A stretch of DNA of 64,000 nt from Planctomycetota bacterium (GTDB lineage: Bacteria > Planctomycetota > Phycisphaerae > Phycisphaerales > Phycisphaeraceae): positions 1 to 64,000 of the forward strand of contig JAIOPN010000001.1 in NCBI GenBank assembly GCA_021413865.1, given 5' to 3'. The translations under genes and the position numbers were made by a program. Shown here piece by piece: positions 1 through 64,000 of this stretch (position 1 is its first letter; each line of letters begins with the position of its first letter). The notes beneath the pieces were generated by a model. That model made no database searches. It was not told the origin of the DNA and saw only the letters and a program-made list of their open reading frames with translations.

Positions 1-151
1 CTGTGGCGGGCTGAGTTTGTATCCAGAGCCATCAGGTGGCGGATAGAACCCTTCCGCGGGGGAGCCGGGGGTTGGGGGCTGACGGCGAAGCCCCCAATTC
101 GGTCATACATCACCCACGGAAATCCCGGGAGGACCAAAAAAGAACAGCGGT

Positions 152-195
152 GCGCTTCCAGCGCACCGCGGATAACCCTGGACGCCCGAATACAG
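152..195. repeat. Family A repeat, half copy (A1)
   Basis: This 44-nt segment matches 722-765 with two mismatches in the same orientation. It is the left half (GCGCTTCCAGCGCACC plus spacer) of the 76-nt inverted repeat seen complete at 715-790 and 18349-18424. The right arm is missing, and the start codon of the zinc-ribbon gene follows 4 nt later. Bases 1-151 hold no gene I can support. Confidence 0.75.
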
Positions 196-199
196 CAGC

Positions 200-718
200 A
201 TGGCGGATAAACCGAGATCATTCAGGCTCTACACGCCAAGGCAAGTTCCTGTCACCCGACTTGCCTCCGATTATTCACCGGAGGAACAGGCTTGTTTCCG
301 TGAGTCCTTTCGGTTGACAGCCGAGCGCTGTCGCCGTTCAGACTGGTGGCTCTTTTCTCTCGCCGTTACTGGATTTACAGCCTACTTCCTCGCCCTGAAA
401 TTTTTTCAAAACACAGAACACGAATGGATTTGTGTTGCCCTATTTATCGTCCCGATGCTTGGAGTGATTTTCTTTTTGTGCCTTGGCATACCCGTGATGG
501 AGTGCCCAGCTTGTCATAATCGGGTTGACTCGCGGCGGCTTGGACTTTTTTGTCCCGAGTGTGGGGGCGAGCCGCTCAAACCGGGCACATGGTTCTCATC
601 ATCGGCTTGCACCAAATGCGGCAAGACGCTGTCCCGGGGCAAACACCAGGGATACACGATCCACGCGTGCACTCATTGCGGAGTATTTCTGGATGAAAAA
701 GGCGTCTGGGTTTCGTAG
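200..718 (+). CDS. Two-TM membrane protein with C-terminal zinc ribbons
   Basis: This 172-residue protein has two hydrophobic segments (about residues 50-68 and 78-98), followed by cysteine pairs CPAC, CPEC, CTKC and CTHC that would form two treble-clef or zinc-ribbon units in the cytoplasm. I do not recognise a named family; small membrane proteins with zinc ribbons are common in planctomycetes and are usually of unknown function. The ATG at 200 has no Shine-Dalgarno sequence and follows a half copy of repeat A. The TAG stop lies inside the left arm of a full repeat A copy (715-790), so near-identical sequence brackets the gene. It stands alone, with a convergent gene downstream. Confidence 0.7.
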   Translation: MADKPRSFRLYTPRQVPVTRLASDYSPEEQACFRESFRLTAERCRRSDWWLFSLAVTGFTAYFLALKFFQNTEHEWICVALFIVPMLGVIFFLCLGIPVMECPACHNRVDSRRLGLFCPECGGEPLKPGTWFSSSACTKCGKTLSRGKHQGYTIHACTHCGVFLDEKGVWVS

Positions 719-790
719 GGGGCGCTTCCAGCGCACCACGGATAACCCTGGACGCCCGGATACAGAGGGTGCGCTGAAGCGGCACCCTAC
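715..790. repeat. Family A inverted repeat (A2)
   Basis: This is a 76-nt imperfect inverted repeat that starts GTAGGGGGCGCTTCC and ends with the approximate complement, GGCACCCTAC. It overlaps the stop codon of the zinc-ribbon gene (716-718). A second full copy, also 76 nt, lies at 18349-18424. Confidence 0.85.
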
Positions 791-819
791 GAGATTGCCG
801 ATCACTCCGAGATAGGTAA

Positions 820-1482
820 TCACGGCTGCGTCGCCGGCCGCGTCTCCGACTCCCCCGCATATCGAAACTCCACCGGCTTGCCCGCCCGGGCGGAGAGCGC
901 CGCGGCGTAGCGATTCAGCCTCGCCAGCACCGCCGCGGGGGCGGGCAATAGATCGTTCTTCTCCGCGAAGTCGATCGCTCGTTCCTTCAACCGGCTGCGC
1001 AGCTCCTTTTCCACGTCGCGGCCGGTGAACCAGTCGGCGATCACCCACATGCCCGTGCGCTTGTCGTAGAGCTTCCAGTCCGGGTCGATGGCGACGTCGA
1101 GCACCGTGGGACGGGGGAACTCGACGACCACGCGACCGGGCTCCTCGCGGATGGCGTGTTCGAGGTCCAGGTGCTTAAGGTCGATGCCGTAGTAGATGCG
1201 GGCCGTTGCCAGCAGGACGCCCTGCCGCCCGCCGGCCAGGAGGGAGTGCTCCGTCATCTCCACGTCGATGCGCGTCACGATGCGGTCGGTGACGAGGAAC
1301 ATCAGCTCCTCGCTGCGGAGCACCTGCAGGACGATCTCCTCGTGGTGCTCGACCCGCGTGACGGCGGCCGCGATCTGGCCGGCGCTGCGCAGGAGCGACG
1401 GCAGCGCGGTCGCCGCCACGATGAGCAGCACCAGCGCCAGCACGACGACCGCCATCGCCCAGATGCGCGTCAGCTTGGTCAT
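820..1482 (-). CDS. DUF4230-like membrane-anchored protein
   Basis: This 220-residue protein has one N-terminal transmembrane segment (about residues 8-30) followed by a soluble extracytoplasmic domain. The middle region (ATARIYYGIDL, then a beta-rich stretch with PRPTVLDVAID) resembles DUF4230, a family of unknown function. The N-terminus overlaps a 33-residue membrane ORF by an ATGA-type junction, so translation is probably coupled. The tail ends near repeat A2. Confidence 0.65.
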   Translation of the reverse strand: MTKLTRIWAMAVVVLALVLLIVAATALPSLLRSAGQIAAAVTRVEHHEEIVLQVLRSEELMFLVTDRIVTRIDVEMTEHSLLAGGRQGVLLATARIYYGIDLKHLDLEHAIREEPGRVVVEFPRPTVLDVAIDPDWKLYDKRTGMWVIADWFTGRDVEKELRSRLKERAIDFAEKNDLLPAPAAVLARLNRYAAALSARAGKPVEFRYAGESETRPATQP

Positions 1483-1580
1483 ACCGAGCAGCTCCGCAGG
1501 AAGAGCCAGACGCCCACCAGCACGGCCAGGCAGATGCCGATCCAGAACCCCATCGCCTTGTTTCCATCGCGATCAGCCAT
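1479..1580 (-). CDS. 33-residue single-TM small protein
   Basis: ATG at 1578-1580 opens a 33-codon frame ending in TGA at 1479-1481. Residues MADRDGNKAMGFW precede a hydrophobic span (IGICLAVLVGVWLFL) and a short RSCSV tail, so it should be an inner-membrane microprotein. A GAGG sequence lies 9 nt upstream of the start. Its stop overlaps the start of the DUF4230-like gene (ATGA), implying a two-gene operon with coupled translation. The function is unknown; it may be a partner subunit of the DUF4230 protein or a coupling leader. Confidence 0.6.
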   Translation of the reverse strand: MADRDGNKAMGFWIGICLAVLVGVWLFLRSCSV

Positions 1581-1652
1581 GACCTGTTTCCTCAGCTTGT
1601 CGGGTCGATGGAGTACCTATCGGCCAGTCGCCGCGCGGGGGTGCAACTCGCT

Positions 1653-1867
1653 CTGGACGAGCCGCGACCGTAAGGGAGCGGTCTTCAGGTAAGAGGGCAA
1701 TTTCAATCCGGTGGGGCAGGCGTCCCGCCTGTCGCCGGCCTTCCGAGGCCGGGGCCGGGTTCAAAACCGACTCGGGTTTGCAAGAGCAAAGGAAGAGACA
1801 GGCGGGACGCCTGCCCCACCGTTTCAATCAGGGCGGAACCGCTGCCTCACGGTCGCGGCTCGTCCGG
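1653..1867. repeat. Family C inverted repeat (C1) interrupted by a family B element
   Basis: The left arm at 1653 (CTGGACGAGCCGCGACCG) and the right arm ending at 1867 (CGGTCGCGGCTCGTCCGG) match the intact 89-nt copies at 18429-18517 and 36211-36299. The two halves are separated by a complete family B element (1709-1821). Removing B and one 8-nt flank leaves about 94 nt, close to the intact length. Confidence 0.85.
1709..1821. repeat. Family B inverted repeat (B1), nested in C1
   Basis: This 113-nt element begins CGGTGGGGCAGGCGTCCCGC and ends with the complement. Its interior resembles copies at 16487-16584 and 25343-25438. The octamer TTTCAATC lies directly on both sides (1701-1708 and 1822-1829), which looks like a target-site duplication. 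Confidence 0.85.
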
Positions 1868-3343
1868 AGGTCGCCGCTCGTTCACAGACGGCGTTTTGCG
1901 GAACAGCCCCAGCAGCACGGCCTTGTTCCCCGCGCCGTCGCGTATGCGATCGGAGGATGTCTCGGGAACGGCGTCATCGGGGCGCTTGATCAGGCGGATG
2001 ACCCACCGGGCGGCGGCGTCCCGCGCCGGGTCGGCGGGGTAGGCCCTGCCCATCAGGGTGCGCAGCGTCTGCGTCTCCTCGCCCTCGAAATGAATGGTGT
2101 CGCTGCCGACGATCGGCCGCACACTAGCCATGAACGCGTAGAGGTGTTCGCCGACTTTCTCCTTGTAGGCCGGCGAACCCAAGAGAAGAAACCACGCGAC
2201 GACCAGGGCGGTGACCAGCGGCGCCGCGGCGACGACGGGCCTCATCCACCGCGCACGCTGCACGAGGGCCATCGCGCCGAAGGCGGCGACGACGGCCGCC
2301 GGGCCGTAGATGGGGGCGATGTAGTCGGCGCGGCCTCCGGAGGCGAGCGTGAAGAAGGCGAGGAGGACGAATATCCAGAGGATCGCGGGGGCAAGGGCGT
2401 GGGACATCCAGCGGCGCGGCGGGACGACGACCAGCGCGACGATGACCCCCAGCGACCAGGGCAGGAAGCGGATGAGGAAATAGAGCGGCATCTGGTAAAG
2501 GTGAATGATCGGCCCGAGCCAGCCGTCGCGCGTGACGCGGTCTCGCACCTCCTCGCCGAAGAGCACGTCGTGCACATGTGCGGGATTGATACGGTACGCC
2601 GCGTAGAGCCACGCACCGGGGAGGAGCAGCGCCAGGGGCAGGCCCCACCACCAGTGGAGGCGATTGACCGCCGACCACCGGCCGTGGATCAACTTCGCCG
2701 CGAGCAGGGCATAGATCACACCCGCCAGCGCCGCCGGCCCCTTGGCGAGACCGGCCAGACCGACCGCGAGCCAGAACGCCAGCGCCCAGGACCACGACCG
2801 CTTTTGTGTTGATTCACCGGGTTTTTCCGCCTCCATCGCCACCGTGGCGAACGCCCACGACGCGGTCATGCAGGCAACGAGAAGCATGTCCGGCCGGGCG
2901 AGGTACACCAGCTTGGCGACCGGGTAGCAGGTGATCCACGCCACGCCGGCGTAGAGCGCGAGTTCCACGGCGCGGCGGCGGGTGCGCTCGTCGTGCGAGG
3001 AATCGATCTCGTTCACCGGCGGGCTCAGGCGTCGCGCCATCCAGAGTGTGATCGCCATCGTCGCACCGCCCGCGAGCAGCGACGGCAGGCGGAGCAGCCA
3101 TTCGTCCCAGCGGCCGACGGCCATGACCGCCAGCGCGCCGATCCAGTTGTAGAGCAGCGGCTTGGTCGCGGGCTTGCCCATGGCATCGACGGGCAGAACC
3201 CAGTGGCCGTTCACGACGATGTCGGCGGTGTAGGCGATGGTGCGCGGCTGATGCTGGTCGTAGATGTCGCTCGGCCCCAGGATGCGGGCCAGCATCACGA
3301 CGGCGACGGTGGTGACGAAGAGGATCGCCGGGAGTCGCGGCAT
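1847..3343 (-). CDS. GT39/ArnT-like membrane glycosyltransferase
   Basis: This 498-residue polytopic protein has about ten or more hydrophobic helices. The first extracytoplasmic loop (residues about 22-65) has the layout of dolichyl-phosphate-mannose or ArnT-type transferases: an acidic residue (GPSDIYD), then GHWVLPVDAMGKPATKPLL. These enzymes move a sugar from a polyprenyl-phosphate donor onto lipid or protein at the outer face of the inner membrane. The acceptor cannot be read from sequence. The last residues (RPPDEPRP) and the TGA stop are encoded by the right arm of repeat C1, so the natural C-terminus was probably altered by that repeat. The gene is about 30 nt downstream of the aspartic protease gene on the same strand. 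Confidence 0.8.
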   Translation of the reverse strand: MPRLPAILFVTTVAVVMLARILGPSDIYDQHQPRTIAYTADIVVNGHWVLPVDAMGKPATKPLLYNWIGALAVMAVGRWDEWLLRLPSLLAGGATMAITLWMARRLSPPVNEIDSSHDERTRRRAVELALYAGVAWITCYPVAKLVYLARPDMLLVACMTASWAFATVAMEAEKPGESTQKRSWSWALAFWLAVGLAGLAKGPAALAGVIYALLAAKLIHGRWSAVNRLHWWWGLPLALLLPGAWLYAAYRINPAHVHDVLFGEEVRDRVTRDGWLGPIIHLYQMPLYFLIRFLPWSLGVIVALVVVPPRRWMSHALAPAILWIFVLLAFFTLASGGRADYIAPIYGPAAVVAAFGAMALVQRARWMRPVVAAAPLVTALVVAWFLLLGSPAYKEKVGEHLYAFMASVRPIVGSDTIHFEGEETQTLRTLMGRAYPADPARDAAARWVIRLIKRPDDAVPETSSDRIRDGAGNKAVLLGLFRKTPSVNERRPPDEPRP

Positions 3344-3375
3344 GGGGGGAGTCTAACCGGGCCGAACCGGCGGCG

Positions 3376-4317
3376 TCAGGGCGACGGGTTCCACACCGCG
3401 TAGAGCAGGCCGGCGCGGGGGTCGAAGGTGAGGCGGTAGGCGGAGAGCACGCCGTTGCCCACGCGGCCGACGACGGCGCCGCGGAACTCGCCGGCGTGGT
3501 TGGTCCACTCGACGTCGCAGGGCGTGTCACGGAGGCCCACACCCAGGAAGCGCACGGCCGGGAGCGTGGTGCGGATGTTCTGGATCGGGTCGCCCAGACC
3601 ACGCGAGCCGGTGACCTGGCCGGCGTGCGGCGGGACGAGCGTGGGCCATCGCTGGAGCGCCGACGCTGGGAGCATGAGGTGGCCGTTGGCACCGGTGTCG
3701 ATCACGAGCCACGCGTCGCCGAAGCCGCCGATCGCGGCGCGGACGGCGGGGAGATTGTCGATCAAGACAAGGCTCGCCGCGCTAGCCCCCCTCGGCGAGG
3801 TGAAGGTGTCGGGGTCGTGCAGGATGATCTTGCCGGTGCGGTAGTCGATGGTGAATGGGCGCTTGGCGAGGCTGTGATAGCCGACGATGCCGTTGACGCG
3901 CACGCCGCCGCCGTCGTTGAGGAACGAAAGATCGGTCGCCGCCGCGAGGTTGGCGCCCATGTCCACCCCGCCGACTTCGAGGTGGTCGATCGGGTGCGTC
4001 GTGAGTTTGCGGATGCCGCCGATGCCGCTGGTCATCGCCTCGCCGACGCTGGGCAGGTTCAGTTGCCGCGCGAAGGATTCGTCGATGACGGTGATGCTCG
4101 CGCCGGTATCGACGAGGAAGTAGCCGGCATCACGACCGTTGACGCGTGCCGCGGCGAACCAGAAATCGCCCCGCCGCAGGAGCGGCATGACGATGTTGCC
4201 TTTCGTGGCTGCCGACGGCGCGGCGGCGGGCGGCGCGGACGGTGACGAACACCCACCGGCGACAAACACCGCCAGCATGAACACGAGCAGCAGTTGCGAT
4301 GGCCTCGTGCGGGTCAT
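3376..4317 (-). CDS. Retropepsin-like aspartic protease lipoprotein
   Basis: I choose the start at 4317 because it yields a lipoprotein signal ([20 protein letters not shown] then GGC); the longer frame to 4398 would run through the terminator. The mature part has two retropepsin-like lobes. The first has [16 protein letters not shown], with a catalytic DTGA; the second has [15 protein letters not shown], with DTGA again. It is probably a periplasmic, membrane-anchored single-chain aspartyl protease of the gag-asp/PDZ-less type. The substrate is unknown. It lies between the GT39 gene and rho, all on the minus strand, and the hairpins at 4333-4417 separate it from rho. Confidence 0.82.
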
Positions 4318-4332
4318 GCGGACAACCTCTTG

Positions 4333-4417
4333 CAGGAGCCCCGTCATGCCAATACGGGGCTTTTCGCCGCATCCGGGAAAAGGCAAGAAGCCCCGCATTT
4401 ACATGACGGGGCTCCTG
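4333..4417 (-). terminator. Composite terminator after rho
   Basis: A perfect 16-bp inverted repeat (CAGGAGCCCCGTCATG at 4333-4348, complement at 4402-4417) encloses two smaller hairpins. On the minus strand, AGCCCCG-loop-CGGGGCT is followed by TCTTGCCTTTT just downstream of the rho stop. On the plus strand, AGCCCCGT-loop-ACGGGGCT is followed by TTTT. It should stop transcription leaving rho. Confidence 0.75.
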
Positions 4418-4437
4418 TGTCCGCGGACAACGCGCGA

Positions 4438-5997
4438 TCAGTCGAGGCTCATGGTCAGGAGGAACTCGGCGTTCGTCTTGACCTTGTTGATGCGGCTCTT
4501 GAGCAGCTCCATCGCCTCGACGACGTTCATGTCGGCGAGCACCTTGCGGAGCCGGTACACCAGTTGCAGCTCGCGCGGGTCGAGCAGCAGCTCCTCGCGG
4601 CGGGTGCCCGAGGCGTTGATGTCGATCGCGGGCCAGACGCGCTTCTCGACCAGGCGGCGGTCGAGGTGGAGCTCGCTGTTACCGGTGCCCTTGAACTCCT
4701 CGAAAATGATGTCGTCCATCTTGGAGCCGGTGTCGATGAGGGCGGTGGCGATGATGGTGAGCGAGCCGCCGTTCTCGATGGCGCGGGCGGCGCCGAAGAA
4801 CTTCTTGGGGCGTTGCAGGGCGTTGGAGTCCAGGCCGCCGGTGAGGATCTTGCCCGAGTGGGGCATCTCCTCGTTGTAGGCGCGGGCCATGCGGGTGAGC
4901 GAGTCCATGAGGATGACGACGTGCTCACCGAACTCGACCAGGCGCTTGGACTTCTCGCTGACCATCTCGCAGACCTGCACGTGGCGGGTCGAGCTCTCAT
5001 CGAACGAGCTGGCGACGACCTCGACCTCCTTGGGCGTGTTGCGGCGGAAGTCCGTCACTTCCTCGGGACGCTCGGCGATCAGCAGCACGATCACCTTCAT
5101 CTCGGGGTTGTTCTTGATGACGGCGTTGGCGATCTTCTGGAGGAGCACCGTCTTGCCGGTGCGCGGCGGGGCGACGATCAAACCGCGCTGCCCGCGCCCG
5201 ATCGGGGTGACCAGGTCCATGATGCGTGTCTCGACCTGGTCGGGGGTGGTCTCCATGATCAGCCGCTGGTACGGGTGCAGCGGGGTGAGGTCCTCGAAGT
5301 TGGGGACGTTGTTGAAGGCGTCGGGCGGGTGGCCGTTGATCGCATCGACGCGGAGCAAAGCGAAGTAGCGCTCGCTCTCCTTGGGCGGGCGGATGGTGCC
5401 CTGGACGATGTGGCCGACCTTCAGGCCAAAGCGGCGGATCTGCGAGGGGGAGACATAGATGTCGTCCGGGCACGCCAGGTAGGAATACTCCGGGCTGCGC
5501 AGGAAGCCGAAGCCGTCGGGGAGGATTTCGAGGACCCCCTCGCCGTACATCAGGCCCTGCTTGGAGATGTGCTTCTTGAGGATCTGGAAGGTCAGCTCGT
5601 GGCGCTTAAGGCCCACGGGATTTTCCACGCCCTCGCTCTTGGCCAGTTCGTGGAGCTGCTCGATCGTCATCTGCTGCAGGTCGCGCAGCGTCATGTCCTG
5701 TTTCTTGGCCTGCTCAAACCGCGACTGCGTCTCGGCGTCGAGCACCTCGTCGGAGGACTCCTGACGGGAGTGCGGCGCGGCGGGCGGGGCCGGGGCGGCC
5801 GGCTTAGGCGCGGGGGCGACGGCGACGGGCGCTTTGGGGGCGGGCGTCTCGGCGACAGGCGGCTTGGGCGCTGCCGCGACCGGCGCGCGCGGCGCCGCGA
5901 TCTCGGCCTCAGGCGCCTCGTCGGTCACGGGCGCATCGATCGCGTCTTCGGGTTTGGAAACTTTCTTCTTGCGGAAACTGCTCTGGGCTTTGGCCAT
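4438..5997 (-). CDS. rho: Transcription termination factor Rho
   Basis: The protein is 519 residues, about 100 longer than E. coli Rho. The extra length is an N-terminal Ala/Pro-rich, charged extension (residues about 15-80), probably disordered. The Rho N-terminal helical domain follows ([21 protein letters not shown]), then the RNA-binding cold-shock-like domain ([20 protein letters not shown]). The RecA-type ATPase has a P-loop variant PPRTGKT near residue 277 and the Rho signature [15 protein letters not shown]. Rho is an RNA-dependent hexameric helicase that ends transcription of untranslated RNA. A GAGGAG sequence precedes the start by about 10 nt. It has its own long upstream region after coaE. 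Confidence 0.97.
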
Positions 5998-6356
5998 CGA
6001 AGGGAACTCCTCGGGGGGTGAATTGTGTCCGCTCGTGGAGAGCGGGCAGCGGGGTGGCGGTTGTGTGTCCCGACGAAAGGTCGAGACGTGTGGTCGGTGG
6101 TAAACGTGTCCGATGCTGTCGCGTAATACGGCGGAGGGTGTTTGGGCCGGGGCGAAGTGATCGGTCGAAATCGGGGTGGGCGGGTTCCTTGCGGGAGGGT
6201 CCTAAATCATCAGACGGGGTCTGGCGCGTGTCCGCGTGGGGCGCAACCGTTGAGCCACCGCGACAGGACAAACCGCACAATCTTTCAGTTCCCCCTTCTT
6301 CGCCCGACCGTTCCGGCTCGGCACAAGCCCGATCAATCATCGGGGGTGCGGCACCG
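5998..6356 (-). promoter_or_regulatory. 359-nt region upstream of rho
   Basis: No convincing ORF lies between coaE and rho, which share a strand. rho genes often carry long autoregulated 5' leaders. I see a good ribosome-binding site next to rho, but no clear hairpin terminator and no promoter hexamers I would defend. A leader with a Rho-loading role is an inference. Confidence 0.35.
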
Positions 6357-6983
6357 TCAAGAACCATCGGATTGGAAGATCTGGGAAAGAACACGCCGAA
6401 CGTGGGTTTCGCATTCCGACTCGGCGGCGTCGTTCTGCACTACATAATCGGCTCGCCGCCGCTTCATGTCAAGTGGCCTTTGCACCTTTTCACGCGAAAG
6501 CAGCTCCTCCCGCGTCCACCCCCGAGTCGCCCCCACCCGCGCCACCCGCGCCTCCAGTGGCGCATCGACGAACACCAGCACGTCGCAATCCCCCTCCAAA
6601 CCTTTCTCCAACAGCAAAGGCGTATCGTCCACGATGGCGCGCACCGCCGTGTCCGCCATGTGCAGTTCACGCAGCCGCGCCCGCCGTTCGATCACGCGCG
6701 GGTGCATCAACGCCTCCAGCCGCGCGAGCTGCGCCGCATCCGCGAAGACGATCTTCGACACCGCCCTGCGGTCCACGCGGCCATCTTTCCCGATCACGCC
6801 CGGCCCCCACCACGACGCCAGCGTTTTTTTGACGTCCGGCTCGTCAAGCGTCTCCTTCGCCAGCGCGTCCGCATCGATCACCGCGCACCCCTGCGCGCTG
6901 AACAGCCGCGCGACCAGGCTCTTCCCCGAGCCGATCCCGCCCAACAGACCGATCACGGGTTTGGGGCCTTTCCATGGGGGCAT
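6357..6983 (-). CDS. coaE: Dephospho-CoA kinase
   Basis: This 208-residue protein has the CoaE layout: a P-loop GGIGSGKS at residues about 15-22, the substrate region VIDADALAKE, an LxxMHPRV segment, DTPLLLEKG in place of the usual PLLFE, and a late R/Q-rich lid (TREELLSREKVQRPLDMKRRRADYVVQND). It phosphorylates dephospho-CoA, the last step of CoA synthesis. Another CoA-pathway gene, coaX, lies at 56532-57344, so the pathway is dispersed. The insertion of EKGLEG in the PLLFE region is minor. Confidence 0.92.
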   Translation of the reverse strand: MPPWKGPKPVIGLLGGIGSGKSLVARLFSAQGCAVIDADALAKETLDEPDVKKTLASWWGPGVIGKDGRVDRRAVSKIVFADAAQLARLEALMHPRVIERRARLRELHMADTAVRAIVDDTPLLLEKGLEGDCDVLVFVDAPLEARVARVGATRGWTREELLSREKVQRPLDMKRRRADYVVQNDAAESECETHVRRVLSQIFQSDGS

Positions 6984-7091
6984 GAAATGCTGATCCTATC
7001 CGTGACCAAAGAGGCGCACCACCTTCGACACGATGTGTCGCCCCGCCAAGCCGCACGCAAACTGCGTGCGCGTCTTAGGCTCGACAATCGA

Positions 7092-7871
7092 TTAGTTCCC
7101 TGTCGATCCGTGGCCGGGGGTGGTGCAGGTGATGGTGAACTTGCCGGTCTTTTGATTCAGCTCAAAGACATAGGGACGGCTGGTGACGGGGCAGAAAATA
7201 TAGGACGCGCAGCCCGCGTGTTTGGCCAACTCCTTGAGGTCTGCGGGAAGGGCGCCTTTCTCTTTCTCATATTCGTCGATTGTGCGTGCGTCGATCGCCT
7301 CTACCAAGAACCGCTCGTACTGTGCGCACTTTAGCCTTCCATCAAGCGCCATCCTCTCGGGAACGACCGCCAGCGGCGCCAGTAACGCGACAGCGATAAC
7401 CGCCGTTTCGATTGCGGCAAGGGCGACCATCGCCCGTCGTACTTTCTGCCGGGATGGCGCCGGCGTTCGGCCGGCCCACCAGGTCAGCATCGCATGTACA
7501 GAAAAGAGCAGGGAGGCGGCAAGCACGAGCAGCCCCATAATGGGTGTCGCCGCCTGTGCAGGCCCGGATTCGCCCTCGACGCCCAACAGCGGAAGTAGGA
7601 TCCCTATCCATAGGATAAACAACACAGTTGTCGCCACCAGCACATATCGCCGCCGTCTTCCCCACACCCACGCGACCCCCGCCAGGACGGCGTAGGGCAC
7701 CGTGACCAGGAGTATCACGCCGGCCACATCGCGGACCACCACCATCATTTGCCCGTGCGGGCCGATGTGGTATCTCCATCCGCCAAAGGCCAAGCATGGC
7801 CCCGCCAAGACCGAGACCATCAGCGACGCAACGCAGAAACGGAGGAGTTGGTTTCGGCCCGGGAAATACAT
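7092..7871 (-). CDS. Polytopic membrane protein with pseudopilin-like C-terminal segment
   Basis: This 259-residue protein has about five hydrophobic segments in residues 8-165. A soluble tail follows, in which EYEKEKGALPADLKELAKHA and CPVTSRPYVFEL resemble the short motif of type II pseudopilin-like and similar planctomycete proteins. I do not recognise the family as a whole. It stands alone, 27 nt beyond the stop of the upstream PhyH gene on the same strand, so it may be co-transcribed with it. A small inverted repeat (CGCACGC-loop-GCGTGCG near 7051-7069) lies downstream. Confidence 0.65.
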   Translation of the reverse strand: MYFPGRNQLLRFCVASLMVSVLAGPCLAFGGWRYHIGPHGQMMVVVRDVAGVILLVTVPYAVLAGVAWVWGRRRRYVLVATTVLFILWIGILLPLLGVEGESGPAQAATPIMGLLVLAASLLFSVHAMLTWWAGRTPAPSRQKVRRAMVALAAIETAVIAVALLAPLAVVPERMALDGRLKCAQYERFLVEAIDARTIDEYEKEKGALPADLKELAKHAGCASYIFCPVTSRPYVFELNQKTGKFTITCTTPGHGSTGN

Positions 7872-7898
7872 GCGTGACGTTCGCCTTCCTACTCATCA

Positions 7899-8666
7899 CT
7901 ACCGCACCTGCGAATACGCCATGAAATACTTGTGCCGGTCCTCCGGGATCAGGGCGAGCGTTTCGTCGCTCACCTGCGTGTGGCCGACCTGCATGTCGTA
8001 AACAGCCCGGCCGGTGAAGGTCTGCAGCATGAGCCGCCGGCGCTGCTTCGGCGGGACCACACCGTGCCACTCGTGGCTGCGGTGAACGACCATGCTCCCG
8101 GGCTTCACCGGCAGCGGGCGCAGCTCGCAGTAGTTCAGCACCTCGTCCGCCTTCGCAAGGATCGGCTTCTTGTCGGCGGTCGCGCCGGCCAGGTGGTGGC
8201 TGCCGATCGCCGAGCAGTACGCCCCGTTGTCCGCGAACGTCTCGTCGAGATAGAGGAGCGTCGTCAGCGAGGGCGGGAGGATGTCCGAGTTCGGGTTCCG
8301 CATGCCGACCACGTCGTCGTGCCAGCCGACGTTCCCATGCCGCAGGTTCGGGGGCTCGTACTTGTCGGGCTGCTTGGGGTCGAACACGTCGCGCGCACCG
8401 GCGCAATTCGCGAACACCGCCTCGTGCCCCAGCCGCTTGCAGAACCCCTCCACCACCGCCATCAGGCTCGGGTGGCAGAGCACGCCCATCAGCTCCGGCA
8501 CGGTGCAGATGTCGTCCCAGTTCATCTCGCGCTTGCCCAGCTCCGCGGCGCGGCGCTCGAAGCCGCGCTCGATCACGGCCAGCTCCGCCTTCGACACCGC
8601 GTCGGGGATCACAATCGCGCCGTCGATCAACAGACGCACGATCAGCTCGTTCACTCGGTCAGCCAT
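7899..8666 (-). CDS. PhyH (phytanoyl-CoA dioxygenase) family protein
   Basis: This 255-residue protein is a 2-oxoglutarate- and Fe(II)-dependent oxygenase of the PhyH type. The HxD iron ligands are in GWHDDVVG near residue 117. The distal histidine and the 2-oxoglutarate-binding arginine are in HRSHEWHGVVPPKQRRRLML near the C-terminal third. The N-terminus has the usual helix pair ahead of the jelly roll. The substrate cannot be told; planctomycetes carry many paralogues, and two others occur in this window. The one at 53960 keeps HxD, whereas the one at 26276 does not. Confidence 0.85.
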   Translation of the reverse strand: MADRVNELIVRLLIDGAIVIPDAVSKAELAVIERGFERRAAELGKREMNWDDICTVPELMGVLCHPSLMAVVEGFCKRLGHEAVFANCAGARDVFDPKQPDKYEPPNLRHGNVGWHDDVVGMRNPNSDILPPSLTTLLYLDETFADNGAYCSAIGSHHLAGATADKKPILAKADEVLNYCELRPLPVKPGSMVVHRSHEWHGVVPPKQRRRLMLQTFTGRAVYDMQVGHTQVSDETLALIPEDRHKYFMAYSQVR

Positions 8667-8818
8667 GGCTCAATGTTCTCGTGTGCGGGCGCGCCGGCCG
8701 CACGTGGATCGGCAGCGCCCTGTGTTGGGGGAGGCCAAACATCTTCCCCAATTCCACCCCTCGCCGCCAGCCCGGTATTCCCCCCTAGAACCCGCCTCCC
8801 CCCACCGCCTCCCCGCGT

Positions 8819-9250
8819 TCACTCCGCCGTCTTCTTGGCGATGAACGCATCCGCCGTGGCGATGTATTTCTCGAATGTCGGCGCATCCACGCCCAGCTTC
8901 TGCGCCAGCGCCCAGAGCACCTCGCGCTCGCGGTCGTTCAGCACCGCGTCCGACACCGCCACCGAGAGCAGCACCCGCATCGCCTCGCGCGGGTCGTTGT
9001 GCAGGAACCGGAACTGGTCGCGGGCGTAATCCTTGTCGCTCCGCGCCCTGCTGATCATCGCCTGCAGCGACACGTCGCCGACCCCCACCTCCCCCGCCAG
9101 CTTCTTGAGCCAGACCATCTCCTGCTCGGAGATGTCCCCGTCCGCCCCCGCGACGCAGCACGCCGCCCGCAGCACCTCGACCTTCGCCATGGGCGACGCC
9201 GACTCCCTGTGCTCTCCGTCGCCCGCCGTGTTGCCGCCGGGGTTGCTCAT
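8819..9250 (-). CDS. TerB-like domain protein
   Basis: I use the start at 9250 (MSNPGG), which has AGGA about 7 nt upstream, rather than the earlier ATG at 9268. Residues about 25-140 form an all-helical TerB-like domain: acidic metal-binding loop GADGDISEQEMVWLKKLAG, then LLSVAVSDAVLNDREREVLWALAQKLG with a second ND-type loop. TerB-like domains occur in tellurite resistance and phage-response modules, but also as stand-alone proteins. No other ter gene is nearby, so a tellurite role is not supported. Confidence 0.8.
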   Translation of the reverse strand: MSNPGGNTAGDGEHRESASPMAKVEVLRAACCVAGADGDISEQEMVWLKKLAGEVGVGDVSLQAMISRARSDKDYARDQFRFLHNDPREAMRVLLSVAVSDAVLNDREREVLWALAQKLGVDAPTFEKYIATADAFIAKKTAE

Positions 9251-9280
9251 GTCGCGTCCTTCCTTCAAACCAACTCATCC

Positions 9281-9311
9281 AAAGCCCAGGCATGGCCATG
9301 CCTGGGCTTTT
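9281..9311. terminator. Perfect 30-bp palindrome, bidirectional terminator-like
   Basis: The arms AAAGCCCAGGCATGG and CCATGCCTGGGCTTT are exact complements with no loop bases, followed on the plus strand by one more T. It lies about 50 nt after the stop of the minus-strand gene at 9361-9810 and just upstream of the TerB-like gene, so it most likely ends the upstream transcript. Confidence 0.7.
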
Positions 9312-9360
9312 CTCCTTCATCAAACAACAAGCGCATTGTACGCGACGCGAACCACTCGCC

Positions 9361-9810
9361 CTATTTGCTAACACCCATCCATGTATGGGAGCTATCCAAA
9401 CAACCGCAATACTCAACCTCATCAGTCTGAATGCGTGACTCGCAGTGCCAGAAGAAAGTCGTCCCAACTGCACGCTTGCCAGGCACCGACGATGACTCGA
9501 AGACAATCCGAAGAACTACGCTATGTATGTTTGATTCCTGGATGTTACATTCGGACATCCGGCGGCGGAGCCAAGCTCCGAGTTCACCTGCAATCCATAG
9601 ATTGAAAGTCATGCCATTATAAGTCGAAGTGCCGTGCAATAAATCAATTATGATTTCGCCTTGGCCCAGACGCGCAAGAACCGTAGCGTCTTCGGCCATT
9701 CTCCAGCCTACAAACATCTGACAGAGCGTATTGGCGTAGTCTTGGGTAACCTTGCGACGCATGAGTAGCCACCATAATTCGATTTCACATACACCATACA
9801 ACTGTAGCAC
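9361..9810 (-). CDS. Hypothetical protein, lower GC than neighbours
   Basis: This 149-residue frame encodes a mixed alpha/beta protein without signal peptide or recognisable motif (middle segment GEIIIDLLHGTSTYNGMTFNLWIAGEL). The region 9360-9820 is visibly richer in A and T than its surroundings, which may indicate recent transfer. The stop is followed by a strong palindromic terminator. The start is uncertain; several in-frame ATGs (residues 1, 17, 32) are possible. Confidence 0.45.
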   Translation of the reverse strand: MLQLYGVCEIELWWLLMRRKVTQDYANTLCQMFVGWRMAEDATVLARLGQGEIIIDLLHGTSTYNGMTFNLWIAGELGAWLRRRMSECNIQESNIHSVVLRIVFESSSVPGKRAVGTTFFWHCESRIQTDEVEYCGCLDSSHTWMGVSK

Positions 9811-9839
9811 AGCATGCTAGTTGCACGACCTGGCTTCAA

Positions 9840-10256
9840 TTACATCCCCGGTGCGCTCCCGATCGTCTTGTGCGTCATCACGTACACATACCCCAGCGTC
9901 ACCGCGATGCCGCCTAACACCATGCCGACGATCGACTGGAGCCGGTGCATCCGCACGCTCTCCTCTCGACCGTTGTTCCCCCTGTAAATCCAGAGCACGA
10001 GAATCCCCGACGTCAGCGCGAGCGGGTCCACGACCAGGAACAGCACGGCCACCCACGCGTCCGGGTTCGGCAGAACCCAGAGCAGCGACGAGGCGATCGC
10101 CCCCAACAGACCCGACCACGCGCCGGCCAGGGAGAGCGGCGGCGCCCAGCCGTAGAACTTTTCGCTGTGCGGCAGACGCCACATGCCCCAGAGCACGGCG
10201 ACCACGAGCCCGATCGAGACGATCACCTGGGTTGTCAGCCGTGCCGCGTCGCTCAC
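9840..10256 (-). CDS. Four-TM hypothetical membrane protein
   Basis: I place the start at GTG 10254-10256, because queD ends at 10264 and the longer ATG frame (10304) would overlap it by 41 nt; GGGGAG lies about 11 nt upstream. The product (about 138 residues) has four hydrophobic helices: VIVSIGLVVAVLWGMW, an alanine-rich span, VAVLFLVVDPLALTSGILVLWIY and VGMVLGGIAVTLGYVYV. The family is unknown. It is likely translationally linked to queD upstream. Confidence 0.6.
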   Translation of the reverse strand: MSDAARLTTQVIVSIGLVVAVLWGMWRLPHSEKFYGWAPPLSLAGAWSGLLGAIASSLLWVLPNPDAWVAVLFLVVDPLALTSGILVLWIYRGNNGREESVRMHRLQSIVGMVLGGIAVTLGYVYVMTHKTIGSAPGM

Positions 10257-10263
10257 TGGTCGA

Positions 10264-10626
10264 TCACTCCCCGCGGTAATGCGCCTCGGAGGTGCAGGTC
10301 TCACGCACGCGCACGCTCGAGAGGAGCGGCAGGGTCGGCCTGAGGCGGTCGAAAATCCACTTGGCGAGCATCTCGGCGGTGGGATTAGAGAGGCCCTCGA
10401 TCTCGTTGAGCAGGTAGTGGTCGAGCCGGTTCTGGATGGGCGTGATGGCGGCCTTGATGTCGCCGAAATCCATGAGGAACCCCTTGGCGGGATCGACCTC
10501 GCCCTCGACGACGACGTCGATCTTGAACGAGTGCCCGTGCATCCGCCGGCACTTGTGCCCCTCGGGGAACGTGGGCAGCCAGTGGGCGGCCTCGAAGTCG
10601 AACGTCTTGGTCAGGGCGATGCGCAT
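10264..10626 (-). CDS. queD: 6-carboxytetrahydropterin synthase (QueD/PTPS family)
   Basis: This 120-residue protein has the family's zinc histidines: one in FEAAHWL and a pair in RMHGHSF. A catalytic Cys lies in KCRRMHGH, and the C-terminal ET...EAHY carries the substrate-binding glutamate. NPTAEMLAKWIFDRL is the conserved helix. QueD makes 6-carboxytetrahydropterin from dihydroneopterin triphosphate in queuosine (7-deazaguanine) synthesis. No other que gene is visible nearby. The downstream membrane protein follows within 8 nt. Confidence 0.9.
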   Translation of the reverse strand: MRIALTKTFDFEAAHWLPTFPEGHKCRRMHGHSFKIDVVVEGEVDPAKGFLMDFGDIKAAITPIQNRLDHYLLNEIEGLSNPTAEMLAKWIFDRLRPTLPLLSSVRVRETCTSEAHYRGE

Positions 10627-11030
10627 GCGTAGAACCTCATTCTCCCCGGCCTGACGTTGGTGATCGGCCCATCAGAATACGGAACCTGATTTTAGCAGGC
10701 GGCGCGAGCAGCACATTGCGATCATGGATCACAAATCAATCCTCCGCTCACAGTCATTTCTCGATCTGATGATTGTTTAAAGCACTCGATAATCGCGTGG
10801 CTCTCACTTTGAGACCACAAACGGTTTCCCCGATTATCAGGCAACTCCAGTCTCAGTCCCCGTGTAATACGCTGTGCCGGGGGGCGAGCCGCGGAGCAAA
10901 TCCGCGATCGGTCACCAAAGATTCACCTGAAAACTCCGCGGCAATGCTCCTCTTGGTACCGCACAGGGCGTGCGTGTTGATTCCGCCATACCGGACACCC
11001 AACGGTAATATGCCCCGCGGAGACCCACGC
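10627..11030. promoter_or_regulatory. 404-nt divergent intergenic region (queD / sulfatase)
   Basis: No convincing gene lies here. The centre (about 10730-10790) is AT-rich. A small inverted repeat CGCGGA-GCAAA-TCCGCG lies at 10890-10906. A -10-like TAATAT at 11006-11011 stands 19 nt before the sulfatase ATG, with GGAG between them. I looked for a preQ1-type aptamer upstream of queD and could not support one. Confidence 0.4.
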
Positions 11031-12623
11031 ATGAAAGCCATCATGTTGATGTACGACTCGCTCAATCGGCACATGCTGCCGCCCTACGGCTGCGCGTGGA
11101 CCAAGGCGCCGAATTTCGCGCGGCTGGCGAAACGCGCGGCGACGTTCGACCGGAGCTACATCGCCTCGATGCCCTGCATGCCGGCGCGGCGGGACTGGCA
11201 CACGGGCCGGCCAAACTTCCTCCACCGCAGTTGGGGGCCGCTCGAGCCCTACGACGACTCGACGCCGGAACTGCTCAAGAAGGCCGGCGTTTACACCCAC
11301 CTGGCCAGCGACCACTACCACTACTGGGAGGACGGCGGCGCGTCGTACCACGGCCGATACACGACGTGGGAGTTCTTCCGCGGACAGGAGGGCGACCCGT
11401 GGTACGGCCAGACTTCCGAGCCCGAGGAGCCCGAGGCCGTTTGCGGCGCGGACCGCAAAGGCTCGCCGCACTGGCGGCAGGACTGGATCAACCGCTCGGT
11501 GATCCGTGAAGAGTCGCAGTGGCCGCAGTCGCAGACGTTCACGGCGGGGTTGGATTTCATCCGGCGGAACCAGAAGGACGACCGCTGGTTCCTGCACATG
11601 GAGACGTTCGACCCGCACGAGCCGTTCTACGCCCACGAGAAATACCGCCGGCTCTACCCGCACACCTACAATGGCCCGCACTTCGACTGGCCCCCCTACC
11701 GCGCCGTGACGGAGCCGCCGGAGCAGGTGGAACACTGCCGCTACGAATACGCGGCGCTGCTGAGCCAGTGCGACGCGAACCTGGGCCGGCTGCTGGACCT
11801 GATGGACGAGTTGGACCTGTGGCAAGACACGATGCTGGTGGTCTGGACGGACCACGGCTTCATGCTCGGGGAGCACGGCTGCTGGGCGAAGATGTGGCAG
11901 CCGTGGTACGAGGAGCTGTCGCACACACCGTTCTTCGTCTGGGACCCCCGGCCGGCGAAACAGGGCATCCAGATCGCGGGGACGCGCCGCCAAACGCTGG
12001 TGCAGCCGGCGCTCGACATGGGGCCGACGCTGCTGGATTTCTTCGGCATTGAGCCGACGGCGGACATGACCGGTCGGCCGCTGCGCGACGCGATCGCATC
12101 CGACAAACCCGTCCGTGACGCGGCGCTGTTCGGTCAATTCGGATCGGGTGTCAACGTCACCGACGGCCAGTACGTTTACATGCGTCGCCCCGTCGCCGAG
12201 GCGGCGCACAACATAAACCGCTACTGGCTCATGCCCTCGCACATGCGCGGCCCCTTCACCCTCCAGGACCTCCGCGGTGCCGCCATCGCGGGGCCCTTCT
12301 CTTTCACCAAGGGCGCCAACGTCATTCGCACGCCTGTGGTCCACGACAACTGGACCCGTCCCGATCCTCAACCATCGATCCTCTACGACCTCCAATCCGA
12401 CCCGGAACAGAGCGCCACGATCACAGACCCCGCGATCGAACGCGTCATGATCGACCACATGGTCCGGCTCATGGAGTCGTGCGACGCCCCACCGGAGCAG
12501 TATGAACGGCTAGGTCTGCGTGGCCCGTCGTGGCAATCTTCAGCAGAAAACATCTGCCCCACCCCCTCCGACAATGACGGCCCGGGCCCAATCCAGGACT
12601 GCCGCCACCTGAGCCGGCCGTGA
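11031..12623 (+). CDS. Type I (formylglycine) sulfatase
   Basis: I set the start at 11031 (MKAIMLMYDSLNRHML), with GGAG about 9 nt upstream; a longer in-frame reading reaches 10773 but runs through non-coding sequence. The formylglycine motif CMPAR is at residues about 48-52 in SMPCMPARRDWHTGRPNF, a C-x-P-x-R site needing the maturation enzyme FGE. Metal ligands are the early Asp (MYDS) and WTDHGFMLGEHG. METFDPHEPFY is typical of the family. There is no signal peptide in this start, so it may be cytoplasmic, unlike most planctomycete polysaccharide sulfatases. A Gfo/Idh oxidoreductase gene follows in the same direction, 60 nt on. Confidence 0.9.
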   Translation: MKAIMLMYDSLNRHMLPPYGCAWTKAPNFARLAKRAATFDRSYIASMPCMPARRDWHTGRPNFLHRSWGPLEPYDDSTPELLKKAGVYTHLASDHYHYWEDGGASYHGRYTTWEFFRGQEGDPWYGQTSEPEEPEAVCGADRKGSPHWRQDWINRSVIREESQWPQSQTFTAGLDFIRRNQKDDRWFLHMETFDPHEPFYAHEKYRRLYPHTYNGPHFDWPPYRAVTEPPEQVEHCRYEYAALLSQCDANLGRLLDLMDELDLWQDTMLVVWTDHGFMLGEHGCWAKMWQPWYEELSHTPFFVWDPRPAKQGIQIAGTRRQTLVQPALDMGPTLLDFFGIEPTADMTGRPLRDAIASDKPVRDAALFGQFGSGVNVTDGQYVYMRRPVAEAAHNINRYWLMPSHMRGPFTLQDLRGAAIAGPFSFTKGANVIRTPVVHDNWTRPDPQPSILYDLQSDPEQSATITDPAIERVMIDHMVRLMESCDAPPEQYERLGLRGPSWQSSAENICPTPSDNDGPGPIQDCRHLSRP

Positions 12624-12682
12624 CGGCCCCCGTGGTGCGCGATATGTTCGGTTGACCTCTCTCACCCACCCGGGAGCCAGCC

Positions 12683-13936
12683 ATGGGTCTTCGCGTCGGC
12701 ATCTGCGGAACAGGGTCGTTCGCCCAGTGCTTCATCCCGCTCATCAAGGCCCACCCACTGGTGAGCAAGGTCGTGCTCTGCGACTTGGTGCCCGAGAAAC
12801 TCCAGAAAGCCTCCGAGGAATACGGTATCCCCCACACCTGCCCCTCGCTGGACAAGCTGGTGCAGATGGATGTGGACGCCGTCGCGCTCTTCACGCAGAA
12901 CGACCGCCACGCCCCGCAGGCGGTCCAGGCACTCAAAGCGGGCAAGCACGTTTACTCCGCCGTCCCCTCGGCGATCACGATGGCGGAACTCACCGACCTC
13001 GTCCGGACCGTCGAGTCCACCGGCATGATCTATATGATCGGCGAGACGAGCTACTACTACCCCTGCGCCATCTACTGCCGCGACCGCTTCCGCAAGGGGG
13101 ACTTCGGCTACGCGATCTACGGCGAGGGGGAATACTTCCACGACTACTCGCACGGCATGGAGCAGGTCGCACGCTCGCGCTTCGGCGACCAGTGGATGCG
13201 TCACGTCACCATGCCGCCTTTCTTCTATCCGACCCACTCGGTCTCGATGATCACCGGCGTCACCGGCGCTTACGCCGTCAAGGTCTGCGGCATGGGCGTC
13301 AAGCACCAGGTCCAGCCCGGCGAGATCGACTTCACCAAGGTTCCCGACCGTATCTACCCCAACGATTTCTGGAACGAGATCATGCTCTGCCAGATGTCGG
13401 ACGGCTCGACGGCGCGTTTCATCGAGGCCCGCCGCATCGGCTACTGTCACCGGCCCGGCAGCGTCGGCATGAGCTTGTACGGCAGCGAGGGCTCCTTCGA
13501 GCAGCAGATCGCCCCGCCCGATCAGGCTAAGGGCCAATGGACGGCGCACCACTGCGTCTGGTCCGGCAAATCGCCCGGCAGCATCCAGGACGTCACCGAC
13601 CTGCTCGACTGCCGCAGCCCGGACCCCAAGGAGGCTCAGGCTATCGCCGTCGCCGCGAAGACCGGCCTGGGCCCCGAGGCCTTTACCAGCATGTCGAAAG
13701 TCCACCCGGTACAACGTTTGCCGCGCGAGTTCGTCGGACTTCGTAACGGCCACGAGGGCTCGCACCAGTTCCTCGTCCACGACTTCATCACCGCCTGCGT
13801 GGACCGCATCCACCCGCCCAACAACGTCTGGCAGGCCGCGCGATATCTCGCCCCGGGTCTGATCGCCCACGAGTCGGCGATGCGCGGCGGCGTGCTGATG
13901 GACGTGCCGGACTTCGGCGCCGGTTCGGGCGTGTGA
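12683..13936 (+). CDS. Gfo/Idh/MocA family oxidoreductase
   Basis: This 417-residue protein has an N-terminal Rossmann fold (VGICGTGSFAQCFIPLI, then the acidic residue of VVLCD that sets NAD preference). The family EKP motif at about residue 95 is replaced by AGKHVYSAVPSAI, so the usual Lys of EKP is absent and the mode of catalysis is uncertain. The C-terminal alpha/beta domain includes YYYPCAIYCRDRFRKGDFG and a conserved DYSHGMEQ. Such enzymes oxidise sugars or inositols. Its position behind a sulfatase suggests sulfated-glycan catabolism, which is an inference. The stop is followed by a partial family C-like arm (near 13941). Confidence 0.85.
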   Translation: MGLRVGICGTGSFAQCFIPLIKAHPLVSKVVLCDLVPEKLQKASEEYGIPHTCPSLDKLVQMDVDAVALFTQNDRHAPQAVQALKAGKHVYSAVPSAITMAELTDLVRTVESTGMIYMIGETSYYYPCAIYCRDRFRKGDFGYAIYGEGEYFHDYSHGMEQVARSRFGDQWMRHVTMPPFFYPTHSVSMITGVTGAYAVKVCGMGVKHQVQPGEIDFTKVPDRIYPNDFWNEIMLCQMSDGSTARFIEARRIGYCHRPGSVGMSLYGSEGSFEQQIAPPDQAKGQWTAHHCVWSGKSPGSIQDVTDLLDCRSPDPKEAQAIAVAAKTGLGPEAFTSMSKVHPVQRLPREFVGLRNGHEGSHQFLVHDFITACVDRIHPPNNVWQAARYLAPGLIAHESAMRGGVLMDVPDFGAGSGV

Positions 13937-14087
13937 TCCTCTGGACGAGCCGCCTTATCCGGCTCCGCGTTTTCGCCGATATCCCTTCTAATCGAGGCCT
14001 TCTGAGGTCTTTGTGCCCGCGCTTGGGGTGCGCCACCGCACCCGGCGGTAGGCGCGGTGTGTAACAACAGGGGCGGAGGTTCCAGGG

Positions 14088-14747
14088 ATGACGGCATTGA
14101 CACAACAGCAGGCGACACGGGTCGCCACAACAATGAATCTCTGCCGAACAACCGCGATCGGTCTGGCGATTCTCGACGCCTCGCTCGCCGTTGCGGGGTT
14201 GGCAGGCTGGATGTTGGGTGTCCCATCTTTTCAGAGCGCACTGCCAACCCTCCTGGCCGTATCGGCGGTGCTGGGCGCCGCATCGACGGCGCTGTGGGTG
14301 TGGAATGCACCGAGGCAGACACGGACCATCGAGGCTCCCAAGCCCGCGGTGGCTCCGCCCAACCCCCCCGCGCCCGCCGCTGACGGGGATCTTTCTCGGC
14401 ATCCGCAGCAGAGCCTCTACGCCGACGACCCCCAAATGGGAGAATTACTACAACAGTTCTCCGGATTTCTAGCCGATTACATCCATCAGATCGAAAACTC
14501 CGCGAGTCAGAACGACCTGACAGGTCTTGCATCCGTCGTACACAAGGTCAGGGGATCGGGCGGGGGTTACGGGTATCCGGCCATCAGTGAGGCCGCGGGC
14601 CGCTTGGACGAATCCTTACGGGTGAATCAGCCCGACGAGATCGGTGTGCAGGTTCAGGAGTTGATCGGTCTTTGCCAAGGCGCCATCGCCGGTATCAACG
14701 CGGGAGGCGAGCCGTGTCCGAGACACGTCAGCAAAAAATCCTGTTGA
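14088..14747 (+). CDS. Membrane histidine phosphotransfer (Hpt) protein
   Basis: The protein has 219 residues. Two transmembrane segments (about residues 22-44 and 51-72) are followed by a Pro/Ala linker and a C-terminal Hpt four-helix domain. The phosphorylatable His is in VVHKVRGSGGGYGYP near residue 151, matching the HK(L/V)(K/R)G consensus. A GGAGG lies 8 nt before the start. The 3' end overlaps the next gene's GTG start by 34 nt, so the two are translated together. It probably passes phosphoryl groups to the REC domain of the neighbouring GGDEF-EAL protein. A membrane-bound Hpt without kinase is unusual. Confidence 0.82.
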   Translation: MTALTQQQATRVATTMNLCRTTAIGLAILDASLAVAGLAGWMLGVPSFQSALPTLLAVSAVLGAASTALWVWNAPRQTRTIEAPKPAVAPPNPPAPAADGDLSRHPQQSLYADDPQMGELLQQFSGFLADYIHQIENSASQNDLTGLASVVHKVRGSGGGYGYPAISEAAGRLDESLRVNQPDEIGVQVQELIGLCQGAIAGINAGGEPCPRHVSKKSC

Positions 14748-16465
14748 TCGACGACCAGCCCGACGTCCACCTGCTGGTCAAGGGCAGGCTCAGCGACATG
14801 GGCGCCGAGATCGTCAGCGCTTATTCCGCGCAGGAAGGCCTCCGGCTCGTCCGCGAGCAGTCGTTCGACCTCATCCTCCTCGACTACATGCTCCCCGACT
14901 GCGACGGCCTGACCGTCTGCCGCACGCTGAAGAAAGACCCGCTGTCGTCCCGCGTCCCGGTGATCTTCCTGACCGTCATCGCGGACGACCAGACCAAGGT
15001 CGCCGCCTTCGACGCCGGCGCGGCGGATTACGTCACCAAGCCCTTCGCCTACCCCGAGCTCCGGGCCCGCGTGCGGTCCGCGCTGCGTAACCAGCAGCTC
15101 ATCGCCGAGCTCGACCACCGCGCCACCACCGACATCCTCACCGGGCTGGCCAACCGCGCCCTGTTCCTCGACCGCCTCGAACAGGCCATCCAGCGCGCCA
15201 GGCGCGTCAAGGGCTACCACTACGCCGTCCTCTTCATCGACTTCGACCGCTTCAAGCTCATCAACGACAGCATGGGCCACCCCGCCGGCGACGAGCTGCT
15301 CGTCCAGATCGGCCAGCGCCTCCGCGCCACCGTCCGCGGCATCGACTCGGTCTGCTTCATGGACGCCTCGCCCGTGCCCGCACGCCTCGCCGGCGACGAG
15401 TTCGTCCTGCTGCTGGACGGCCTCTGCACCGTCTCCGACGCCAACCTCATCGCCGAGCGTCTCCTCGTCCGGCTCGCCGAGCCCTTCCGCGTCCAAGGCA
15501 GCGACCTCTTCTGCACGGCCAGCATCGGCGTGGCGACATCCACCCAGGGGGCCGATTCCGCGCTGCACGTCCTCCGCGACGCCGACACCGCCATGTACGA
15601 GGCCAAGCTCGCCGGACGCAGCCGCGCCGTCACCTTCGACGAATCCATGCTCCTCCGCGCCCAGCACCGCCTCCGCCTCGAAACCGACCTGCGCCAGGCG
15701 CTGGCCAACAACCAGCTCCAGGTCCACTACCAGCCGATCGTCTCGCTCACCGACGCCGGGCTCCACGGCTTCGAGGCCCTGCTCCGCTGGACCCACCCCC
15801 AGCACGGGTCGATCAGCCCCGCCGAGTTCATCCCCATCGCGGAGGAAACCGGCATGATCATCCCCATCGGCGAGTGGGTGCTCCGCGAGGCCTGCCGCCA
15901 GTTCGTCCAGTGGCAGCGTGACTTCCCGCTGCGCTGCCCCGTCTCCGTCGCCGTCAACCTCTCACGCAACCAGCTCATGCTCCCCGACCTGGCGGAGCGC
16001 GTGCAGACGATCATCCGGGAGACCAACATCAACCCGGGGGCCCTGCACCTGGAGGTCACCGAGTCCGCCGTGATGAAGGACATCGCCTTCGCCCGCAACG
16101 CCCTCGCCCAGCTCCAGAAGCTCGGCGTCACGCTCTGCATGGACGACTTCGGCACCGGGTACTCCTCGCTCTCCTGCCTCCACGAGTTCCCCTTCAAGGT
16201 GCTCAAGATCGACCGCTCGTTCGTCGCCAACCTCACCCGCGGGCGTGATTTCTGCGCCCTGGTGCAGACCATCGTCACCCTCGCGGGCAACCTGGGCATG
16301 ACCGTCGTCGCCGAGGGCGTCGAAACCAACGACCAGGTCGCAACGCTCCAGGCGATGGACTGCCAGTACGGCCAGGGCTACCTCTTCGGCCGCCCCGCCG
16401 CCCCGGCCGACCTGGCATTCACCAAGAACGAAACCCCTCGCCCCGGCCTGAACAACGCGGCGTGA
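14714..16465 (+). CDS. REC-GGDEF-EAL response regulator (c-di-GMP enzyme)
   Basis: The start is GTG at 14714, preceded by GGAGG at 7 nt; this gives 583 residues. A receiver domain (about 8-125) has the acidic DD pair (LLIDDQPD), phosphoacceptor Asp in LILLDYMLPD and Lys in VTKPF. The GGDEF domain has the altered signature AGDEF near residue 227. The EAL domain keeps the catalytic set: EALLRW, VNLS, EVTES, DDFGTGYSSL, LKIDRSF and AEGVET. It is therefore likely an active c-di-GMP phosphodiesterase with a diminished or regulatory cyclase domain. The upstream overlapping gene encodes an Hpt protein, which may phosphorylate it. Confidence 0.93.
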   Translation: MSETRQQKILLIDDQPDVHLLVKGRLSDMGAEIVSAYSAQEGLRLVREQSFDLILLDYMLPDCDGLTVCRTLKKDPLSSRVPVIFLTVIADDQTKVAAFDAGAADYVTKPFAYPELRARVRSALRNQQLIAELDHRATTDILTGLANRALFLDRLEQAIQRARRVKGYHYAVLFIDFDRFKLINDSMGHPAGDELLVQIGQRLRATVRGIDSVCFMDASPVPARLAGDEFVLLLDGLCTVSDANLIAERLLVRLAEPFRVQGSDLFCTASIGVATSTQGADSALHVLRDADTAMYEAKLAGRSRAVTFDESMLLRAQHRLRLETDLRQALANNQLQVHYQPIVSLTDAGLHGFEALLRWTHPQHGSISPAEFIPIAEETGMIIPIGEWVLREACRQFVQWQRDFPLRCPVSVAVNLSRNQLMLPDLAERVQTIIRETNINPGALHLEVTESAVMKDIAFARNALAQLQKLGVTLCMDDFGTGYSSLSCLHEFPFKVLKIDRSFVANLTRGRDFCALVQTIVTLAGNLGMTVVAEGVETNDQVATLQAMDCQYGQGYLFGRPAAPADLAFTKNETPRPGLNNAA

Positions 16466-16486
16466 AATAGAGGATTCTTTCAAATC

Positions 16487-16584
16487 CGGTGGGGCAGGCG
16501 TCCCGCCTGCCTCTCGCTTCTCTGCATTCTGAATGCAGGCCCGGTCTCGGAAGCCCGGCGGCAGGCGGAACGCCTGCCCCACCG
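16487..16584. repeat. Family B inverted repeat (B2)
   Basis: This 98-nt copy begins CGGTGGGGCAGGCGTCCCGC and ends with the near complement. The similarity to B1 and B3 covers the arms and part of the centre. Outer TTTCAAATC and GATTCAAAG extend the inverted symmetry. It lies 21 nt after the stop of the REC-GGDEF-EAL gene. Confidence 0.85.
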
Positions 16585-16692
16585 GATTCAAAGACCCTGT
16601 TACCCCTGATCGCCCCTCCATACTCCGCTGAGGCTACCCCACCGCATTTTTGTGGTATGGTCCACCCTCAATCCTTTCCACGGAGGTGTCCC

Positions 16693-16938
16693 ATGCAACA
16701 CGAACACGACCAACACGCCGACCAGCCCTGCTTTCGAGCCCACGAGTAAACGACGCAAAGGCTACCCGTCCGAGACGCACGTCAAGCGCGGCGACCGCGT
16801 GGTGCACGGCAATAAGGAACTGATCGAGAAGCTCGGCCGAAACGACCCCTGCCCCTGCGGGTCGGGGAAGTGCTTTTAAGAAATGCTGCATGCGCTCGGG
16901 CTGCTTTCGACGGCGCGAACCGGCAGCACTACTTTTAG
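16693..16938 (+). CDS. SEC-C zinc-binding small protein, three +1 frame changes
   Basis: An ATG at 16693 with GGAGG 6 nt upstream opens a short frame that stops at 16747. A continuous family-like protein of about 80 residues emerges only if the frame moves +1 at three places: near 16729-16735, 16871-16877 and 16902-16908. The reconstructed product contains [20 protein letters not shown], a helix ([14 protein letters not shown]), the SEC-C metal motif [13 protein letters not shown] and the ending [17 protein letters not shown] motifs bind zinc; the motif is also found at the SecA C-terminus. Each shift lies at TGC TTT followed by CGA, TAA or CGA. Stops in all three frames follow at 16936-16946. 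It is either a pseudogene, an assembly artefact or a recoded gene. Confidence 0.6.
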
Positions 16939-16964
16939 GTAGGTAGTAATAGATCAAGAGACCG

Positions 16965-16996
16965 GCGTCCGCCGTGGAAACACGGCGGACGCTTTT
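16965..16996 (+). terminator. Intrinsic terminator after the SEC-C gene
   Basis: A perfect 12-bp stem (GCGTCCGCCGTG / CACGGCGGACGC) with a GAAA tetraloop is followed by TTTT. The next gene's candidate ATG comes immediately after the T-run. This is one of the cleanest terminators in the window. Confidence 0.88.
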
Positions 16997-17476
16997 ATGC
17001 GACGAGCACCGCCACGCAGGGAAGCGACAACGGCGCTTATCTGCTGCCGATGCGCCTACGACCTGCGCGGGATCGCCGCCGACGCGACCTGTCCCGAGTG
17101 TGGCCATCCCGTCGCCGACTCCATCGCCTACGGGGAGCCGCCGCCGATGTGGTTCCTGATTGCCCGCACCGCGTTTGTCACCGCCGCGATCTGCACCGGG
17201 ACATTTCAAATCTGGTTCGAGACCCGCTACGGCCGCACGGGGCCGTCGAGACAACTCTGGTGGATGGCATGGTACTACTCGATTAAGCCTGTATCGATTC
17301 AAACGGCCATGGCGGTTCTGCTCTCGGGGCTGGTGTTTGTGATGGTTTCACGCCGTGCCCACCGGAGTTGGATTATCTGGCTGTGCATAACTCTTCTTGT
17401 CGTAGCGGCGGCAACGGATAGCCTGGTCCGCGATAGCTGGCTGTGGCATCTGTGGTATGTTTGGTTTGTTTACTAA
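16997..17476 (+). CDS. Zinc-ribbon membrane protein (CRCxYDLRG type)
   Basis: The 159-residue protein starts with one zinc ribbon (CCRCAYDLRGIAADATCPECG), a motif very common in planctomycete membrane proteins. Three or four hydrophobic helices follow (about residues 55-72, 100-116, 124-142), ending with WLWHLWYVWFVY. Function is unknown. The start is odd because the ATG directly follows the U-tract of a perfect terminator. No other in-frame start lies before the first cysteine. The 3' end overlaps the next frame by 20 nt. Confidence 0.6.
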   Translation: MRRAPPRREATTALICCRCAYDLRGIAADATCPECGHPVADSIAYGEPPPMWFLIARTAFVTAAICTGTFQIWFETRYGRTGPSRQLWWMAWYYSIKPVSIQTAMAVLLSGLVFVMVSRRAHRSWIIWLCITLLVVAAATDSLVRDSWLWHLWYVWFVY

Positions 17477-17930
17477 TCGGCTCTCGCCAAACCGGTCGAA
17501 AGCCGAGCCAGATGCCCGAAGGTGTCAAGTGGCGCAAATATCACGATTGAAAATATCCCGCGTCATTCTCGGTGTTTGCGTAGGGTTTCCGCTATGCGTT
17601 GTAGCCGTGGCGGTGCTTTTCCATGTAGTGTTCGACAGAACCCCTACCGCCAAGCCATTCAACGCCGCGATCTGGGCGCAGGTAACCGCCTACGACAATT
17701 CAAGCATTCGTGCGGCCATGCTGAAGGACCTCCTTCGGCTGCACCCGCTCAACGGCATGACCAGTGCGGACATCGATAAACTTCTTGGTCCGGGCGACAA
17801 TACGGGGCACTGGCAGCAATGGGACCGCAATTACTGGCTTGGCAATGATTACATGATCGACAGCGAATGGCTTGTTATCCGTTTTGATGCGAGCGGCCGC
17901 GTGTCGAAGTATGAAATCGTGAGCGACTAG
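17457..17930 (+). CDS. Single-TM protein with BamE/SmpA-like tail
   Basis: This frame gives up to 157 residues. An alternative GTG at 17529 with AAGG upstream would give a shorter protein starting VAQISRLK. A transmembrane helix lies in ISRVILGVCVGFPLCVVAVAVLF, and an extracytoplasmic domain follows. Its middle, LHPLNGMTSADIDKLLGPGDN, and ending, VIRFDASGRVSKYEIVSD, resemble the SmpA/OmlA-like fold found in many small lipoproteins. The similarity is by pattern only. The reading overlaps the zinc-ribbon gene by 20 nt, suggesting coupling. Confidence 0.55.
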   Translation: MFGLFTNRLSPNRSKAEPDARRCQVAQISRLKISRVILGVCVGFPLCVVAVAVLFHVVFDRTPTAKPFNAAIWAQVTAYDNSSIRAAMLKDLLRLHPLNGMTSADIDKLLGPGDNTGHWQQWDRNYWLGNDYMIDSEWLVIRFDASGRVSKYEIVSD

Positions 17931-17983
17931 AGGCCGAGCGAGAGTGCGCCGCTCGCAACCGAATTATTGTCAGGCATCACCCC

Positions 17984-18340
17984 ATGCTCCTCGCCCGCTA
18001 CATCTTCTTCACCGCCGACGTCCCGCGCATGGTCGCCTTCTACCGCGACGTGCTGGGCCTGACCGTGCTCGACCCGCCGAAGGCGATGGATTACGACAAA
18101 TCCGACTGGGTGCAGCTCGCCAGCGGGGGCGTCGAGATCGGCATCCACCGGGCGGGCAAGGCGGGCAGCGCGGGGCACAACCGCAACAAGCTCGTCTTCA
18201 TTGTCAAGGACGTGGCCGCCGCACGGGAGCGGCTGAGCGGCCTGGGTGTGCGGATGGGCAAGCACCACGTCTCGTCGGAGTTCGAGTGCTGCGACTTTGC
18301 CGATCCGGACGGGAATGTGCTGCAACTATCGAGCCGATGA
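17984..18340 (+). CDS. VOC superfamily (glyoxalase-like) protein
   Basis: This 118-residue single-module protein has paired beta-alpha-beta-beta-beta units of the vicinal oxygen chelate fold: FFTADVPRMVAFYRDVLGLTVL at the start and FADPDGNVLQLSS at the end. The set of metal ligands is incomplete (an H in IGIHRAG, an E in SSEFECCDF), so enzyme activity is uncertain. VOC proteins range from glyoxalases to resistance proteins. It is followed within 10 nt by repeats A3 and C2. Confidence 0.83.
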   Translation: MLLARYIFFTADVPRMVAFYRDVLGLTVLDPPKAMDYDKSDWVQLASGGVEIGIHRAGKAGSAGHNRNKLVFIVKDVAAARERLSGLGVRMGKHHVSSEFECCDFADPDGNVLQLSSR

Positions 18341-18348
18341 CGCGGCTT

Positions 18349-18424
18349 GTAGGGGGCGCTTCCAGCGCACCACGGACTACCCTCGATACCAGGATACGGA
18401 TGGTGCGCTGGAAGCGCACCCTAC
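18349..18424. repeat. Family A inverted repeat (A3)
   Basis: This is the second complete 76-nt copy, running from GTAGGGGGCGCTTCC to GGAAGCGCACCCTAC. It starts 8 nt after the VOC gene stop, and repeat C2 begins only 4 nt beyond its end. Confidence 0.88.
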
Positions 18425-18428
18425 CGAA

Positions 18429-18517
18429 CTGGACGAGCCGCGACCGTGAGGGAGCGGTTCTGTATTACGTGCAACTCGAGGAAGAAGACCGCTTCCTCAC
18501 GGTCGCGGCTCGTCCAG
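18429..18517. repeat. Family C inverted repeat (C2)
   Basis: This 89-nt copy begins CTGGACGAGCCGCGACCGTG and ends with the complement CTCGTCCAG. It has the same length as C3 (36211-36299) but a different centre, so the arms are conserved and the loop is free. Confidence 0.88.
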
Positions 18518-18568
18518 AGTGAACTGCCACACACTGATCGCCCGGCTTGCGGGTAGTATGCAGAATCG

Positions 18569-19852
18569 ATGACCACCCCCCACCCAACCGGATCGCCTCC
18601 CGAAGTCTGGAAGCAGCGCTGGTTTCAACTGCTGCTCGCAGCCCTCGTGGCGCTCTGCGTTGCGTGGATCGTGCTGCCGCCGATCTTCGGGCTGATCTAC
18701 ATGATCCGGTCGGTGCTGCTGCCGGTGCTGATCGCGCTGGGGCTGGCGTACATCTGCAACCCGCTGGTCTCGCTGATGCAGAAAAAGCTGCGCTGGCCAC
18801 GCGTCGCGGGCACGCTCTGCGTCATGGGCACGGCGGCGTTCGCCCTGCTCATCGTCCTGCTGGTGGCCGTCCCGCCGCTGGTCAGCCAGACGACCGACCT
18901 GGTGCGCAAGATCAAGGACGTGTACCCCGGCCGACTGCTCCAACACCTGAACATCGAGGCCGAGCGGCCCCCCGCCACCGCGCCGTCACAAGACCAGCCG
19001 ATCGCCGAGGCGGAGCCCGCCCCCACCGGCCAGCCGGCGGCGACACAACCCCATCGCGGCGAAGAATCCCTCGCAGACCGCGCCGCGTGGTGGCGCCACG
19101 CCACTAACAACGAACGCCTGCGCGAGCTGCTCGGGCACGGCGGCGAGGGGCTCAAGAACCTCCGCTGGGAGCAGGTCCGGGACTTCCTGCTCTCCTCGAT
19201 GGACATCGGCCTGGGCGCGGCGGGCGCGGCGATCGGCTTTACCGCCTATCTCCTTTTCGCGGCCGTGGTGATCACGTTCTCCTTCTTCTTCTTCAGTTGG
19301 CGGTTCGACGCCATCAGCACGTGGTTAGGCCCGTACATCCCCAAGCGCTACCGCGAGGAGACGGTGCGGGTGGTGCACAAGATGGACGTCGCGGTGGCGG
19401 CGTCGATCCGCGGCCGGCTGATCCAGGCGGCGGTGATGTGCACGGTGCTGACGATCGGGTGGTGGGTCTGCGGGGTGCCGGCGTTCCTGCTGCTGGCGAT
19501 CATCACGGGGCTGCTCAACGTGGTGCCCTACACGGCGTGGGCGGGTGGGCTGGTGGCGGTGCTGGTGAGCGTGGCCGACCACGCGGGGGGCGGTGGCCTG
19601 ACCCTGGGCGCGGCGCTCTGGCCGGCGGCCGTGTACCTCGCGGCGCAGCTATTCGACGGCTGGGTGATGGAGCCGCTGGTGCAGAGCAAGGCGACAGACC
19701 TCAACCCATTGGCGATCCTGCTGGCCGTGATGATCGGCGCGTCGCTGGCGGGCCTGCTGGGCATGCTGCTGGCGATCCCGACGACGGCGTGCATCAAGAT
19801 CCTGCTCAAGGACGTGGTGCTGCCGAGGCTGCGCGCGGCGGCGGAGGGGTGA
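18569..19852 (+). CDS. AI-2E family transporter (PerM/UPF0118-like permease)
   Basis: The protein has 427 residues. Its layout matches the AI-2E exporter family: paired N-terminal helices (residues about 18-75), a long cytoplasmic or amphipathic linker (here enlarged by about 50 Pro/Ala/Thr-rich residues at 125-175), and a C-terminal block. That block has SIRGRLIQAAVMCTVLTIGW, LLNVVPYTAWAGG and DGWVMEPLVQSKATDLNPL, the last being the family hallmark. The substrate is unknown; members export diverse solutes, and AI-2 transport is rarely shown. There is no Shine-Dalgarno, but a -10-like TAGTAT ends 9 nt upstream of the ATG. Confidence 0.88.
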   Translation: MTTPHPTGSPPEVWKQRWFQLLLAALVALCVAWIVLPPIFGLIYMIRSVLLPVLIALGLAYICNPLVSLMQKKLRWPRVAGTLCVMGTAAFALLIVLLVAVPPLVSQTTDLVRKIKDVYPGRLLQHLNIEAERPPATAPSQDQPIAEAEPAPTGQPAATQPHRGEESLADRAAWWRHATNNERLRELLGHGGEGLKNLRWEQVRDFLLSSMDIGLGAAGAAIGFTAYLLFAAVVITFSFFFFSWRFDAISTWLGPYIPKRYREETVRVVHKMDVAVAASIRGRLIQAAVMCTVLTIGWWVCGVPAFLLLAIITGLLNVVPYTAWAGGLVAVLVSVADHAGGGGLTLGAALWPAAVYLAAQLFDGWVMEPLVQSKATDLNPLAILLAVMIGASLAGLLGMLLAIPTTACIKILLKDVVLPRLRAAAEG

Positions 19853-20054
19853 GGAAATTCATCATAATGTGGGGCGGGTGCCGTTCGTGGGATGTTCCGG
19901 CATGATCGGTCGATTCAACTCCGTAGCGGCCGGGTTATTGCACCCGTCGAGCCCGTAGCACCGCGATAAGCGGCGCAATTCTAACCCTCATTTTTTGACC
20001 GTCGCTTCCAAGGTCGGCGTCGCACGAGTGACGGCACCCCCGACACGGATGCCG

Positions 20055-21518
20055 TTACTTGCCTTTGCCCTTACCGTTGCCGCCGCTGTTTCCGTTGCCG
20101 TTCCCACCGCTATTCCCGTTGCCGGCGCCGGTTCCGGTGCCTGTCCCGGTCCCACCGCCGTTACCGTTACCGGTTCCACTGCCAGTGCCTGTCCCACCAC
20201 CATTGCCGTTGCCCGTTCCGGTGCCAGTGCCTGTCCCACCGCCGTTGCCGTTACCCGCTCCGGTGCCGGTGCCTGTCCCACCGCCGTTGCCGTTACCCGT
20301 TCCGGTGCCTGTCCCACCGCCATTGCCGTTGCCCGTTCCGGTGCCAGTGCCTGTCCCACCGCCGTTGCCGTTACCCGTTCCGGTGCCGGTGCCTGTCCCA
20401 CCGCCATTGCCGTTACCTGTTCCGGTGCCGGTGCCTGTCCCACCACCGTTGCCGTTACCTGTTCCGGTGCCGGTGCCTGTCCCACCGCCATTGCCGTTAC
20501 CCGTTCCGGTACCGGTGCCTGTCCCACCGCCGTTGCCGTTACCTGTTCCGGTGCCGGTGCCTGTCCCACCGCCATTGCCGTTACCTGTTCCGGTGCCGGT
20601 GCCTGTCCCACCACCATTGCCGTTACCCGTTCCGGTGCCGGTGCCACCGCCATTTCCATTGCCATTACCAGCACCGCCACCATTACCGTTGCCGTTCCCG
20701 TTTCCGTTTCCATTGCCGTTACCGGTGGTGGTAGTGCTTCCGGTATCGTCGTCGGGGTAAACGAACATGCCGGGTTCGAGCTCCGTGAGAGACTCGACAT
20801 GCCAGTCGGCGAAGAGGACGTTGCCCAGGTTGCGGGCCAGGTGGTGACGGGGATTGAAATCGCGCCGCATGGAACCGCTGGGAGCAAACTTGTTGTTTAC
20901 AAGCCAATTGCCCAGCAGGTCGCCGTGGCCGACGTGGGCGCCCATCGCATTGAGGCCGATGGTGAGCACGTTGGGATTATTTTTATTCCCCGGGGGAAAA
21001 TGGGTGATCGTGGCCTGCTTGTCGGTAAGGAGGTAATCCCCGCCGAAGCTGGCGAAGGTGTAACCGCTGCCGGCGCTGCCCGCGCTGTTGGGCGGCGGCA
21101 TACGGCCCTCGTACATCACCACCGTGTTCGACGGCATCACGATCTGGTCGTACCGGAGGCCGTACAGTTCGTACTCCGCGTTGAACGCGTAGCTGCCGGG
21201 CTGGTCCTGTTTCAACCCGATCAGGCCACCGGGCATGAGCACGGGCGACGTGTCAACGGGGCAGATCATCAGATCCTTGTGGAACAGCTCGCCGGTTTCG
21301 ACCAGCGGCGGGAAGGGTTGGTTTTTGTGCTCGGCGATGTAGTCCGCCGTTTGCCGACCCAACTGCTGCATCTGGGCCATGCACTGGACCAGTTTTGCGT
21401 GCTCACGCGCTTTGGCGAGAACGGGGAGCAGGGTCGCCACCAGAAGGCCGACGATGCAGATCGCCACAAGCAGTTCCACCAATGTGAAACCTGTTTTGCG
21501 CAAGGAAACCTTCGGCAT
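20055..21518 (-). CDS. Type II pseudopilin-like protein with Gly-rich repeat tail
   Basis: I start at 21518 (MPKVSLRK), with AGGAG 9 nt upstream. The prepilin leader is [20 protein letters not shown], cleaved between G and F. The following domain (about residues 30-245) has the layout of planctomycete DUF1559-type pseudopilins, including [14 protein letters not shown] and the terminal [12 protein letters not shown] motif. After PDDD a tail of about 240 residues consists almost only of Gly, Thr, Asn and Ala. It is built from about a dozen copies of a 14-residue unit, GGGTGTGTGTGNGN, coded by a 42-bp minisatellite, and ends GKGKGK. The tail should be disordered. The export partner is probably the prepilin peptidase at 59774. 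Confidence 0.85.
20080..20700 (-). repeat. 42-bp coding minisatellite
   Basis: The tail of the pseudopilin gene consists of tandem 42-bp units with few third-position differences, plus variants of 36 and 48 bp (12- and 16-residue units). The period stays a multiple of 6 nt, so copy-number change would not shift the frame. Strand slippage is the likely cause. Confidence 0.9.
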
Positions 21519-22108
21519 GACTCCTGACTCCTGGGCGTGTACGCCCGACCCCATCGACATCTGAGCTTCCCGATTAACGGATCGCTTGATCGCGAACGAC
21601 GAAATGTTGCTTTCCCACGACTCAGACTTGACGGTGCAAGAACAAATCGAAAGAGAGGGATGCGATTACATCGTCAGTATTAGCCCCACTCCGCCCCCAA
21701 CGCACTGTATAACTGCTTCGTTGACTCGGGTCAAATCCCCAAGACAAAACCAAGCTGAATCACACGCAAAACCTACATCAAACAAAGACCCAGGCAACGG
21801 CAAATTCAAATAAAAACAGAACTCGATACGACTTCTCACGTTGCCGTGAAGCCGCAGCTTCCCTAGCCTTCCCTGTTTACCGGACTAGCTTGTGCCGACC
21901 ACCGTGCAATCCACCTACCATCCACGATGCATGCCATCGCGTCCATCATCACCGCCACGTCCGATCGCCCAATAATCGTTTGTGCCGGCGGGTGCGGGAG
22001 GGGCGCCTTGGGCTCCGTCCACGCCCCCTCGGGGGCAATTGGCCCATCCTTCCCGTAGCCCTGCGTCGTCACGGGCGATTTGTATCATGTCCGATTATCG
22101 CTGTAGCA
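21519..22108. other. 590-nt divergent intergenic region
   Basis: This region separates the pseudopilin gene (minus) from a small membrane protein (plus). The part 21560-21840 is AT-rich relative to neighbours; short ORFs there lack family features. A GGGGC-rich stretch lies near 22020-22040. The only site I would mark is the TATCAT-containing 18-mer at 22076-22093. Confidence 0.4.
22076..22093 (+). promoter_or_regulatory. Promoter-like 18-mer, copy 1
   Basis: The sequence CGATTTGTATCATGTCCG occurs here and again at 22557-22574 upstream of thyX. TATCAT (22083-22088) fits a -10 element, placing transcription start near 22096, 13 nt before the next ATG. No clear -35 hexamer is present at the usual distance. 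Confidence 0.5.
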
Positions 22109-22507
22109 ATGAAGCAGAAGCGTATCTTCATCATCGTGGCTGTTGTGGCCCTTCTTTTGATCATTGCGGGTTGGCGCGTCTATTCCGACATTTCAAATGC
22201 GCTCCTTTCATTTGAAGAGCGATTCCGCCTTTCTAGGCCAGCGCTCGACGCCTATCCGGCGCAGGTGAAGGCGTCCGGCCCAGCATCGCTGGCGAATCCG
22301 CCATCGACGATCAGTTACTTCAACGTCCTGAAAGTCGAACCACTGCCCCATGGCTTCCTCTTCCAGTCGGATTACGGCAATCCGTTCGACTGGGGCGGGA
22401 TCGCTTACAGCACGGAACCCTTGCCCAAATACGCGAAGACCGCCAACCACGGGGAACAAGTGTTTGAGCCCATCGAAGGAAACTGGTACACGGTTTTTCG
22501 CCCATAA
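22109..22507 (+). CDS. Small single-TM hypothetical protein
   Basis: From ATG 22109 the frame gives 132 residues: a signal-anchor helix (KRIFIIVAVVALLLIIAGWRVY) and an extracytoplasmic region of about 105 residues (ending EPIEGNWYTVFRP) without recognised domain. There is no evident Shine-Dalgarno. A promoter-like copy of the thyX upstream 18-mer lies 16 nt before the start. The gene may be in one unit with thyX, 60 nt downstream. Confidence 0.6.
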   Translation: MKQKRIFIIVAVVALLLIIAGWRVYSDISNALLSFEERFRLSRPALDAYPAQVKASGPASLANPPSTISYFNVLKVEPLPHGFLFQSDYGNPFDWGGIAYSTEPLPKYAKTANHGEQVFEPIEGNWYTVFRP

Positions 22508-22556
22508 TCCGACAGCACTGCGGGGCATCGTTCATATCCCCGCCCCATCCCCCGCC

Positions 22557-22574
22557 CGATTTGTATCATGTCCG
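22557..22574 (+). promoter_or_regulatory. Promoter-like 18-mer, copy 2 (thyX)
   Basis: This is identical to 22076-22093. TATCAT is at 22564-22569. If it is the -10 element, transcription would begin at about 22577, which is exactly the second ATG of thyX, giving a leaderless mRNA. Confidence 0.5.
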
Positions 22575-23464
22575 CCATGACCGACCAGACTTCATCGTTC
22601 GACATCCAGCGTGTCCCCTTCGAGTCCCCCACGTTTGACGTGATGGACGGAGCGGCGCGGTGGGAGATCAAGGTCCACGAGCACGGCATGATCGCGCTCG
22701 TGGACGTGATGCCCCGCCTCGTGCCCCAGGGGCAGACGGCGGACGCGGCGATCGTGCAGGCGGCGCGGGTGTCGTACGGCCAGGGGACGAAAAAGGTCAA
22801 CGAGGACCGCGGGCTGATCCGCTACCTGATGCGGCACCGCCACACCACGCCGATGGAGATGATCGAGTTCAAGTTCCACGTCGTGATGCCGATCTTCATC
22901 GCCCGGCAGTGGATCAGGCACCGGACGGCGAACGTGAACGAATACTCGGCGCGCTACTCGGTGGTGCCTGACCGATTTTACGTGCCGACGATCGACAACG
23001 TGCGCCAGCAGTCCAAGACCAACCGCCAGGGGGGCGAGGAGCCGGTGGACGTGGGGACGGCGCAGGATTTTCTGAACTATCTGGAGCGGTGCCACTCGGC
23101 GTACAAGGAATACGAGAGCCTGCTGGAAAAGGGCGTGTCACGCGAGCTGGCGCGGATCGGCCTGCCGGTGAGCGTCTACACGGAGTGGTACTGGAAGTGC
23201 GACCTGCACAACATCCTGCACTTCCTGTCGCTGCGGATGGACGCGCACGCGCAGCAGGAGATCAGGGATTACGCCGGCGCGATGTTCGCCCTGATCAAGC
23301 CGATCGTGCCGATCGCGGCGGAGGCGTTCATGGATTACGTGCATGAGGGGGTGCACATGACGCGGCTGGAGATCGAGTCGCTCCGCACGGGCAAGCCGCT
23401 GGCGACGGACAACAAGCGCGAGCAGGCGGAGTGGGAAGAGAAGCGCAAGAAGATGGGGCTGTGA
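22568..23464 (+). CDS. thyX: Flavin-dependent thymidylate synthase ThyX
   Basis: This protein of up to 298 residues carries the ThyX motif RHRTANVNEYS (RHR-x7-S) near residue 117. Other family elements include EMIEFKFHVVMPIFIARQW, the EWYWKCDLHNILHFLSLRMD region and AQQEIRDYA. ThyX methylates dUMP to dTMP with FAD and methylenetetrahydrofolate, releasing tetrahydrofolate, so no DHFR is needed. Two starts compete: ATG 22568, which sits inside the promoter-like 18-mer, and ATG 22577, which would be leaderless; the second seems better. Repeat D1 follows the stop by 12 nt. Confidence 0.95.
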   Translation: MSAMTDQTSSFDIQRVPFESPTFDVMDGAARWEIKVHEHGMIALVDVMPRLVPQGQTADAAIVQAARVSYGQGTKKVNEDRGLIRYLMRHRHTTPMEMIEFKFHVVMPIFIARQWIRHRTANVNEYSARYSVVPDRFYVPTIDNVRQQSKTNRQGGEEPVDVGTAQDFLNYLERCHSAYKEYESLLEKGVSRELARIGLPVSVYTEWYWKCDLHNILHFLSLRMDAHAQQEIRDYAGAMFALIKPIVPIAAEAFMDYVHEGVHMTRLEIESLRTGKPLATDNKREQAEWEEKRKKMGL

Positions 23465-23476
23465 AAAGGCCCTGAT

Positions 23477-23589
23477 CCCATAGCCCCCGGCTCGGCCGGG
23501 GGGTTCCACGTTGGGTTTGCGTATCGCGGCATATCCAGGAATTTCGGTGATCGCTCGAAGAACCCCCGGGCGGAGCCCGGGGCTATGGG
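23477..23589. repeat. Family D inverted repeat (D1)
   Basis: This 113-nt element starts CCCATAGCCCCCGGCTCGGC, ends with GGGGCTATGGG, and carries a variable centre. It lies 12 nt after thyX, and its right end abuts the GGAG ribosome-binding site of the next gene. Confidence 0.88.
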
Positions 23590-23601
23590 ACGGAGATTGT
23601 C

Positions 23602-25305
23602 ATGCCGACCGTTTTTGTTTCGTTGCCCGCCGTCGGCGCGACGGCAACGCTGGAGATGCATGAGATCACCGGGGAGGCGAATGCCGTGGGCACGCGGTGC
23701 CGGCTCACGCGCGGAACGGATGCGTTGACGGTGAGCGTCGAGGCGGACGACCCGGACATGCTGAACCTGCTCGCCACCGCGCCGGTCGCGGGGCATTCGG
23801 ACGGCTTCCTCTATGACGAGGATTGCGTGCACGTCGCCACGTCGCTCGCAGGCGCTGCGGAGCCGGACGGGTTCACGCTCGCGAACCCGCACGGGGCGAG
23901 GCGAGGAAATGACGCCGCCAAATCGTGGCCGATCGCCACGCACCGGCACGAGAACGGCTGGCGGATCGACTTGACCATCCCCCTGCCCGCCGGGGCCGCG
24001 GCGGTCGGCCTGGCGGTGCTGCGGTTTTTCCGCGGGGTGAACCACGAGGTGCACGGCATCACCCGCGCCTTCCCGCACCCGATGGACGTCGCCGATTTCG
24101 CGGTGGTCGTGCTCGAACCGGGAACCAACGCCGAGGCGGTCGCCGACCGTTTCCTCGATTCCGCCCGCGCCGCTAAACGTGTCGCGCTCCATAAAGCGAT
24201 CACGCAGACACGAACTCGCATCGCCGACGCGCTGACGAAACCCGGCCGCCCCACCGTGTCGCTCGCCACCGCCCACCGGCTCGCCGAGGCCCGCGTGAAA
24301 CGGCCAATCCTCGACAGCGTGAGTTTCCTCTGCTGGAACGAGCAGCACTTTCAGGAGGGCCTGCTCGACCTGTGGGAGATCGAGGGCGACCGTCGCTGGC
24401 TGGAGATCGCCATCGAGCGCAACGAGCAGGTCTGGTCGCTGCGTGGTCACCACCAGAACCGGCACGACACGATGTGGGGCGAGGTGATGCCCACGTGGTA
24501 CGACAAGGCGGACGGCCGCGACACGACACCGATCACCCTTGGCACAGGGGTGATCCTCCTTTCGATCACCAGGCTGATGCGCATCGTGCACGGGACGCCG
24601 GCGTTGGCGGACCTGCGGAAAAAGATCGGGCCGTGGACCGACCGGTGCAAGGAAGCGATCGGGGTGCACGATCGGGAATGGCTCGACCTGCCGGGCGGGA
24701 GCGGGAACTATCTAGAGCCCTACCAGAAAGGCCCGGCGCGGATCTACCCGCGCGGTGGGTCGCGCGTCTGCCCGCTGAACCGGTCGTTCGCGCTGGCGAT
24801 CCCGATGCTGCACCTGGCGCGCATCACGGGCGATGCGGCCTACCCCGACCGCGTGCGGCGGATGGCGCGGTACTTCCGCGATTCCTGCGAGACGCTCGAC
24901 AACGGCTCGCTGGTGTGGGAGTACCTCACCGGCCGTTACGCCGCCGACGGCGAAGACATCAGCCACGCGAGCTGCGAGGTGGCGTTCGCGTTGCTCTGCG
25001 CGGCGGAGGGGATCGTCTTCACGGAGAACGACGTGAAAGGAATCGCGCGCACACTGGCATTGAACGTGTTCCGGCACGATGACGTGCCCTGCGAAAACAT
25101 CCGCGGGGCGCACCCCGGCTTCCGCTGGTACCTCGGGCCGTGGGCGTCGCTGTGCGGGTATGTGCCGGAGGTATTGCCGAAGATCACCGCGCTGGTCGAG
25201 GCGGCGATGAGCGAGGCGAAGTTCGATTTCGCCAACGAGGGCTGGGGGTTGCGGAACGTGACGACGCTGCTGAAGGCCCGGCGCGAGCGCGCGCAGAACG
25301 CCTAA
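23602..25305 (+). CDS. Probable carbohydrate-active protein: beta-sandwich plus alpha-toroid
   Basis: The protein has 567 residues, with GGAG 6 nt before the ATG. The first 185 residues look like a CBM9-like beta sandwich (GFLYDEDCVHVAT, ENGWRIDLTIPLPAG, VLRFFRGVNHEVHGIT). The rest is helical with repeated hairpins (QFQEG-type LLDLWEIEGDRRWLEIAIERNEQ, RIHTG-type LHLARITGDAAYPDRVRRMARYF). This is an (alpha/alpha)6 toroid as in D-glucuronyl C5-epimerases and unsaturated glucuronyl hydrolases. No signal peptide is visible. I cannot name the activity. Its neighbours (PhyH, jelly-roll protein) do not settle it. Confidence 0.65.
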   Translation: MPTVFVSLPAVGATATLEMHEITGEANAVGTRCRLTRGTDALTVSVEADDPDMLNLLATAPVAGHSDGFLYDEDCVHVATSLAGAAEPDGFTLANPHGARRGNDAAKSWPIATHRHENGWRIDLTIPLPAGAAAVGLAVLRFFRGVNHEVHGITRAFPHPMDVADFAVVVLEPGTNAEAVADRFLDSARAAKRVALHKAITQTRTRIADALTKPGRPTVSLATAHRLAEARVKRPILDSVSFLCWNEQHFQEGLLDLWEIEGDRRWLEIAIERNEQVWSLRGHHQNRHDTMWGEVMPTWYDKADGRDTTPITLGTGVILLSITRLMRIVHGTPALADLRKKIGPWTDRCKEAIGVHDREWLDLPGGSGNYLEPYQKGPARIYPRGGSRVCPLNRSFALAIPMLHLARITGDAAYPDRVRRMARYFRDSCETLDNGSLVWEYLTGRYAADGEDISHASCEVAFALLCAAEGIVFTENDVKGIARTLALNVFRHDDVPCENIRGAHPGFRWYLGPWASLCGYVPEVLPKITALVEAAMSEAKFDFANEGWGLRNVTTLLKARRERAQNA

Positions 25306-25342
25306 CCTGGGTAGTGGGCCCATTTGAATTATCAGAGCATCC

Positions 25343-25438
25343 GGTGGGGCAGGCGTCCCGCCTGCCTCTTGCTTTCATGCATTCTGAATACGGACCCGGC
25401 CTCGGAAGGCCGGCGGCAGGCGGGACGCCTGCCCCACC
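25343..25438. repeat. Family B inverted repeat (B3)
   Basis: This copy of about 96 nt starts GGTGGGGCAGGCGTCCCGCC, ends with the complement, and shares the central segment GCATTCTGAAT with B2. Outer TTTGAAT and ATTCAAA extend the symmetry. It lies between two convergent genes, about 37 and 22 nt from their stops. Confidence 0.85.
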
Positions 25439-25460
25439 AAATTCAAAAGGGACCACCGCC

Positions 25461-26162
25461 CTAACCCGGCCACTCGATCTTCAAATCGTCGAGCATCACG
25501 TACCCCTCGGGCAGGCGGGACCGCCAGATGGGGTAGTCGCGCTCCGGGCGGAGCCTGTGCGGGTCGCCGCCGATGTCGCCCATGGGGGCGATGGTGAGCG
25601 GGAAGAGGATGAACATCATGTTGAGATTCACGTCGGCGAGCACACGGCCCAGCTCGTGCCGGCCGTAGCTGTCGGTGCGGTCGTGTCGGCTATCCAGGCA
25701 GGTCCACAGCTTGGGGTCGGGATCGAGCGTCACGGTCTGCTCGGTCCACTCCTTGGCGATCTTGAATGGCCGCCCCGTGAGCATCCAGCCGGAACAGATG
25801 CCCTCGAACGTGGCCTGGAACAGCAGCACCATCTGTGCGCCGCGCGTCTCCAACTCGCCCCGGGCGCGGATGGTCACGCTGGCGTTGGTGAAGTTGGTGG
25901 GGAACTTGCCGTCGGCGAAACGGCAGCGGCCGGCGACCTCGCGCTGGTGCTCGCCGTACACCCCGCGCGTGTTGCTGATGAAAAGGAGATGGAGGTACCC
26001 CGCCCCGGGCGGCGCGTGATTGTAGTCGATCCACCACGGGCTGCGCGAGATCGCGCAGCCGTCGCGCACGTCCAGTGAACGGGGGCCCAGCGCGTTGCTG
26101 GCGAACCCGCACCAGCCGCCCGGGCCGTCGTCAAACGCCTCGTGATACACCTTGCCTGCCAT
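25461..26162 (-). CDS. Hypothetical beta-rich (jelly-roll-like) protein
   Basis: The start at 26162 (MAGKVYHEAFDDGPGG) has AGGAGG 7 nt upstream; the longer frame to 26216 lacks one. The product of 233 residues appears all-beta (GYLHLLFISNTRGVYG, ASVTIRARGELETRGAQMVLLFQ), ending YVMLDDLKIEWPG, as in concanavalin-like or laminin-G-like carbohydrate-binding modules. No catalytic motif is evident and there is no signal peptide. It is divergent from the PhyH gene at 26276 with 113 nt between, so the two may be co-regulated. Confidence 0.6.
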   Translation of the reverse strand: MAGKVYHEAFDDGPGGWCGFASNALGPRSLDVRDGCAISRSPWWIDYNHAPPGAGYLHLLFISNTRGVYGEHQREVAGRCRFADGKFPTNFTNASVTIRARGELETRGAQMVLLFQATFEGICSGWMLTGRPFKIAKEWTEQTVTLDPDPKLWTCLDSRHDRTDSYGRHELGRVLADVNLNMMFILFPLTIAPMGDIGGDPHRLRPERDYPIWRSRLPEGYVMLDDLKIEWPG

Positions 26163-26275
26163 GCGTGAACCTCCTGCGAAATACCGCCGCGCCCCGTGGA
26201 AACTGGACAACTCCAAAACACTGGATCAGACTACATCCTCCGACCGTTCCACGCACAACCCACGGACCCGCCGCC

Positions 26276-27049
26276 ATGACCATCACCGCCGAAGAACGCT
26301 ACATGCTCGACGTGCAAGGCTACATCGTGCTCGACCAGGTTCTCAACAAAGACCAGATCGCACGCATGCAGGAGACGATGACCGTCCAGGGCATCAAGGA
26401 CCCGGAGAACAGCCCGTCGAAATCGCGCTTCGGTAATTTCCTCTCCTGGGGCGAGGAGTGGCGCAACCTCATCGACCACCCGCGCATCATGCCCTTCCTC
26501 CACGAGATGCTCGGGCCCAAGTTCCGCCTCGACCACGCCTACGGCATGGCGATGCGCGCCGGCGGAGAGGTCATCGGCGAGGGGCTCCACCACCAATCCG
26601 CCATGTTCAACCACGGCTGCTACTACCTCACCCACAACAACGTCATGCACAACGGCCTGATCGTCGTGAGCTGGGCGCTCACCGACGCCATCCCCGGCCA
26701 CGGCGGGTTCATCTGCATCCCCGGCTCGCACAAGGGGCAGTTCCCCGTCCCGCCCGAGTGGTACGGCCTCAAGAACAACCCCATGGTCCGCCAGGTCCCC
26801 ATGAAGGCGGGCGACGTGCTCATCTTCACCGAGGCCCTCACGCACGGTACGCAGGCGTGGACCAACACGAAGAACGAGCGCCGCAGCGTCCTGCTGAAAT
26901 ACTGCCCGCTCTACATGCAGTGGGCCAAGGGCGTGATGAACTCGGACATCGAGGGGCTGACGCCGCGACAGAAATTGATTCTTGAGGGGGCGTACGTGTG
27001 GGAGCGCGCGGCGGTGAAGGCGGATGAGGCGCAGCCGGCTGCGAAGTAA
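26276..27049 (+). CDS. PhyH family protein with altered iron-binding motif
   Basis: From ATG 26276 the product is 257 residues. The fold is PhyH-like: an N-terminal helix pair (YMLDVQGYIVLDQVLNKDQI), the strand block VVSWALTDAIPGHGGFICIP, then GSHKG and a distal His in EALTHGTQAW with Arg in NERRSVLLKY. The expected HxD motif aligns to LHHQSAMF (residues about 103-110), where the Asp is Gln. Compare MHQDNAFY in the paralogue at 53960. Loss of the carboxylate ligand may reduce iron binding or indicate an unusual mechanism. Upstream sequence lacks a clear Shine-Dalgarno. Confidence 0.8.
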   Translation: MTITAEERYMLDVQGYIVLDQVLNKDQIARMQETMTVQGIKDPENSPSKSRFGNFLSWGEEWRNLIDHPRIMPFLHEMLGPKFRLDHAYGMAMRAGGEVIGEGLHHQSAMFNHGCYYLTHNNVMHNGLIVVSWALTDAIPGHGGFICIPGSHKGQFPVPPEWYGLKNNPMVRQVPMKAGDVLIFTEALTHGTQAWTNTKNERRSVLLKYCPLYMQWAKGVMNSDIEGLTPRQKLILEGAYVWERAAVKADEAQPAAK

Positions 27050-27060
27050 GCGCCACCCCG

Positions 27061-27100
27061 GGTGCCACACTGCATCCCGCGAGGGTGGGGTGTGTCTGTC
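27061..27100. repeat. Family E single arm (E1)
   Basis: The sequence GGTGCCACACTGCATCCCGC followed by GGTGTGTCTGTCG matches both arms of the inverted repeat E2 (28766-28873). Only one arm is present, 11 nt after the PhyH stop. Confidence 0.65.
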
Positions 27101-27121
27101 GGCATCAGAAGGCTGGCTATT

Positions 27122-27466
27122 TTATCTTACAGGTTGAAAAGCACAAAACAGCGCCAAACAGTAGCTGCACATCCACACAATCACGACAAAAACACTCATC
27201 AATCTAAGATGCTGCCGTGTGATGCGCCTCGCCATCCCGCAAAGCAAACCCATCAACAGCAAATAAAAAGAAAACCCCATCGTCATCTCAAACAATATAT
27301 TCCCGTAGTCCATGAATTCGTATTGTTCCTGATCAAGGCTTGCGTAACGGCACGTGCTGATGATTCGGGTGATGACGCAGAATGAAATGAAAAGGATCGC
27401 CAGAATCAGCTCGAAACAGTGCAGCACGTAGGGCCATCTCACCAACTGTCCTGGAGCTGGTTTCAT
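27122..27466 (-). CDS. Three-TM hypothetical membrane protein
   Basis: From ATG 27466 (MKPAPGQLVRWPYV, GAGG 8 nt upstream) the product is 114 residues with three hydrophobic helices: VLHCFELILAILFISFCVI, MTMGFSFYLLLMGLLCGMA and VFVVIVWMCSYCLALFC. The region is AT-richer than its neighbours. Longer readings to 27649 run through repeat F1 and are not credible. The family is unknown. Confidence 0.55.
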   Translation of the reverse strand: MKPAPGQLVRWPYVLHCFELILAILFISFCVITRIISTCRYASLDQEQYEFMDYGNILFEMTMGFSFYLLLMGLLCGMARRITRQHLRLMSVFVVIVWMCSYCLALFCAFQPVR

Positions 27467-27605
27467 CGTCATCACCTCACCCCGGTCAGACGTCGGCGCA
27501 AACCGCAGCGATCGGCATCGACATGCGGCTACCCTTGATACGTCGTGGACGATGTAGAAGGTTCGAGGAGGCGCATAAAAACACGCTCTCCTCCGGCCGG
27601 CGACG

Positions 27606-27637
27606 CCCTCACCCCAACCCTCTCCCGGGGGAGAGGG
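27606..27637. repeat. Family F repeat (F1)
   Basis: CCCTCACCCCAACCCTCTCC followed by GGGGGAGAGGG is a short hairpin. A motif like this is seen near genes in many bacterial genomes. It sits 8 nt beyond the stop of the M42 peptidase gene. A shorter relative is at 63942-63970. Confidence 0.7.
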
Positions 27638-27645
27638 GGCCGGAT

Positions 27646-28707
27646 TCACTTCACCTGTGTTAGGTACGCCGCGAGCAGGTCCTTCGTCGTCTTGAGATCA
27701 TCCAGGAGGATCATCTCGGTGATGGTGTGGATGTAGCGGCAGGGGCAGACGAGGGTGATGACGCGGAAGCCGGCGGCGGTTTTCTGGATGGCGAAGCCGT
27801 CGTTCCCGCCGCGCGGGAGGATGGTGCGTTGGGCCTTGATCTTTTTCTTTTTGGCGAGCGACTCGAACTCGCAGACGAGGTCGTTGTCGCTGATCATCGT
27901 GCCGTCCATGACGAGCAGGCCCACGCCGTCGCCCTGCTTGCTGACGCGCTGATCGTCGGGCACGCCGGGGGTATCCACGGCGAGCGTGGTGTCTAGGCTG
28001 ATGACGATGTCGGGTGAGATGCCGTAGCTCGCCGGGCCCGCGCCGCGGCAGCCAACCTCTTCCTGCACCGTGAAAACGCAGTGGATTTCGCAGCCGTGGG
28101 ATTCGAGCGTGCGGAGCGCCTCGATGGCGACCCAGCAGGCGACGCGGTTGTCCATGCACTGGCCGACGACGGTCTTGCCGACCTGCGTGAAGTCGGCGCG
28201 GATGACGACCATGTCGCCGATCTTGACCTTCTTCTTGACCTGATCGGCGGGCAGTCCCATATCGACGACGAACTCGTTGATGTCGGGGACCTTGTTCTTG
28301 TCGGCCTCGCTGGCGATGTGGATCGGCTTGCCGCCGGGGTTCATGACGCCGGGCAGGTCGAGCGCGGGGTTGCGCGGATCGGGGCAGACGGAGACGAGGC
28401 GGGCGAAGAGGTTGCGGGTGTCGAAGCCGCCGACGTTCTGCAGGCGGAGGAAGCCCTTGTCGTCGATGTGGCGGACGACGAAGCCGATCTGGTCCATGTG
28501 TGCGGCGAGCATGACCTTGAGCGGTTTTTGGTTTGTCGATTTGCCGACGGGCCGCGGCCGCCGGACGCCGATGAGCGAGCCCATCGCGTCGATGCGGGTC
28601 TCGTCGAAGAAGCCCCGCGTCTCGGCGAGGATGAGGTCGCGGAGGCGGTGCTCCTGGCCGGCGATCGCGGGGGTCTGGCAGAGGCGTTGGAGGAGGGGGA
28701 TGTTCAT
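27646..28707 (-). CDS. M42 family metallo-aminopeptidase
   Basis: From ATG 28707 (MNIPLLQRLCQTPAIAG) the protein has 353 residues, the usual size for tetrahedral (TET) aminopeptidases. All co-catalytic metal ligands are present: AAHMDQIGF (His, Asp), CMDNR (bridging Asp), VQEEVGCRGA (catalytic and metal Glu), SLDTTLAVD (Asp) and CRYIHTITEM (His). These enzymes form cytoplasmic dodecamers that trim peptides after proteasome-like digestion. The longer frame to 28773 is not needed. Repeats lie on both sides. Confidence 0.92.
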   Translation of the reverse strand: MNIPLLQRLCQTPAIAGQEHRLRDLILAETRGFFDETRIDAMGSLIGVRRPRPVGKSTNQKPLKVMLAAHMDQIGFVVRHIDDKGFLRLQNVGGFDTRNLFARLVSVCPDPRNPALDLPGVMNPGGKPIHIASEADKNKVPDINEFVVDMGLPADQVKKKVKIGDMVVIRADFTQVGKTVVGQCMDNRVACWVAIEALRTLESHGCEIHCVFTVQEEVGCRGAGPASYGISPDIVISLDTTLAVDTPGVPDDQRVSKQGDGVGLLVMDGTMISDNDLVCEFESLAKKKKIKAQRTILPRGGNDGFAIQKTAAGFRVITLVCPCRYIHTITEMILLDDLKTTKDLLAAYLTQVK

Positions 28708-28765
28708 GGCGGCAATGTAGCGGGAGGCGGGGAGCGGTGCCATGGGGTCACGATGGTCTTGTTTG

Positions 28766-28873
28766 GGTGCCACACTGCATGCCTTTAAGGCGCGGTGTGT
28801 CTGTCGTTATGGATGGAACTTCCCTGCCAACGATTGCCGCCTGCATTTCGCACACCGCACCCTCCGGGACGCA
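28766..28873. repeat. Family E inverted repeat (E2)
   Basis: GGTGCCACACTGCATGCC and downstream GGTGTGTC form a left arm of about 34 nt. The complement of GCACACCGCACC...GTGGCACC forms the right arm, with about 40 nt between. It lies between the divergent M42 and LysR genes. Confidence 0.75.
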
Positions 28874-28934
28874 GCGTGGCACCTCCGTGGGAATCCCCAA
28901 GGCATATGATAAGAAAAAATAATTATATAAACCT

Positions 28935-28962
28935 GTTACATCAAGAAAACTTCTGCTATACT
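28935..28962 (+). promoter_or_regulatory. Promoter of the LysR-gltB unit, probably leaderless
   Basis: TGTTAC as a -35 and TATACT (28957-28962) as a -10 are separated by about 17 nt in an AT-rich stretch. The ATG of the LysR gene begins 7 nt after TATACT, so transcription would start at or next to the A of the start codon. There is no Shine-Dalgarno sequence. Confidence 0.6.
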
Positions 28963-28969
28963 CCCCTCC

Positions 28970-29916
28970 ATGAGAACGCTTGAAATCTTCGTCGAGGTGG
29001 CCCGCCTGCGCGGTTTCAGCGCGGCGGGGCATGAGCTGGGCATGACCCAGTCGGCGGTGAGCCAGCGGATCGGCCAGCTCGAAAAGAAGCTGGGCGTGCA
29101 ACTCATCGACCGCTCCGTCCGCCCGCTGGAGCTGACGCCCGCCGGTCAGGAATACCTCAAGGGTTGCCGCGAGGTTCTGGAACGGCTCGAAGAAATCGAA
29201 CGCAAGGTCTCCAAGCTCCGCCCGCGCATGGACGGCGCGCTGAGCGTCGCGGCGATCTACTCGGCGGGCATCGACCTCCTGAGCCACATCCGCGACGCCT
29301 TCTGCGAGACGCACCCGGGCGTCGAGGTGGATGTCGAGTACCTCCACCCCGACCAGGTGCATGAGAGCGTGCGCGGCGACCGCTGCGACCTTGGCATCGT
29401 CTCCTACCCCGACCGGTACCGCGACGTGGGCGTGATCCCGCTACGCGACGAGCGGATGGCGGTGGTCTGCGCCCCGACGCACCCGCTCGCGGATCGCCGC
29501 CGCGTGCAGGCGTCGCAGCTCGGCGAGTGGCCGATGGCGATGTTCGACCCCACGCTGCCGGTCGGCCGGTCGATCCGCCGTTACCTCAAGGAGAACGGCG
29601 TGACGCCCGAGGTCTCCGCCGAGTTCGACAACATCGACACGATCAAGTCCGCCGTCGCCGTGACCGACCAGATCGCGATCCTGCCCCGGCGGACGGTGCA
29701 GCGCGAGGTGGCGTCGCAGTCGCTGGCGGCGTGCGAGTTGCAACCGGAGCTGGTGCGGCCGCTGGGCATCATCCACCACCGCGGCGGCCGGGGACGCAGG
29801 CCCCTGACGCCGGTGGCGCAGGCATTCGTTGATTTCCTTTTGAAGCACGCCGGCCCGAACGCGGACCTGGCGGAAGAGAAAGACGCCCCCCGGCGTCCGC
29901 TGGCAGGAGCCAAGTC

Positions 29917-29920
<4 letters not shown>
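28970..29920 (+). CDS. LysR-type regulator, probable glutamate synthase regulator
   Basis: This 316-residue protein has an N-terminal winged helix-turn-helix ([21 protein letters not shown] then [18 protein letters not shown]) and a two-lobed periplasmic-binding-like effector domain (about residues 95-295). Its TGA overlaps the gltB start as ATGA, so regulator and target lie in one transcript. This is unlike the divergent gltC-gltA arrangement of Bacillus. That context makes control of gltBD likely, as with GltC, but the effector cannot be read. The C-terminal 25 residues are charged and proline-rich. The ATG probably lacks a leader. Confidence 0.9.
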
Positions 29921-34596
<4,676 letters not shown>

Positions 34597-34597
34597 A

Positions 34598-34711
34598 CCT
34601 ATAGCCCCGGGCTCCGCCCGGGGGTTCCGCGAGCGATCAACGAAATGCACGACATCCACCACAACACGGGTATCTAACGAAGAACCCCCGGGCCGAGCCC
34701 GGGGCTATTGG
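34598..34711. repeat. Family D inverted repeat (D2) inside the glt operon
   Basis: This 114-nt copy starts CCTATAGCCCCGGGCTCCGC and ends GGGGCTATTGG. It begins 1 nt after the gltB stop, and the GGAAGAG ribosome-binding site of gltD lies at its edge. It could fold into a strong hairpin between gltB and gltD. Confidence 0.88.
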
Positions 34712-34722
34712 AAGAGTCTCAC

Positions 34723-36207
<1,485 letters not shown>

Positions 36208-36210
36208 GTG

Positions 36211-36299
36211 CTGGACGAGCCGCGACCGTGAGGGAGCGGCCTTCGCTGGAACCTGCGTCGATCACAGAACCCGCTCCCTCACGGTCGCGGCTCGTCCAG
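36211..36299. repeat. Family C inverted repeat (C3)
   Basis: This 89-nt copy has arms CTGGACGAGCCGCGACCGTG and its complement. It starts 3 nt after the gltD stop. Confidence 0.88.
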
Positions 36300-36381
36300 A
36301 GCGAGACGACACATCCCCCCAATTCTGCTGTAACATCACCCTCCCACGGCGCGGGTGGCGTCGCGGCAGGATATTTCTCCC

Positions 36382-37281
36382 ATGAGCACGCCCCTCCGCA
36401 TCGGCATGATCGGCCTGGACACCTCGCACGTCGTCGCATTCACGAAATTGCTGAACGACCCCAAGAACGAGGCACACGTACCCGGCGGCAAGGTCACCGT
36501 CGCGTTCCCCGGCGGGTCGCCCGATTTTGACCTGAGCATCAACCGGGTCGAGGGCTTCACGAAAGAGCTGCGCGAGAACTGGGGTGTGAAGATCGTCGAC
36601 AGCCCCGAGGCGGTCGCCTCCGAGAGCGACCTGATCCTGCTCGAATCGGTGGACGGCCGAGTCCACCTCGACCAATTCCGCAAGATCGTCGGCGCGAAGA
36701 AGCCCGTGTTCATCGACAAGCCGCTGACCAACAGCGTGAGCGAGGCGCGCGAAATCCTGCGCCTGACGGCCGAGGCCGGGATCGCGATGACGAGCTGCTC
36801 GTCGCTGCGCTACTGCGAGGAGTTGCAGAAGGCGCTGGCGGGCGGGCGGGAGAGCGTGACGGGCATCGACGTGTTCGGGCCGATGAGCGAGATCGTCGCG
36901 ATGCCCGGGCTCTGGTGGTACGGCATCCACTCGATCGAGATGATGGTGGCCGCGATGGGCGTGGGGTGCGTCGAGGTGCGCTCCTTCAAGAACGCCGACG
37001 TGGACCTGACGACGGCGGTATGGAAGGACGGGCGCGGCGCCACGTTCCGCGGGATGCGCAGCGGGCACGGCACATTCGGTGCGACGCTGCACCGCAAGGA
37101 GGGGTTCACCTCGATCAACGGCAACGCCGGCCGACCGGGCTACGCCGGCCTGCTCGACATGGTCATGCAGAACCTGCCGCACGGGAAGTCGCCGATCCCC
37201 GCCGACGAGATGCTGGAAGTGGTGCGCATCATCGAGGCGGCGAACGAGAGCCGGAAAACCGGCGGCGTGGTGCGGTTGTAA
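36382..37281 (+). CDS. Gfo/Idh/MocA-type oxidoreductase
   Basis: From ATG 36382 (MSTPLRIGMIGLDTSH) the product is 299 residues. The Rossmann motif GMIGLDTSHVVAF deviates from the usual GxGxxG. The family motif is present as VFIDKPLTNSVSEA, i.e. DKP instead of EKP, with the catalytic Lys kept. The C-terminal domain includes WWYGIHSIEMMVAAMG, which resembles the GxHxxD segment with Glu-Met instead. It is shorter than typical members. The substrate is unknown. It may read on from gltD, although repeat C3 lies between. Confidence 0.82.
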   Translation: MSTPLRIGMIGLDTSHVVAFTKLLNDPKNEAHVPGGKVTVAFPGGSPDFDLSINRVEGFTKELRENWGVKIVDSPEAVASESDLILLESVDGRVHLDQFRKIVGAKKPVFIDKPLTNSVSEAREILRLTAEAGIAMTSCSSLRYCEELQKALAGGRESVTGIDVFGPMSEIVAMPGLWWYGIHSIEMMVAAMGVGCVEVRSFKNADVDLTTAVWKDGRGATFRGMRSGHGTFGATLHRKEGFTSINGNAGRPGYAGLLDMVMQNLPHGKSPIPADEMLEVVRIIEAANESRKTGGVVRL

Positions 37282-37660
37282 AACGGCGGCTGCGGGTACG
37301 TGCGGCGCGGAAACGGCTCCGTTCGAGGCTGCGCTCAACAAGCTGTTGTGGCCTTCAATCATCACATATCAAGACTTTGATCGTCGAAAATCATCTTTCC
37401 CGAACGATAATTCGTAAATATTGTTTTTTTCAGTATTTACAACCCATTGCTGTTATGCGGCCACGCATCCAAACCAGCGATTTTCAGTCAAATTAGCCCA
37501 TTTTCACCCTCAATCAAGCCTCCGTAAATCGCGTCATCCCCGGATCAGGTAAACTCAAAACATCCTGTGGGGGCGTCGCTCCCACCGCCACATTTATCAC
37601 GGCGGATGGGCATATCGTGAATCGGGGTCCGCGTCGGACCGTCTTGACGGAGCATCACTT
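37282..37660. promoter_or_regulatory. 379-nt intergenic region with AT-rich palindrome
   Basis: This is among the most AT-rich stretches of the window. At 37414-37440, GTAAATATTG and CAGTATTTAC form an inverted repeat around seven T residues, which would suit a repressor or activator operator. A second, GC-rich hairpin-like stretch (GTGGGGGCGTCGCTCCCAC) lies near 37565-37585. A GGAG about 8 nt before the next ATG serves that gene. No ORF is convincing. Confidence 0.5.
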
Positions 37661-38917
37661 ATGGGTCGGTTGTTCCACACCGAACGCGGACGGATGCTCA
37701 TCGCGAACAATGAAGAGGTCACACGCTGGCGGTGGGTGCGCAAGGAACTGACGCTGCCGCGCTCCGCCGCGCGGCACGACGCCGAGTTGTGGCTCGATCT
37801 TTACGAGTACGAGGGCAACACGACGCCGCTCGAAGTCTTCCTCAACGGCCGGCCGCTGGCGAACCTGCCGGCGCAGCGCGGCGAGCACAAGGCGTGGGCG
37901 TGGTACAAGCTCGATGTCCCCGGTGCACGTGTCCGGCCGGGCCTCAACCGCATCGAGCTGCGCTCGGCGTCGCCGGCTATGAACACGTGGGCGCTGGCGA
38001 TCGAGCCGGGGCACGAAGACCCCGAGAGCTACCTCAGCACGGACCAGGGCCGCAAGTGGCGCAACTCCGACATGGGCGCGCACAACGCGCTGCGCGGCGA
38101 GTATGTGATCCGGCTCCTCTCCAACTCGCCCCGCCTCAAACCCGACAAGCCGCCACGCGTTGTTTACGAAGACGCCAAGCACCCGCGCGTGCGCGAATTG
38201 CTCACCCTCATCCCCGAGGAGATCCGCGAGATCCGCAACCCCTGGGAGCAGACGCTCAAGCTGCGCTCCTGGCAATCGACCGCATGGGCGCACGCGCCCA
38301 GCGGGCTGGTCTATACGCCGTGGGACCCCTGGACAATGCTCGACTGGGGCAAGCGCAACGCCGGCCACTCGCTCAAGGGACGCATCGCCATGTGCGTGCA
38401 CTTCGGGGCGATGTTCACCTCGCTGCTCGCGGCACTGGGGCACAAGTCACGCTGCATCGTCAACACCCGAGCATTCAACTCCCCCGACGGCCACTTCATG
38501 ACCGAGGTCTGGAGCAAGCACCACAAGAAATGGGTCCTCCACGACGGCAACGTGGACACGCACTACGAAGCCGATGGTGTGCCGCTCTCGGCCTTCGACC
38601 TGGCTGACCGGTGCGACCGGGACCAGCTACCGCTGGACGAGATCATCCGCGTCGGCCCGGGATACCACCGGCAACCGCCGCACCTGGCCGCCTTCTACGA
38701 AAACCTGCTGAGGCCCGGCGTGGGCTGGAAGCACACGGGCGTCTGGACACTCAACGATTACGTGTCGGACCCCACGCACGCCCCCCCCAGCCACGGCAGC
38801 GTGGTGTACGGCGAGACGGACTTCGTGTGGTACGACCCGTGCGGCCGCGCCCCTGCACACATGTTCCCGCATGTCGTGACCGACCGGAAGTATTTCGACC
38901 GGTCGCCCGAGCGGTGA
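37661..38917 (+). CDS. Transglutaminase-like domain protein
   Basis: The protein has 418 residues. Residues 20-130 form a beta domain (AELWLDLYEYEGNTTPLEVFLNGRPL). Residues about 180-320 form a transglutaminase-like core with a Cys-His-Asp triad: GRIAMCVHFGAMFTSLL, DGHFMTEVWSKHHKKWV and VLHDGNVDTHYE. This papain-like fold may act as a protease, amidase or cross-linking enzyme. No signal peptide is present, so it appears cytoplasmic. It has its own upstream region with the AT-rich palindrome. Confidence 0.78.
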   Translation: MGRLFHTERGRMLIANNEEVTRWRWVRKELTLPRSAARHDAELWLDLYEYEGNTTPLEVFLNGRPLANLPAQRGEHKAWAWYKLDVPGARVRPGLNRIELRSASPAMNTWALAIEPGHEDPESYLSTDQGRKWRNSDMGAHNALRGEYVIRLLSNSPRLKPDKPPRVVYEDAKHPRVRELLTLIPEEIREIRNPWEQTLKLRSWQSTAWAHAPSGLVYTPWDPWTMLDWGKRNAGHSLKGRIAMCVHFGAMFTSLLAALGHKSRCIVNTRAFNSPDGHFMTEVWSKHHKKWVLHDGNVDTHYEADGVPLSAFDLADRCDRDQLPLDEIIRVGPGYHRQPPHLAAFYENLLRPGVGWKHTGVWTLNDYVSDPTHAPPSHGSVVYGETDFVWYDPCGRAPAHMFPHVVTDRKYFDRSPER

Positions 38918-38935
38918 CCGCGGGTTTGCATCAGA

Positions 38936-40267
38936 TCAAAACCCGATGATCACGCGGACCGTTGCCACGAGGGCATCATCAAGCCCTTCACCGCCGGGGT
39001 TGACGATGTATTGCAGGTCGGGTTTGACCATCAGCCACGGGCGGACCTGCCATCCGTAGAACAGCTCGATAGCCGTCTCGTTGGACTCGGTGAACGCCGG
39101 GTTCTGATCGGAGAGCGTGACGGTGCTGAAGCCCAGGCCGATGGTGTCCGGGTAGCGCTTGGGGATCGCGCCGACCCAGAGGAACCCGCCGCCGATGTTG
39201 TTGTCGAAATCCGAGACGTTGGCGTCCGCGTAACCGTACTGACCGAAAACCTTGATCGCCTGGGGATCGTCCTTGGTCGCGCCGGAGGGATGCCAGATGG
39301 TCTGCTCGGCCACGACGTAGAACCCCTCGGTGCCGTGATCGACGGAGCCGGAGAAGGTCTCAAAATCGCCGGTGTGCCCCCAGCCGCCAACCTTGGCCAT
39401 GCCGGGGAGACGCTCGCCGTCCAAGGACCAGCAGACGCCAAGCTCGCCGATGATGAAATAGTCGTCGGGCCCGTCGAAGAAAGTGGCCGGGCCGCGCGTG
39501 CCGGTCACGGTGCCGCTCTGCCCCTGACCGTCGTACACGCCCACGCCCGCGTAGAGCCAGCCCGCATCGTCCTCGGTGGCGAAGGGGTGGACCCACGCGT
39601 TCACGCTCATCGCCGGGTCGGGGTAGGCGGGGAATGCGAGGATCGTTGCGACGTTGGCGGCGATGAAGGAGTGGATGAACTGGGAGTTCGTCTCGACGTC
39701 ACACGTGTTGCACTCGACGAAGGCGAACTCCGAGTTGCCGTCGACCTTGCCGACCTTGAGGCGGAGCTTGTTCTTGAACAGGTACTGCTCGTACCACACC
39801 TCGGAAATCTGGGTCCGCCCGTCGGTGTCGTTGCCGCCGAACGCCTGGAGATCACCAACCTCGTTGGAGCCGTTGTCGCCGTTCTGGTTCATGAAGTCGA
39901 TCGAGAACGTACCGCCCTTGATGCCGGTGATCTGCTCGACGTTCCAGTTGAGCCGCAGGTCGAGCAGGTGACGGAAGCTGTCGCCCTCGGTGTTGAGTCC
40001 ACCCATCAGTGGCTTGGAGTAGTCGATGACGAGCCCGCCCTCGAAGCCGATGCCGGTCTTCTTCTCGAACGCCGAACGGTGGCCGAAGAGGTCAAGGGCT
40101 TTGAGGTCGATACCGTTGTCCGGCGATTCGATGCCCAGGGTATCCGCGGTTTCCTTCAGGAACGTGGCGCCATCCTGCTGATCCGCCGCAGCGGGCGCTG
40201 CGGTCAACGTGCCAACGGCGAGGGCAAGCAACACACACGATAAAAGTGAATCTGTCCGAAAACTCAT
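38936..40267 (-). CDS. OprB-family outer-membrane porin
   Basis: From ATG 40267 (AGGG 7 nt upstream) the product is 443 residues with a signal peptide (MSFRTDSLLSCVLLALAVGTLTAAPAAA). The mature barrel alternates aromatic and charged residues, ends in phenylalanine (VRVIIGF) as Bam-inserted barrels do, and has the OprB family pattern (IDYSKPLMGGLNTEGDS, GGFLWVGAIPKRYPDTIGLG). OprB porins pass sugars or other small solutes. Its divergence from the EfeO-like and FTR1 genes, with a Fur-like box between, suggests iron or ferric chelates, which is an inference. Confidence 0.85.
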   Translation of the reverse strand: MSFRTDSLLSCVLLALAVGTLTAAPAAADQQDGATFLKETADTLGIESPDNGIDLKALDLFGHRSAFEKKTGIGFEGGLVIDYSKPLMGGLNTEGDSFRHLLDLRLNWNVEQITGIKGGTFSIDFMNQNGDNGSNEVGDLQAFGGNDTDGRTQISEVWYEQYLFKNKLRLKVGKVDGNSEFAFVECNTCDVETNSQFIHSFIAANVATILAFPAYPDPAMSVNAWVHPFATEDDAGWLYAGVGVYDGQGQSGTVTGTRGPATFFDGPDDYFIIGELGVCWSLDGERLPGMAKVGGWGHTGDFETFSGSVDHGTEGFYVVAEQTIWHPSGATKDDPQAIKVFGQYGYADANVSDFDNNIGGGFLWVGAIPKRYPDTIGLGFSTVTLSDQNPAFTESNETAIELFYGWQVRPWLMVKPDLQYIVNPGGEGLDDALVATVRVIIGF

Positions 40268-40329
40268 GGGATTTCCCTGTAATCGGTGGCCTTGGATACG
40301 CGATCGGCATACGGTCATTGTCATCGCAA

Positions 40330-40348
40330 TTGAGAATAGATATCATTG
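40330..40348. promoter_or_regulatory. Fur-box-like palindrome
   Basis: TTGAGAATAGATATCATTG matches the common Fur-site form TTGAGAATGATTATCATTG in 16 of 19 positions. It lies in the divergent region of the OprB and EfeO/FTR1 genes, 63 nt from the OprB start codon. Confidence 0.55.
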
Positions 40349-40361
40349 ATCCGACATCGCT

Positions 40362-40380
40362 GCAAATGGGTCTCATTTGC
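40362..40380. promoter_or_regulatory. Second palindrome in the divergent region
   Basis: GCAAATG-GGTCT-CATTTGC is a perfect 7-bp inverted repeat with a 5-nt centre, 14 nt from the Fur-like box. It may be a second operator. Confidence 0.45.
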
Positions 40381-40479
40381 GTTAGGCTTTTCCGCGCACT
40401 ATGGTTTATTTGAGTTGTTGTGGTCACGACCGTTTACGGGATAATGATCCTTAACCGTCTGATTATCTGGAGGTGCCCC

Positions 40480-41562
40480 TTGAACCGTCTTGCTCGCTCC
40501 GCCGCCGTGCTCCTGGCGCTCATCGCCGTCGCCAGTTTTACGACGCACGCGTTCGCGGCCGGAACCACCTTGCTCGCGCCTCCGGCCATCCCAACGGACC
40601 TCAAGGGGACCGACGGCGTCAAGACGTTCCTCCTGACCGTCCTCGAGGGCGTGCACCGCGCGGCGAACGATTTCCAGCGCGACGCACGCGGCTATGCGGC
40701 GCTTGTCGCCAAGCACGGCAACAACCCCGCCGCCGCCGCCGCCGAGCCCGTGCAGATGGCGACGCTCATCCACTCGATGCGCGACGGCCACACCCGCATC
40801 GACAGCTACGGCTATGAGTACGTCGAGGGCATCGTCGCGGGTGTTCCGTCGCTGTCGAAATACGACGTGGAGCTCGACGCAGGCGTGCCCAAAGAGGGCG
40901 CTTCTCCCAGCGACGAGATCGCCCCGGTCGTCATCAAGGCCGGCGCCCTGACGATCGACCGCGAGGGCTCGCTGAACAATTTCCTGATCGAGCCGACGGT
41001 GTTCGGCACGAATGAGAAGTTCGTCGCCGCGACGGTGACGCTGCCGGGCTTCGACAAGCCGGTGGGCCTGCCCAAGCCGGAGCTGGTTGTCGCCCTGGCG
41101 GACTACGCCGTGGACGGCTACTCGCGGCTTCTGCGTGACGCCCGCGCCTGGCAGCCCAACGACGCCGACTGCTTCCACGCCGCCGCCAACATGACGCCGA
41201 CGCTCGCCGATTATTTCGAGGAGTGGAAGGAGTCGCGTATCGAAGGCCACGCGACGGGCGGGCGCTTCGTGGGCGTGAGCCGCGTGTCGGACATGCGGGG
41301 GATCATGAGCAGCACGAGGCTGACGTGGCTGGCGGTGGCGGATCGCGTCCACGCGAAGGACGCGGCCCTGACCGAGCAGATCACGAAAGGCTACGAGCAG
41401 GTGCTGGCCTTCATCGACAAGATCGAGAGCCGCGAGAGCACCAGGCCGCTGACGCCCGAGGTGATCGACGCCCTGGGCAGCCAGGCCAAGGAAAAGGCCG
41501 ACCGGCTCGCGGTGCAGGTTGTCGAGGCGGCGTCGCTCGTCGGCGTCCGCGTATCCGAGTGA
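40480..41562 (+). CDS. Exported EfeO/imelysin-like protein
   Basis: I choose the TTG at 40480 because GGAGG ends 6 nt before it and the resulting N-terminus is a clean signal peptide (start NRLARSAAVLLALIAVASFTTHAFA). The 360-residue protein is mostly helical, with a conserved-looking stretch DGHTRIDSYGYEYVEGIVAG. Its helical layout and position just upstream of an FTR1 permease gene suggest an EfeO/M75-type iron-binding partner. The canonical HxxE motif is not seen, so this is tentative. It would act in the periplasm. Confidence 0.6.
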   Translation: MNRLARSAAVLLALIAVASFTTHAFAAGTTLLAPPAIPTDLKGTDGVKTFLLTVLEGVHRAANDFQRDARGYAALVAKHGNNPAAAAAEPVQMATLIHSMRDGHTRIDSYGYEYVEGIVAGVPSLSKYDVELDAGVPKEGASPSDEIAPVVIKAGALTIDREGSLNNFLIEPTVFGTNEKFVAATVTLPGFDKPVGLPKPELVVALADYAVDGYSRLLRDARAWQPNDADCFHAAANMTPTLADYFEEWKESRIEGHATGGRFVGVSRVSDMRGIMSSTRLTWLAVADRVHAKDAALTEQITKGYEQVLAFIDKIESRESTRPLTPEVIDALGSQAKEKADRLAVQVVEAASLVGVRVSE

Positions 41563-41637
41563 TCGATTGTTCAAACCAGACATGGCGTCCCGTTGCTGCC
41601 GCGTAAAGTCAGGCCCGCCTACCGCACGAATCCAACC

Positions 41638-43959
41638 ATGAAATCGAACTGTTCCGCCCGGCTCTGTATGTGGCTGGCACTCGCCCTCGCACCGTTATGG
41701 TGCGCGGGTGCGTCGCCGACCCTCGCCGCTGTCGCAAAGCAGACGCCCGGGCCGGACCGCGTCGAGGCGTGGCTCGAACAGCTCAATGACAACCTTGTTG
41801 ATTTCTACCAGGACCCCGCGATCACCCCCCCGCTGGTCAGGGACCGCGCGACCGCCGAGGCGTGGCTGACCGTCGGCGGGCCGGTGGCACGCAAAGCCCT
41901 CTCGGACAAATTGACCGAATCGCTCCCCTACCCGGCGCGCGTCGGCATCCTCCGCGCCAGGCTCCAGCAGGCGATGACGGTGGAGCTCAACGCCAGCGTG
42001 CTCGCGGGCAATATCGAGGGAGCCAAGGCGTGGCGTGCCCGGCTCAACCTGCCGCGCGGCGTCTCGGCGGATGAAGGCTCGCTCCTCCTGGCGGCGCTCG
42101 AGCAGGGCAAGGGCTCGCCGCGCGACGTCGCCCGCGTGCTCACCCGCGAGGCAATCACATGGCAGACGTCGCGCGTCCGGCAACTGCTCGACGAGGCCGT
42201 GCGCTCCACCCGCCAATCCTCACCGCTCCCGGGCCGGCTGCTCGAACGGCTGGGCGAAGCGGCGGCGCTGGCGGACCTGCCCGCCGAGCTGAGCGAGGCC
42301 GCGGCGCTGACGGAGCCGGGCAACACGCCCTCTTCTCTGCCCGCGCTCACCGCATTGGCCTCCTCAGCCGCGGGCAACTGGTCCGCGCTCGCCCCCACGG
42401 TTGAATCCTTCCGCGACAAGCTCGAACACGCACTGCCCAGCCTGCTCACGCCCCGCGAGCGCGGCCGGCGCGAACGGCTGCTGCTCAAACTCGTCGTGCT
42501 GGTGCCCAAGGAGTACCGCAACGGCGTGCGCGACGGCCGCGTGATCGTGCCGCTGGAGTACCGCGAGGCAGTGATCTTCGCCGGCCAGGCGCGGCAGATC
42601 CTCGGCGAGCTGACCCCGCTCTGGCTCGCGGACGCCAACGCCGACGCGATGAAGCCCTCGCTCGCCGAGTTCGAGGAGCATCTCACCCGGGCCGACGCGC
42701 TGATCGCCTCCAAGGCCGAGCCCAAGGAAGTCATCGCCGTGATGGAGCGGGCCCGGGACGTGCTCGAGGGGCCGTTCCAGATCAGCCTCAAGCGTTCGGG
42801 CACGACCGCGGACATCGTGGACGAGGTGATGCTCGAGGTGCGGTCGCAGCTCTCCAACAGCCTGAGCGCCGCGCTCAACGGCGACTGGGACGCCGCCAAA
42901 CGCGCCCGGCTCGAGGCGTACACCACGTTTGACCCCGAGTTGGAGGCGAGGCTCATGCCGCGCGACCCCCAGCTCGCCGTGGACATCGAGCAGCTCTTCC
43001 TGGACGGCATGCAGTTGCCTGGCGTCAAGGTCCTGCTCGACCGCCGGGCGCCCGCCGACGAGCTTGAGGCCGCCTACGCCCGCGTCAGCGCCGGCCTCGA
43101 CAAGGCGGCCGCGCTGCTCAAGTCGGAGATGGACCCCACCGCGGCGATGCTCAACGCCGGCAGCATCGTCCTGCGCGAAGGGCTCGAAGGGCTGCTGGTC
43201 CTGATCGCCATCCTCGCCGGCCTGCGCGGGCCGGAGAACCACGGCCGCCGCGTCATCTTCTGGATCGGCATCGTCGGCTCCGTCGTCGCCACCGTCGTCA
43301 CCTACATCCTCAGCCAGACCATCCTCACCGAGCTGCGTGCCTACGGCGAGGTCATCGCCGCCGTCTCGGGCCTGCTGGCCATCGGCGTGCTCCTGCTCAT
43401 CACCAACTGGCTCTTCCACCAGGTCTATTGGCGGCAGTGGGTCTCCACCCTCAAGGCCACCGCGCAGGGCGAAAGCCCGTGGCAGCTCTTCATGGTCGGC
43501 TTCCTCGTGGGCTACCGCGAGGGATTCGAGACCGTCCTCTTCCTGCAGAGCCTGATCCTCGACGCGGGGGGCGCGACGGTCGGCACCGGCGTCGCCGTCG
43601 GACTGGCGATCCTCGTCGTCCTGGGCGTCGCGGCGCTCTTCCTGGGCATGCGCCTGCCCTACTTCCACATCCTCTTCGCCACCGCGTTCCTCATCGGTTT
43701 CGTGCTGCTGACCTTCGTGGGCAACACCATCCGCGCCATGCAGACGCTGGGGTGGGTGCCGCTGCACCAGATCGCCCCCGGCTCCTGGCCGGCCTGGATC
43801 GGCCAGTGGCTGGGCCTCTATAACACATGGGAAACCGTGCTCGCGCAGGTTGCCGTGGCCATCCTCGTCCTGGGCACGTGGCGCGTCAGCCGCTGGCGCG
43901 CCAAGCGCCAGGCCTCGATGCGCGCCCCCGCCGTGCCGCGCGCGGTGTCGCCCGCCTGA
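41638..43959 (+). CDS. FTR1-family iron permease with long periplasmic domain
   Basis: From ATG 41638 the product is 773 residues. A signal peptide (CMWLALALAPLWCAGASP) and about 490 residues of helical extracytoplasmic domain precede a seven-helix permease. Both FTR1 motifs are present: LREGLEGLLVLIAIL near residue 510 and YREGFETVLFLQSL near residue 626. FTR1/EfeU proteins take up ferric or ferrous iron with oxidation. The large N-terminal domain resembles that of other Gram-negative FTR1 proteins and may bind iron. It forms a likely operon with the EfeO-like gene. Confidence 0.92.
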   Translation: MKSNCSARLCMWLALALAPLWCAGASPTLAAVAKQTPGPDRVEAWLEQLNDNLVDFYQDPAITPPLVRDRATAEAWLTVGGPVARKALSDKLTESLPYPARVGILRARLQQAMTVELNASVLAGNIEGAKAWRARLNLPRGVSADEGSLLLAALEQGKGSPRDVARVLTREAITWQTSRVRQLLDEAVRSTRQSSPLPGRLLERLGEAAALADLPAELSEAAALTEPGNTPSSLPALTALASSAAGNWSALAPTVESFRDKLEHALPSLLTPRERGRRERLLLKLVVLVPKEYRNGVRDGRVIVPLEYREAVIFAGQARQILGELTPLWLADANADAMKPSLAEFEEHLTRADALIASKAEPKEVIAVMERARDVLEGPFQISLKRSGTTADIVDEVMLEVRSQLSNSLSAALNGDWDAAKRARLEAYTTFDPELEARLMPRDPQLAVDIEQLFLDGMQLPGVKVLLDRRAPADELEAAYARVSAGLDKAAALLKSEMDPTAAMLNAGSIVLREGLEGLLVLIAILAGLRGPENHGRRVIFWIGIVGSVVATVVTYILSQTILTELRAYGEVIAAVSGLLAIGVLLLITNWLFHQVYWRQWVSTLKATAQGESPWQLFMVGFLVGYREGFETVLFLQSLILDAGGATVGTGVAVGLAILVVLGVAALFLGMRLPYFHILFATAFLIGFVLLTFVGNTIRAMQTLGWVPLHQIAPGSWPAWIGQWLGLYNTWETVLAQVAVAILVLGTWRVSRWRAKRQASMRAPAVPRAVSPA

Positions 43960-43989
43960 GCCGTGAATCACCCCGGCGCGCCCGTGTGA

Positions 43990-43995
43990 TACGAT
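43990..43995 (+). promoter_or_regulatory. -10-like hexamer of tadC
   Basis: TACGAT ends 7 nt before the ATG at 44003, which has no Shine-Dalgarno. The spacing matches other putative leaderless starts in the window. Confidence 0.4.
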
Positions 43996-44002
43996 CTGAT
44001 CC

Positions 44003-44917
44003 ATGGCACAAGACCTGACCATCCAGGTGCTGGTGAGCCTGCTGCTCTTTGGCGCGGTGTTCCTGCTGGTCTTCGCCCTGTTCCGCTACCCCCTGCCCCC
44101 GGAGCCCGAGGTGAACCGCCGGATCGCCGTCGCCGTCGGGCTGGGCCACCGCAGCACGATCTTCGAGAACCGCACGCTCGCACCGCTGATGAGCCTGGCG
44201 CTCTCGATGGCGAGGCGGTTCCAGTTCCGCACCATCCGCGAGCTGGTCCGGCGCGACCTGGACGCCGCGGGCAACCCCAACGGCTACAGCGTCGAGGAAT
44301 ACCTGGGCCTGAGCATGGTCTGCGGCGTCGGGCTGGGCCTCTTGTCCACGGCCATCGGCATGATGCTGCTGGGCCGGATCGACCCGACCGTGCTGGTGTT
44401 CATGGGGATCGTCGGGTTTGCCACCCCGATCTACTCGCTCCACGTCTCGGCGCGCGCCAGGGCCCTGCGCATTGGCAAGCAACTGCCCTACACGCTGGAC
44501 CTGATCGCGTTGACGATGGCCGCCGGCTCGAGCTTCACCGAGGCCGTCGAGACCATGATCCGCGACCGGCCCGATGAGGACCTCAACCAGGAGCTGCGGA
44601 TCGTGCAGGCGGAGATCGAGTTCGGCACGCCCCGCCCCACCGCGCTGGCGAACCTGGCGGAACGCATCCCGCTGGACTCGCTGCGCTCGGTCATGGGCGC
44701 GGTGAACCAGGCCGAGGCGCTGGGCAGCCCGCTCTCCACCATCCTCAAGACGCAATCCGTCATGCTGCGCAGCGCCCGCAGCGTCCGTGCCGAGAAGCTC
44801 AGCGCGTCGGCGAGCCTGCGCATCCTGATCCCCTCGATGCTCATCCTCTTCGCCGCCGTCCTCACGCTCTTTGGGCCATGGATCATCCGCATCATCGTCA
44901 CCGGGTCGTTCTTCTGA
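44003..44917 (+). CDS. tadC: Type II secretion F / TadC-like membrane protein
   Basis: This 304-residue protein has a lead helix (residues 8-26), then a T2SSF domain. A pair of helices lies in LSMVCGVGLGLLSTAIGMMLL and VFMGIVGFATPIYSLHV, followed by a cytoplasmic bundle (LPYTLDLIALTMAAGSSFTEAVE; VNQAEALGSPLSTIL) and a terminal helix. This is the TadC arrangement: in Flp/Tad pili it pairs with TadB as the platform for the TadA ATPase. No tadA or tadB lies in the window. The FHA gene follows after 48 nt and may be co-expressed. Confidence 0.88.
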   Translation: MAQDLTIQVLVSLLLFGAVFLLVFALFRYPLPPEPEVNRRIAVAVGLGHRSTIFENRTLAPLMSLALSMARRFQFRTIRELVRRDLDAAGNPNGYSVEEYLGLSMVCGVGLGLLSTAIGMMLLGRIDPTVLVFMGIVGFATPIYSLHVSARARALRIGKQLPYTLDLIALTMAAGSSFTEAVETMIRDRPDEDLNQELRIVQAEIEFGTPRPTALANLAERIPLDSLRSVMGAVNQAEALGSPLSTILKTQSVMLRSARSVRAEKLSASASLRILIPSMLILFAAVLTLFGPWIIRIIVTGSFF

Positions 44918-44965
44918 TCGAACCGCGCTGGACTCCCCGCGCAAATTCACGGACCATACCGGCGC

Positions 44966-45901
44966 ATGCACGGCCCGATCCACATCCTCATCCTCCAGAA
45001 CGGCTCGGTCGCGCGGCGCGAGGTCTTCTTCGACTCCCCCGTCGGCTTTGGCCGCGACCCCTCCAACCGCGTCGTCCTTCAGGAACGCACCGCCTCCCGC
45101 AAGCACGGCGAGGTCCGCATCGAGAGCGACCGCTGGGTCGTCGCCAACCTCAGCCCCAACGGCACCAGGCTCAACGGCCGCGAAATCGGCAAGAAGCCCC
45201 GCACGCTCAAGCCCGGTGACACCATCGAGATCGGCGACACCCCGGTGATCCGCGTCGAGTTCGACGGCGGCGCCGAAACCCCGCCGCCCGCCGAAGCCGA
45301 CGCCGACGCCGACACCCCCGCCGCGCCAAAACCCTCCGGCGCCGCCATGTCGCGCCGCGCCAAGGTCTGGGTCTCCATCGGCGTGTACCTGATGCTCATG
45401 CTCTGCCTCTTCATCTTCTTCAGCACCCTCGGCGAACGGCCCGACGACCGTCTCCAGTCCGAGCCGGAGCTTACCCCCGCCGCGATCGAGAGCGACGTGC
45501 GCCGCTTGCCGACCGGCGTCGCCGTCGATCCCCGCGCCGCGGCGGACTCCCTCCGGACCGCGACGCAGTATTTTGAAAAACTCCAGAGCGACCCGACGAA
45601 TCTCTACCGCGCCCACGAGGCGTACCAGCAAGCCCTCGCCGCCTCCGGCAAAGCGACGTTCGACAACAGCGTCGATCAGTCACGCTTCCTGGACGTCGAG
45701 GAGCGGCTGATCGATCAGGTCAAGCGTATCTACCGCGAGTCCTACGTGATGCTGATGAGCCGCCAATACAAGGCCGCCGAGCAGAGCTTCCGCCGGTTGA
45801 ACAAAGAGGTGTATCTGGACAGCGGCAGCGAGGTGTTCAAGAACGCCGAGAAGCAGCTGCGCATCGCGCAGACGCGGCAGGCCAAGAAGAAGTGGTACTG
45901 A
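44966..45901 (+). CDS. FHA-domain single-TM protein
   Basis: The 311-residue protein begins with an FHA domain (about residues 5-92) carrying the phosphothreonine-binding signature GRDPSNRVVLQERTASRKHGE and the SPNGTRLNG loop. After a Pro/Ala/acidic linker, one transmembrane helix (WVSIGVYLMLMLCLFIFF) leads to a helical tail (about residues 190-311) that may be a TPR-like coil. The FHA domain faces the cytoplasm and would bind Thr-phosphorylated partners. Next to tadC, it may regulate a pilus or secretion apparatus. Confidence 0.85.
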   Translation: MHGPIHILILQNGSVARREVFFDSPVGFGRDPSNRVVLQERTASRKHGEVRIESDRWVVANLSPNGTRLNGREIGKKPRTLKPGDTIEIGDTPVIRVEFDGGAETPPPAEADADADTPAAPKPSGAAMSRRAKVWVSIGVYLMLMLCLFIFFSTLGERPDDRLQSEPELTPAAIESDVRRLPTGVAVDPRAAADSLRTATQYFEKLQSDPTNLYRAHEAYQQALAASGKATFDNSVDQSRFLDVEERLIDQVKRIYRESYVMLMSRQYKAAEQSFRRLNKEVYLDSGSEVFKNAEKQLRIAQTRQAKKKWY

Positions 45902-45903
45902 CG

Positions 45904-46662
45904 TCACGCCGCGCCGGGGCCGGCGTGGGGCCGGCTGTTGACGAGATATTCCGCCAGGTCCGAACCCGCCGTCTCTCGCGGGTTGAAGCCGAACCGGCGG
46001 GTGAACACCTCCACCGGCACCGGGTTCTGCAGGAAATAATCCAGCGCGGGGTGCCGGCCGACGTGCGGCAGCGTGGTCCGTAGATTGCCGTGCAGCAGGA
46101 CGATCGGGCGGTCGTGCTCGGGGGGATACGGCCGGGTCTCGCCCAGTTGCTCCATGCCCATGCCGCGCGTGAAAAAACCAACGTGGCCGGGATCGACCCC
46201 CAGGACGAAATCGCTCGTCCCGCTGTAGAGACCGTAATAAAACGAATACCGCATCAGGTCGAACACCGCCTCCGCCGAGCGCCCCAGGTGGCGGCGGCGG
46301 TCGGCGAAGAGGCAGACCTCGGTGAGCCTGCCGCCACTGGCGCGGAGGGAGTCGAGCTCGGTGTGGAAGATGGTGTCGAGCGGCAGGCCGCGCGGCCCAT
46401 CGTTGCAGGCCGTAAGCGTGCTTACAGTCAGCGGCCCGATGGTGCCGACGATGATGGCCGAGTGTTCGCCGACCGCGGCGGGCAGGGTGTGCAGCCGGTG
46501 GGGATTGGGTTCGATCATCTCCTCGGCGCGGTAGCTGGTATAGACCAGCCGCCAGGCGTCGAGCACGGGGGCGAGTTCACCGGCGACGCGGAACATCAGC
46601 CCCGCCGTCGCGCGCGAACGCCGGGTATCGGGCGACGAGGTTTCGTTGAACTGCTCGGCCAT
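45904..46662 (-). CDS. FeeM-like N-acyl amino acid synthase (GNAT)
   Basis: From ATG 46662 (MAEQFNETSS) the product is 252 residues. The sequence follows the FeeM-type GNAT pattern: VYTSYRAEEMIEPNPHRLH near residue 40-60, a central LTEVCLFADRRRHLGRS, and DFVLGVDPGHVGFFTRGMGM with a C-terminal LLHGNLRTT. FeeM enzymes transfer acyl chains from acyl carrier protein to amino acids. No acyl carrier protein is near. The stop lies 3 nt past the end of the convergent FHA gene. Confidence 0.65.
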   Translation of the reverse strand: MAEQFNETSSPDTRRSRATAGLMFRVAGELAPVLDAWRLVYTSYRAEEMIEPNPHRLHTLPAAVGEHSAIIVGTIGPLTVSTLTACNDGPRGLPLDTIFHTELDSLRASGGRLTEVCLFADRRRHLGRSAEAVFDLMRYSFYYGLYSGTSDFVLGVDPGHVGFFTRGMGMEQLGETRPYPPEHDRPIVLLHGNLRTTLPHVGRHPALDYFLQNPVPVEVFTRRFGFNPRETAGSDLAEYLVNSRPHAGPGAA

Positions 46663-46714
46663 GCGGCGCGGTTCCCCATTTGAGCATCGACCACCCCGGC
46701 GCCCCACTTGATTC

Positions 46715-48595
46715 CTATAACCCCTTGCGCAACCCCGCCTCCAGCTTCGCCACCTCGTCGCGCAGGCCCTGCGGGAGATGGTCGCCGAACTGGGCGAAGT
46801 GCTGTTTGATGAGCGGGATTTCCGCGAGCCAGCCCTGGGTGTCCACCGTGAGCAGTTGCTTGAGCGTGTCGCGTGACAGGTCCAATCCGCTCAGGTCAAT
46901 GGCCGCCGGCTTGGGCAGCCTGCCGATAGGTGTCTCGACGACATCGGCGCGGCCGGTGACGCGTTCGAAGACCCACTTGAGCACGCGGCTGTTCTCGCCG
47001 TAACCCGGCCAGAGGAACTTGCCCTTCGCATCCTTGCGGAACCAGTTGACGTAGAAAATGCGTGGGAGTTTGTCGGACGTCGTCGCGCCGCCGACCTTGA
47101 GCCAGTGGGAAAAGTAGTCGCCCATGTTGTAGCCGCAGAACGGGAGCATGGCCATGGGGTCGTGGCGGACAACACCGATCTTGCCCGCGGCGGCGGCGGT
47201 TTTTTCGCTGCTCATGATGGAGCCGAGGAAAACCCCGTGCTGCCAGGAGAGTGATTCATTGACTAGCGGCATCACCGTGGCGCGACGCCCGCCAAACAGG
47301 ATCGCCGAGATCGGCACGCCTTTGGGGTCCTGCCACTCGGGGGCGATGACGGGGCACTGGCTGGCGGGCGTGGTGAAACGGGCGTTGGGGTGGGCGGCCT
47401 TGCGGCCGGAGTCGGCGGTCCAAGGGCGGCGCATCCAGTCCACGAGGTAGGCCGGTGGCTTGTCGCTCATCTCCTCCCACCAGACGTCGCCCTCGCCTGT
47501 GATAGCGCAGTTGGTGAAGATCGAGTTCCGCGTGATGGTCTGCATCGCGCTGGCGTTAGACTTCATGCTCGTGCCCGGCGCGACGCCGAAGAAACCGGCC
47601 TCGGGGTTAATCGCGTAGAGCCGGCCGTCGTCGCCGAACTTCATCCACGCGATGTCGTCGCCGACCGTCTCGACCTTCCAGCCGGGCAGCGTCGGCGTGA
47701 GCATGGCCAGGTTTGTCTTCCCGCACGCCGAGGGGAATGCGCCGGCGACGTAGATGGACTCCCCCTTGGGGTCGGTGAGCTTGAGGATGAGCATGTGCTC
47801 GGCGAGCCAGCCCTCGTCGCGCGCCATCGCCGAGGCGATGCGCAGCGCGAAGCATTTTTTGCCGAGCAGCGCGTTGCCGCCGTAGCCCGAGCCGTAGGAC
47901 ATGATCTCGCGCGTCTCAGGGAACTGGACGATGTATTTCGTTTTCTCGTTGCAGGGCCAGGGCACGTCGGGCTGCTCTTTCTCCAGCGGCATGCCGACCG
48001 AGTGCAGGCCGCGGCAGAAATCGCTGTCGGGCCCCAGCGCGGCGAGCACCTCCTTGCCCACGCGGGTCATGATGCTCATCGAGCAGACGACGTAGGGCGA
48101 GTCGGTGATCTCGATGCCGATCTTTGCGATGGGCGAGCCGATCGGGCCCATGGAATACGGGATGACGTACATCGTCCGGCCGCGCATCGCGCCTTCGTAG
48201 AGACCGTGGAGGATGCCCTTCATCTCCGCGGGGTTGCGCCAGTTGTTGGTTGGGCCGGCGTCCTCGGGCTTGTAGGAGCAGATGAAGGTGCGGTCCTCAA
48301 CGCGTGCCACGTCGGCGGGGTCGGAGCGACAGAAGTAACTGTTGGGGCGCAGGCCGTCGTTGAGGCGGATGAACGTGCCGGTCTCGCACATCAGCCCGGC
48401 GAGGAAGTCGTACTCGTCCTTCGACCCGTCGCACCAGTGCACGGTGTCGGGCGTGCAGAGGTCCACCATCTCGTGAACCCAGTGGAGCAGCCGCGGGTTG
48501 GTGGTGTAGCGGCGGGCGACGGCTTCCTGTTCGTCGGCGAGGCTGATGCCGTCGTGGCGGAAAACCTCGCGACGGATGACACTCGTGTACGGCAT
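46715..48595 (-). CDS. pckG: Phosphoenolpyruvate carboxykinase (GTP)
   Basis: I start at 48595 ([16 protein letters not shown]), with GGGAG 8 nt upstream; the product has 626 residues, the expected size. The GTP-type hallmarks are there: the P-loop with hyperreactive Cys in [12 protein letters not shown] near residue 286, the [15 protein letters not shown] start, MSIMTRVGK and [12 protein letters not shown]. It makes phosphoenolpyruvate from oxaloacetate and GTP. Longer readings up to 48997 are shadow sequence. It is transcribed alone between the FeeM-like and helical genes. Confidence 0.97.
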
Positions 48596-48705
48596 GGCGG
48601 CGTCTCCCGGATCGGCTGATGGAACGGCGAGGCTCTTATTCGGGATCATATACTCTTTTATCGGTTGATTGCGGGCGTGACCGCAGAACATCGGGCCATG
48701 CAACG

Positions 48706-49587
48706 CTAACGATCGAACTGCGCCAGCGCGTTCGCCGCGTCCGCCAGCAAAATCGCCGCGACCACGCTCAGCCCATTCGCCGTCGCGTCGTGCAACTGCT
48801 GCTCGGCGAAGCTGCGTGTTTTCGGCGACCAAAAGAAGGCGAACCACGCCCACGGCTGGTTCGTCGTGTTGTCCGGCTGTGTGTTCTCGACGTGGTGCAT
48901 CGCGATGCGCTCGACGTGCCCGGCCCACGTCTTGTTGCGGCGTAGCAACGCCAGATTTGCCAGCGCGTGCAGGCCGCTCAACTCGCGGTAGGTCCACGCA
49001 TCGAGCGATTCATCCTCCCCGCGTGGGTGCAGCGCCCCATCCGGCCCGGGGCGTGAGACGATCGGGTGGACCACCCCATCGACCAGTTCCACATCCACGT
49101 CACGGCTCACCGCGACCGCCTGCTCAAGCACACAGAGCGCCTGCCAGAGCGTTACGCCCGTCCGCCCAGGCGGTGGCGCGACATCCGCGTACCGCTCCAC
49201 CGCCCGCACCGGCAGCAGCGCGCCGGGCAGTGCGTCCTCACACACCGACCAGACGCCCGGCGGGAGCGACTCGTACCGCTTGGCGAACGCGGCGATGTGC
49301 ATGTGCAACGCCAGTGCGTGGTAGATGTCGCGCGAGTGGCCGCCCGGCTCCTTGAGGAGCGGCTGAACATGCCGCGCCTCGGCCGCGCCGCCCATCCCCG
49401 CCAGCATACGGAAGCCCTCCGCCAGCGCGGGGTGCAGCGCGGGATCGTCACCAAGCAATAGCAGCGCCGCCGGCGCCGCCAGAGCGATCGACGCACCATC
49501 GCGCGCGCCAGGCAACGCCGCGCGCAGCACAGGCTCGGCGGCCCGCGACAGAACCTCACGCCATCGGCTAAAATCCGTCCCGCTCAT
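48706..49587 (-). CDS. Helical hypothetical protein
   Basis: The start at 49587 ([13 protein letters not shown]) gives 293 residues. The protein is nearly all helical, with no signal peptide or cysteine motif. Features include [33 protein letters not shown], and [12 protein letters not shown] near the end. I cannot name the family. The start is 29 nt from the divergent Rieske gene, so the two promoters must overlap. Confidence 0.6.
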
Positions 49588-49616
49588 CACAGCCATCCTA
49601 GGAAAGCACACACACC

Positions 49617-49943
49617 ATGGCCAAATGGATCGAACTGGGACCCGAGTCCGACTTCCCCGCCGGCGTCAAGAAAAGCGTCACCATCCAGGGCACGCCCGTC
49701 ACCGTGTTCAACATCGAGGGCCTCCTCCTGGCCATCGTGAACTCCTGCCCCCACGCCGGCCTCCCGCTGGGTGAGGGCGAACTGTGCGGCAAGACCATCA
49801 CCTGCCCCTTCCACGGCTATGCCTACAACGTCGAGACCGGCCGCAACGTCGATTTCCCCGACAGCGAGCAGCCCGTCCGCACTGTCCCCGCACGCATCGA
49901 AAACGGGAAGGTGGAAGTCGATTTGGAAGCGTGCACGATGTGA
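49617..49943 (+). CDS. Rieske [2Fe-2S] ferredoxin-like protein (NirD type)
   Basis: This 108-residue single-domain protein has the two cluster loops of Rieske proteins: CPHAGLPLGEG and CPFHGYAYNVETG, with 18 residues between the first His and the second Cys. Size and pattern match NirD and the electron-transfer component of ring-hydroxylating dioxygenases. No nirB or oxygenase gene adjoins it, so its partner is unknown. It is followed by an M20 peptidase gene. Confidence 0.9.
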   Translation: MAKWIELGPESDFPAGVKKSVTIQGTPVTVFNIEGLLLAIVNSCPHAGLPLGEGELCGKTITCPFHGYAYNVETGRNVDFPDSEQPVRTVPARIENGKVEVDLEACTM

Positions 49944-50000
49944 GCGCGTTGGCGATGCAAAATAAAATCTGATTGGCCCCTCTACTCACGGACCCAACCC

Positions 50001-51401
50001 ATGCTCGACGCCGTGCTCCAACATCTGCGTGACGACGACGCCAACGCCCTCGAACGGCTCAAGCAGGTGCTGGCCATCCCCAGTGTGAGCACCGACCCCG
50101 CCTACGCGGGGCACGTGAAGCGCGCCGCCGACTGGTACGCCAACGCCCTGCGCGAGTGCGGGCTCAACGTCAAAGTCCACCCGACCGGTGGGCACCCGAT
50201 CGTGCTCGCACACACCGACCCGGCCCGTGTGCGCGACGGCGCGCCGCGCGTGTTGTTCTACGGCCATTACGACGTGCAGCCGCCCGACCCGCTGAACCTC
50301 TGGCAGACGCCCCCCTTCGAGCCCGCGGTGCGCGACGGGAAGATTTATGCACGCGGGGCCGTGGACGACAAGGGGCAGGTCAACCTCTTCACCGAGTCGC
50401 TCCGGGCGTGGAACACCGTCACTAAGCAGAAGGGCGAGAAGTTCCCCGCCCACGTCACCGTGCTGATCGAGGGCGAGGAGGAGTGCGGCAGCGCGCACCT
50501 GAGGCCGTTCCTCGAATCGCACCTCGACGAGCTGCGTGCCGACTTCGTGCTCATCAGCGACACCTCCCTGTGGGAGCCGGGCGATGGCTCGGCGGTCCCC
50601 TCGATCTGCTACGGCCTGCGCGGGCTGCAATACTTCGACGTTCAGCTCCACGGGCCGTCGCGCGACCTGCACAGCGGCGTTTACGGCGGCACGCTCGCCA
50701 ACCCGGCGACGATCCTCACGCAGGTGCTCGGACGGCTTTTCGACAAGAAGCACCGCGTCACCATCCCGGGCTTCTACGACGACGTGGTGAAGCTCACGCC
50801 GGCGGAGAAACGGCGCTGGAAGAAACTCGGGTTTCAAGAGGCGAAGTTCCTCGGCGAGGTCGGCGTGAAGGTGCCCTTCGGCGAGGCGGGCTTCGACACG
50901 CTGGCGCGGCGATGGGCGCGGCCGTCGTGCGACATCAACGGCCTGTACGGCGGCTACGGCGGGCCGGGCGCAAAAACCGTCATCCCGTCCTTCGCCGGAG
51001 CAAAGGTGAGTTTCCGTTTAGCGCCCAATCAGTCCTGCACCAAGATCGCTGCGGCGTTCCGCGCGTGGCTCGAATCGCAGAACGTGCATGGCTGCCGCTG
51101 GGTCATCTCCGACCTGCACGGCGCAGACCCGGTGCTCTCGGCGACGGATTCGCCCTGGATCAACGCCGCGTCGCGCGCCTGCGAGAGCTCCGTCGGCCGA
51201 AAGCCCGTGCTCGTCCGCGAGGGGGCGACGATCCCGGTCTGCATCGACTTCAAGAAACTGCTCGGCCTCGACTGTCTGCTCATCGGCTTTGGCCGCAACG
51301 ACGACTGCATCCACTCGCCCAACGAGAAGTTCAACCTCGACGGGTTTGATCTGGGCAAACGCACGCACGCGGCGCTGCTGGCGGAGTTGGCGAAGGTGTG
51401 A
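50001..51401 (+). CDS. M20 family metallopeptidase (dipeptidase-like)
   Basis: The protein has 466 residues. The metal and catalytic residues of M20 enzymes are visible: YGHYDVQPPD (His, general Asp), GAVDDKGQ (bridging Asp), EGEEECGS (catalytic Glu pair), LISDTSLW (Asp) and NDDCIHSPNEKF (late His). The dimerisation domain lies at about residues 200-360 (LRGLQYFDVQLHGPSRDLHSG). Substrates in this branch are dipeptides or acylated amino acids. It starts 57 nt after the Rieske gene and ends next to repeat D3. Confidence 0.93.
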   Translation: MLDAVLQHLRDDDANALERLKQVLAIPSVSTDPAYAGHVKRAADWYANALRECGLNVKVHPTGGHPIVLAHTDPARVRDGAPRVLFYGHYDVQPPDPLNLWQTPPFEPAVRDGKIYARGAVDDKGQVNLFTESLRAWNTVTKQKGEKFPAHVTVLIEGEEECGSAHLRPFLESHLDELRADFVLISDTSLWEPGDGSAVPSICYGLRGLQYFDVQLHGPSRDLHSGVYGGTLANPATILTQVLGRLFDKKHRVTIPGFYDDVVKLTPAEKRRWKKLGFQEAKFLGEVGVKVPFGEAGFDTLARRWARPSCDINGLYGGYGGPGAKTVIPSFAGAKVSFRLAPNQSCTKIAAAFRAWLESQNVHGCRWVISDLHGADPVLSATDSPWINAASRACESSVGRKPVLVREGATIPVCIDFKKLLGLDCLLIGFGRNDDCIHSPNEKFNLDGFDLGKRTHAALLAELAKV

Positions 51402-51405
51402 GGCT

Positions 51406-51524
51406 CCCATAGCCCCCGGCTCGGCCGGGGGGTTCTCCGAGCGATCACCGAACACCAGTTGCACGTTCGCGGGCGTTACCGCATCCGGTGGTAAGAACCC
51501 CCGGGCGGAGCCCGGGGCTATGGG
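51406..51524. repeat. Family D inverted repeat (D3)
   Basis: This 119-nt copy lies between two convergent stop codons, 4 nt after the M20 gene and 8 nt from the next gene's stop. It has arms CCCATAGCCCCCGGCTCGGC and the complementary GGGGCTATGGG, with a centre unlike D1. Confidence 0.88.
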
Positions 51525-51532
51525 ACAGAACC

Positions 51533-52654
51533 TCAATGCCCGAACAGACTCGTCTGGTGCAGCATCCCCTTGGCGTCGAAATACTCCATCGCCTCATCCA
51601 CCGAGCGGAACCATTTCGTGCTGGTCTCGGTGATGAACGGGCTGGGATTCTTCTTCGGCTTCCAGACGACGTACACCTCTTTGCCGTGCTCGAAGGCATG
51701 CTGGAGTTCGCGCTCGACGCCGCTGGAGAGGCCTGGCGTGCCGCCGGGGAGCTCGGGGACAAGGGATACGATCATGTCGCTCTGGTCGATGAGCTTGAAA
51801 TCGCGGGCATAAATCTGCCCGTCCACGTCGCCGGCGATGTCGAGCACCTGTTTGACCGAGACGCGGATCGGACCTCCGGCCGCGCCGGAGAAAGAGCCGG
51901 CCTTCACCTCGACAAAATCCCGCCCCTCTTTGGCCGCCGTGATCGCGGAGTCGAGCAGGATTTTCTCGTCCACGTCGCCGGGGTCGAAGGTGATGAAGTA
52001 TTTCGCCAGCGATGCGCGGAAGGCGTCGATCTCCGCCAGCACGTCGGGCATGTCCACCACATGGCTCATCGGGAAGGAGGGATAGACCTTCTTCATCTCC
52101 GGACGGAAAATCAGGCGGAACGCGGTCTCGCTGGTCGGCTCGTGGCGGCCGCGCGAGACGACGTAGAAGTTCCGCGCCGGCCCTAGTGCGTTGGCAACCA
52201 ACTCTGTCGCCATGATCTCCTCCTCGCGCCAGACCATCAGGTCCTTGAGCGTGGCGTCGAGCGTGTGCTCCGCGTGGAGGCGGTGGTGCACGACCTCAAC
52301 GTTGTCCACAAGGCTGATAAGCAGGTCGGGGGCGAGTTTCTTGATCTGGTCCACGTCGAACGCCGCAAAGAGCCCGTGCCGCCAGCGGAAGGTGGCGTGC
52401 GTGTTGACGATGATGTTTTTCTTGTCGGCGGCGTCGGCGATGATGTCCTTGAAGACCGCGCGGCGGAGCGCGTTGAGCCGGGAAAGCGGCAGGTCGAGGA
52501 TGCGCCCGGGCTTCACGTCCGGTGCCTCGGCGTACATCATGTCGCCCACGTGGTAAACGTCGATCGCCTCGCCGCGCTCACGCGCCAGGCGCGCCACGCG
52601 GTCGAGGTAATCCTTCTTGTCCATCCCGACCTGGCCGGTCACGATCGCTCGCAT
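51533..52654 (-). CDS. Fusion of degenerate P-loop kinase-like and deoxyribosyltransferase-like domains
   Basis: The 373-residue protein begins MRAIVTGQVGMDKKDYLDRVA, in the place where archaeal-type adenylate kinases have GxPGxGKTT; Gly-Lys-Thr is missing. Sequence to about residue 250 follows the kinase-like layout (LDLPLSRLNALRRAVFKDII, NIIVNTHATFRW, APDLLISLVDNVE). Residues about 255-360 resemble nucleoside 2-deoxyribosyltransferase-like folds (LIDQSDMIVSLVPELPGG, GVERELQHAFEHGKEVYVVW). I know of no named family with this order. A GGAG 6 nt before the ATG supports the start. Confidence 0.6.
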   Translation of the reverse strand: MRAIVTGQVGMDKKDYLDRVARLARERGEAIDVYHVGDMMYAEAPDVKPGRILDLPLSRLNALRRAVFKDIIADAADKKNIIVNTHATFRWRHGLFAAFDVDQIKKLAPDLLISLVDNVEVVHHRLHAEHTLDATLKDLMVWREEEIMATELVANALGPARNFYVVSRGRHEPTSETAFRLIFRPEMKKVYPSFPMSHVVDMPDVLAEIDAFRASLAKYFITFDPGDVDEKILLDSAITAAKEGRDFVEVKAGSFSGAAGGPIRVSVKQVLDIAGDVDGQIYARDFKLIDQSDMIVSLVPELPGGTPGLSSGVERELQHAFEHGKEVYVVWKPKKNPSPFITETSTKWFRSVDEAMEYFDAKGMLHQTSLFGH

Positions 52655-52801
52655 GAAAGGCTCCGATGCCGCGGATCACGGTGCGCGGCGGCGATTATAT
52701 AGGCCACGGAGCGGAGCGGCGGCGGCGCTTGTGACCCGCCCGCGATTCCGCGATGATGTGCGTTCGACGTACGATCCGGGACCCTTTTGTCAGGAGCAGC
52801 C

Positions 52802-53848
52802 ATGTCAAGCGGAATCCCCACCATCGCCCAGGTTTCAGGCCAGGGCGTCTTCATCGTGATCCTCATCGTCGCGGTCATCATCGTGCTGGCGCTGGTCGCC
52901 ATCGTCGGTCAGTTCCTCAACCTCTGGATCCAGGCGCTCACGTCCGGCGCGAACGTCGGCTTCGGCGACCTGATCGGCATGAAGCTACGCAAGGTGGACC
53001 CGCGCGTGATCGTCCTCTCCCGCATCCGCGCCGTGAAGGCGGGCCTGCACCTCTCCACCGCCCAGCTCGAGACGCACTACCTCTCGGGGGGCCGCGTGCC
53101 CAACGTCGTCACCGCGCTGATCGCCGCCGACCGCGCCCGGATCAACCTGCCCTACGACACCGCCTGCGCCATCGACCTGGCGGGCCGCGACATCCTCGAC
53201 GCCGTGCATACCAGCGTGAACCCCAAGGTGATCGACTGCCCCGACCCCGGCAAGGGGCGCGACACGATCGACGCCGTGGCACAGGACGGCATCCAGCTCA
53301 AGGTCAAGGCCCGCGTGACGGTGCGCACGAACATCGCCCGGCTGGTCGGCGGTGCAACGGAAGAGACCATCATCGCCCGCGTCGGCGAGGGCATCGTGAC
53401 GACGATTGGCTCGGCGTCGAGCCACAAGGCGGTGCTCGAGAACCCCGACCGCATCAGCAAGGCGGTGCTGGAGAAGGGGCTGGACGCCGGCTCCGCGTTC
53501 GAGATCCTGTCGGTGGACATCGCCGACGTGGACGTGGGGGAAAACATCGGCGCCAAGCTGCAGGCGGACCAGGCGGCGGCGGACACCCGCCGTTTCCAGG
53601 CCGAGGCCGAGAAGCGCCGCGCCGCGGCCGTGGCATTGGAGCAGGAAAACAAGGCGGAGATCCAGAAGAACCGCGCCCTGGTGGTGCTGGGTGAGGCGGA
53701 GGTTCCCCGCGCCATGGCCGAGGCTTTCCGTAAGGGAAACCTGGGCATCATGGATTATTACCGCATGAAGAACATCCAGGCGGACACCTCGATGCGCGAG
53801 TCCATCGGCGGCACAAGCACGAATCAACCCGGCCCGCAGGGAACGTGA
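52802..53848 (+). CDS. floA: Flotillin-like protein FloA (UPF0365)
   Basis: I start at 52802 because AGGAG precedes it by 5 nt. The 348-residue protein has an N-terminal membrane hairpin ([28 protein letters not shown]), then an SPFH domain ([42 protein letters not shown]) and a coiled coil ([20 protein letters not shown]). It resembles Bacillus YqfA/FloA, which organises membrane microdomains. The usual NfeD partner gene is not next to it. Confidence 0.92.
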
Positions 53849-53959
53849 GACCGCCGACCGGCGCGGCGTAGCGCTATCATTTTTAGCGCTGCCTCAAATG
53901 GGGCGGGCTTTAGATCGAACGCGGCGTCGGGCAAGCCCGACGGCCAACGGAGCAACCCC

Positions 53960-54811
53960 GTGCTCACCCAACAGCTCACGCCAGCACAGATCGCCTTCTA
54001 CCACGAGAACGGCTATCTCCACATCCCCCGCCTCTTTTCCGAGGCTGAAACCGACGAGCTCTCCGCGACGATGGACTGGCTCATCGACGCCTGGTCCAAC
54101 AAGGAGGCGGGCTGGACCGGGCCGTGGCGCAAGGCGTACATGGACGCGGAGACGGAGAAGAAATCCAAGCTCGTCGCGATGCACGACCTGCACTTCTACA
54201 GCGAGGCCTGGCTCCGCTGCGCCGTCAACGAGCGTCTCTCGCGCTGCATGGTGCAACTGCTGGGCGAAAACGTCGAGCTCCACCACACCACCATGCACGT
54301 CAAGCCGCCCGAGACCGGCCACCCGTTCCCCATGCACCAGGACAACGCCTTCTACGAGCACACCGACAACCGCTACGTGGACGTGCTCATGCACCTGGAC
54401 GACACACACCACAAGAACGGCGAGATCCGCTTCCTCGCCGGCTCGCACAAACAGGGCTACCTGCCGCACATCACCACGACGCCCGAGGGCCCCTGCACGC
54501 CGCACCTGCCCACCGATCAATACAGCCTCCAGCAGACTGTGCCCGTCCCGGGCCACCGCGGCGATGTGGTGGTGTTCAACATCTTCACGGTGCACGGCTC
54601 GCACATTAATCAGACACCCGAGCCGCGACGGCTGGTGCGGCTCGGCTATCGCAACGTGGACAACGTCCAGGTCCGCGGCCAGAGCATGGGCCGCCCGGGC
54701 CTGATGGTCGCGGGCCGCAGGCCTCGCCGCGCGGGGCAAGAGCTGTTCAGCACGGAGATGCTCGTGAACAACCCACTCGCCGCCGTGAAGGAAGAGGCGG
54801 CGGCGCGGTGA
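53960..54811 (+). CDS. PhyH family dioxygenase
   Basis: The GTG at 53960 (GGAG 9 nt upstream) gives 283 residues. Fe(II) ligands HxD lie in PFPMHQDNAFY near residue 124. The distal His and the 2-oxoglutarate Arg are in FTVHGSHINQTPEPRRLVRLGY. The core strand DVLMHLDDTHHKNGEIRFLAGSHK is typical. The family covers phytanoyl-CoA hydroxylase, ectoine hydroxylase and many planctomycete oxygenases of unknown substrate. A TATCAT-containing AT-rich patch near 53873-53885 may be the promoter. Downstream it converges with the MnmE-like gene. Confidence 0.85.
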   Translation: MLTQQLTPAQIAFYHENGYLHIPRLFSEAETDELSATMDWLIDAWSNKEAGWTGPWRKAYMDAETEKKSKLVAMHDLHFYSEAWLRCAVNERLSRCMVQLLGENVELHHTTMHVKPPETGHPFPMHQDNAFYEHTDNRYVDVLMHLDDTHHKNGEIRFLAGSHKQGYLPHITTTPEGPCTPHLPTDQYSLQQTVPVPGHRGDVVVFNIFTVHGSHINQTPEPRRLVRLGYRNVDNVQVRGQSMGRPGLMVAGRRPRRAGQELFSTEMLVNNPLAAVKEEAAAR

Positions 54812-54827
54812 GCGATCGATCGCGAAT

Positions 54828-56033
54828 CTAATCCGGTGTCACATACGCCCGCAGCGCAGCGACGTCGTTTTGCTCCGCGCAATCCCGTAGCGTCGGTGAA
54901 AACGCCCACAACACGGGCGACAGCAGATCACTATTCAAGCCCAGTACCCGCAACACGCACCGTTCGAGCTGATCGATGCCATCGCCACGCGTGGCGCTGA
55001 TGCGGAGTGGGCGGTCCGGGGCGTCACCGTCATGCTGCGTTGGGGAACTCGATAGGTCCGCTTTGTTCATCACCCAGACGGCTGGCCGACGTGCAAGCGC
55101 TCCCGCCTCGGGCCAGTCGATCGAGGGGTCGCGCAGGGCGACGAGCACATCCGCCGATTCGATCACCGCACGGGCCAGTTCGATGGCGTGTTGCTCGATC
55201 GGATCATCGCTGGCACGCAGGCCGGGGGTGTCGGTCCATCTCACGGCCACGGCCCCACGCAGCGCTGCGTCGGCGTCATCACCCCCCCGCCTCCAGAGCA
55301 GTTCCGCCAGGCCGGCGACCCAGTCGCGTGTCGTGCCGGGCAGGTCCGCCACCAGGTTCGCCGAGCGACCGAAGATGCGATTCGCAAGGGTGCTCTTGCC
55401 GACGTTTGGCCTGCCCACGACGACCACGCTCGGCGGGTTGATCAGCCGATCCAGCACGCGCGACCGAGCGAGGATTTCTCCCATAGTGCCCGGCTCGGCC
55501 GGGGGGTTCCGCGTTGGATGACCGGCGGCCGATTCATTCCCGGCAATGTCATCAACACCGGGCGTCGTTCGAAGACCCCCCCCGCCGAGCCGGGGGCTAT
55601 GGGAAAGAGCCGACCACAGCGCCGGTTGTGCGAGAAGCAGGTCGATCGCAGCCGGGCTCGCGGCGCGGGCGATCGCCGCCAGCGCGTCCGCCTCGATCGG
55701 GGAGGCCGCTTCGGGATAGGTCGCACGCGCGTCGGGCTCATCCCGATAGACCGCGCCCAGCGCCATCATCCGATCGATCAACCGCCGCACCACGCGCGGC
55801 CCGCCGTGCGGCATGACCTGCGCCAGAGCGTCCCCGCCGTCGCGCAGCAACACGGCCAACCCACGGTCGATCCCGTCCAGGTCAACGAGCCGCACGCGCG
55901 CCACCCCCCAGTCGCGCACGCCTGCAATCCCCTCCAACACCCCGCGCACGCCCGGCCCGCGCAGGTGGATGATCGCCACCGCCCCCGGCGCCGCCGCGGT
56001 CGTCAACCAGACATCGCACGTGCTGCTGCTCAT
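54828..56033 (-). CDS. MnmE-like GTPase with repeat-derived insert
   Basis: From ATG 56033 the product is 401 residues. The N-terminal region resembles the MnmE folate domain (AAAPGAVAIIHLRGPGVRGVL, MPHGGPRVVRRLIDRMMALGA) but lacks the PGEFTRRAFLNGK segment. The G domain is intact: GRPNVGKST near residue 200, DLPGTTRDW, DTPG, NKAD and ISAT. The C-terminus ends RAYVTPD, without the (C/V)(I/L)GK modification motif. Residues about 144-185 come from repeat D4. True tRNA wobble-uridine modification is therefore doubtful. The start overlaps the preceding gene's stop (ATGA). Confidence 0.75.
   Translation of the reverse strand: MSSSTCDVWLTTAAAPGAVAIIHLRGPGVRGVLEGIAGVRDWGVARVRLVDLDGIDRGLAVLLRDGGDALAQVMPHGGPRVVRRLIDRMMALGAVYRDEPDARATYPEAASPIEADALAAIARAASPAAIDLLLAQPALWSALSHSPRLGGGGLRTTPGVDDIAGNESAAGHPTRNPPAEPGTMGEILARSRVLDRLINPPSVVVVGRPNVGKSTLANRIFGRSANLVADLPGTTRDWVAGLAELLWRRGGDDADAALRGAVAVRWTDTPGLRASDDPIEQHAIELARAVIESADVLVALRDPSIDWPEAGALARRPAVWVMNKADLSSSPTQHDGDAPDRPLRISATRGDGIDQLERCVLRVLGLNSDLLSPVLWAFSPTLRDCAEQNDVAALRAYVTPD
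55480..55603. repeat. Family D inverted repeat (D4) inside a coding sequence
   Basis: This 124-nt copy with GGCTCGGCC and GGGGCTATGGG arms lies in the linker between the N-terminal and G domains of the MnmE-like protein. The reading frame continues through it. Other D copies, read in the same frame, encode a similar NPPAEPGAMG segment, so the insert is clearly repeat sequence. Confidence 0.85.
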
Positions 56034-56509
56034 CGTGTCTGCTGATAGGGGTTGGCCGGCCGCATCGGCGCGCCGGTCGGGAAGTTCACCAGTTGCACCA
56101 GCATCGCCGCGCCGGCGATCACGGCCGGCCATCTCCATTCACGCTGCGCCAGCGTGGCGACCAGCCCGAAGAACGCCACCGCCTCGCACAAGGCAAACAG
56201 GAGGAGGTTGCCCGTGAAGTATCCCGTGGGATCGACGGCATCCCCCCTCCAGAACCGCTTGTAGAACTGCATGCGGACGAAATAACCGGTGGGGACCATT
56301 GTGAAAAGCATCCCCGCTGCGACGAAGGTCATGATCTCCATCCCCTGCTGCGGCGGCCGGCCGTTCGAGATTATCATCACGACAACGCCGAGGAAAACCA
56401 GCGGGCCCGTGAGCAGGGCAAACCAGACGATGCGCAGGGTGAGCAGCGTGCGGCCTGCGAGTTCTTCGGGCGGAATCGTGGAACCGGGTGACGGCGGGGT
56501 CTGCGACAT
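56030..56509 (-). CDS. Four-TM hypothetical membrane protein
   Basis: From ATG 56509 (MSQTPPSPGSTIPPEEL) the product is 159 residues, with four hydrophobic helices (IVWFALLTGPLVFLGVVVMII, MTFVAAGMLFTMVPTGYFV, LLLFALCEAVAFFGLVATLA, WPAVIAGAAMLVQLV). The family is unknown. It lies between coaX (22 nt upstream) and the MnmE-like gene (ATGA overlap), so the three form an operon. Confidence 0.7.
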   Translation of the reverse strand: MSQTPPSPGSTIPPEELAGRTLLTLRIVWFALLTGPLVFLGVVVMIISNGRPPQQGMEIMTFVAAGMLFTMVPTGYFVRMQFYKRFWRGDAVDPTGYFTGNLLLFALCEAVAFFGLVATLAQREWRWPAVIAGAAMLVQLVNFPTGAPMRPANPYQQTR

Positions 56510-56531
56510 GACACGGGCCTCCGTGTGGCTG

Positions 56532-57344
56532 TCAGTTCTCGTCATCGTCGGCGTCGTCTGCTTCATCGCCGTCGCCATCTTCATTATCAAGCGAGGCCTG
56601 CAGCGAGACGGCCATGCCGATCAGCGTCAGGTCGGGGACAACGCGGTCAATCAGATCGTAATCGGCGAAGAGCGTCTCGGCGTCACCGCCGGTGGCGATG
56701 ACCAGCGGGTAGGCGCCGGTGGCGAACGCGTATTGCTCGGTCAGCTCGCGCACCATGCCGCGCAGGCCGTGGTAAACGGCGGAGCGCATCGCCTCGACGG
56801 TGTTGTGACCGATCGCCTCCTGCGGCGGGGCAAACGCGACCTCGGGGAGTTGCACGGCCCCCTGGTGCATGGAGCGGAGCATCATCTTCGCACCCGGTCC
56901 GATCGCGCCGCCGTGGAACGTGCCGGCGCCGTCCACGTAGTCAATGGTGATCGCGGTGCCCGCATCGACGATGACGCATGCCTGCTTGAGCGTGTCATAT
57001 GCGGCGGCGGCGTTGAGCAACCGGTCCTCGCCGACGATGGACTCGGGGTCGAGATGCTTACCGATCGGGATGGTTGTGTCCTTGCCGACGCGGAGGACGC
57101 GGAGGCCCAGGCGTGACTTCACCTCGGCGATAATCTTTGCCGACGCCGGCGGGTTCACGGTCGCCAGGACGGCCGGCGCGTCGGGGTAATCCTTGAGCGC
57201 GGCGGCGGCGGTCTCGAGTGTGAGGCCGACTGCCTTCATGTCATCGCTGGGGACGAGCAGCCGCTCGGCGAGCTTGCCGTTGACGAACGCGCCGATCTGG
57301 GTGCGTGTGTTGCCGACGCTGATGGCGAGGAAGCTGACGTTCAT
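56532..57344 (-). CDS. coaX: Type III pantothenate kinase
   Basis: The 270-residue protein has the CoaX ASKHA fold: NTP site ISVGNTRTQIG, middle GEDRLLNAAAAYDTL, catalytic VDAGTAITIDYVDG, FHGGAIGPGAKMML and ATGGDA near the end. It phosphorylates pantothenate, the first step of CoA synthesis. The first motif normally reads DxGNT; here Asp is replaced by Ser (ISVGNT), a key Mg/ATP residue in studied enzymes. The C-terminal 16 residues are acidic. It starts 8 nt after the obgE stop. Confidence 0.88.
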   Translation of the reverse strand: MNVSFLAISVGNTRTQIGAFVNGKLAERLLVPSDDMKAVGLTLETAAAALKDYPDAPAVLATVNPPASAKIIAEVKSRLGLRVLRVGKDTTIPIGKHLDPESIVGEDRLLNAAAAYDTLKQACVIVDAGTAITIDYVDGAGTFHGGAIGPGAKMMLRSMHQGAVQLPEVAFAPPQEAIGHNTVEAMRSAVYHGLRGMVRELTEQYAFATGAYPLVIATGGDAETLFADYDLIDRVVPDLTLIGMAVSLQASLDNEDGDGDEADDADDDEN

Positions 57345-57351
57345 GGATGGC

Positions 57352-58443
57352 TCAGGGGTTGGGGCGTGACTCTGCGCCGGCGGCAGTCGCCTTATCCGCC
57401 GCCTCGATGACGCGGCGGGATTCCTCGATCTGCTGCTCCTGCCGCGACGCCTGCACGAGCTCCCAGCATTTTTCGAGCAACTCTTCCAGGCCCTGACCGG
57501 AGGCGGAGCTGATGACCATCACGGGCCGGCCGATCGCCTGCTCGATCAGCTCCTTCGCCGCGGCGCGGTCGGCGTCGTTGGGCAGCAGGTCCATCTTGCT
57601 GACGGCCACAAGCTGCGTCTTCGAGGCGAGCAGCTCGGAATACTGCGACAACTCGTTGCAGATGACGCGGTAATTCTCGGAAGGCTCCGAGCCGTCGGTG
57701 GGCTCGACGTCGAGCAGGTGGACGAGCACGCGGGTGCGTTCGACGTGGCGGAGGAACTCCATGCCCAGACCGTGCCCCTCGTGCGCGCCCTCGATCAGGC
57801 CGGGGATGTCGGCGAATACCAGGCGGCGCTGGCCGGTGATCTCGGCGATGCCCAGGTTGGGCTCGAGCGTGGTGAATGGGTAGTCGGCGATCTTGGGCGT
57901 GGCGCGGGAAATGCGGGAGAGGAGCGTGGACTTGCCCGCGTTGGGCTTGCCGATGATGCCGACGTCGGCGATGAGCTTGAGCTCGAAGCGGAGCAGCCGC
58001 TCCTCGCCCGGCTCGCCGGGCGTGGCGATGCGCGGCGCCTGGTTAGTCGAGTTCATGAAGTGTTCGTTGCCGAACCCGCCCTTGCCGCCCTTGGCGATAA
58101 GCAGTTTCTTGCCCGGCGCGTCGAGGTCGCCCAGCAACTCGCCGGTGTTCTCGTCGTAAACGAGCGTGCCCAGCGGGAGGCGGATCTCCATGTCCTCGGC
58201 GCTCTTGCCGTAGCACTGCTTCTTGCCGCCGCGCTCACCGGGCTCGGCGTCCCAGTGGTGCTTGCCGGCGAAGTCCAGGAGCGTATCAACGCCGGCGGTG
58301 GCGACCAGCCAGACGCTGCCGCCGTTGCCGCCGTCACCGCCGTCGGGCCCGCCCTTGGGGATGTACTTGTAGCGGGCGAAGCTGACGTGGCCGTCACCGC
58401 CTTTACCGCTGCGGACGAGGATGACGGCACGATCGATGAGCAT
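57352..58443 (-). CDS. obgE: Obg family GTPase (ObgE/CgtA)
   Basis: The 363-residue protein has the glycine-rich Obg domain (about 1-158, with GGPDGGDGGNGGSV) and the Obg-type G domain (GKPNAGKST near residue 167, TTLEPNLG, DIPGLIEGA, SKMDL). The short tail is charged. Obg proteins act in ribosome assembly and stress control. The gene follows rpmA on the same strand, as in many bacteria, but an intrinsic terminator lies between them, and no Shine-Dalgarno precedes the ATG. Confidence 0.97.
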   Translation of the reverse strand: MLIDRAVILVRSGKGGDGHVSFARYKYIPKGGPDGGDGGNGGSVWLVATAGVDTLLDFAGKHHWDAEPGERGGKKQCYGKSAEDMEIRLPLGTLVYDENTGELLGDLDAPGKKLLIAKGGKGGFGNEHFMNSTNQAPRIATPGEPGEERLLRFELKLIADVGIIGKPNAGKSTLLSRISRATPKIADYPFTTLEPNLGIAEITGQRRLVFADIPGLIEGAHEGHGLGMEFLRHVERTRVLVHLLDVEPTDGSEPSENYRVICNELSQYSELLASKTQLVAVSKMDLLPNDADRAAAKELIEQAIGRPVMVISSASGQGLEELLEKCWELVQASRQEQQIEESRRVIEAADKATAAGAESRPNP

Positions 58444-58459
58444 GGGTGCACGGGAGCGG

Positions 58460-58490
58460 AAAAAAAACGGGCGTCGGAAAATGACGCCCG
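58460..58490 (-). terminator. Intrinsic terminator between rpmA and obgE
   Basis: On the minus strand an 8-bp stem CGGGCGTC/GACGCCCG with a 7-nt loop is followed by eight U residues. It lies 38 nt after the rpmA stop and 17 nt before the obgE start, so obgE needs readthrough or its own promoter. Confidence 0.88.
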
Positions 58491-58527
58491 CTGGGAGATC
58501 GTGATGAGGTCGAGCCGCGCGGCGCTC

Positions 58528-58773
58528 TTAGGCGACGCGGGGCTTGACGTGGATGCGCCGGCCCTGGAACGAGACCACGCCGTTCACGACGGCGTAGATC
58601 GTGTTGTCGCGGCCGATGCGGACGCCCTGGCCGGGCTGAAACGGCGTGCCGCACTGGCGGACGATGATGGTCCCGGGCGTAGCGACCTCGCCGGCGTAGA
58701 GCTTGAGCCCACGGTATTGCGGGTTGGAGTCCCGGCCGTTCGTCGTGCTGCCTTGACCTTTTTTATGTGCCAT
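58528..58773 (-). CDS. rpmA: 50S ribosomal protein L27
   Basis: The 81-residue protein is standard L27: [16 protein letters not shown], then [20 protein letters not shown] and the C-terminal GRRIHVKP. It needs no N-terminal processing. L27 reaches the peptidyl-transferase centre of the large subunit. The usual L21 gene (rplU) is not upstream; the next gene there encodes a lipoprotein-like hypothetical. Confidence 0.97.
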
Positions 58774-58893
58774 ACGTCACCTCGGGGGCTGTGGAATCCA
58801 GGGGATTTCTTCGAGCCGCACAGTATAGCCGAAGGGGGTCGGCTTGCCAAGCGGGGCGTAAGCCAGGGGGGATGAGGTTTCAAGACGCTTGGT

Positions 58894-59364
58894 TTACTGC
58901 CCTAGGTGAAGGCGATCTGCGATTTCTTGCATTCTCGCGGCGGCATAAAGGCCATCGGCCTGCTTCTCTCCCCACGGACGTTGATATGCCCAATTGTGGC
59001 TGGTCACCATCACCCGCGTCCGATCTTGAGCCTGCTTAGTGATTTCGATGTTGGTCCGGCGGGAAAAAAACTTCTCCGAGTTCTCGATCTCGACGACATA
59101 GATGCGGCCTGCGTCTTGCTCACGATGGGCCACCTTCAAACCCCACGCCGCCCAGCCGCCGCGGTAGGCGGGGTGCTTCATCAACTCGGGCTGGAACTTG
59201 CCATCAGGTAAGGGATACAGATCGATGAGCTGTTCGACCACCTTGGAGTAGGGAACATGGAAGGTCTGTGAGCGTGTCGGAATGCACCCCGGAATAGCAG
59301 TGATCCCCACGGCAAGAAGCAGCAGCGCTGCGAGCGACAGAATAGCCCACGACCGACGTTTCAT
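58894..59364 (-). CDS. Probable lipoprotein, hypothetical
   Basis: The 156-residue protein has a signal sequence (KRRSWAILSLAALLLLAVGI) with a lipobox-like TAIPGC near residue 27. The remaining 125 residues form an alpha/beta domain (VPYSKVVEQLIDLYPL, IYVVEIENSEKFF, TRVMVTSHNWAYQ). I do not recognise it. It would sit in the outer or inner membrane facing the periplasm. The start is 65 nt from the xseB start, divergent. Confidence 0.65.
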   Translation of the reverse strand: MKRRSWAILSLAALLLLAVGITAIPGCIPTRSQTFHVPYSKVVEQLIDLYPLPDGKFQPELMKHPAYRGGWAAWGLKVAHREQDAGRIYVVEIENSEKFFSRRTNIEITKQAQDRTRVMVTSHNWAYQRPWGEKQADGLYAAARMQEIADRLHLGQ

Positions 59365-59416
59365 CCCCCACTATCGTACCCGATCGGTCCCCGTGATCGC
59401 CCGCCCTTTTGTGCGG

Positions 59417-59422
59417 TACACT
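59417..59422 (+). promoter_or_regulatory. -10-like hexamer of xseB
   Basis: TACACT ends 6 nt before the xseB ATG (59429). No Shine-Dalgarno is present between them. A leaderless start is likely. Confidence 0.45.
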
Positions 59423-59428
59423 CTCCCC

Positions 59429-59734
59429 ATGAGCAAAGCCAAGGACAAAGATAAGCCCGTCCGCTTCGAGGAGGCGATCGAGAAGCTCGAGGCGATCATC
59501 TCCGACATCGAGTCCGGCCAGGTCGGCCTCGAGGAGTGCATCGAGCAGTACGAGCAGGGCGTGAAACTCATCACCCGCTGCCGCGAGGTGCTCGACAAGG
59601 CCCAGACGCGCATTACCGAGCTGACCGCCGACGCCCAGGGCCGTCTGAAAGCCGGTGCCGCCACCGACGATGCCGATTCGTCCGACGACGCCGATTCCGC
59701 CGATGACGATGAGACGGAAGCAGGCGACCGCTGA
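59429..59734 (+). CDS. xseB: Exodeoxyribonuclease VII small subunit
   Basis: The 101-residue protein starts MSKAKDKDK and has the XseB core: RFEEAIEKLEAIISDIESGQ, then LEECIEQYEQGVKLI and CREVLDKAQTRI. The C-terminal 20 residues are nearly all Asp/Ala/Ser. Exo VII degrades single-stranded DNA and is a complex of XseA and several XseB. No xseA gene is in the window. The prepilin peptidase gene starts 39 nt downstream. Confidence 0.92.
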   Translation: MSKAKDKDKPVRFEEAIEKLEAIISDIESGQVGLEECIEQYEQGVKLITRCREVLDKAQTRITELTADAQGRLKAGAATDDADSSDDADSADDDETEAGDR

Positions 59735-59773
59735 GCCCCCACGGTCACGCCCCCCGGTCACGGACACGACCCC

Positions 59774-61234
59774 TTGCCACTCTGGCCCTGGCTCATCTTC
59801 ATCTCCCTCTACGGCGCCTGCGTCGGCAGCTTCCTCAACGTCGTCATCTACCGCCTACCCGAGGGCAAGAGCCTGGCCTACCCGCCATCCTCCTGCCCCA
59901 AGTGCGGCACCCGGCTGGCGTGGTACGACAACGTGCCCGTGCTCGGCTGGCTCTGGCTCCTGGGCAAATGCCGATACTGCCGCAACCCGATCAGCATCCA
60001 GTATCCGATCATCGAGGCCGTCACCGCGGCGCTCTTCGGCGCGACGTTCTGGGCCTACTACATGAGCGGCTGGCAGCCGGCGTGGCAGCTCGCCGGCGGC
60101 GCGGAGACGTGGCCCGTCCTGATCGTCCACCTCACGCTCCTGGGTGGCCTGCTGGCGTCCACAATCGTCGATGCACGGCTGTACATCATCCCGCTCGCCA
60201 TCCCGTGGTTCGTCACGGTCGTGGCGGTCGTGGCGCTGCCCCTGACCATGTGGGCGCTGCCCGGCGGCCGCGAGGTGCTCCCCATCGCCCAGGGCCCGTG
60301 GCTCGGGGGCACGGCCTGCGCGCTCGTGGGGCTGGCCATCGCCGTCGCGCTGCTTGAGACGGGCATCCTGCCGCGCAGCTTCGCCGATGAATACGAAACG
60401 GAGACGGCCGGCGATGGCGCACCGCCGCCAACCGGCGAACTCGCCGCGCCCTCCGACATGCACTCGGCGACGGAGCCGACGGCGTTGCCGGGCGACTCCC
60501 CCATGCAGGCCACGGTGGTCCTCGACATCTCGACCGACCACGCGCCGCCCGTGGCGGTGGACGTGACCTCCTCGCCCGACACGGGCGCCGGTGCCATCCC
60601 CGCCCCGAACCCCGGCGGCGAAATGCCGACGACATTCGCCTACATCCCGCCGGATTCCTCCGAGCTTACGCACCGCGACATCCTCACCGACCCGGGTGTG
60701 GCCGCGTATCCAATCGAGGTCGTACCGCCCGCCGAACAGAACGAATCCAACGAGCCGATCACCGACCACCCGCACCTCATCCGCGAGATCCTCAAGGAAG
60801 CCTTGTTCGTCGCGCTGCCCCTGGTCGGTTTCGTGATCGGGTTCCTCATCTGGCAGCGCCTGGTGCCCCCCTACCCCTGGGCGCAGCCGAAAATCCCCGC
60901 GGCGTGGCACGTGCTCGGCGGCGTTGCGCTGGGCTACCTCGTCGGCGGCGCGCTGATCTGGTTCACGCGGATACTTGGGTCGCTCGCGTTCCAGAAAGAG
61001 GCGATGGGCCTGGGCGACGTGCACCTGCTCGCCGCGATCGGGGCCGTGCTCGGCTGGCCCTCGGCGGTCCTCGTCTTCTTCATCGCGCCGTTCCTGGGCC
61101 TGGGCTACGCGGGGGTCTCGATCGGCGTCGGCAAACTCCTCCACGGCCACAGCCGCGTGATCCCCTACGGCCCCTACCTCGCCGCCGCCACCCTCATCGT
61201 CATGGCACGCCACTGGCCGTGGCTCGACATGTAA
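59774..61234 (+). CDS. Prepilin peptidase (A24) with large insert
   Basis: The 486-residue protein is about 200 longer than typical. It has the N-terminal DiS_P_DiS region with zinc cysteines (CPKC at about 41-44, CRYC at about 66-69). The catalytic Asp pair is in [12 protein letters not shown] (about residue 135) and [13 protein letters not shown] (about residue 415). About 120 residues between two membrane helices (from [12 protein letters not shown] to [10 protein letters not shown]) are Pro/Ala/Glu-rich and probably disordered. The enzyme cuts and methylates prepilins such as the one at 20055. The start appears to be TTG 59774, with a weak ribosome-binding site. Confidence 0.92.
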
Positions 61235-61368
61235 TCCCTCTCATTTCAAAAGCCAAGCCCGATGACGAGTCCGCGAGTCGTCGGGGTCTGTGTTTTTTCT
61301 CCCCTTGAAGCGATAGATAAAACCGCATCACTGGACACCGCCCCACACCCGGCGGACAATCGCGCGGG

Positions 61369-62082
61369 ATGAAAACGATCGTCCAGATTTCACTGGATAT
61401 CACCGACATCGACGAGGCGGTGCGCACCGCCGAGATGGCCGTCCGCGCCGGCGTGGACTGGCTCGAGGCCGGCACCCCGCTCATCATCGCGTACGGGATG
61501 CTCGGCGTGCGTGCCCTGCGGGCGCGGTTCCCGCAAACGCCGATCGTCGCCGACCTGAAAACGATGGACGGCGGCTGGCTCGAGGCCAAGCTCATGGCCG
61601 AGGCCGGCGCGACGCATATCGTCGTCATGGCCCGCGCACACGCCGAGACCATCCGCTGCGTCGTCAAGGCCGGGCACGACTTCAACATCAAGATCATGGG
61701 CGACAACCTCGCCTGCCCCGACATGGTCGCCGGGGCCCGCATGCTCGAAGACCTCGGCTGCGGTTACGTCGTCCACCACATCGGCTACGACGAGCGCCGC
61801 GGCATCGCGGCGCGCGGTGGGCGCATGCCCAGCCCCTTGGACCAACTCAAAGAGGTCGTCGCGGCTGTGAAAATCCCCGTGCAGGCCGTCGGCGGGCTTA
61901 CGCTGGAACAGGCGGTGCGCACGCCCGAATACGGTGCGCCGCTGGTGGTGCTCGGCGCACCGCTGACCATCGACGCCGACAGCTTCAAGACCGCCGCCGG
62001 CGACGTGGAGAGTTCCCTCCGCCTGATCTGTGATAAGGTCCACGCGTACGGCGACGTCGGGCCTGCTGAACGATCAAAGTGA
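61369..62082 (+). CDS. HPS/KGPDC-like decarboxylase or aldolase (OMPDC superfamily)
   Basis: The 237-residue TIM barrel carries the family signature in VADLKTMDGG (DxKxxD, about residues 63-68). A phosphate-binding end lies in VQAVGGLTLEQAV and LVVLGAPLTID. It belongs with 3-hexulose-6-phosphate synthases and 3-keto-gulonate-6-phosphate decarboxylases. The start VQISLDITDIDEAV is typical of these. The next two genes encode a zinc dehydrogenase and an SDR protein in one operon, which suggests catabolism of a sugar acid. The specific reaction is not determined. Confidence 0.85.
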   Translation: MKTIVQISLDITDIDEAVRTAEMAVRAGVDWLEAGTPLIIAYGMLGVRALRARFPQTPIVADLKTMDGGWLEAKLMAEAGATHIVVMARAHAETIRCVVKAGHDFNIKIMGDNLACPDMVAGARMLEDLGCGYVVHHIGYDERRGIAARGGRMPSPLDQLKEVVAAVKIPVQAVGGLTLEQAVRTPEYGAPLVVLGAPLTIDADSFKTAAGDVESSLRLICDKVHAYGDVGPAERSK

Positions 62083-62098
62083 ACCCCGGAGCCACGCG

Positions 62099-63136
62099 AT
62101 GCCCGCCCCTTCCTCTTCAAACCCCGCTGTCGTCAACTTCGCGCCGGCGAAACACAGCGTCGAGTTGCGGCAGGTTCCCACGCCTGAGATCGGCGACGAG
62201 GACGTGCTCCTCGATGTCGCTGCGGTCGGCGTCTGCGGCAGCGACCTTCACCAGTGGACCGCTGACCACTCCTGGCCCGTGAACTACCCCGTGATCCTCG
62301 GCCACGAGTTCGCCGGCCACGTCGCCAAACTCGGCCCGCGCGTCACGGGCTGGAAAGAGGGCGACCGCGCCGTCAGCGAGACCGCCGCCGTCATCGACCC
62401 CGACAACCCCATGTCGAGGCGCGGGCTCTACAACCTCGACCCCACCCGCAAGGGGTTCGGCTACGGCGTCAACGGCGCGATGACGCGCTTCGTCCGCGTG
62501 CCGGCGCGCTGCCTCCACCATGTGCCAGAGAAACTGCCGCTGGAGCAGGCGGCGCTCACCGAGCCCTGCTGCGTCGCCTTCAACGCCGTGGTCAACAACT
62601 CGCGTATCAAGCCGGGCGACCGCGTGGCCGTCTTCGGCCCCGGGCAGATCGGCATCCTCTGCGCTGCCGTCGCACGTTTGCAGGGCGCGGAGGTCGCCGT
62701 CGTCGGCCTCGCTGATGACCATGCCCGGCTCGAGATCGCCAAAAAATACGGCTGCACGCCGATCGTCGATAACCTCGAAGAATGGGCGCGTCACGGCGAC
62801 GGCCTGGGTGTGGACGGCGTGATCGACGCGGCCGGCGTCTCCGCGACGCTCAAGACCGCCCTCGAAATCGTCCGCCCCGCCGGGTGGATCACCAAGGTCG
62901 GCTGGGGCCGGCAGCCGCTGGGCTTTTCGCTCGACCCGCTGGTGCAGAAAAACATCACGCTGCAGGGGAGCTTCAGCCACAATTGGCCGGTGTGGGAGCG
63001 CGTGATCGCCCTCCTGGCGGCGGGCACACTCGACGTGAAACCGATCATCGGCGGCGTCTGGCCGCTCGAACAGTGGCACACGGCGTTTGAGACCATGCAC
63101 TCGGGCGCGATCGCCAAGGCCGTGCTGAAACCCTGA
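62099..63136 (+). CDS. Zinc-dependent alcohol dehydrogenase family (MDR) protein
   Basis: From ATG 62099 (GGAG 7 nt upstream) the product is 345 residues. Catalytic zinc ligands Cys and His are in GVCGSDLHQW and GHEF; the Rossmann motif is VFGPGQIG, followed by VVGL. The lobe that usually binds the structural zinc (four Cys) reads DPDNPMSRRGLYNLDPTRKG and has no cysteines, so that zinc is absent. The pattern resembles sorbitol/threonine dehydrogenases. It starts 16 nt after the HPS-like gene and ends 22 nt before the SDR gene. Confidence 0.9.
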   Translation: MPAPSSSNPAVVNFAPAKHSVELRQVPTPEIGDEDVLLDVAAVGVCGSDLHQWTADHSWPVNYPVILGHEFAGHVAKLGPRVTGWKEGDRAVSETAAVIDPDNPMSRRGLYNLDPTRKGFGYGVNGAMTRFVRVPARCLHHVPEKLPLEQAALTEPCCVAFNAVVNNSRIKPGDRVAVFGPGQIGILCAAVARLQGAEVAVVGLADDHARLEIAKKYGCTPIVDNLEEWARHGDGLGVDGVIDAAGVSATLKTALEIVRPAGWITKVGWGRQPLGFSLDPLVQKNITLQGSFSHNWPVWERVIALLAAGTLDVKPIIGGVWPLEQWHTAFETMHSGAIAKAVLKP

Positions 63137-63158
63137 TCCACAGGAAGACGAATCACAG

Positions 63159-63935
63159 ATGCGACTGCGCGAGAAGGCCATCATCGTCACGGGCAGCACC
63201 ACCGGCATCGGCGAGGCGATGGCGCGGCGGTTCACCGCCGAGGGGGCTTTTGTGCTGGTGCACGGCCGGGAGCGCGAGCGCGGCGAGGCGGTTGTGCGTG
63301 AACTGGGCGAATCCGCGGTGCTGCACGTGGACGACATCGCCGACCCGGAGGCGCCGGGGCGGGTCGTCGCGGCGGCCGCGCGGGCGTTCGGCCGGATCGA
63401 CGGCATCGTGAACAACGCGGCGTGGGTCGTGCGCAGCAACATCGACAACACAAGCGCCGCCCACTTCGACCGCGTGATGGCGATCAACGTGCGCGCCCCG
63501 CTGCTCATGATCAAGGCTGCGCTGGGCCACCTGAAATCGTCGCGCGGCTGCGTGCTGAACATCGGCTCGATCAACGGCTACTGCGGCGAGGCGAATCAGC
63601 TCGACTACTCGGTCTCAAAGGGCGGGCTCACCACGCTCTCCCGCAACCTTGCCGACTCGCTGGGTGTGCACGGCGTGCGCGTCAACCACTTCAATGTCGG
63701 CTGGGTGCTCTCGCCAAACGAGTACAAGCTGAAGATGAGCGAAGGCCTCCCCGCCGACTGGCCCGAACACGTGGACCGCGCGTTCGCGCCATCGGGCCGG
63801 CTCATCACGCCCGAGCAGGTCGCCGCAGCGGCCGTGTACTGGATGGGCGACGAGAGCCGGCCGATCTCCGGCACGGTCCTTGAACTCGAACAATACCCCA
63901 TCATCGGCCGCAACCCGGTAAAAGAGGGCGACTGA
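63159..63935 (+). CDS. Short-chain dehydrogenase/reductase
   Basis: The 258-residue SDR has the cofactor motif TGSTTGIG at about residues 11-18, NNAAW, the catalytic Ser in NIGSINGY and YSVSK (Tyr-x3-Lys). The acidic residue that selects NAD is replaced by the Arg of HGRERERG, suggesting NADP. The ending FELEQYPIIGRNP-like (LELEQYPIIGRNP) is family-typical. It forms the third gene of the sugar-catabolism operon. Confidence 0.92.
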   Translation: MRLREKAIIVTGSTTGIGEAMARRFTAEGAFVLVHGRERERGEAVVRELGESAVLHVDDIADPEAPGRVVAAAARAFGRIDGIVNNAAWVVRSNIDNTSAAHFDRVMAINVRAPLLMIKAALGHLKSSRGCVLNIGSINGYCGEANQLDYSVSKGGLTTLSRNLADSLGVHGVRVNHFNVGWVLSPNEYKLKMSEGLPADWPEHVDRAFAPSGRLITPEQVAAAAVYWMGDESRPISGTVLELEQYPIIGRNPVKEGD

Positions 63936-63941
63936 TCGCTG

Positions 63942-63970
63942 ATCCCCTCTCCCTCCGGGAGAGGGGGAAA
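63942..63970. repeat. Family F repeat (F2)
   Basis: CCCCTCTCCCTCCGGGAGAG plus GGG is a short perfect hairpin 6 nt after the SDR stop. It resembles the hairpin part of F1. Confidence 0.65.
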
Positions 63971-63980
63971 GAAATCACCC

Positions 63981-64000
63981 ATGCCCCGACTCGCGGTATT
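63981..64000 (+). CDS. 5' end of a gene cut by the window edge
   Basis: ATG 63981 starts MPRLAV, with a GGGAAAG sequence upstream. Only six codons are visible. Position and start fit a further sugar-operon gene, but nothing more can be said. Confidence 0.3.

Follow-up and report, generated by a model that had tools for sequence, protein, structure and literature searches.

In this study we find that a complete copy of one palindromic repeat family, here called B, lies within the spacer of a copy of a second palindromic family, called C, in the genome of a planctomycete bacterium. Our preferred reading, which we consider probable, is that B and C are two non-autonomous REPIN-like families, in each of which inverted REP hairpins are paired around a spacer. 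One B copy would have been inserted into the spacer of a C copy, which forms the hairpin loop, with no regular duplication of the target, and C is likely to be mobilised by a Y1 (HUH) transposase domain that lies in-frame in valyl-tRNA synthetase (ValRS) of the same genome, between two C arms. The lack of a regular duplication is what one would expect if copying was carried out in trans by a single-strand HUH/Y1 transposase. In an extruded C element the spacer loop would be single-stranded, and might therefore be a reasonable landing place for B.

The nested site and its two repeat families

The stretch of DNA analysed, here called the window, is 64,000 nucleotides long (G000:C62:1-64000) and belongs to a source genome (G000) of 4.37 Mb in 67 contigs. 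The B element of the nested site (CGGTGGGGC...GCCCCACCG, 113 nt) sits in the spacer of a C palindrome at 1651-1869, called C1, and is flanked on each side by one of two identical copies of the octamer TTTCAATC (Table 1). The arms of C1 are 91% complementary and separated by 155 nt, and next to them the spacer has the same ends as in many other C copies (TCTTC on the left, GGAA on the right). When the site is folded as a single strand, the B hairpin stands on top of the C stem, with -90.2 kcal/mol and a z of -10.8 against 200 shuffles. The nesting goes far beyond what chance would produce, whereas this is not clear for the octamer repeat taken alone. A first-pass annotation of the window had described the C arms as split by a complete B with the octamer on both sides, and our analysis agrees with it. 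The order of events that it proposed, C before B, is well supported, because B lies inside C and the ends of the spacer are C-like.

The same annotation stated that C1 returns to about the normal length of a C element when B and one octamer are removed. The GAG..CTC length of C1 is 203 nt, or 90 without B, 82 without B and one octamer, and 74 without B and both octamers, while it is 72-100 (median 76) in 34 other collected C copies, one of which, in L064, may be a spurious pairing. The statement is correct for one octamer, but the length without both octamers is equally normal, and length therefore cannot tell one octamer from none. Assuming that about a tenth of the genome is non-coding, 54 B copies landing at random would be expected to hit a C spacer (about 30 nt) roughly 0.1-0.2 times, so that one nested case needs no site preference. 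There was no genome of the same genus among the 60 relatives listed, and hence no empty orthologous site was seen; the nested region matched the relatives listed through the C arms and short stretches only.

Table 1. Features of the nested site, further copies of B and C in the window, and ValRS sequences with a Y1 domain.
Feature	Position	Strand	Remark
C1 left arm (C-family REP)	1651..1682	+	
C1 spacer, left part	1683..1700	+	begins CTTC like many other C copies
Left octamer TTTCAATC	1701..1708	+	may be B edge, C spacer or duplication
B element	1709..1821	+	two inverted REPs (GGTGGGGCAGGCGTCCCGCCTG) around a variable middle
Right octamer TTTCAATC	1822..1829	+	perhaps native C spacer (weak)
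C1 spacer, right part (AGGGCGGA)	1830..1837	+	
C1 right arm (inverted C-family REP)	1838..1869	-	
B copy B2	16487..16584	-	not nested in C
Intact C copy C2	18429..18517	+	
B copy B3	25342..25438	-	inside longer outer arms common to a few other copies
Intact C copy C3	36211..36299	+	
Source-genome valS	L190:793-4455 (G000:C4)		in-frame Y1 domain, C arms around the domain
ValRS-Y1 sequences (16)	L190, L161, L162, L164-167, L169, L170, L172-175, L177, L178, L136		

Both B and C show the layout of REPINs, with two inverted hairpin REPs around a short spacer, dispersed in many copies. The source genome contains 117 B half-sites with at most 2 mismatches (58 forward and 59 reverse; control 1+0) and 95 C half-sites (45 forward and 50 reverse; control 0). 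The first-pass annotation took B to be mobile, probably in trans, which is plausible for a dispersed repeat whose copies are too short for a transposase gene. From the loci of the source genome we collected 54 paired B copies and a further 17 single entries, although some of these entries represent the same palindrome read twice and L135 is probably not a B element; single REPs of B are also present among the collected loci. Short paired C copies numbered 34, including the doubtful one. The C hairpins are strong when folded, and we conclude that each C arm forms its own hairpin from the compensatory change at pair 9/24, which is G-C in 63, A-T in 8 and A-C in 1 of the 72 arms. Within the order, exact B half-sites are found in 9/301 genomes, source genome included, and C half-sites with at most 3 mismatches in 79/251. 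The half-site thresholds differ between these two counts, which suggest that C is older and wider-spread than B. C is probably the older family in this lineage.

With regard to the foot of the hairpins, no GTAG-like foot was seen in the C arms on inspection by eye. CAGA or CGGA follows a number of right C arms, as judged again by eye. B reads GGTGGGGC, so that GTGG precedes the hairpin in the comparison with the GTAG foot. B is also found within longer outer arms (GGTAGTGG..CCACTACC), and none of the loci examined has a pair of outer arms that lacks B and so would prove the nesting. Longer shared outer arms surround some B copies (GGTAGTGGTCCC..TTTGAAT / ATTCAAA..GGGACCACTACC and variants, in L003, L004, L011, L106 and L111), and in L106 they enclose a single REP. 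Another B copy of the source genome starts a few bases past the stop codon of valS (L190:4456 onward; G000:C4:25457). In L110 (G000:C14, about 228362-228481) a solitary C arm and a B copy are some 30 nt apart, and this is possibly a second B-C junction of which the other C arm was lost.

The window holds two other palindrome families. The third family (CCCATAGCCCC..GGGGCTATGGG) has four copies, at 23475-23590, 34596-34712, 51404-51525 and 55478-55604. The fourth is found at 145-220, 715-790 and 18349-18424, with a GTAG-footed REP (GTAGGGGGCGCTTCCAGCGCACC) in two of its three copies, and one of its copies adjoins C2 (18429).

The octamer and the flanks of B

The first-pass annotation interpreted the octamer as a target-site duplication, with the caution that it may partly belong to B. 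For the 54 paired B copies we determined the longest direct repeat between the two flanks with a slack of 0-8 nt. This repeat is 8 nt long in C1, 6 in two copies, 5 in two and 4 in 17, and 32 copies have none of at least 4. A flanking direct repeat of at least 7 nt is thus absent from 53 of the 54 copies, all but C1, and it is likewise absent from the 34 C copies, where the longest is 6. With a strictly symmetrical boundary C1 again reaches 8 nt, and the next best B copy 3 nt. The duplication of an octamer is not a property of the B family, and the interpretation does not hold for its other members. As a family trait, target duplication is ruled out for both B (1/54) and C (0/34 at 7 nt or more). 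A DDE MITE with an 8-bp target duplication was rejected as well, with a constant-length flanking repeat in 1/54 B and 0/34 C copies. In this single event a target duplication is possible.

The flanks of B share an extended sequence with the outward consensus ACCGGATTCAAA, which tapers: agreement exceeds 90% in ACC, drops to 58-79% in GGA and is 35-44% beyond. The first-pass annotation named flanks of other B copies without duplications and with a constant extended sequence as what would refute its reading. For the most part this is what we find, the shared sequence being present yet tapering. The caution about the octamer looks right. Its left copy differs by a single base from TTTGAATC-CGGT, as found in L014, and TTCAA/TTGAA lies within 20 nt of 16/106 other B ends, compared with 3.2% of the more distant windows. 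Of the two repeats of 6 nt, the one in L014 (TTTGAA) is again the B edge motif. When compared with the 53 other right flanks, the left flank of C1 finds an 8-nt match once (AATCCGGT, the B edge itself); the right flank finds none of 8 nt among the 53 other left flanks, its best match being 7 nt, once (TTCAATC). The octamer might also be native to C. Scored with a profile built from 31 other C spacers, the C1 spacer reaches 17.1 with one octamer and 12.2 with none. The octamer is among the top 9.8% of 20000 random octamers in the profile, and 21% of same-letter shuffles equal it; as proof the profile is weak.

If B had been put into C by a transposase, cut-and-paste or replicative, with an 8-nt duplication of the target, TTTCAATC would be its footprint. 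The repeat is indeed exact, symmetrical in its positions and unique among the 54 B copies there, and the spacer score of C1 is higher with one octamer than with none. We nevertheless regard this explanation as unlikely, given that the other 53 paired copies have no such repeat, that left and right flanks re-paired with the same slack reach at least 8 nt in 38/300 trials (some of them via related copies), and that the C1 flanks also match other copies and carry a motif that recurs at B ends. It is less likely still that B was never inserted at all, and that single C REPs landed separately on either side of it or that recombination or template switching brought B to its place. Separate landing would agree with the partnerless C half-site near the B copy in L110 and with the existence of single B REPs, but C1 keeps C-like spacer ends and the geometry of C, and a single insertion is more likely than two landings that were independent and yet symmetrical. 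The strength of the B and C hairpins could also suggest that both are structural elements, such as terminators or mRNA stabilisers, which were multiplied without transposition. This we consider very improbable for dispersed multi-copy families, one of which has its arms around a transposase domain in 15/16 ValRS sequences. The insertion of one B copy into a C spacer, without a regular duplication, remains our preferred reading.

A Y1 domain in valyl-tRNA synthetase

The transposase search of the genome, which the first-pass annotation had proposed, gave five Y1_Tnp matches in the source genome. One of these loci (L064) sits between C arms, with a frame that is open on both sides. The frame encodes a full-length ValRS of 1220 aa in which tRNA-synt_1 is found in two stretches, together with an anticodon-binding and a C-terminal arm domain, and in which a Y1 (HUH) domain lies in-frame, with Y1_Tnp at 507-595. 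The domain scores 36.7 with Pfam Y1_Tnp, above the cut-off of 23, and falls below the cut-offs of NCBIfam RAYT NF047646 (26.2 bits vs 80) and IS200/IS605 NF033573 (33.8 vs 55). Its motif after the Tyr is YVRQQE, with the Q one place early. An AlphaFold model of the insert has block means of 84-97 over residues 161-260 and lower values before (overall mean 64.6). This partly confident model matches the IS200, IS608 and ISDra2 transposases in the PDB and also the REP-bound RAYT 4er8, the PDB matches having E from 2.5e-4 and 10-16% identity. Since the model is good for part of the insert only, the place of the loop in ValRS is assigned from sequence. In 5 pairs the Y1 part alone gives a pN of 0.17-0.25, while synonymous sites are close to saturation. 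We infer that it is this domain that moves C.

Related Y1 domains are found in 59/251 genomes of the order (protein search, E 1e-15), and in 15/251, source genome included, a related domain occupies the same ValRS loop. A sixteenth insert sequence (L136) comes from a named MAG, Phycisphaeraceae bacterium TGS_PLA3, and a further match, G048:C60, is a frame of 1373 aa counted by its length only. The position of the insert is constant, between ..ALRAM..QR and LRF.P.RYAKTF..WHENIRDWCISRQLWWG or close variants. On both sides of the domain, correctly oriented C arms with at most 4 mismatches lie within 200 nt in 15/16 ValRS inserts, and a reversed-pattern control gave 0/16 with up to 8 mismatches; the insert of L178 has no recognisable C arms. 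The right C arm is translated as PLPHGRGS in 14/16 and as PLPDGRGS in L167, with neither in L178. HxH and the Tyr are kept in all 16 domains, and the motif after the Tyr varies. In a quick tree of 47 domains, with 24/44 forks open, the 16 ValRS domains need 2 label changes against a shuffled mean of 13.5 (0/500 as low), and one origin of these 16 is possible.

We examined 110 loci, composed of 60 of the listed ValRS with split matches, the 30 best ValRS, L234 and the Y1 loci of the protein search at E 1e-15, so that the counts are not prevalences. A segment of at most 95 residues separates two conserved ValRS motifs in 77 of them, and in 8 it has 96-144 residues without Y1. A class 3-like domain is present in 15, and one more is a second locus of the source-genome gene. 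Six have no junction (2 contig ends and 4 solitary Y1 loci). At the same ValRS loop, the remaining three (L234 of G283, L292 of G085 and L304 of G187) carry another kind of Y1 domain, RAYT-like, which has MPDHVH and a Y...NP motif and is accompanied by other REP arms. Read from its motif, this domain may belong to class 2 of Quentin et al. 2018. L234 passes Pfam Y1_Tnp (cut-off 23), while L304 (22.9) and L292 (20.4) fall short; L292, the only one of the three scanned, passes NCBIfam RAYT NF047646 with 85.4 vs 80. The arms of L234 read GTGGCACGGGCGTCCCGCCCGTG and are akin to B, which they match only when up to 4 mismatches are allowed. In L234 the frame that was read runs into a stop near 2485, in the vicinity of a further REP.

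All 16 carrier genomes (15 sequence-checked and G048) have C half-sites, at least 4 each, against 63/235 others (Fisher p 3e-9, ignoring kinship), with the C arms inside valS adding to the half-site count. C is also abundant in genomes without a Y1 match at E 1e-15 (G052 105, G012 99, G053 76, G011 68 and G085 67), and the Y1 domain is therefore not required for the presence of C today.

For B, arms on both sides were found at 0/5 source-genome Y1 loci, two of the five being cut at contig ends. When three source-genome Y1 proteins were compared by tblastn with 80 loci bearing B or C (1.4-6.3 kb, at least 71 from the source genome), there was no match at 1e-3, and three positive controls were all found. 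In 8 other B-bearing genomes the Y1 search gave 25 matches in 7 genomes, one of them with B-like arms on both sides, the ValRS of G283. L235 is an IS200-like gene with a single B REP downstream. Another IS200-like Y1 gene lies between inverted arms (GATTGTAGCCACGGGTGGAGCGGCGG) at L061:1390-2065, and is perhaps a further repeat family with its transposase. L062 and L063 (positions 1-483) carry two nearly identical RAYT-like genes; both are cut at contig ends, so there are probably at least two copies that were left unjoined by the assembly.

Relation to known REP systems

Our families share with REPINs/BIMEs and their RAYT (TnpA_REP) the inverted pairs of short hairpin REPs, which are described in parts of the literature as dispersed, non-autonomous and associated with Y1 HUH enzymes (PMC2817692, PMC8266576, PMC3116915). 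For C, a putative cognate-type Y1 domain flanked by the same REPs is seen in the source-genome ValRS and 14/15 others. The differences are that no GTAG foot is seen in the C arms by eye, that the transposase domain lies within ValRS and not in a separate gene, and that the flanking C arms are translated. Sections of the same literature describe the related IS200/IS605 family as making no larger target duplications (PMC2817692), and TnpA_REP as a domesticated, housekeeping-like transposase which in E. coli cuts single-stranded REPs next to the hairpin, at a dinucleotide, the route of REP spreading being given there as not elucidated (PMC8266576).

The class 3 TnpA_Y1 of Quentin et al. 2018 (PMC6006769) are, in the sections that describe them, found in Planctomycetes and Acidobacteria, with NHVH, a Tyr motif YV[VI][AENY]EQ and flanking repeated structures of up to hundreds of copies per genome, all of which is similar to our case. 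HUH and Y(V)xxEQ are also found in the ValRS domains, among which the motif after the Tyr varies. However, class 3 proteins are given there as 178 aa, while their nearest relatives here are domains inside ValRS, and the class 3 foot CnGA was not clearly found in the C arms by eye. Intragenic REPs and Rickettsia palindromic elements, as outlined in part of PMC3733652, are likewise palindromes placed in-frame in protein genes, but in our case the transposase domain is itself part of the in-frame unit. Among the open-access PMC matches listed, judged by title and the start of the abstract and with subscription papers and preprints outside the search, none concerned a transposase domain in valyl-tRNA synthetase, and a transposase housed in a synthetase appears to be new.

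The nesting by itself is ordinary, and orders two repeat families at one site. As a broader proposal, put forward tentatively and with slightly more doubt than confidence, the ValRS of a number of planctomycetes (Phycisphaeraceae and kin, as judged by one named genome) may house a REP-moving transposase, one of its loops may have been filled in-frame at least twice (by a class 3-like domain with C arms and by a RAYT-like domain with other arms), and the fusion may multiply REPs in trans. If this is true, its place in an essential gene would account for the persistence of a transposase that has no mobile gene of its own. A Y1 domain that is built into an aminoacyl-tRNA synthetase, flanked by palindromes found genome-wide and with its catalytic residues kept, offers a concrete and testable reason for such persistence. 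A single protein would then allow REP binding, cleavage and aminoacylation to be tested together.
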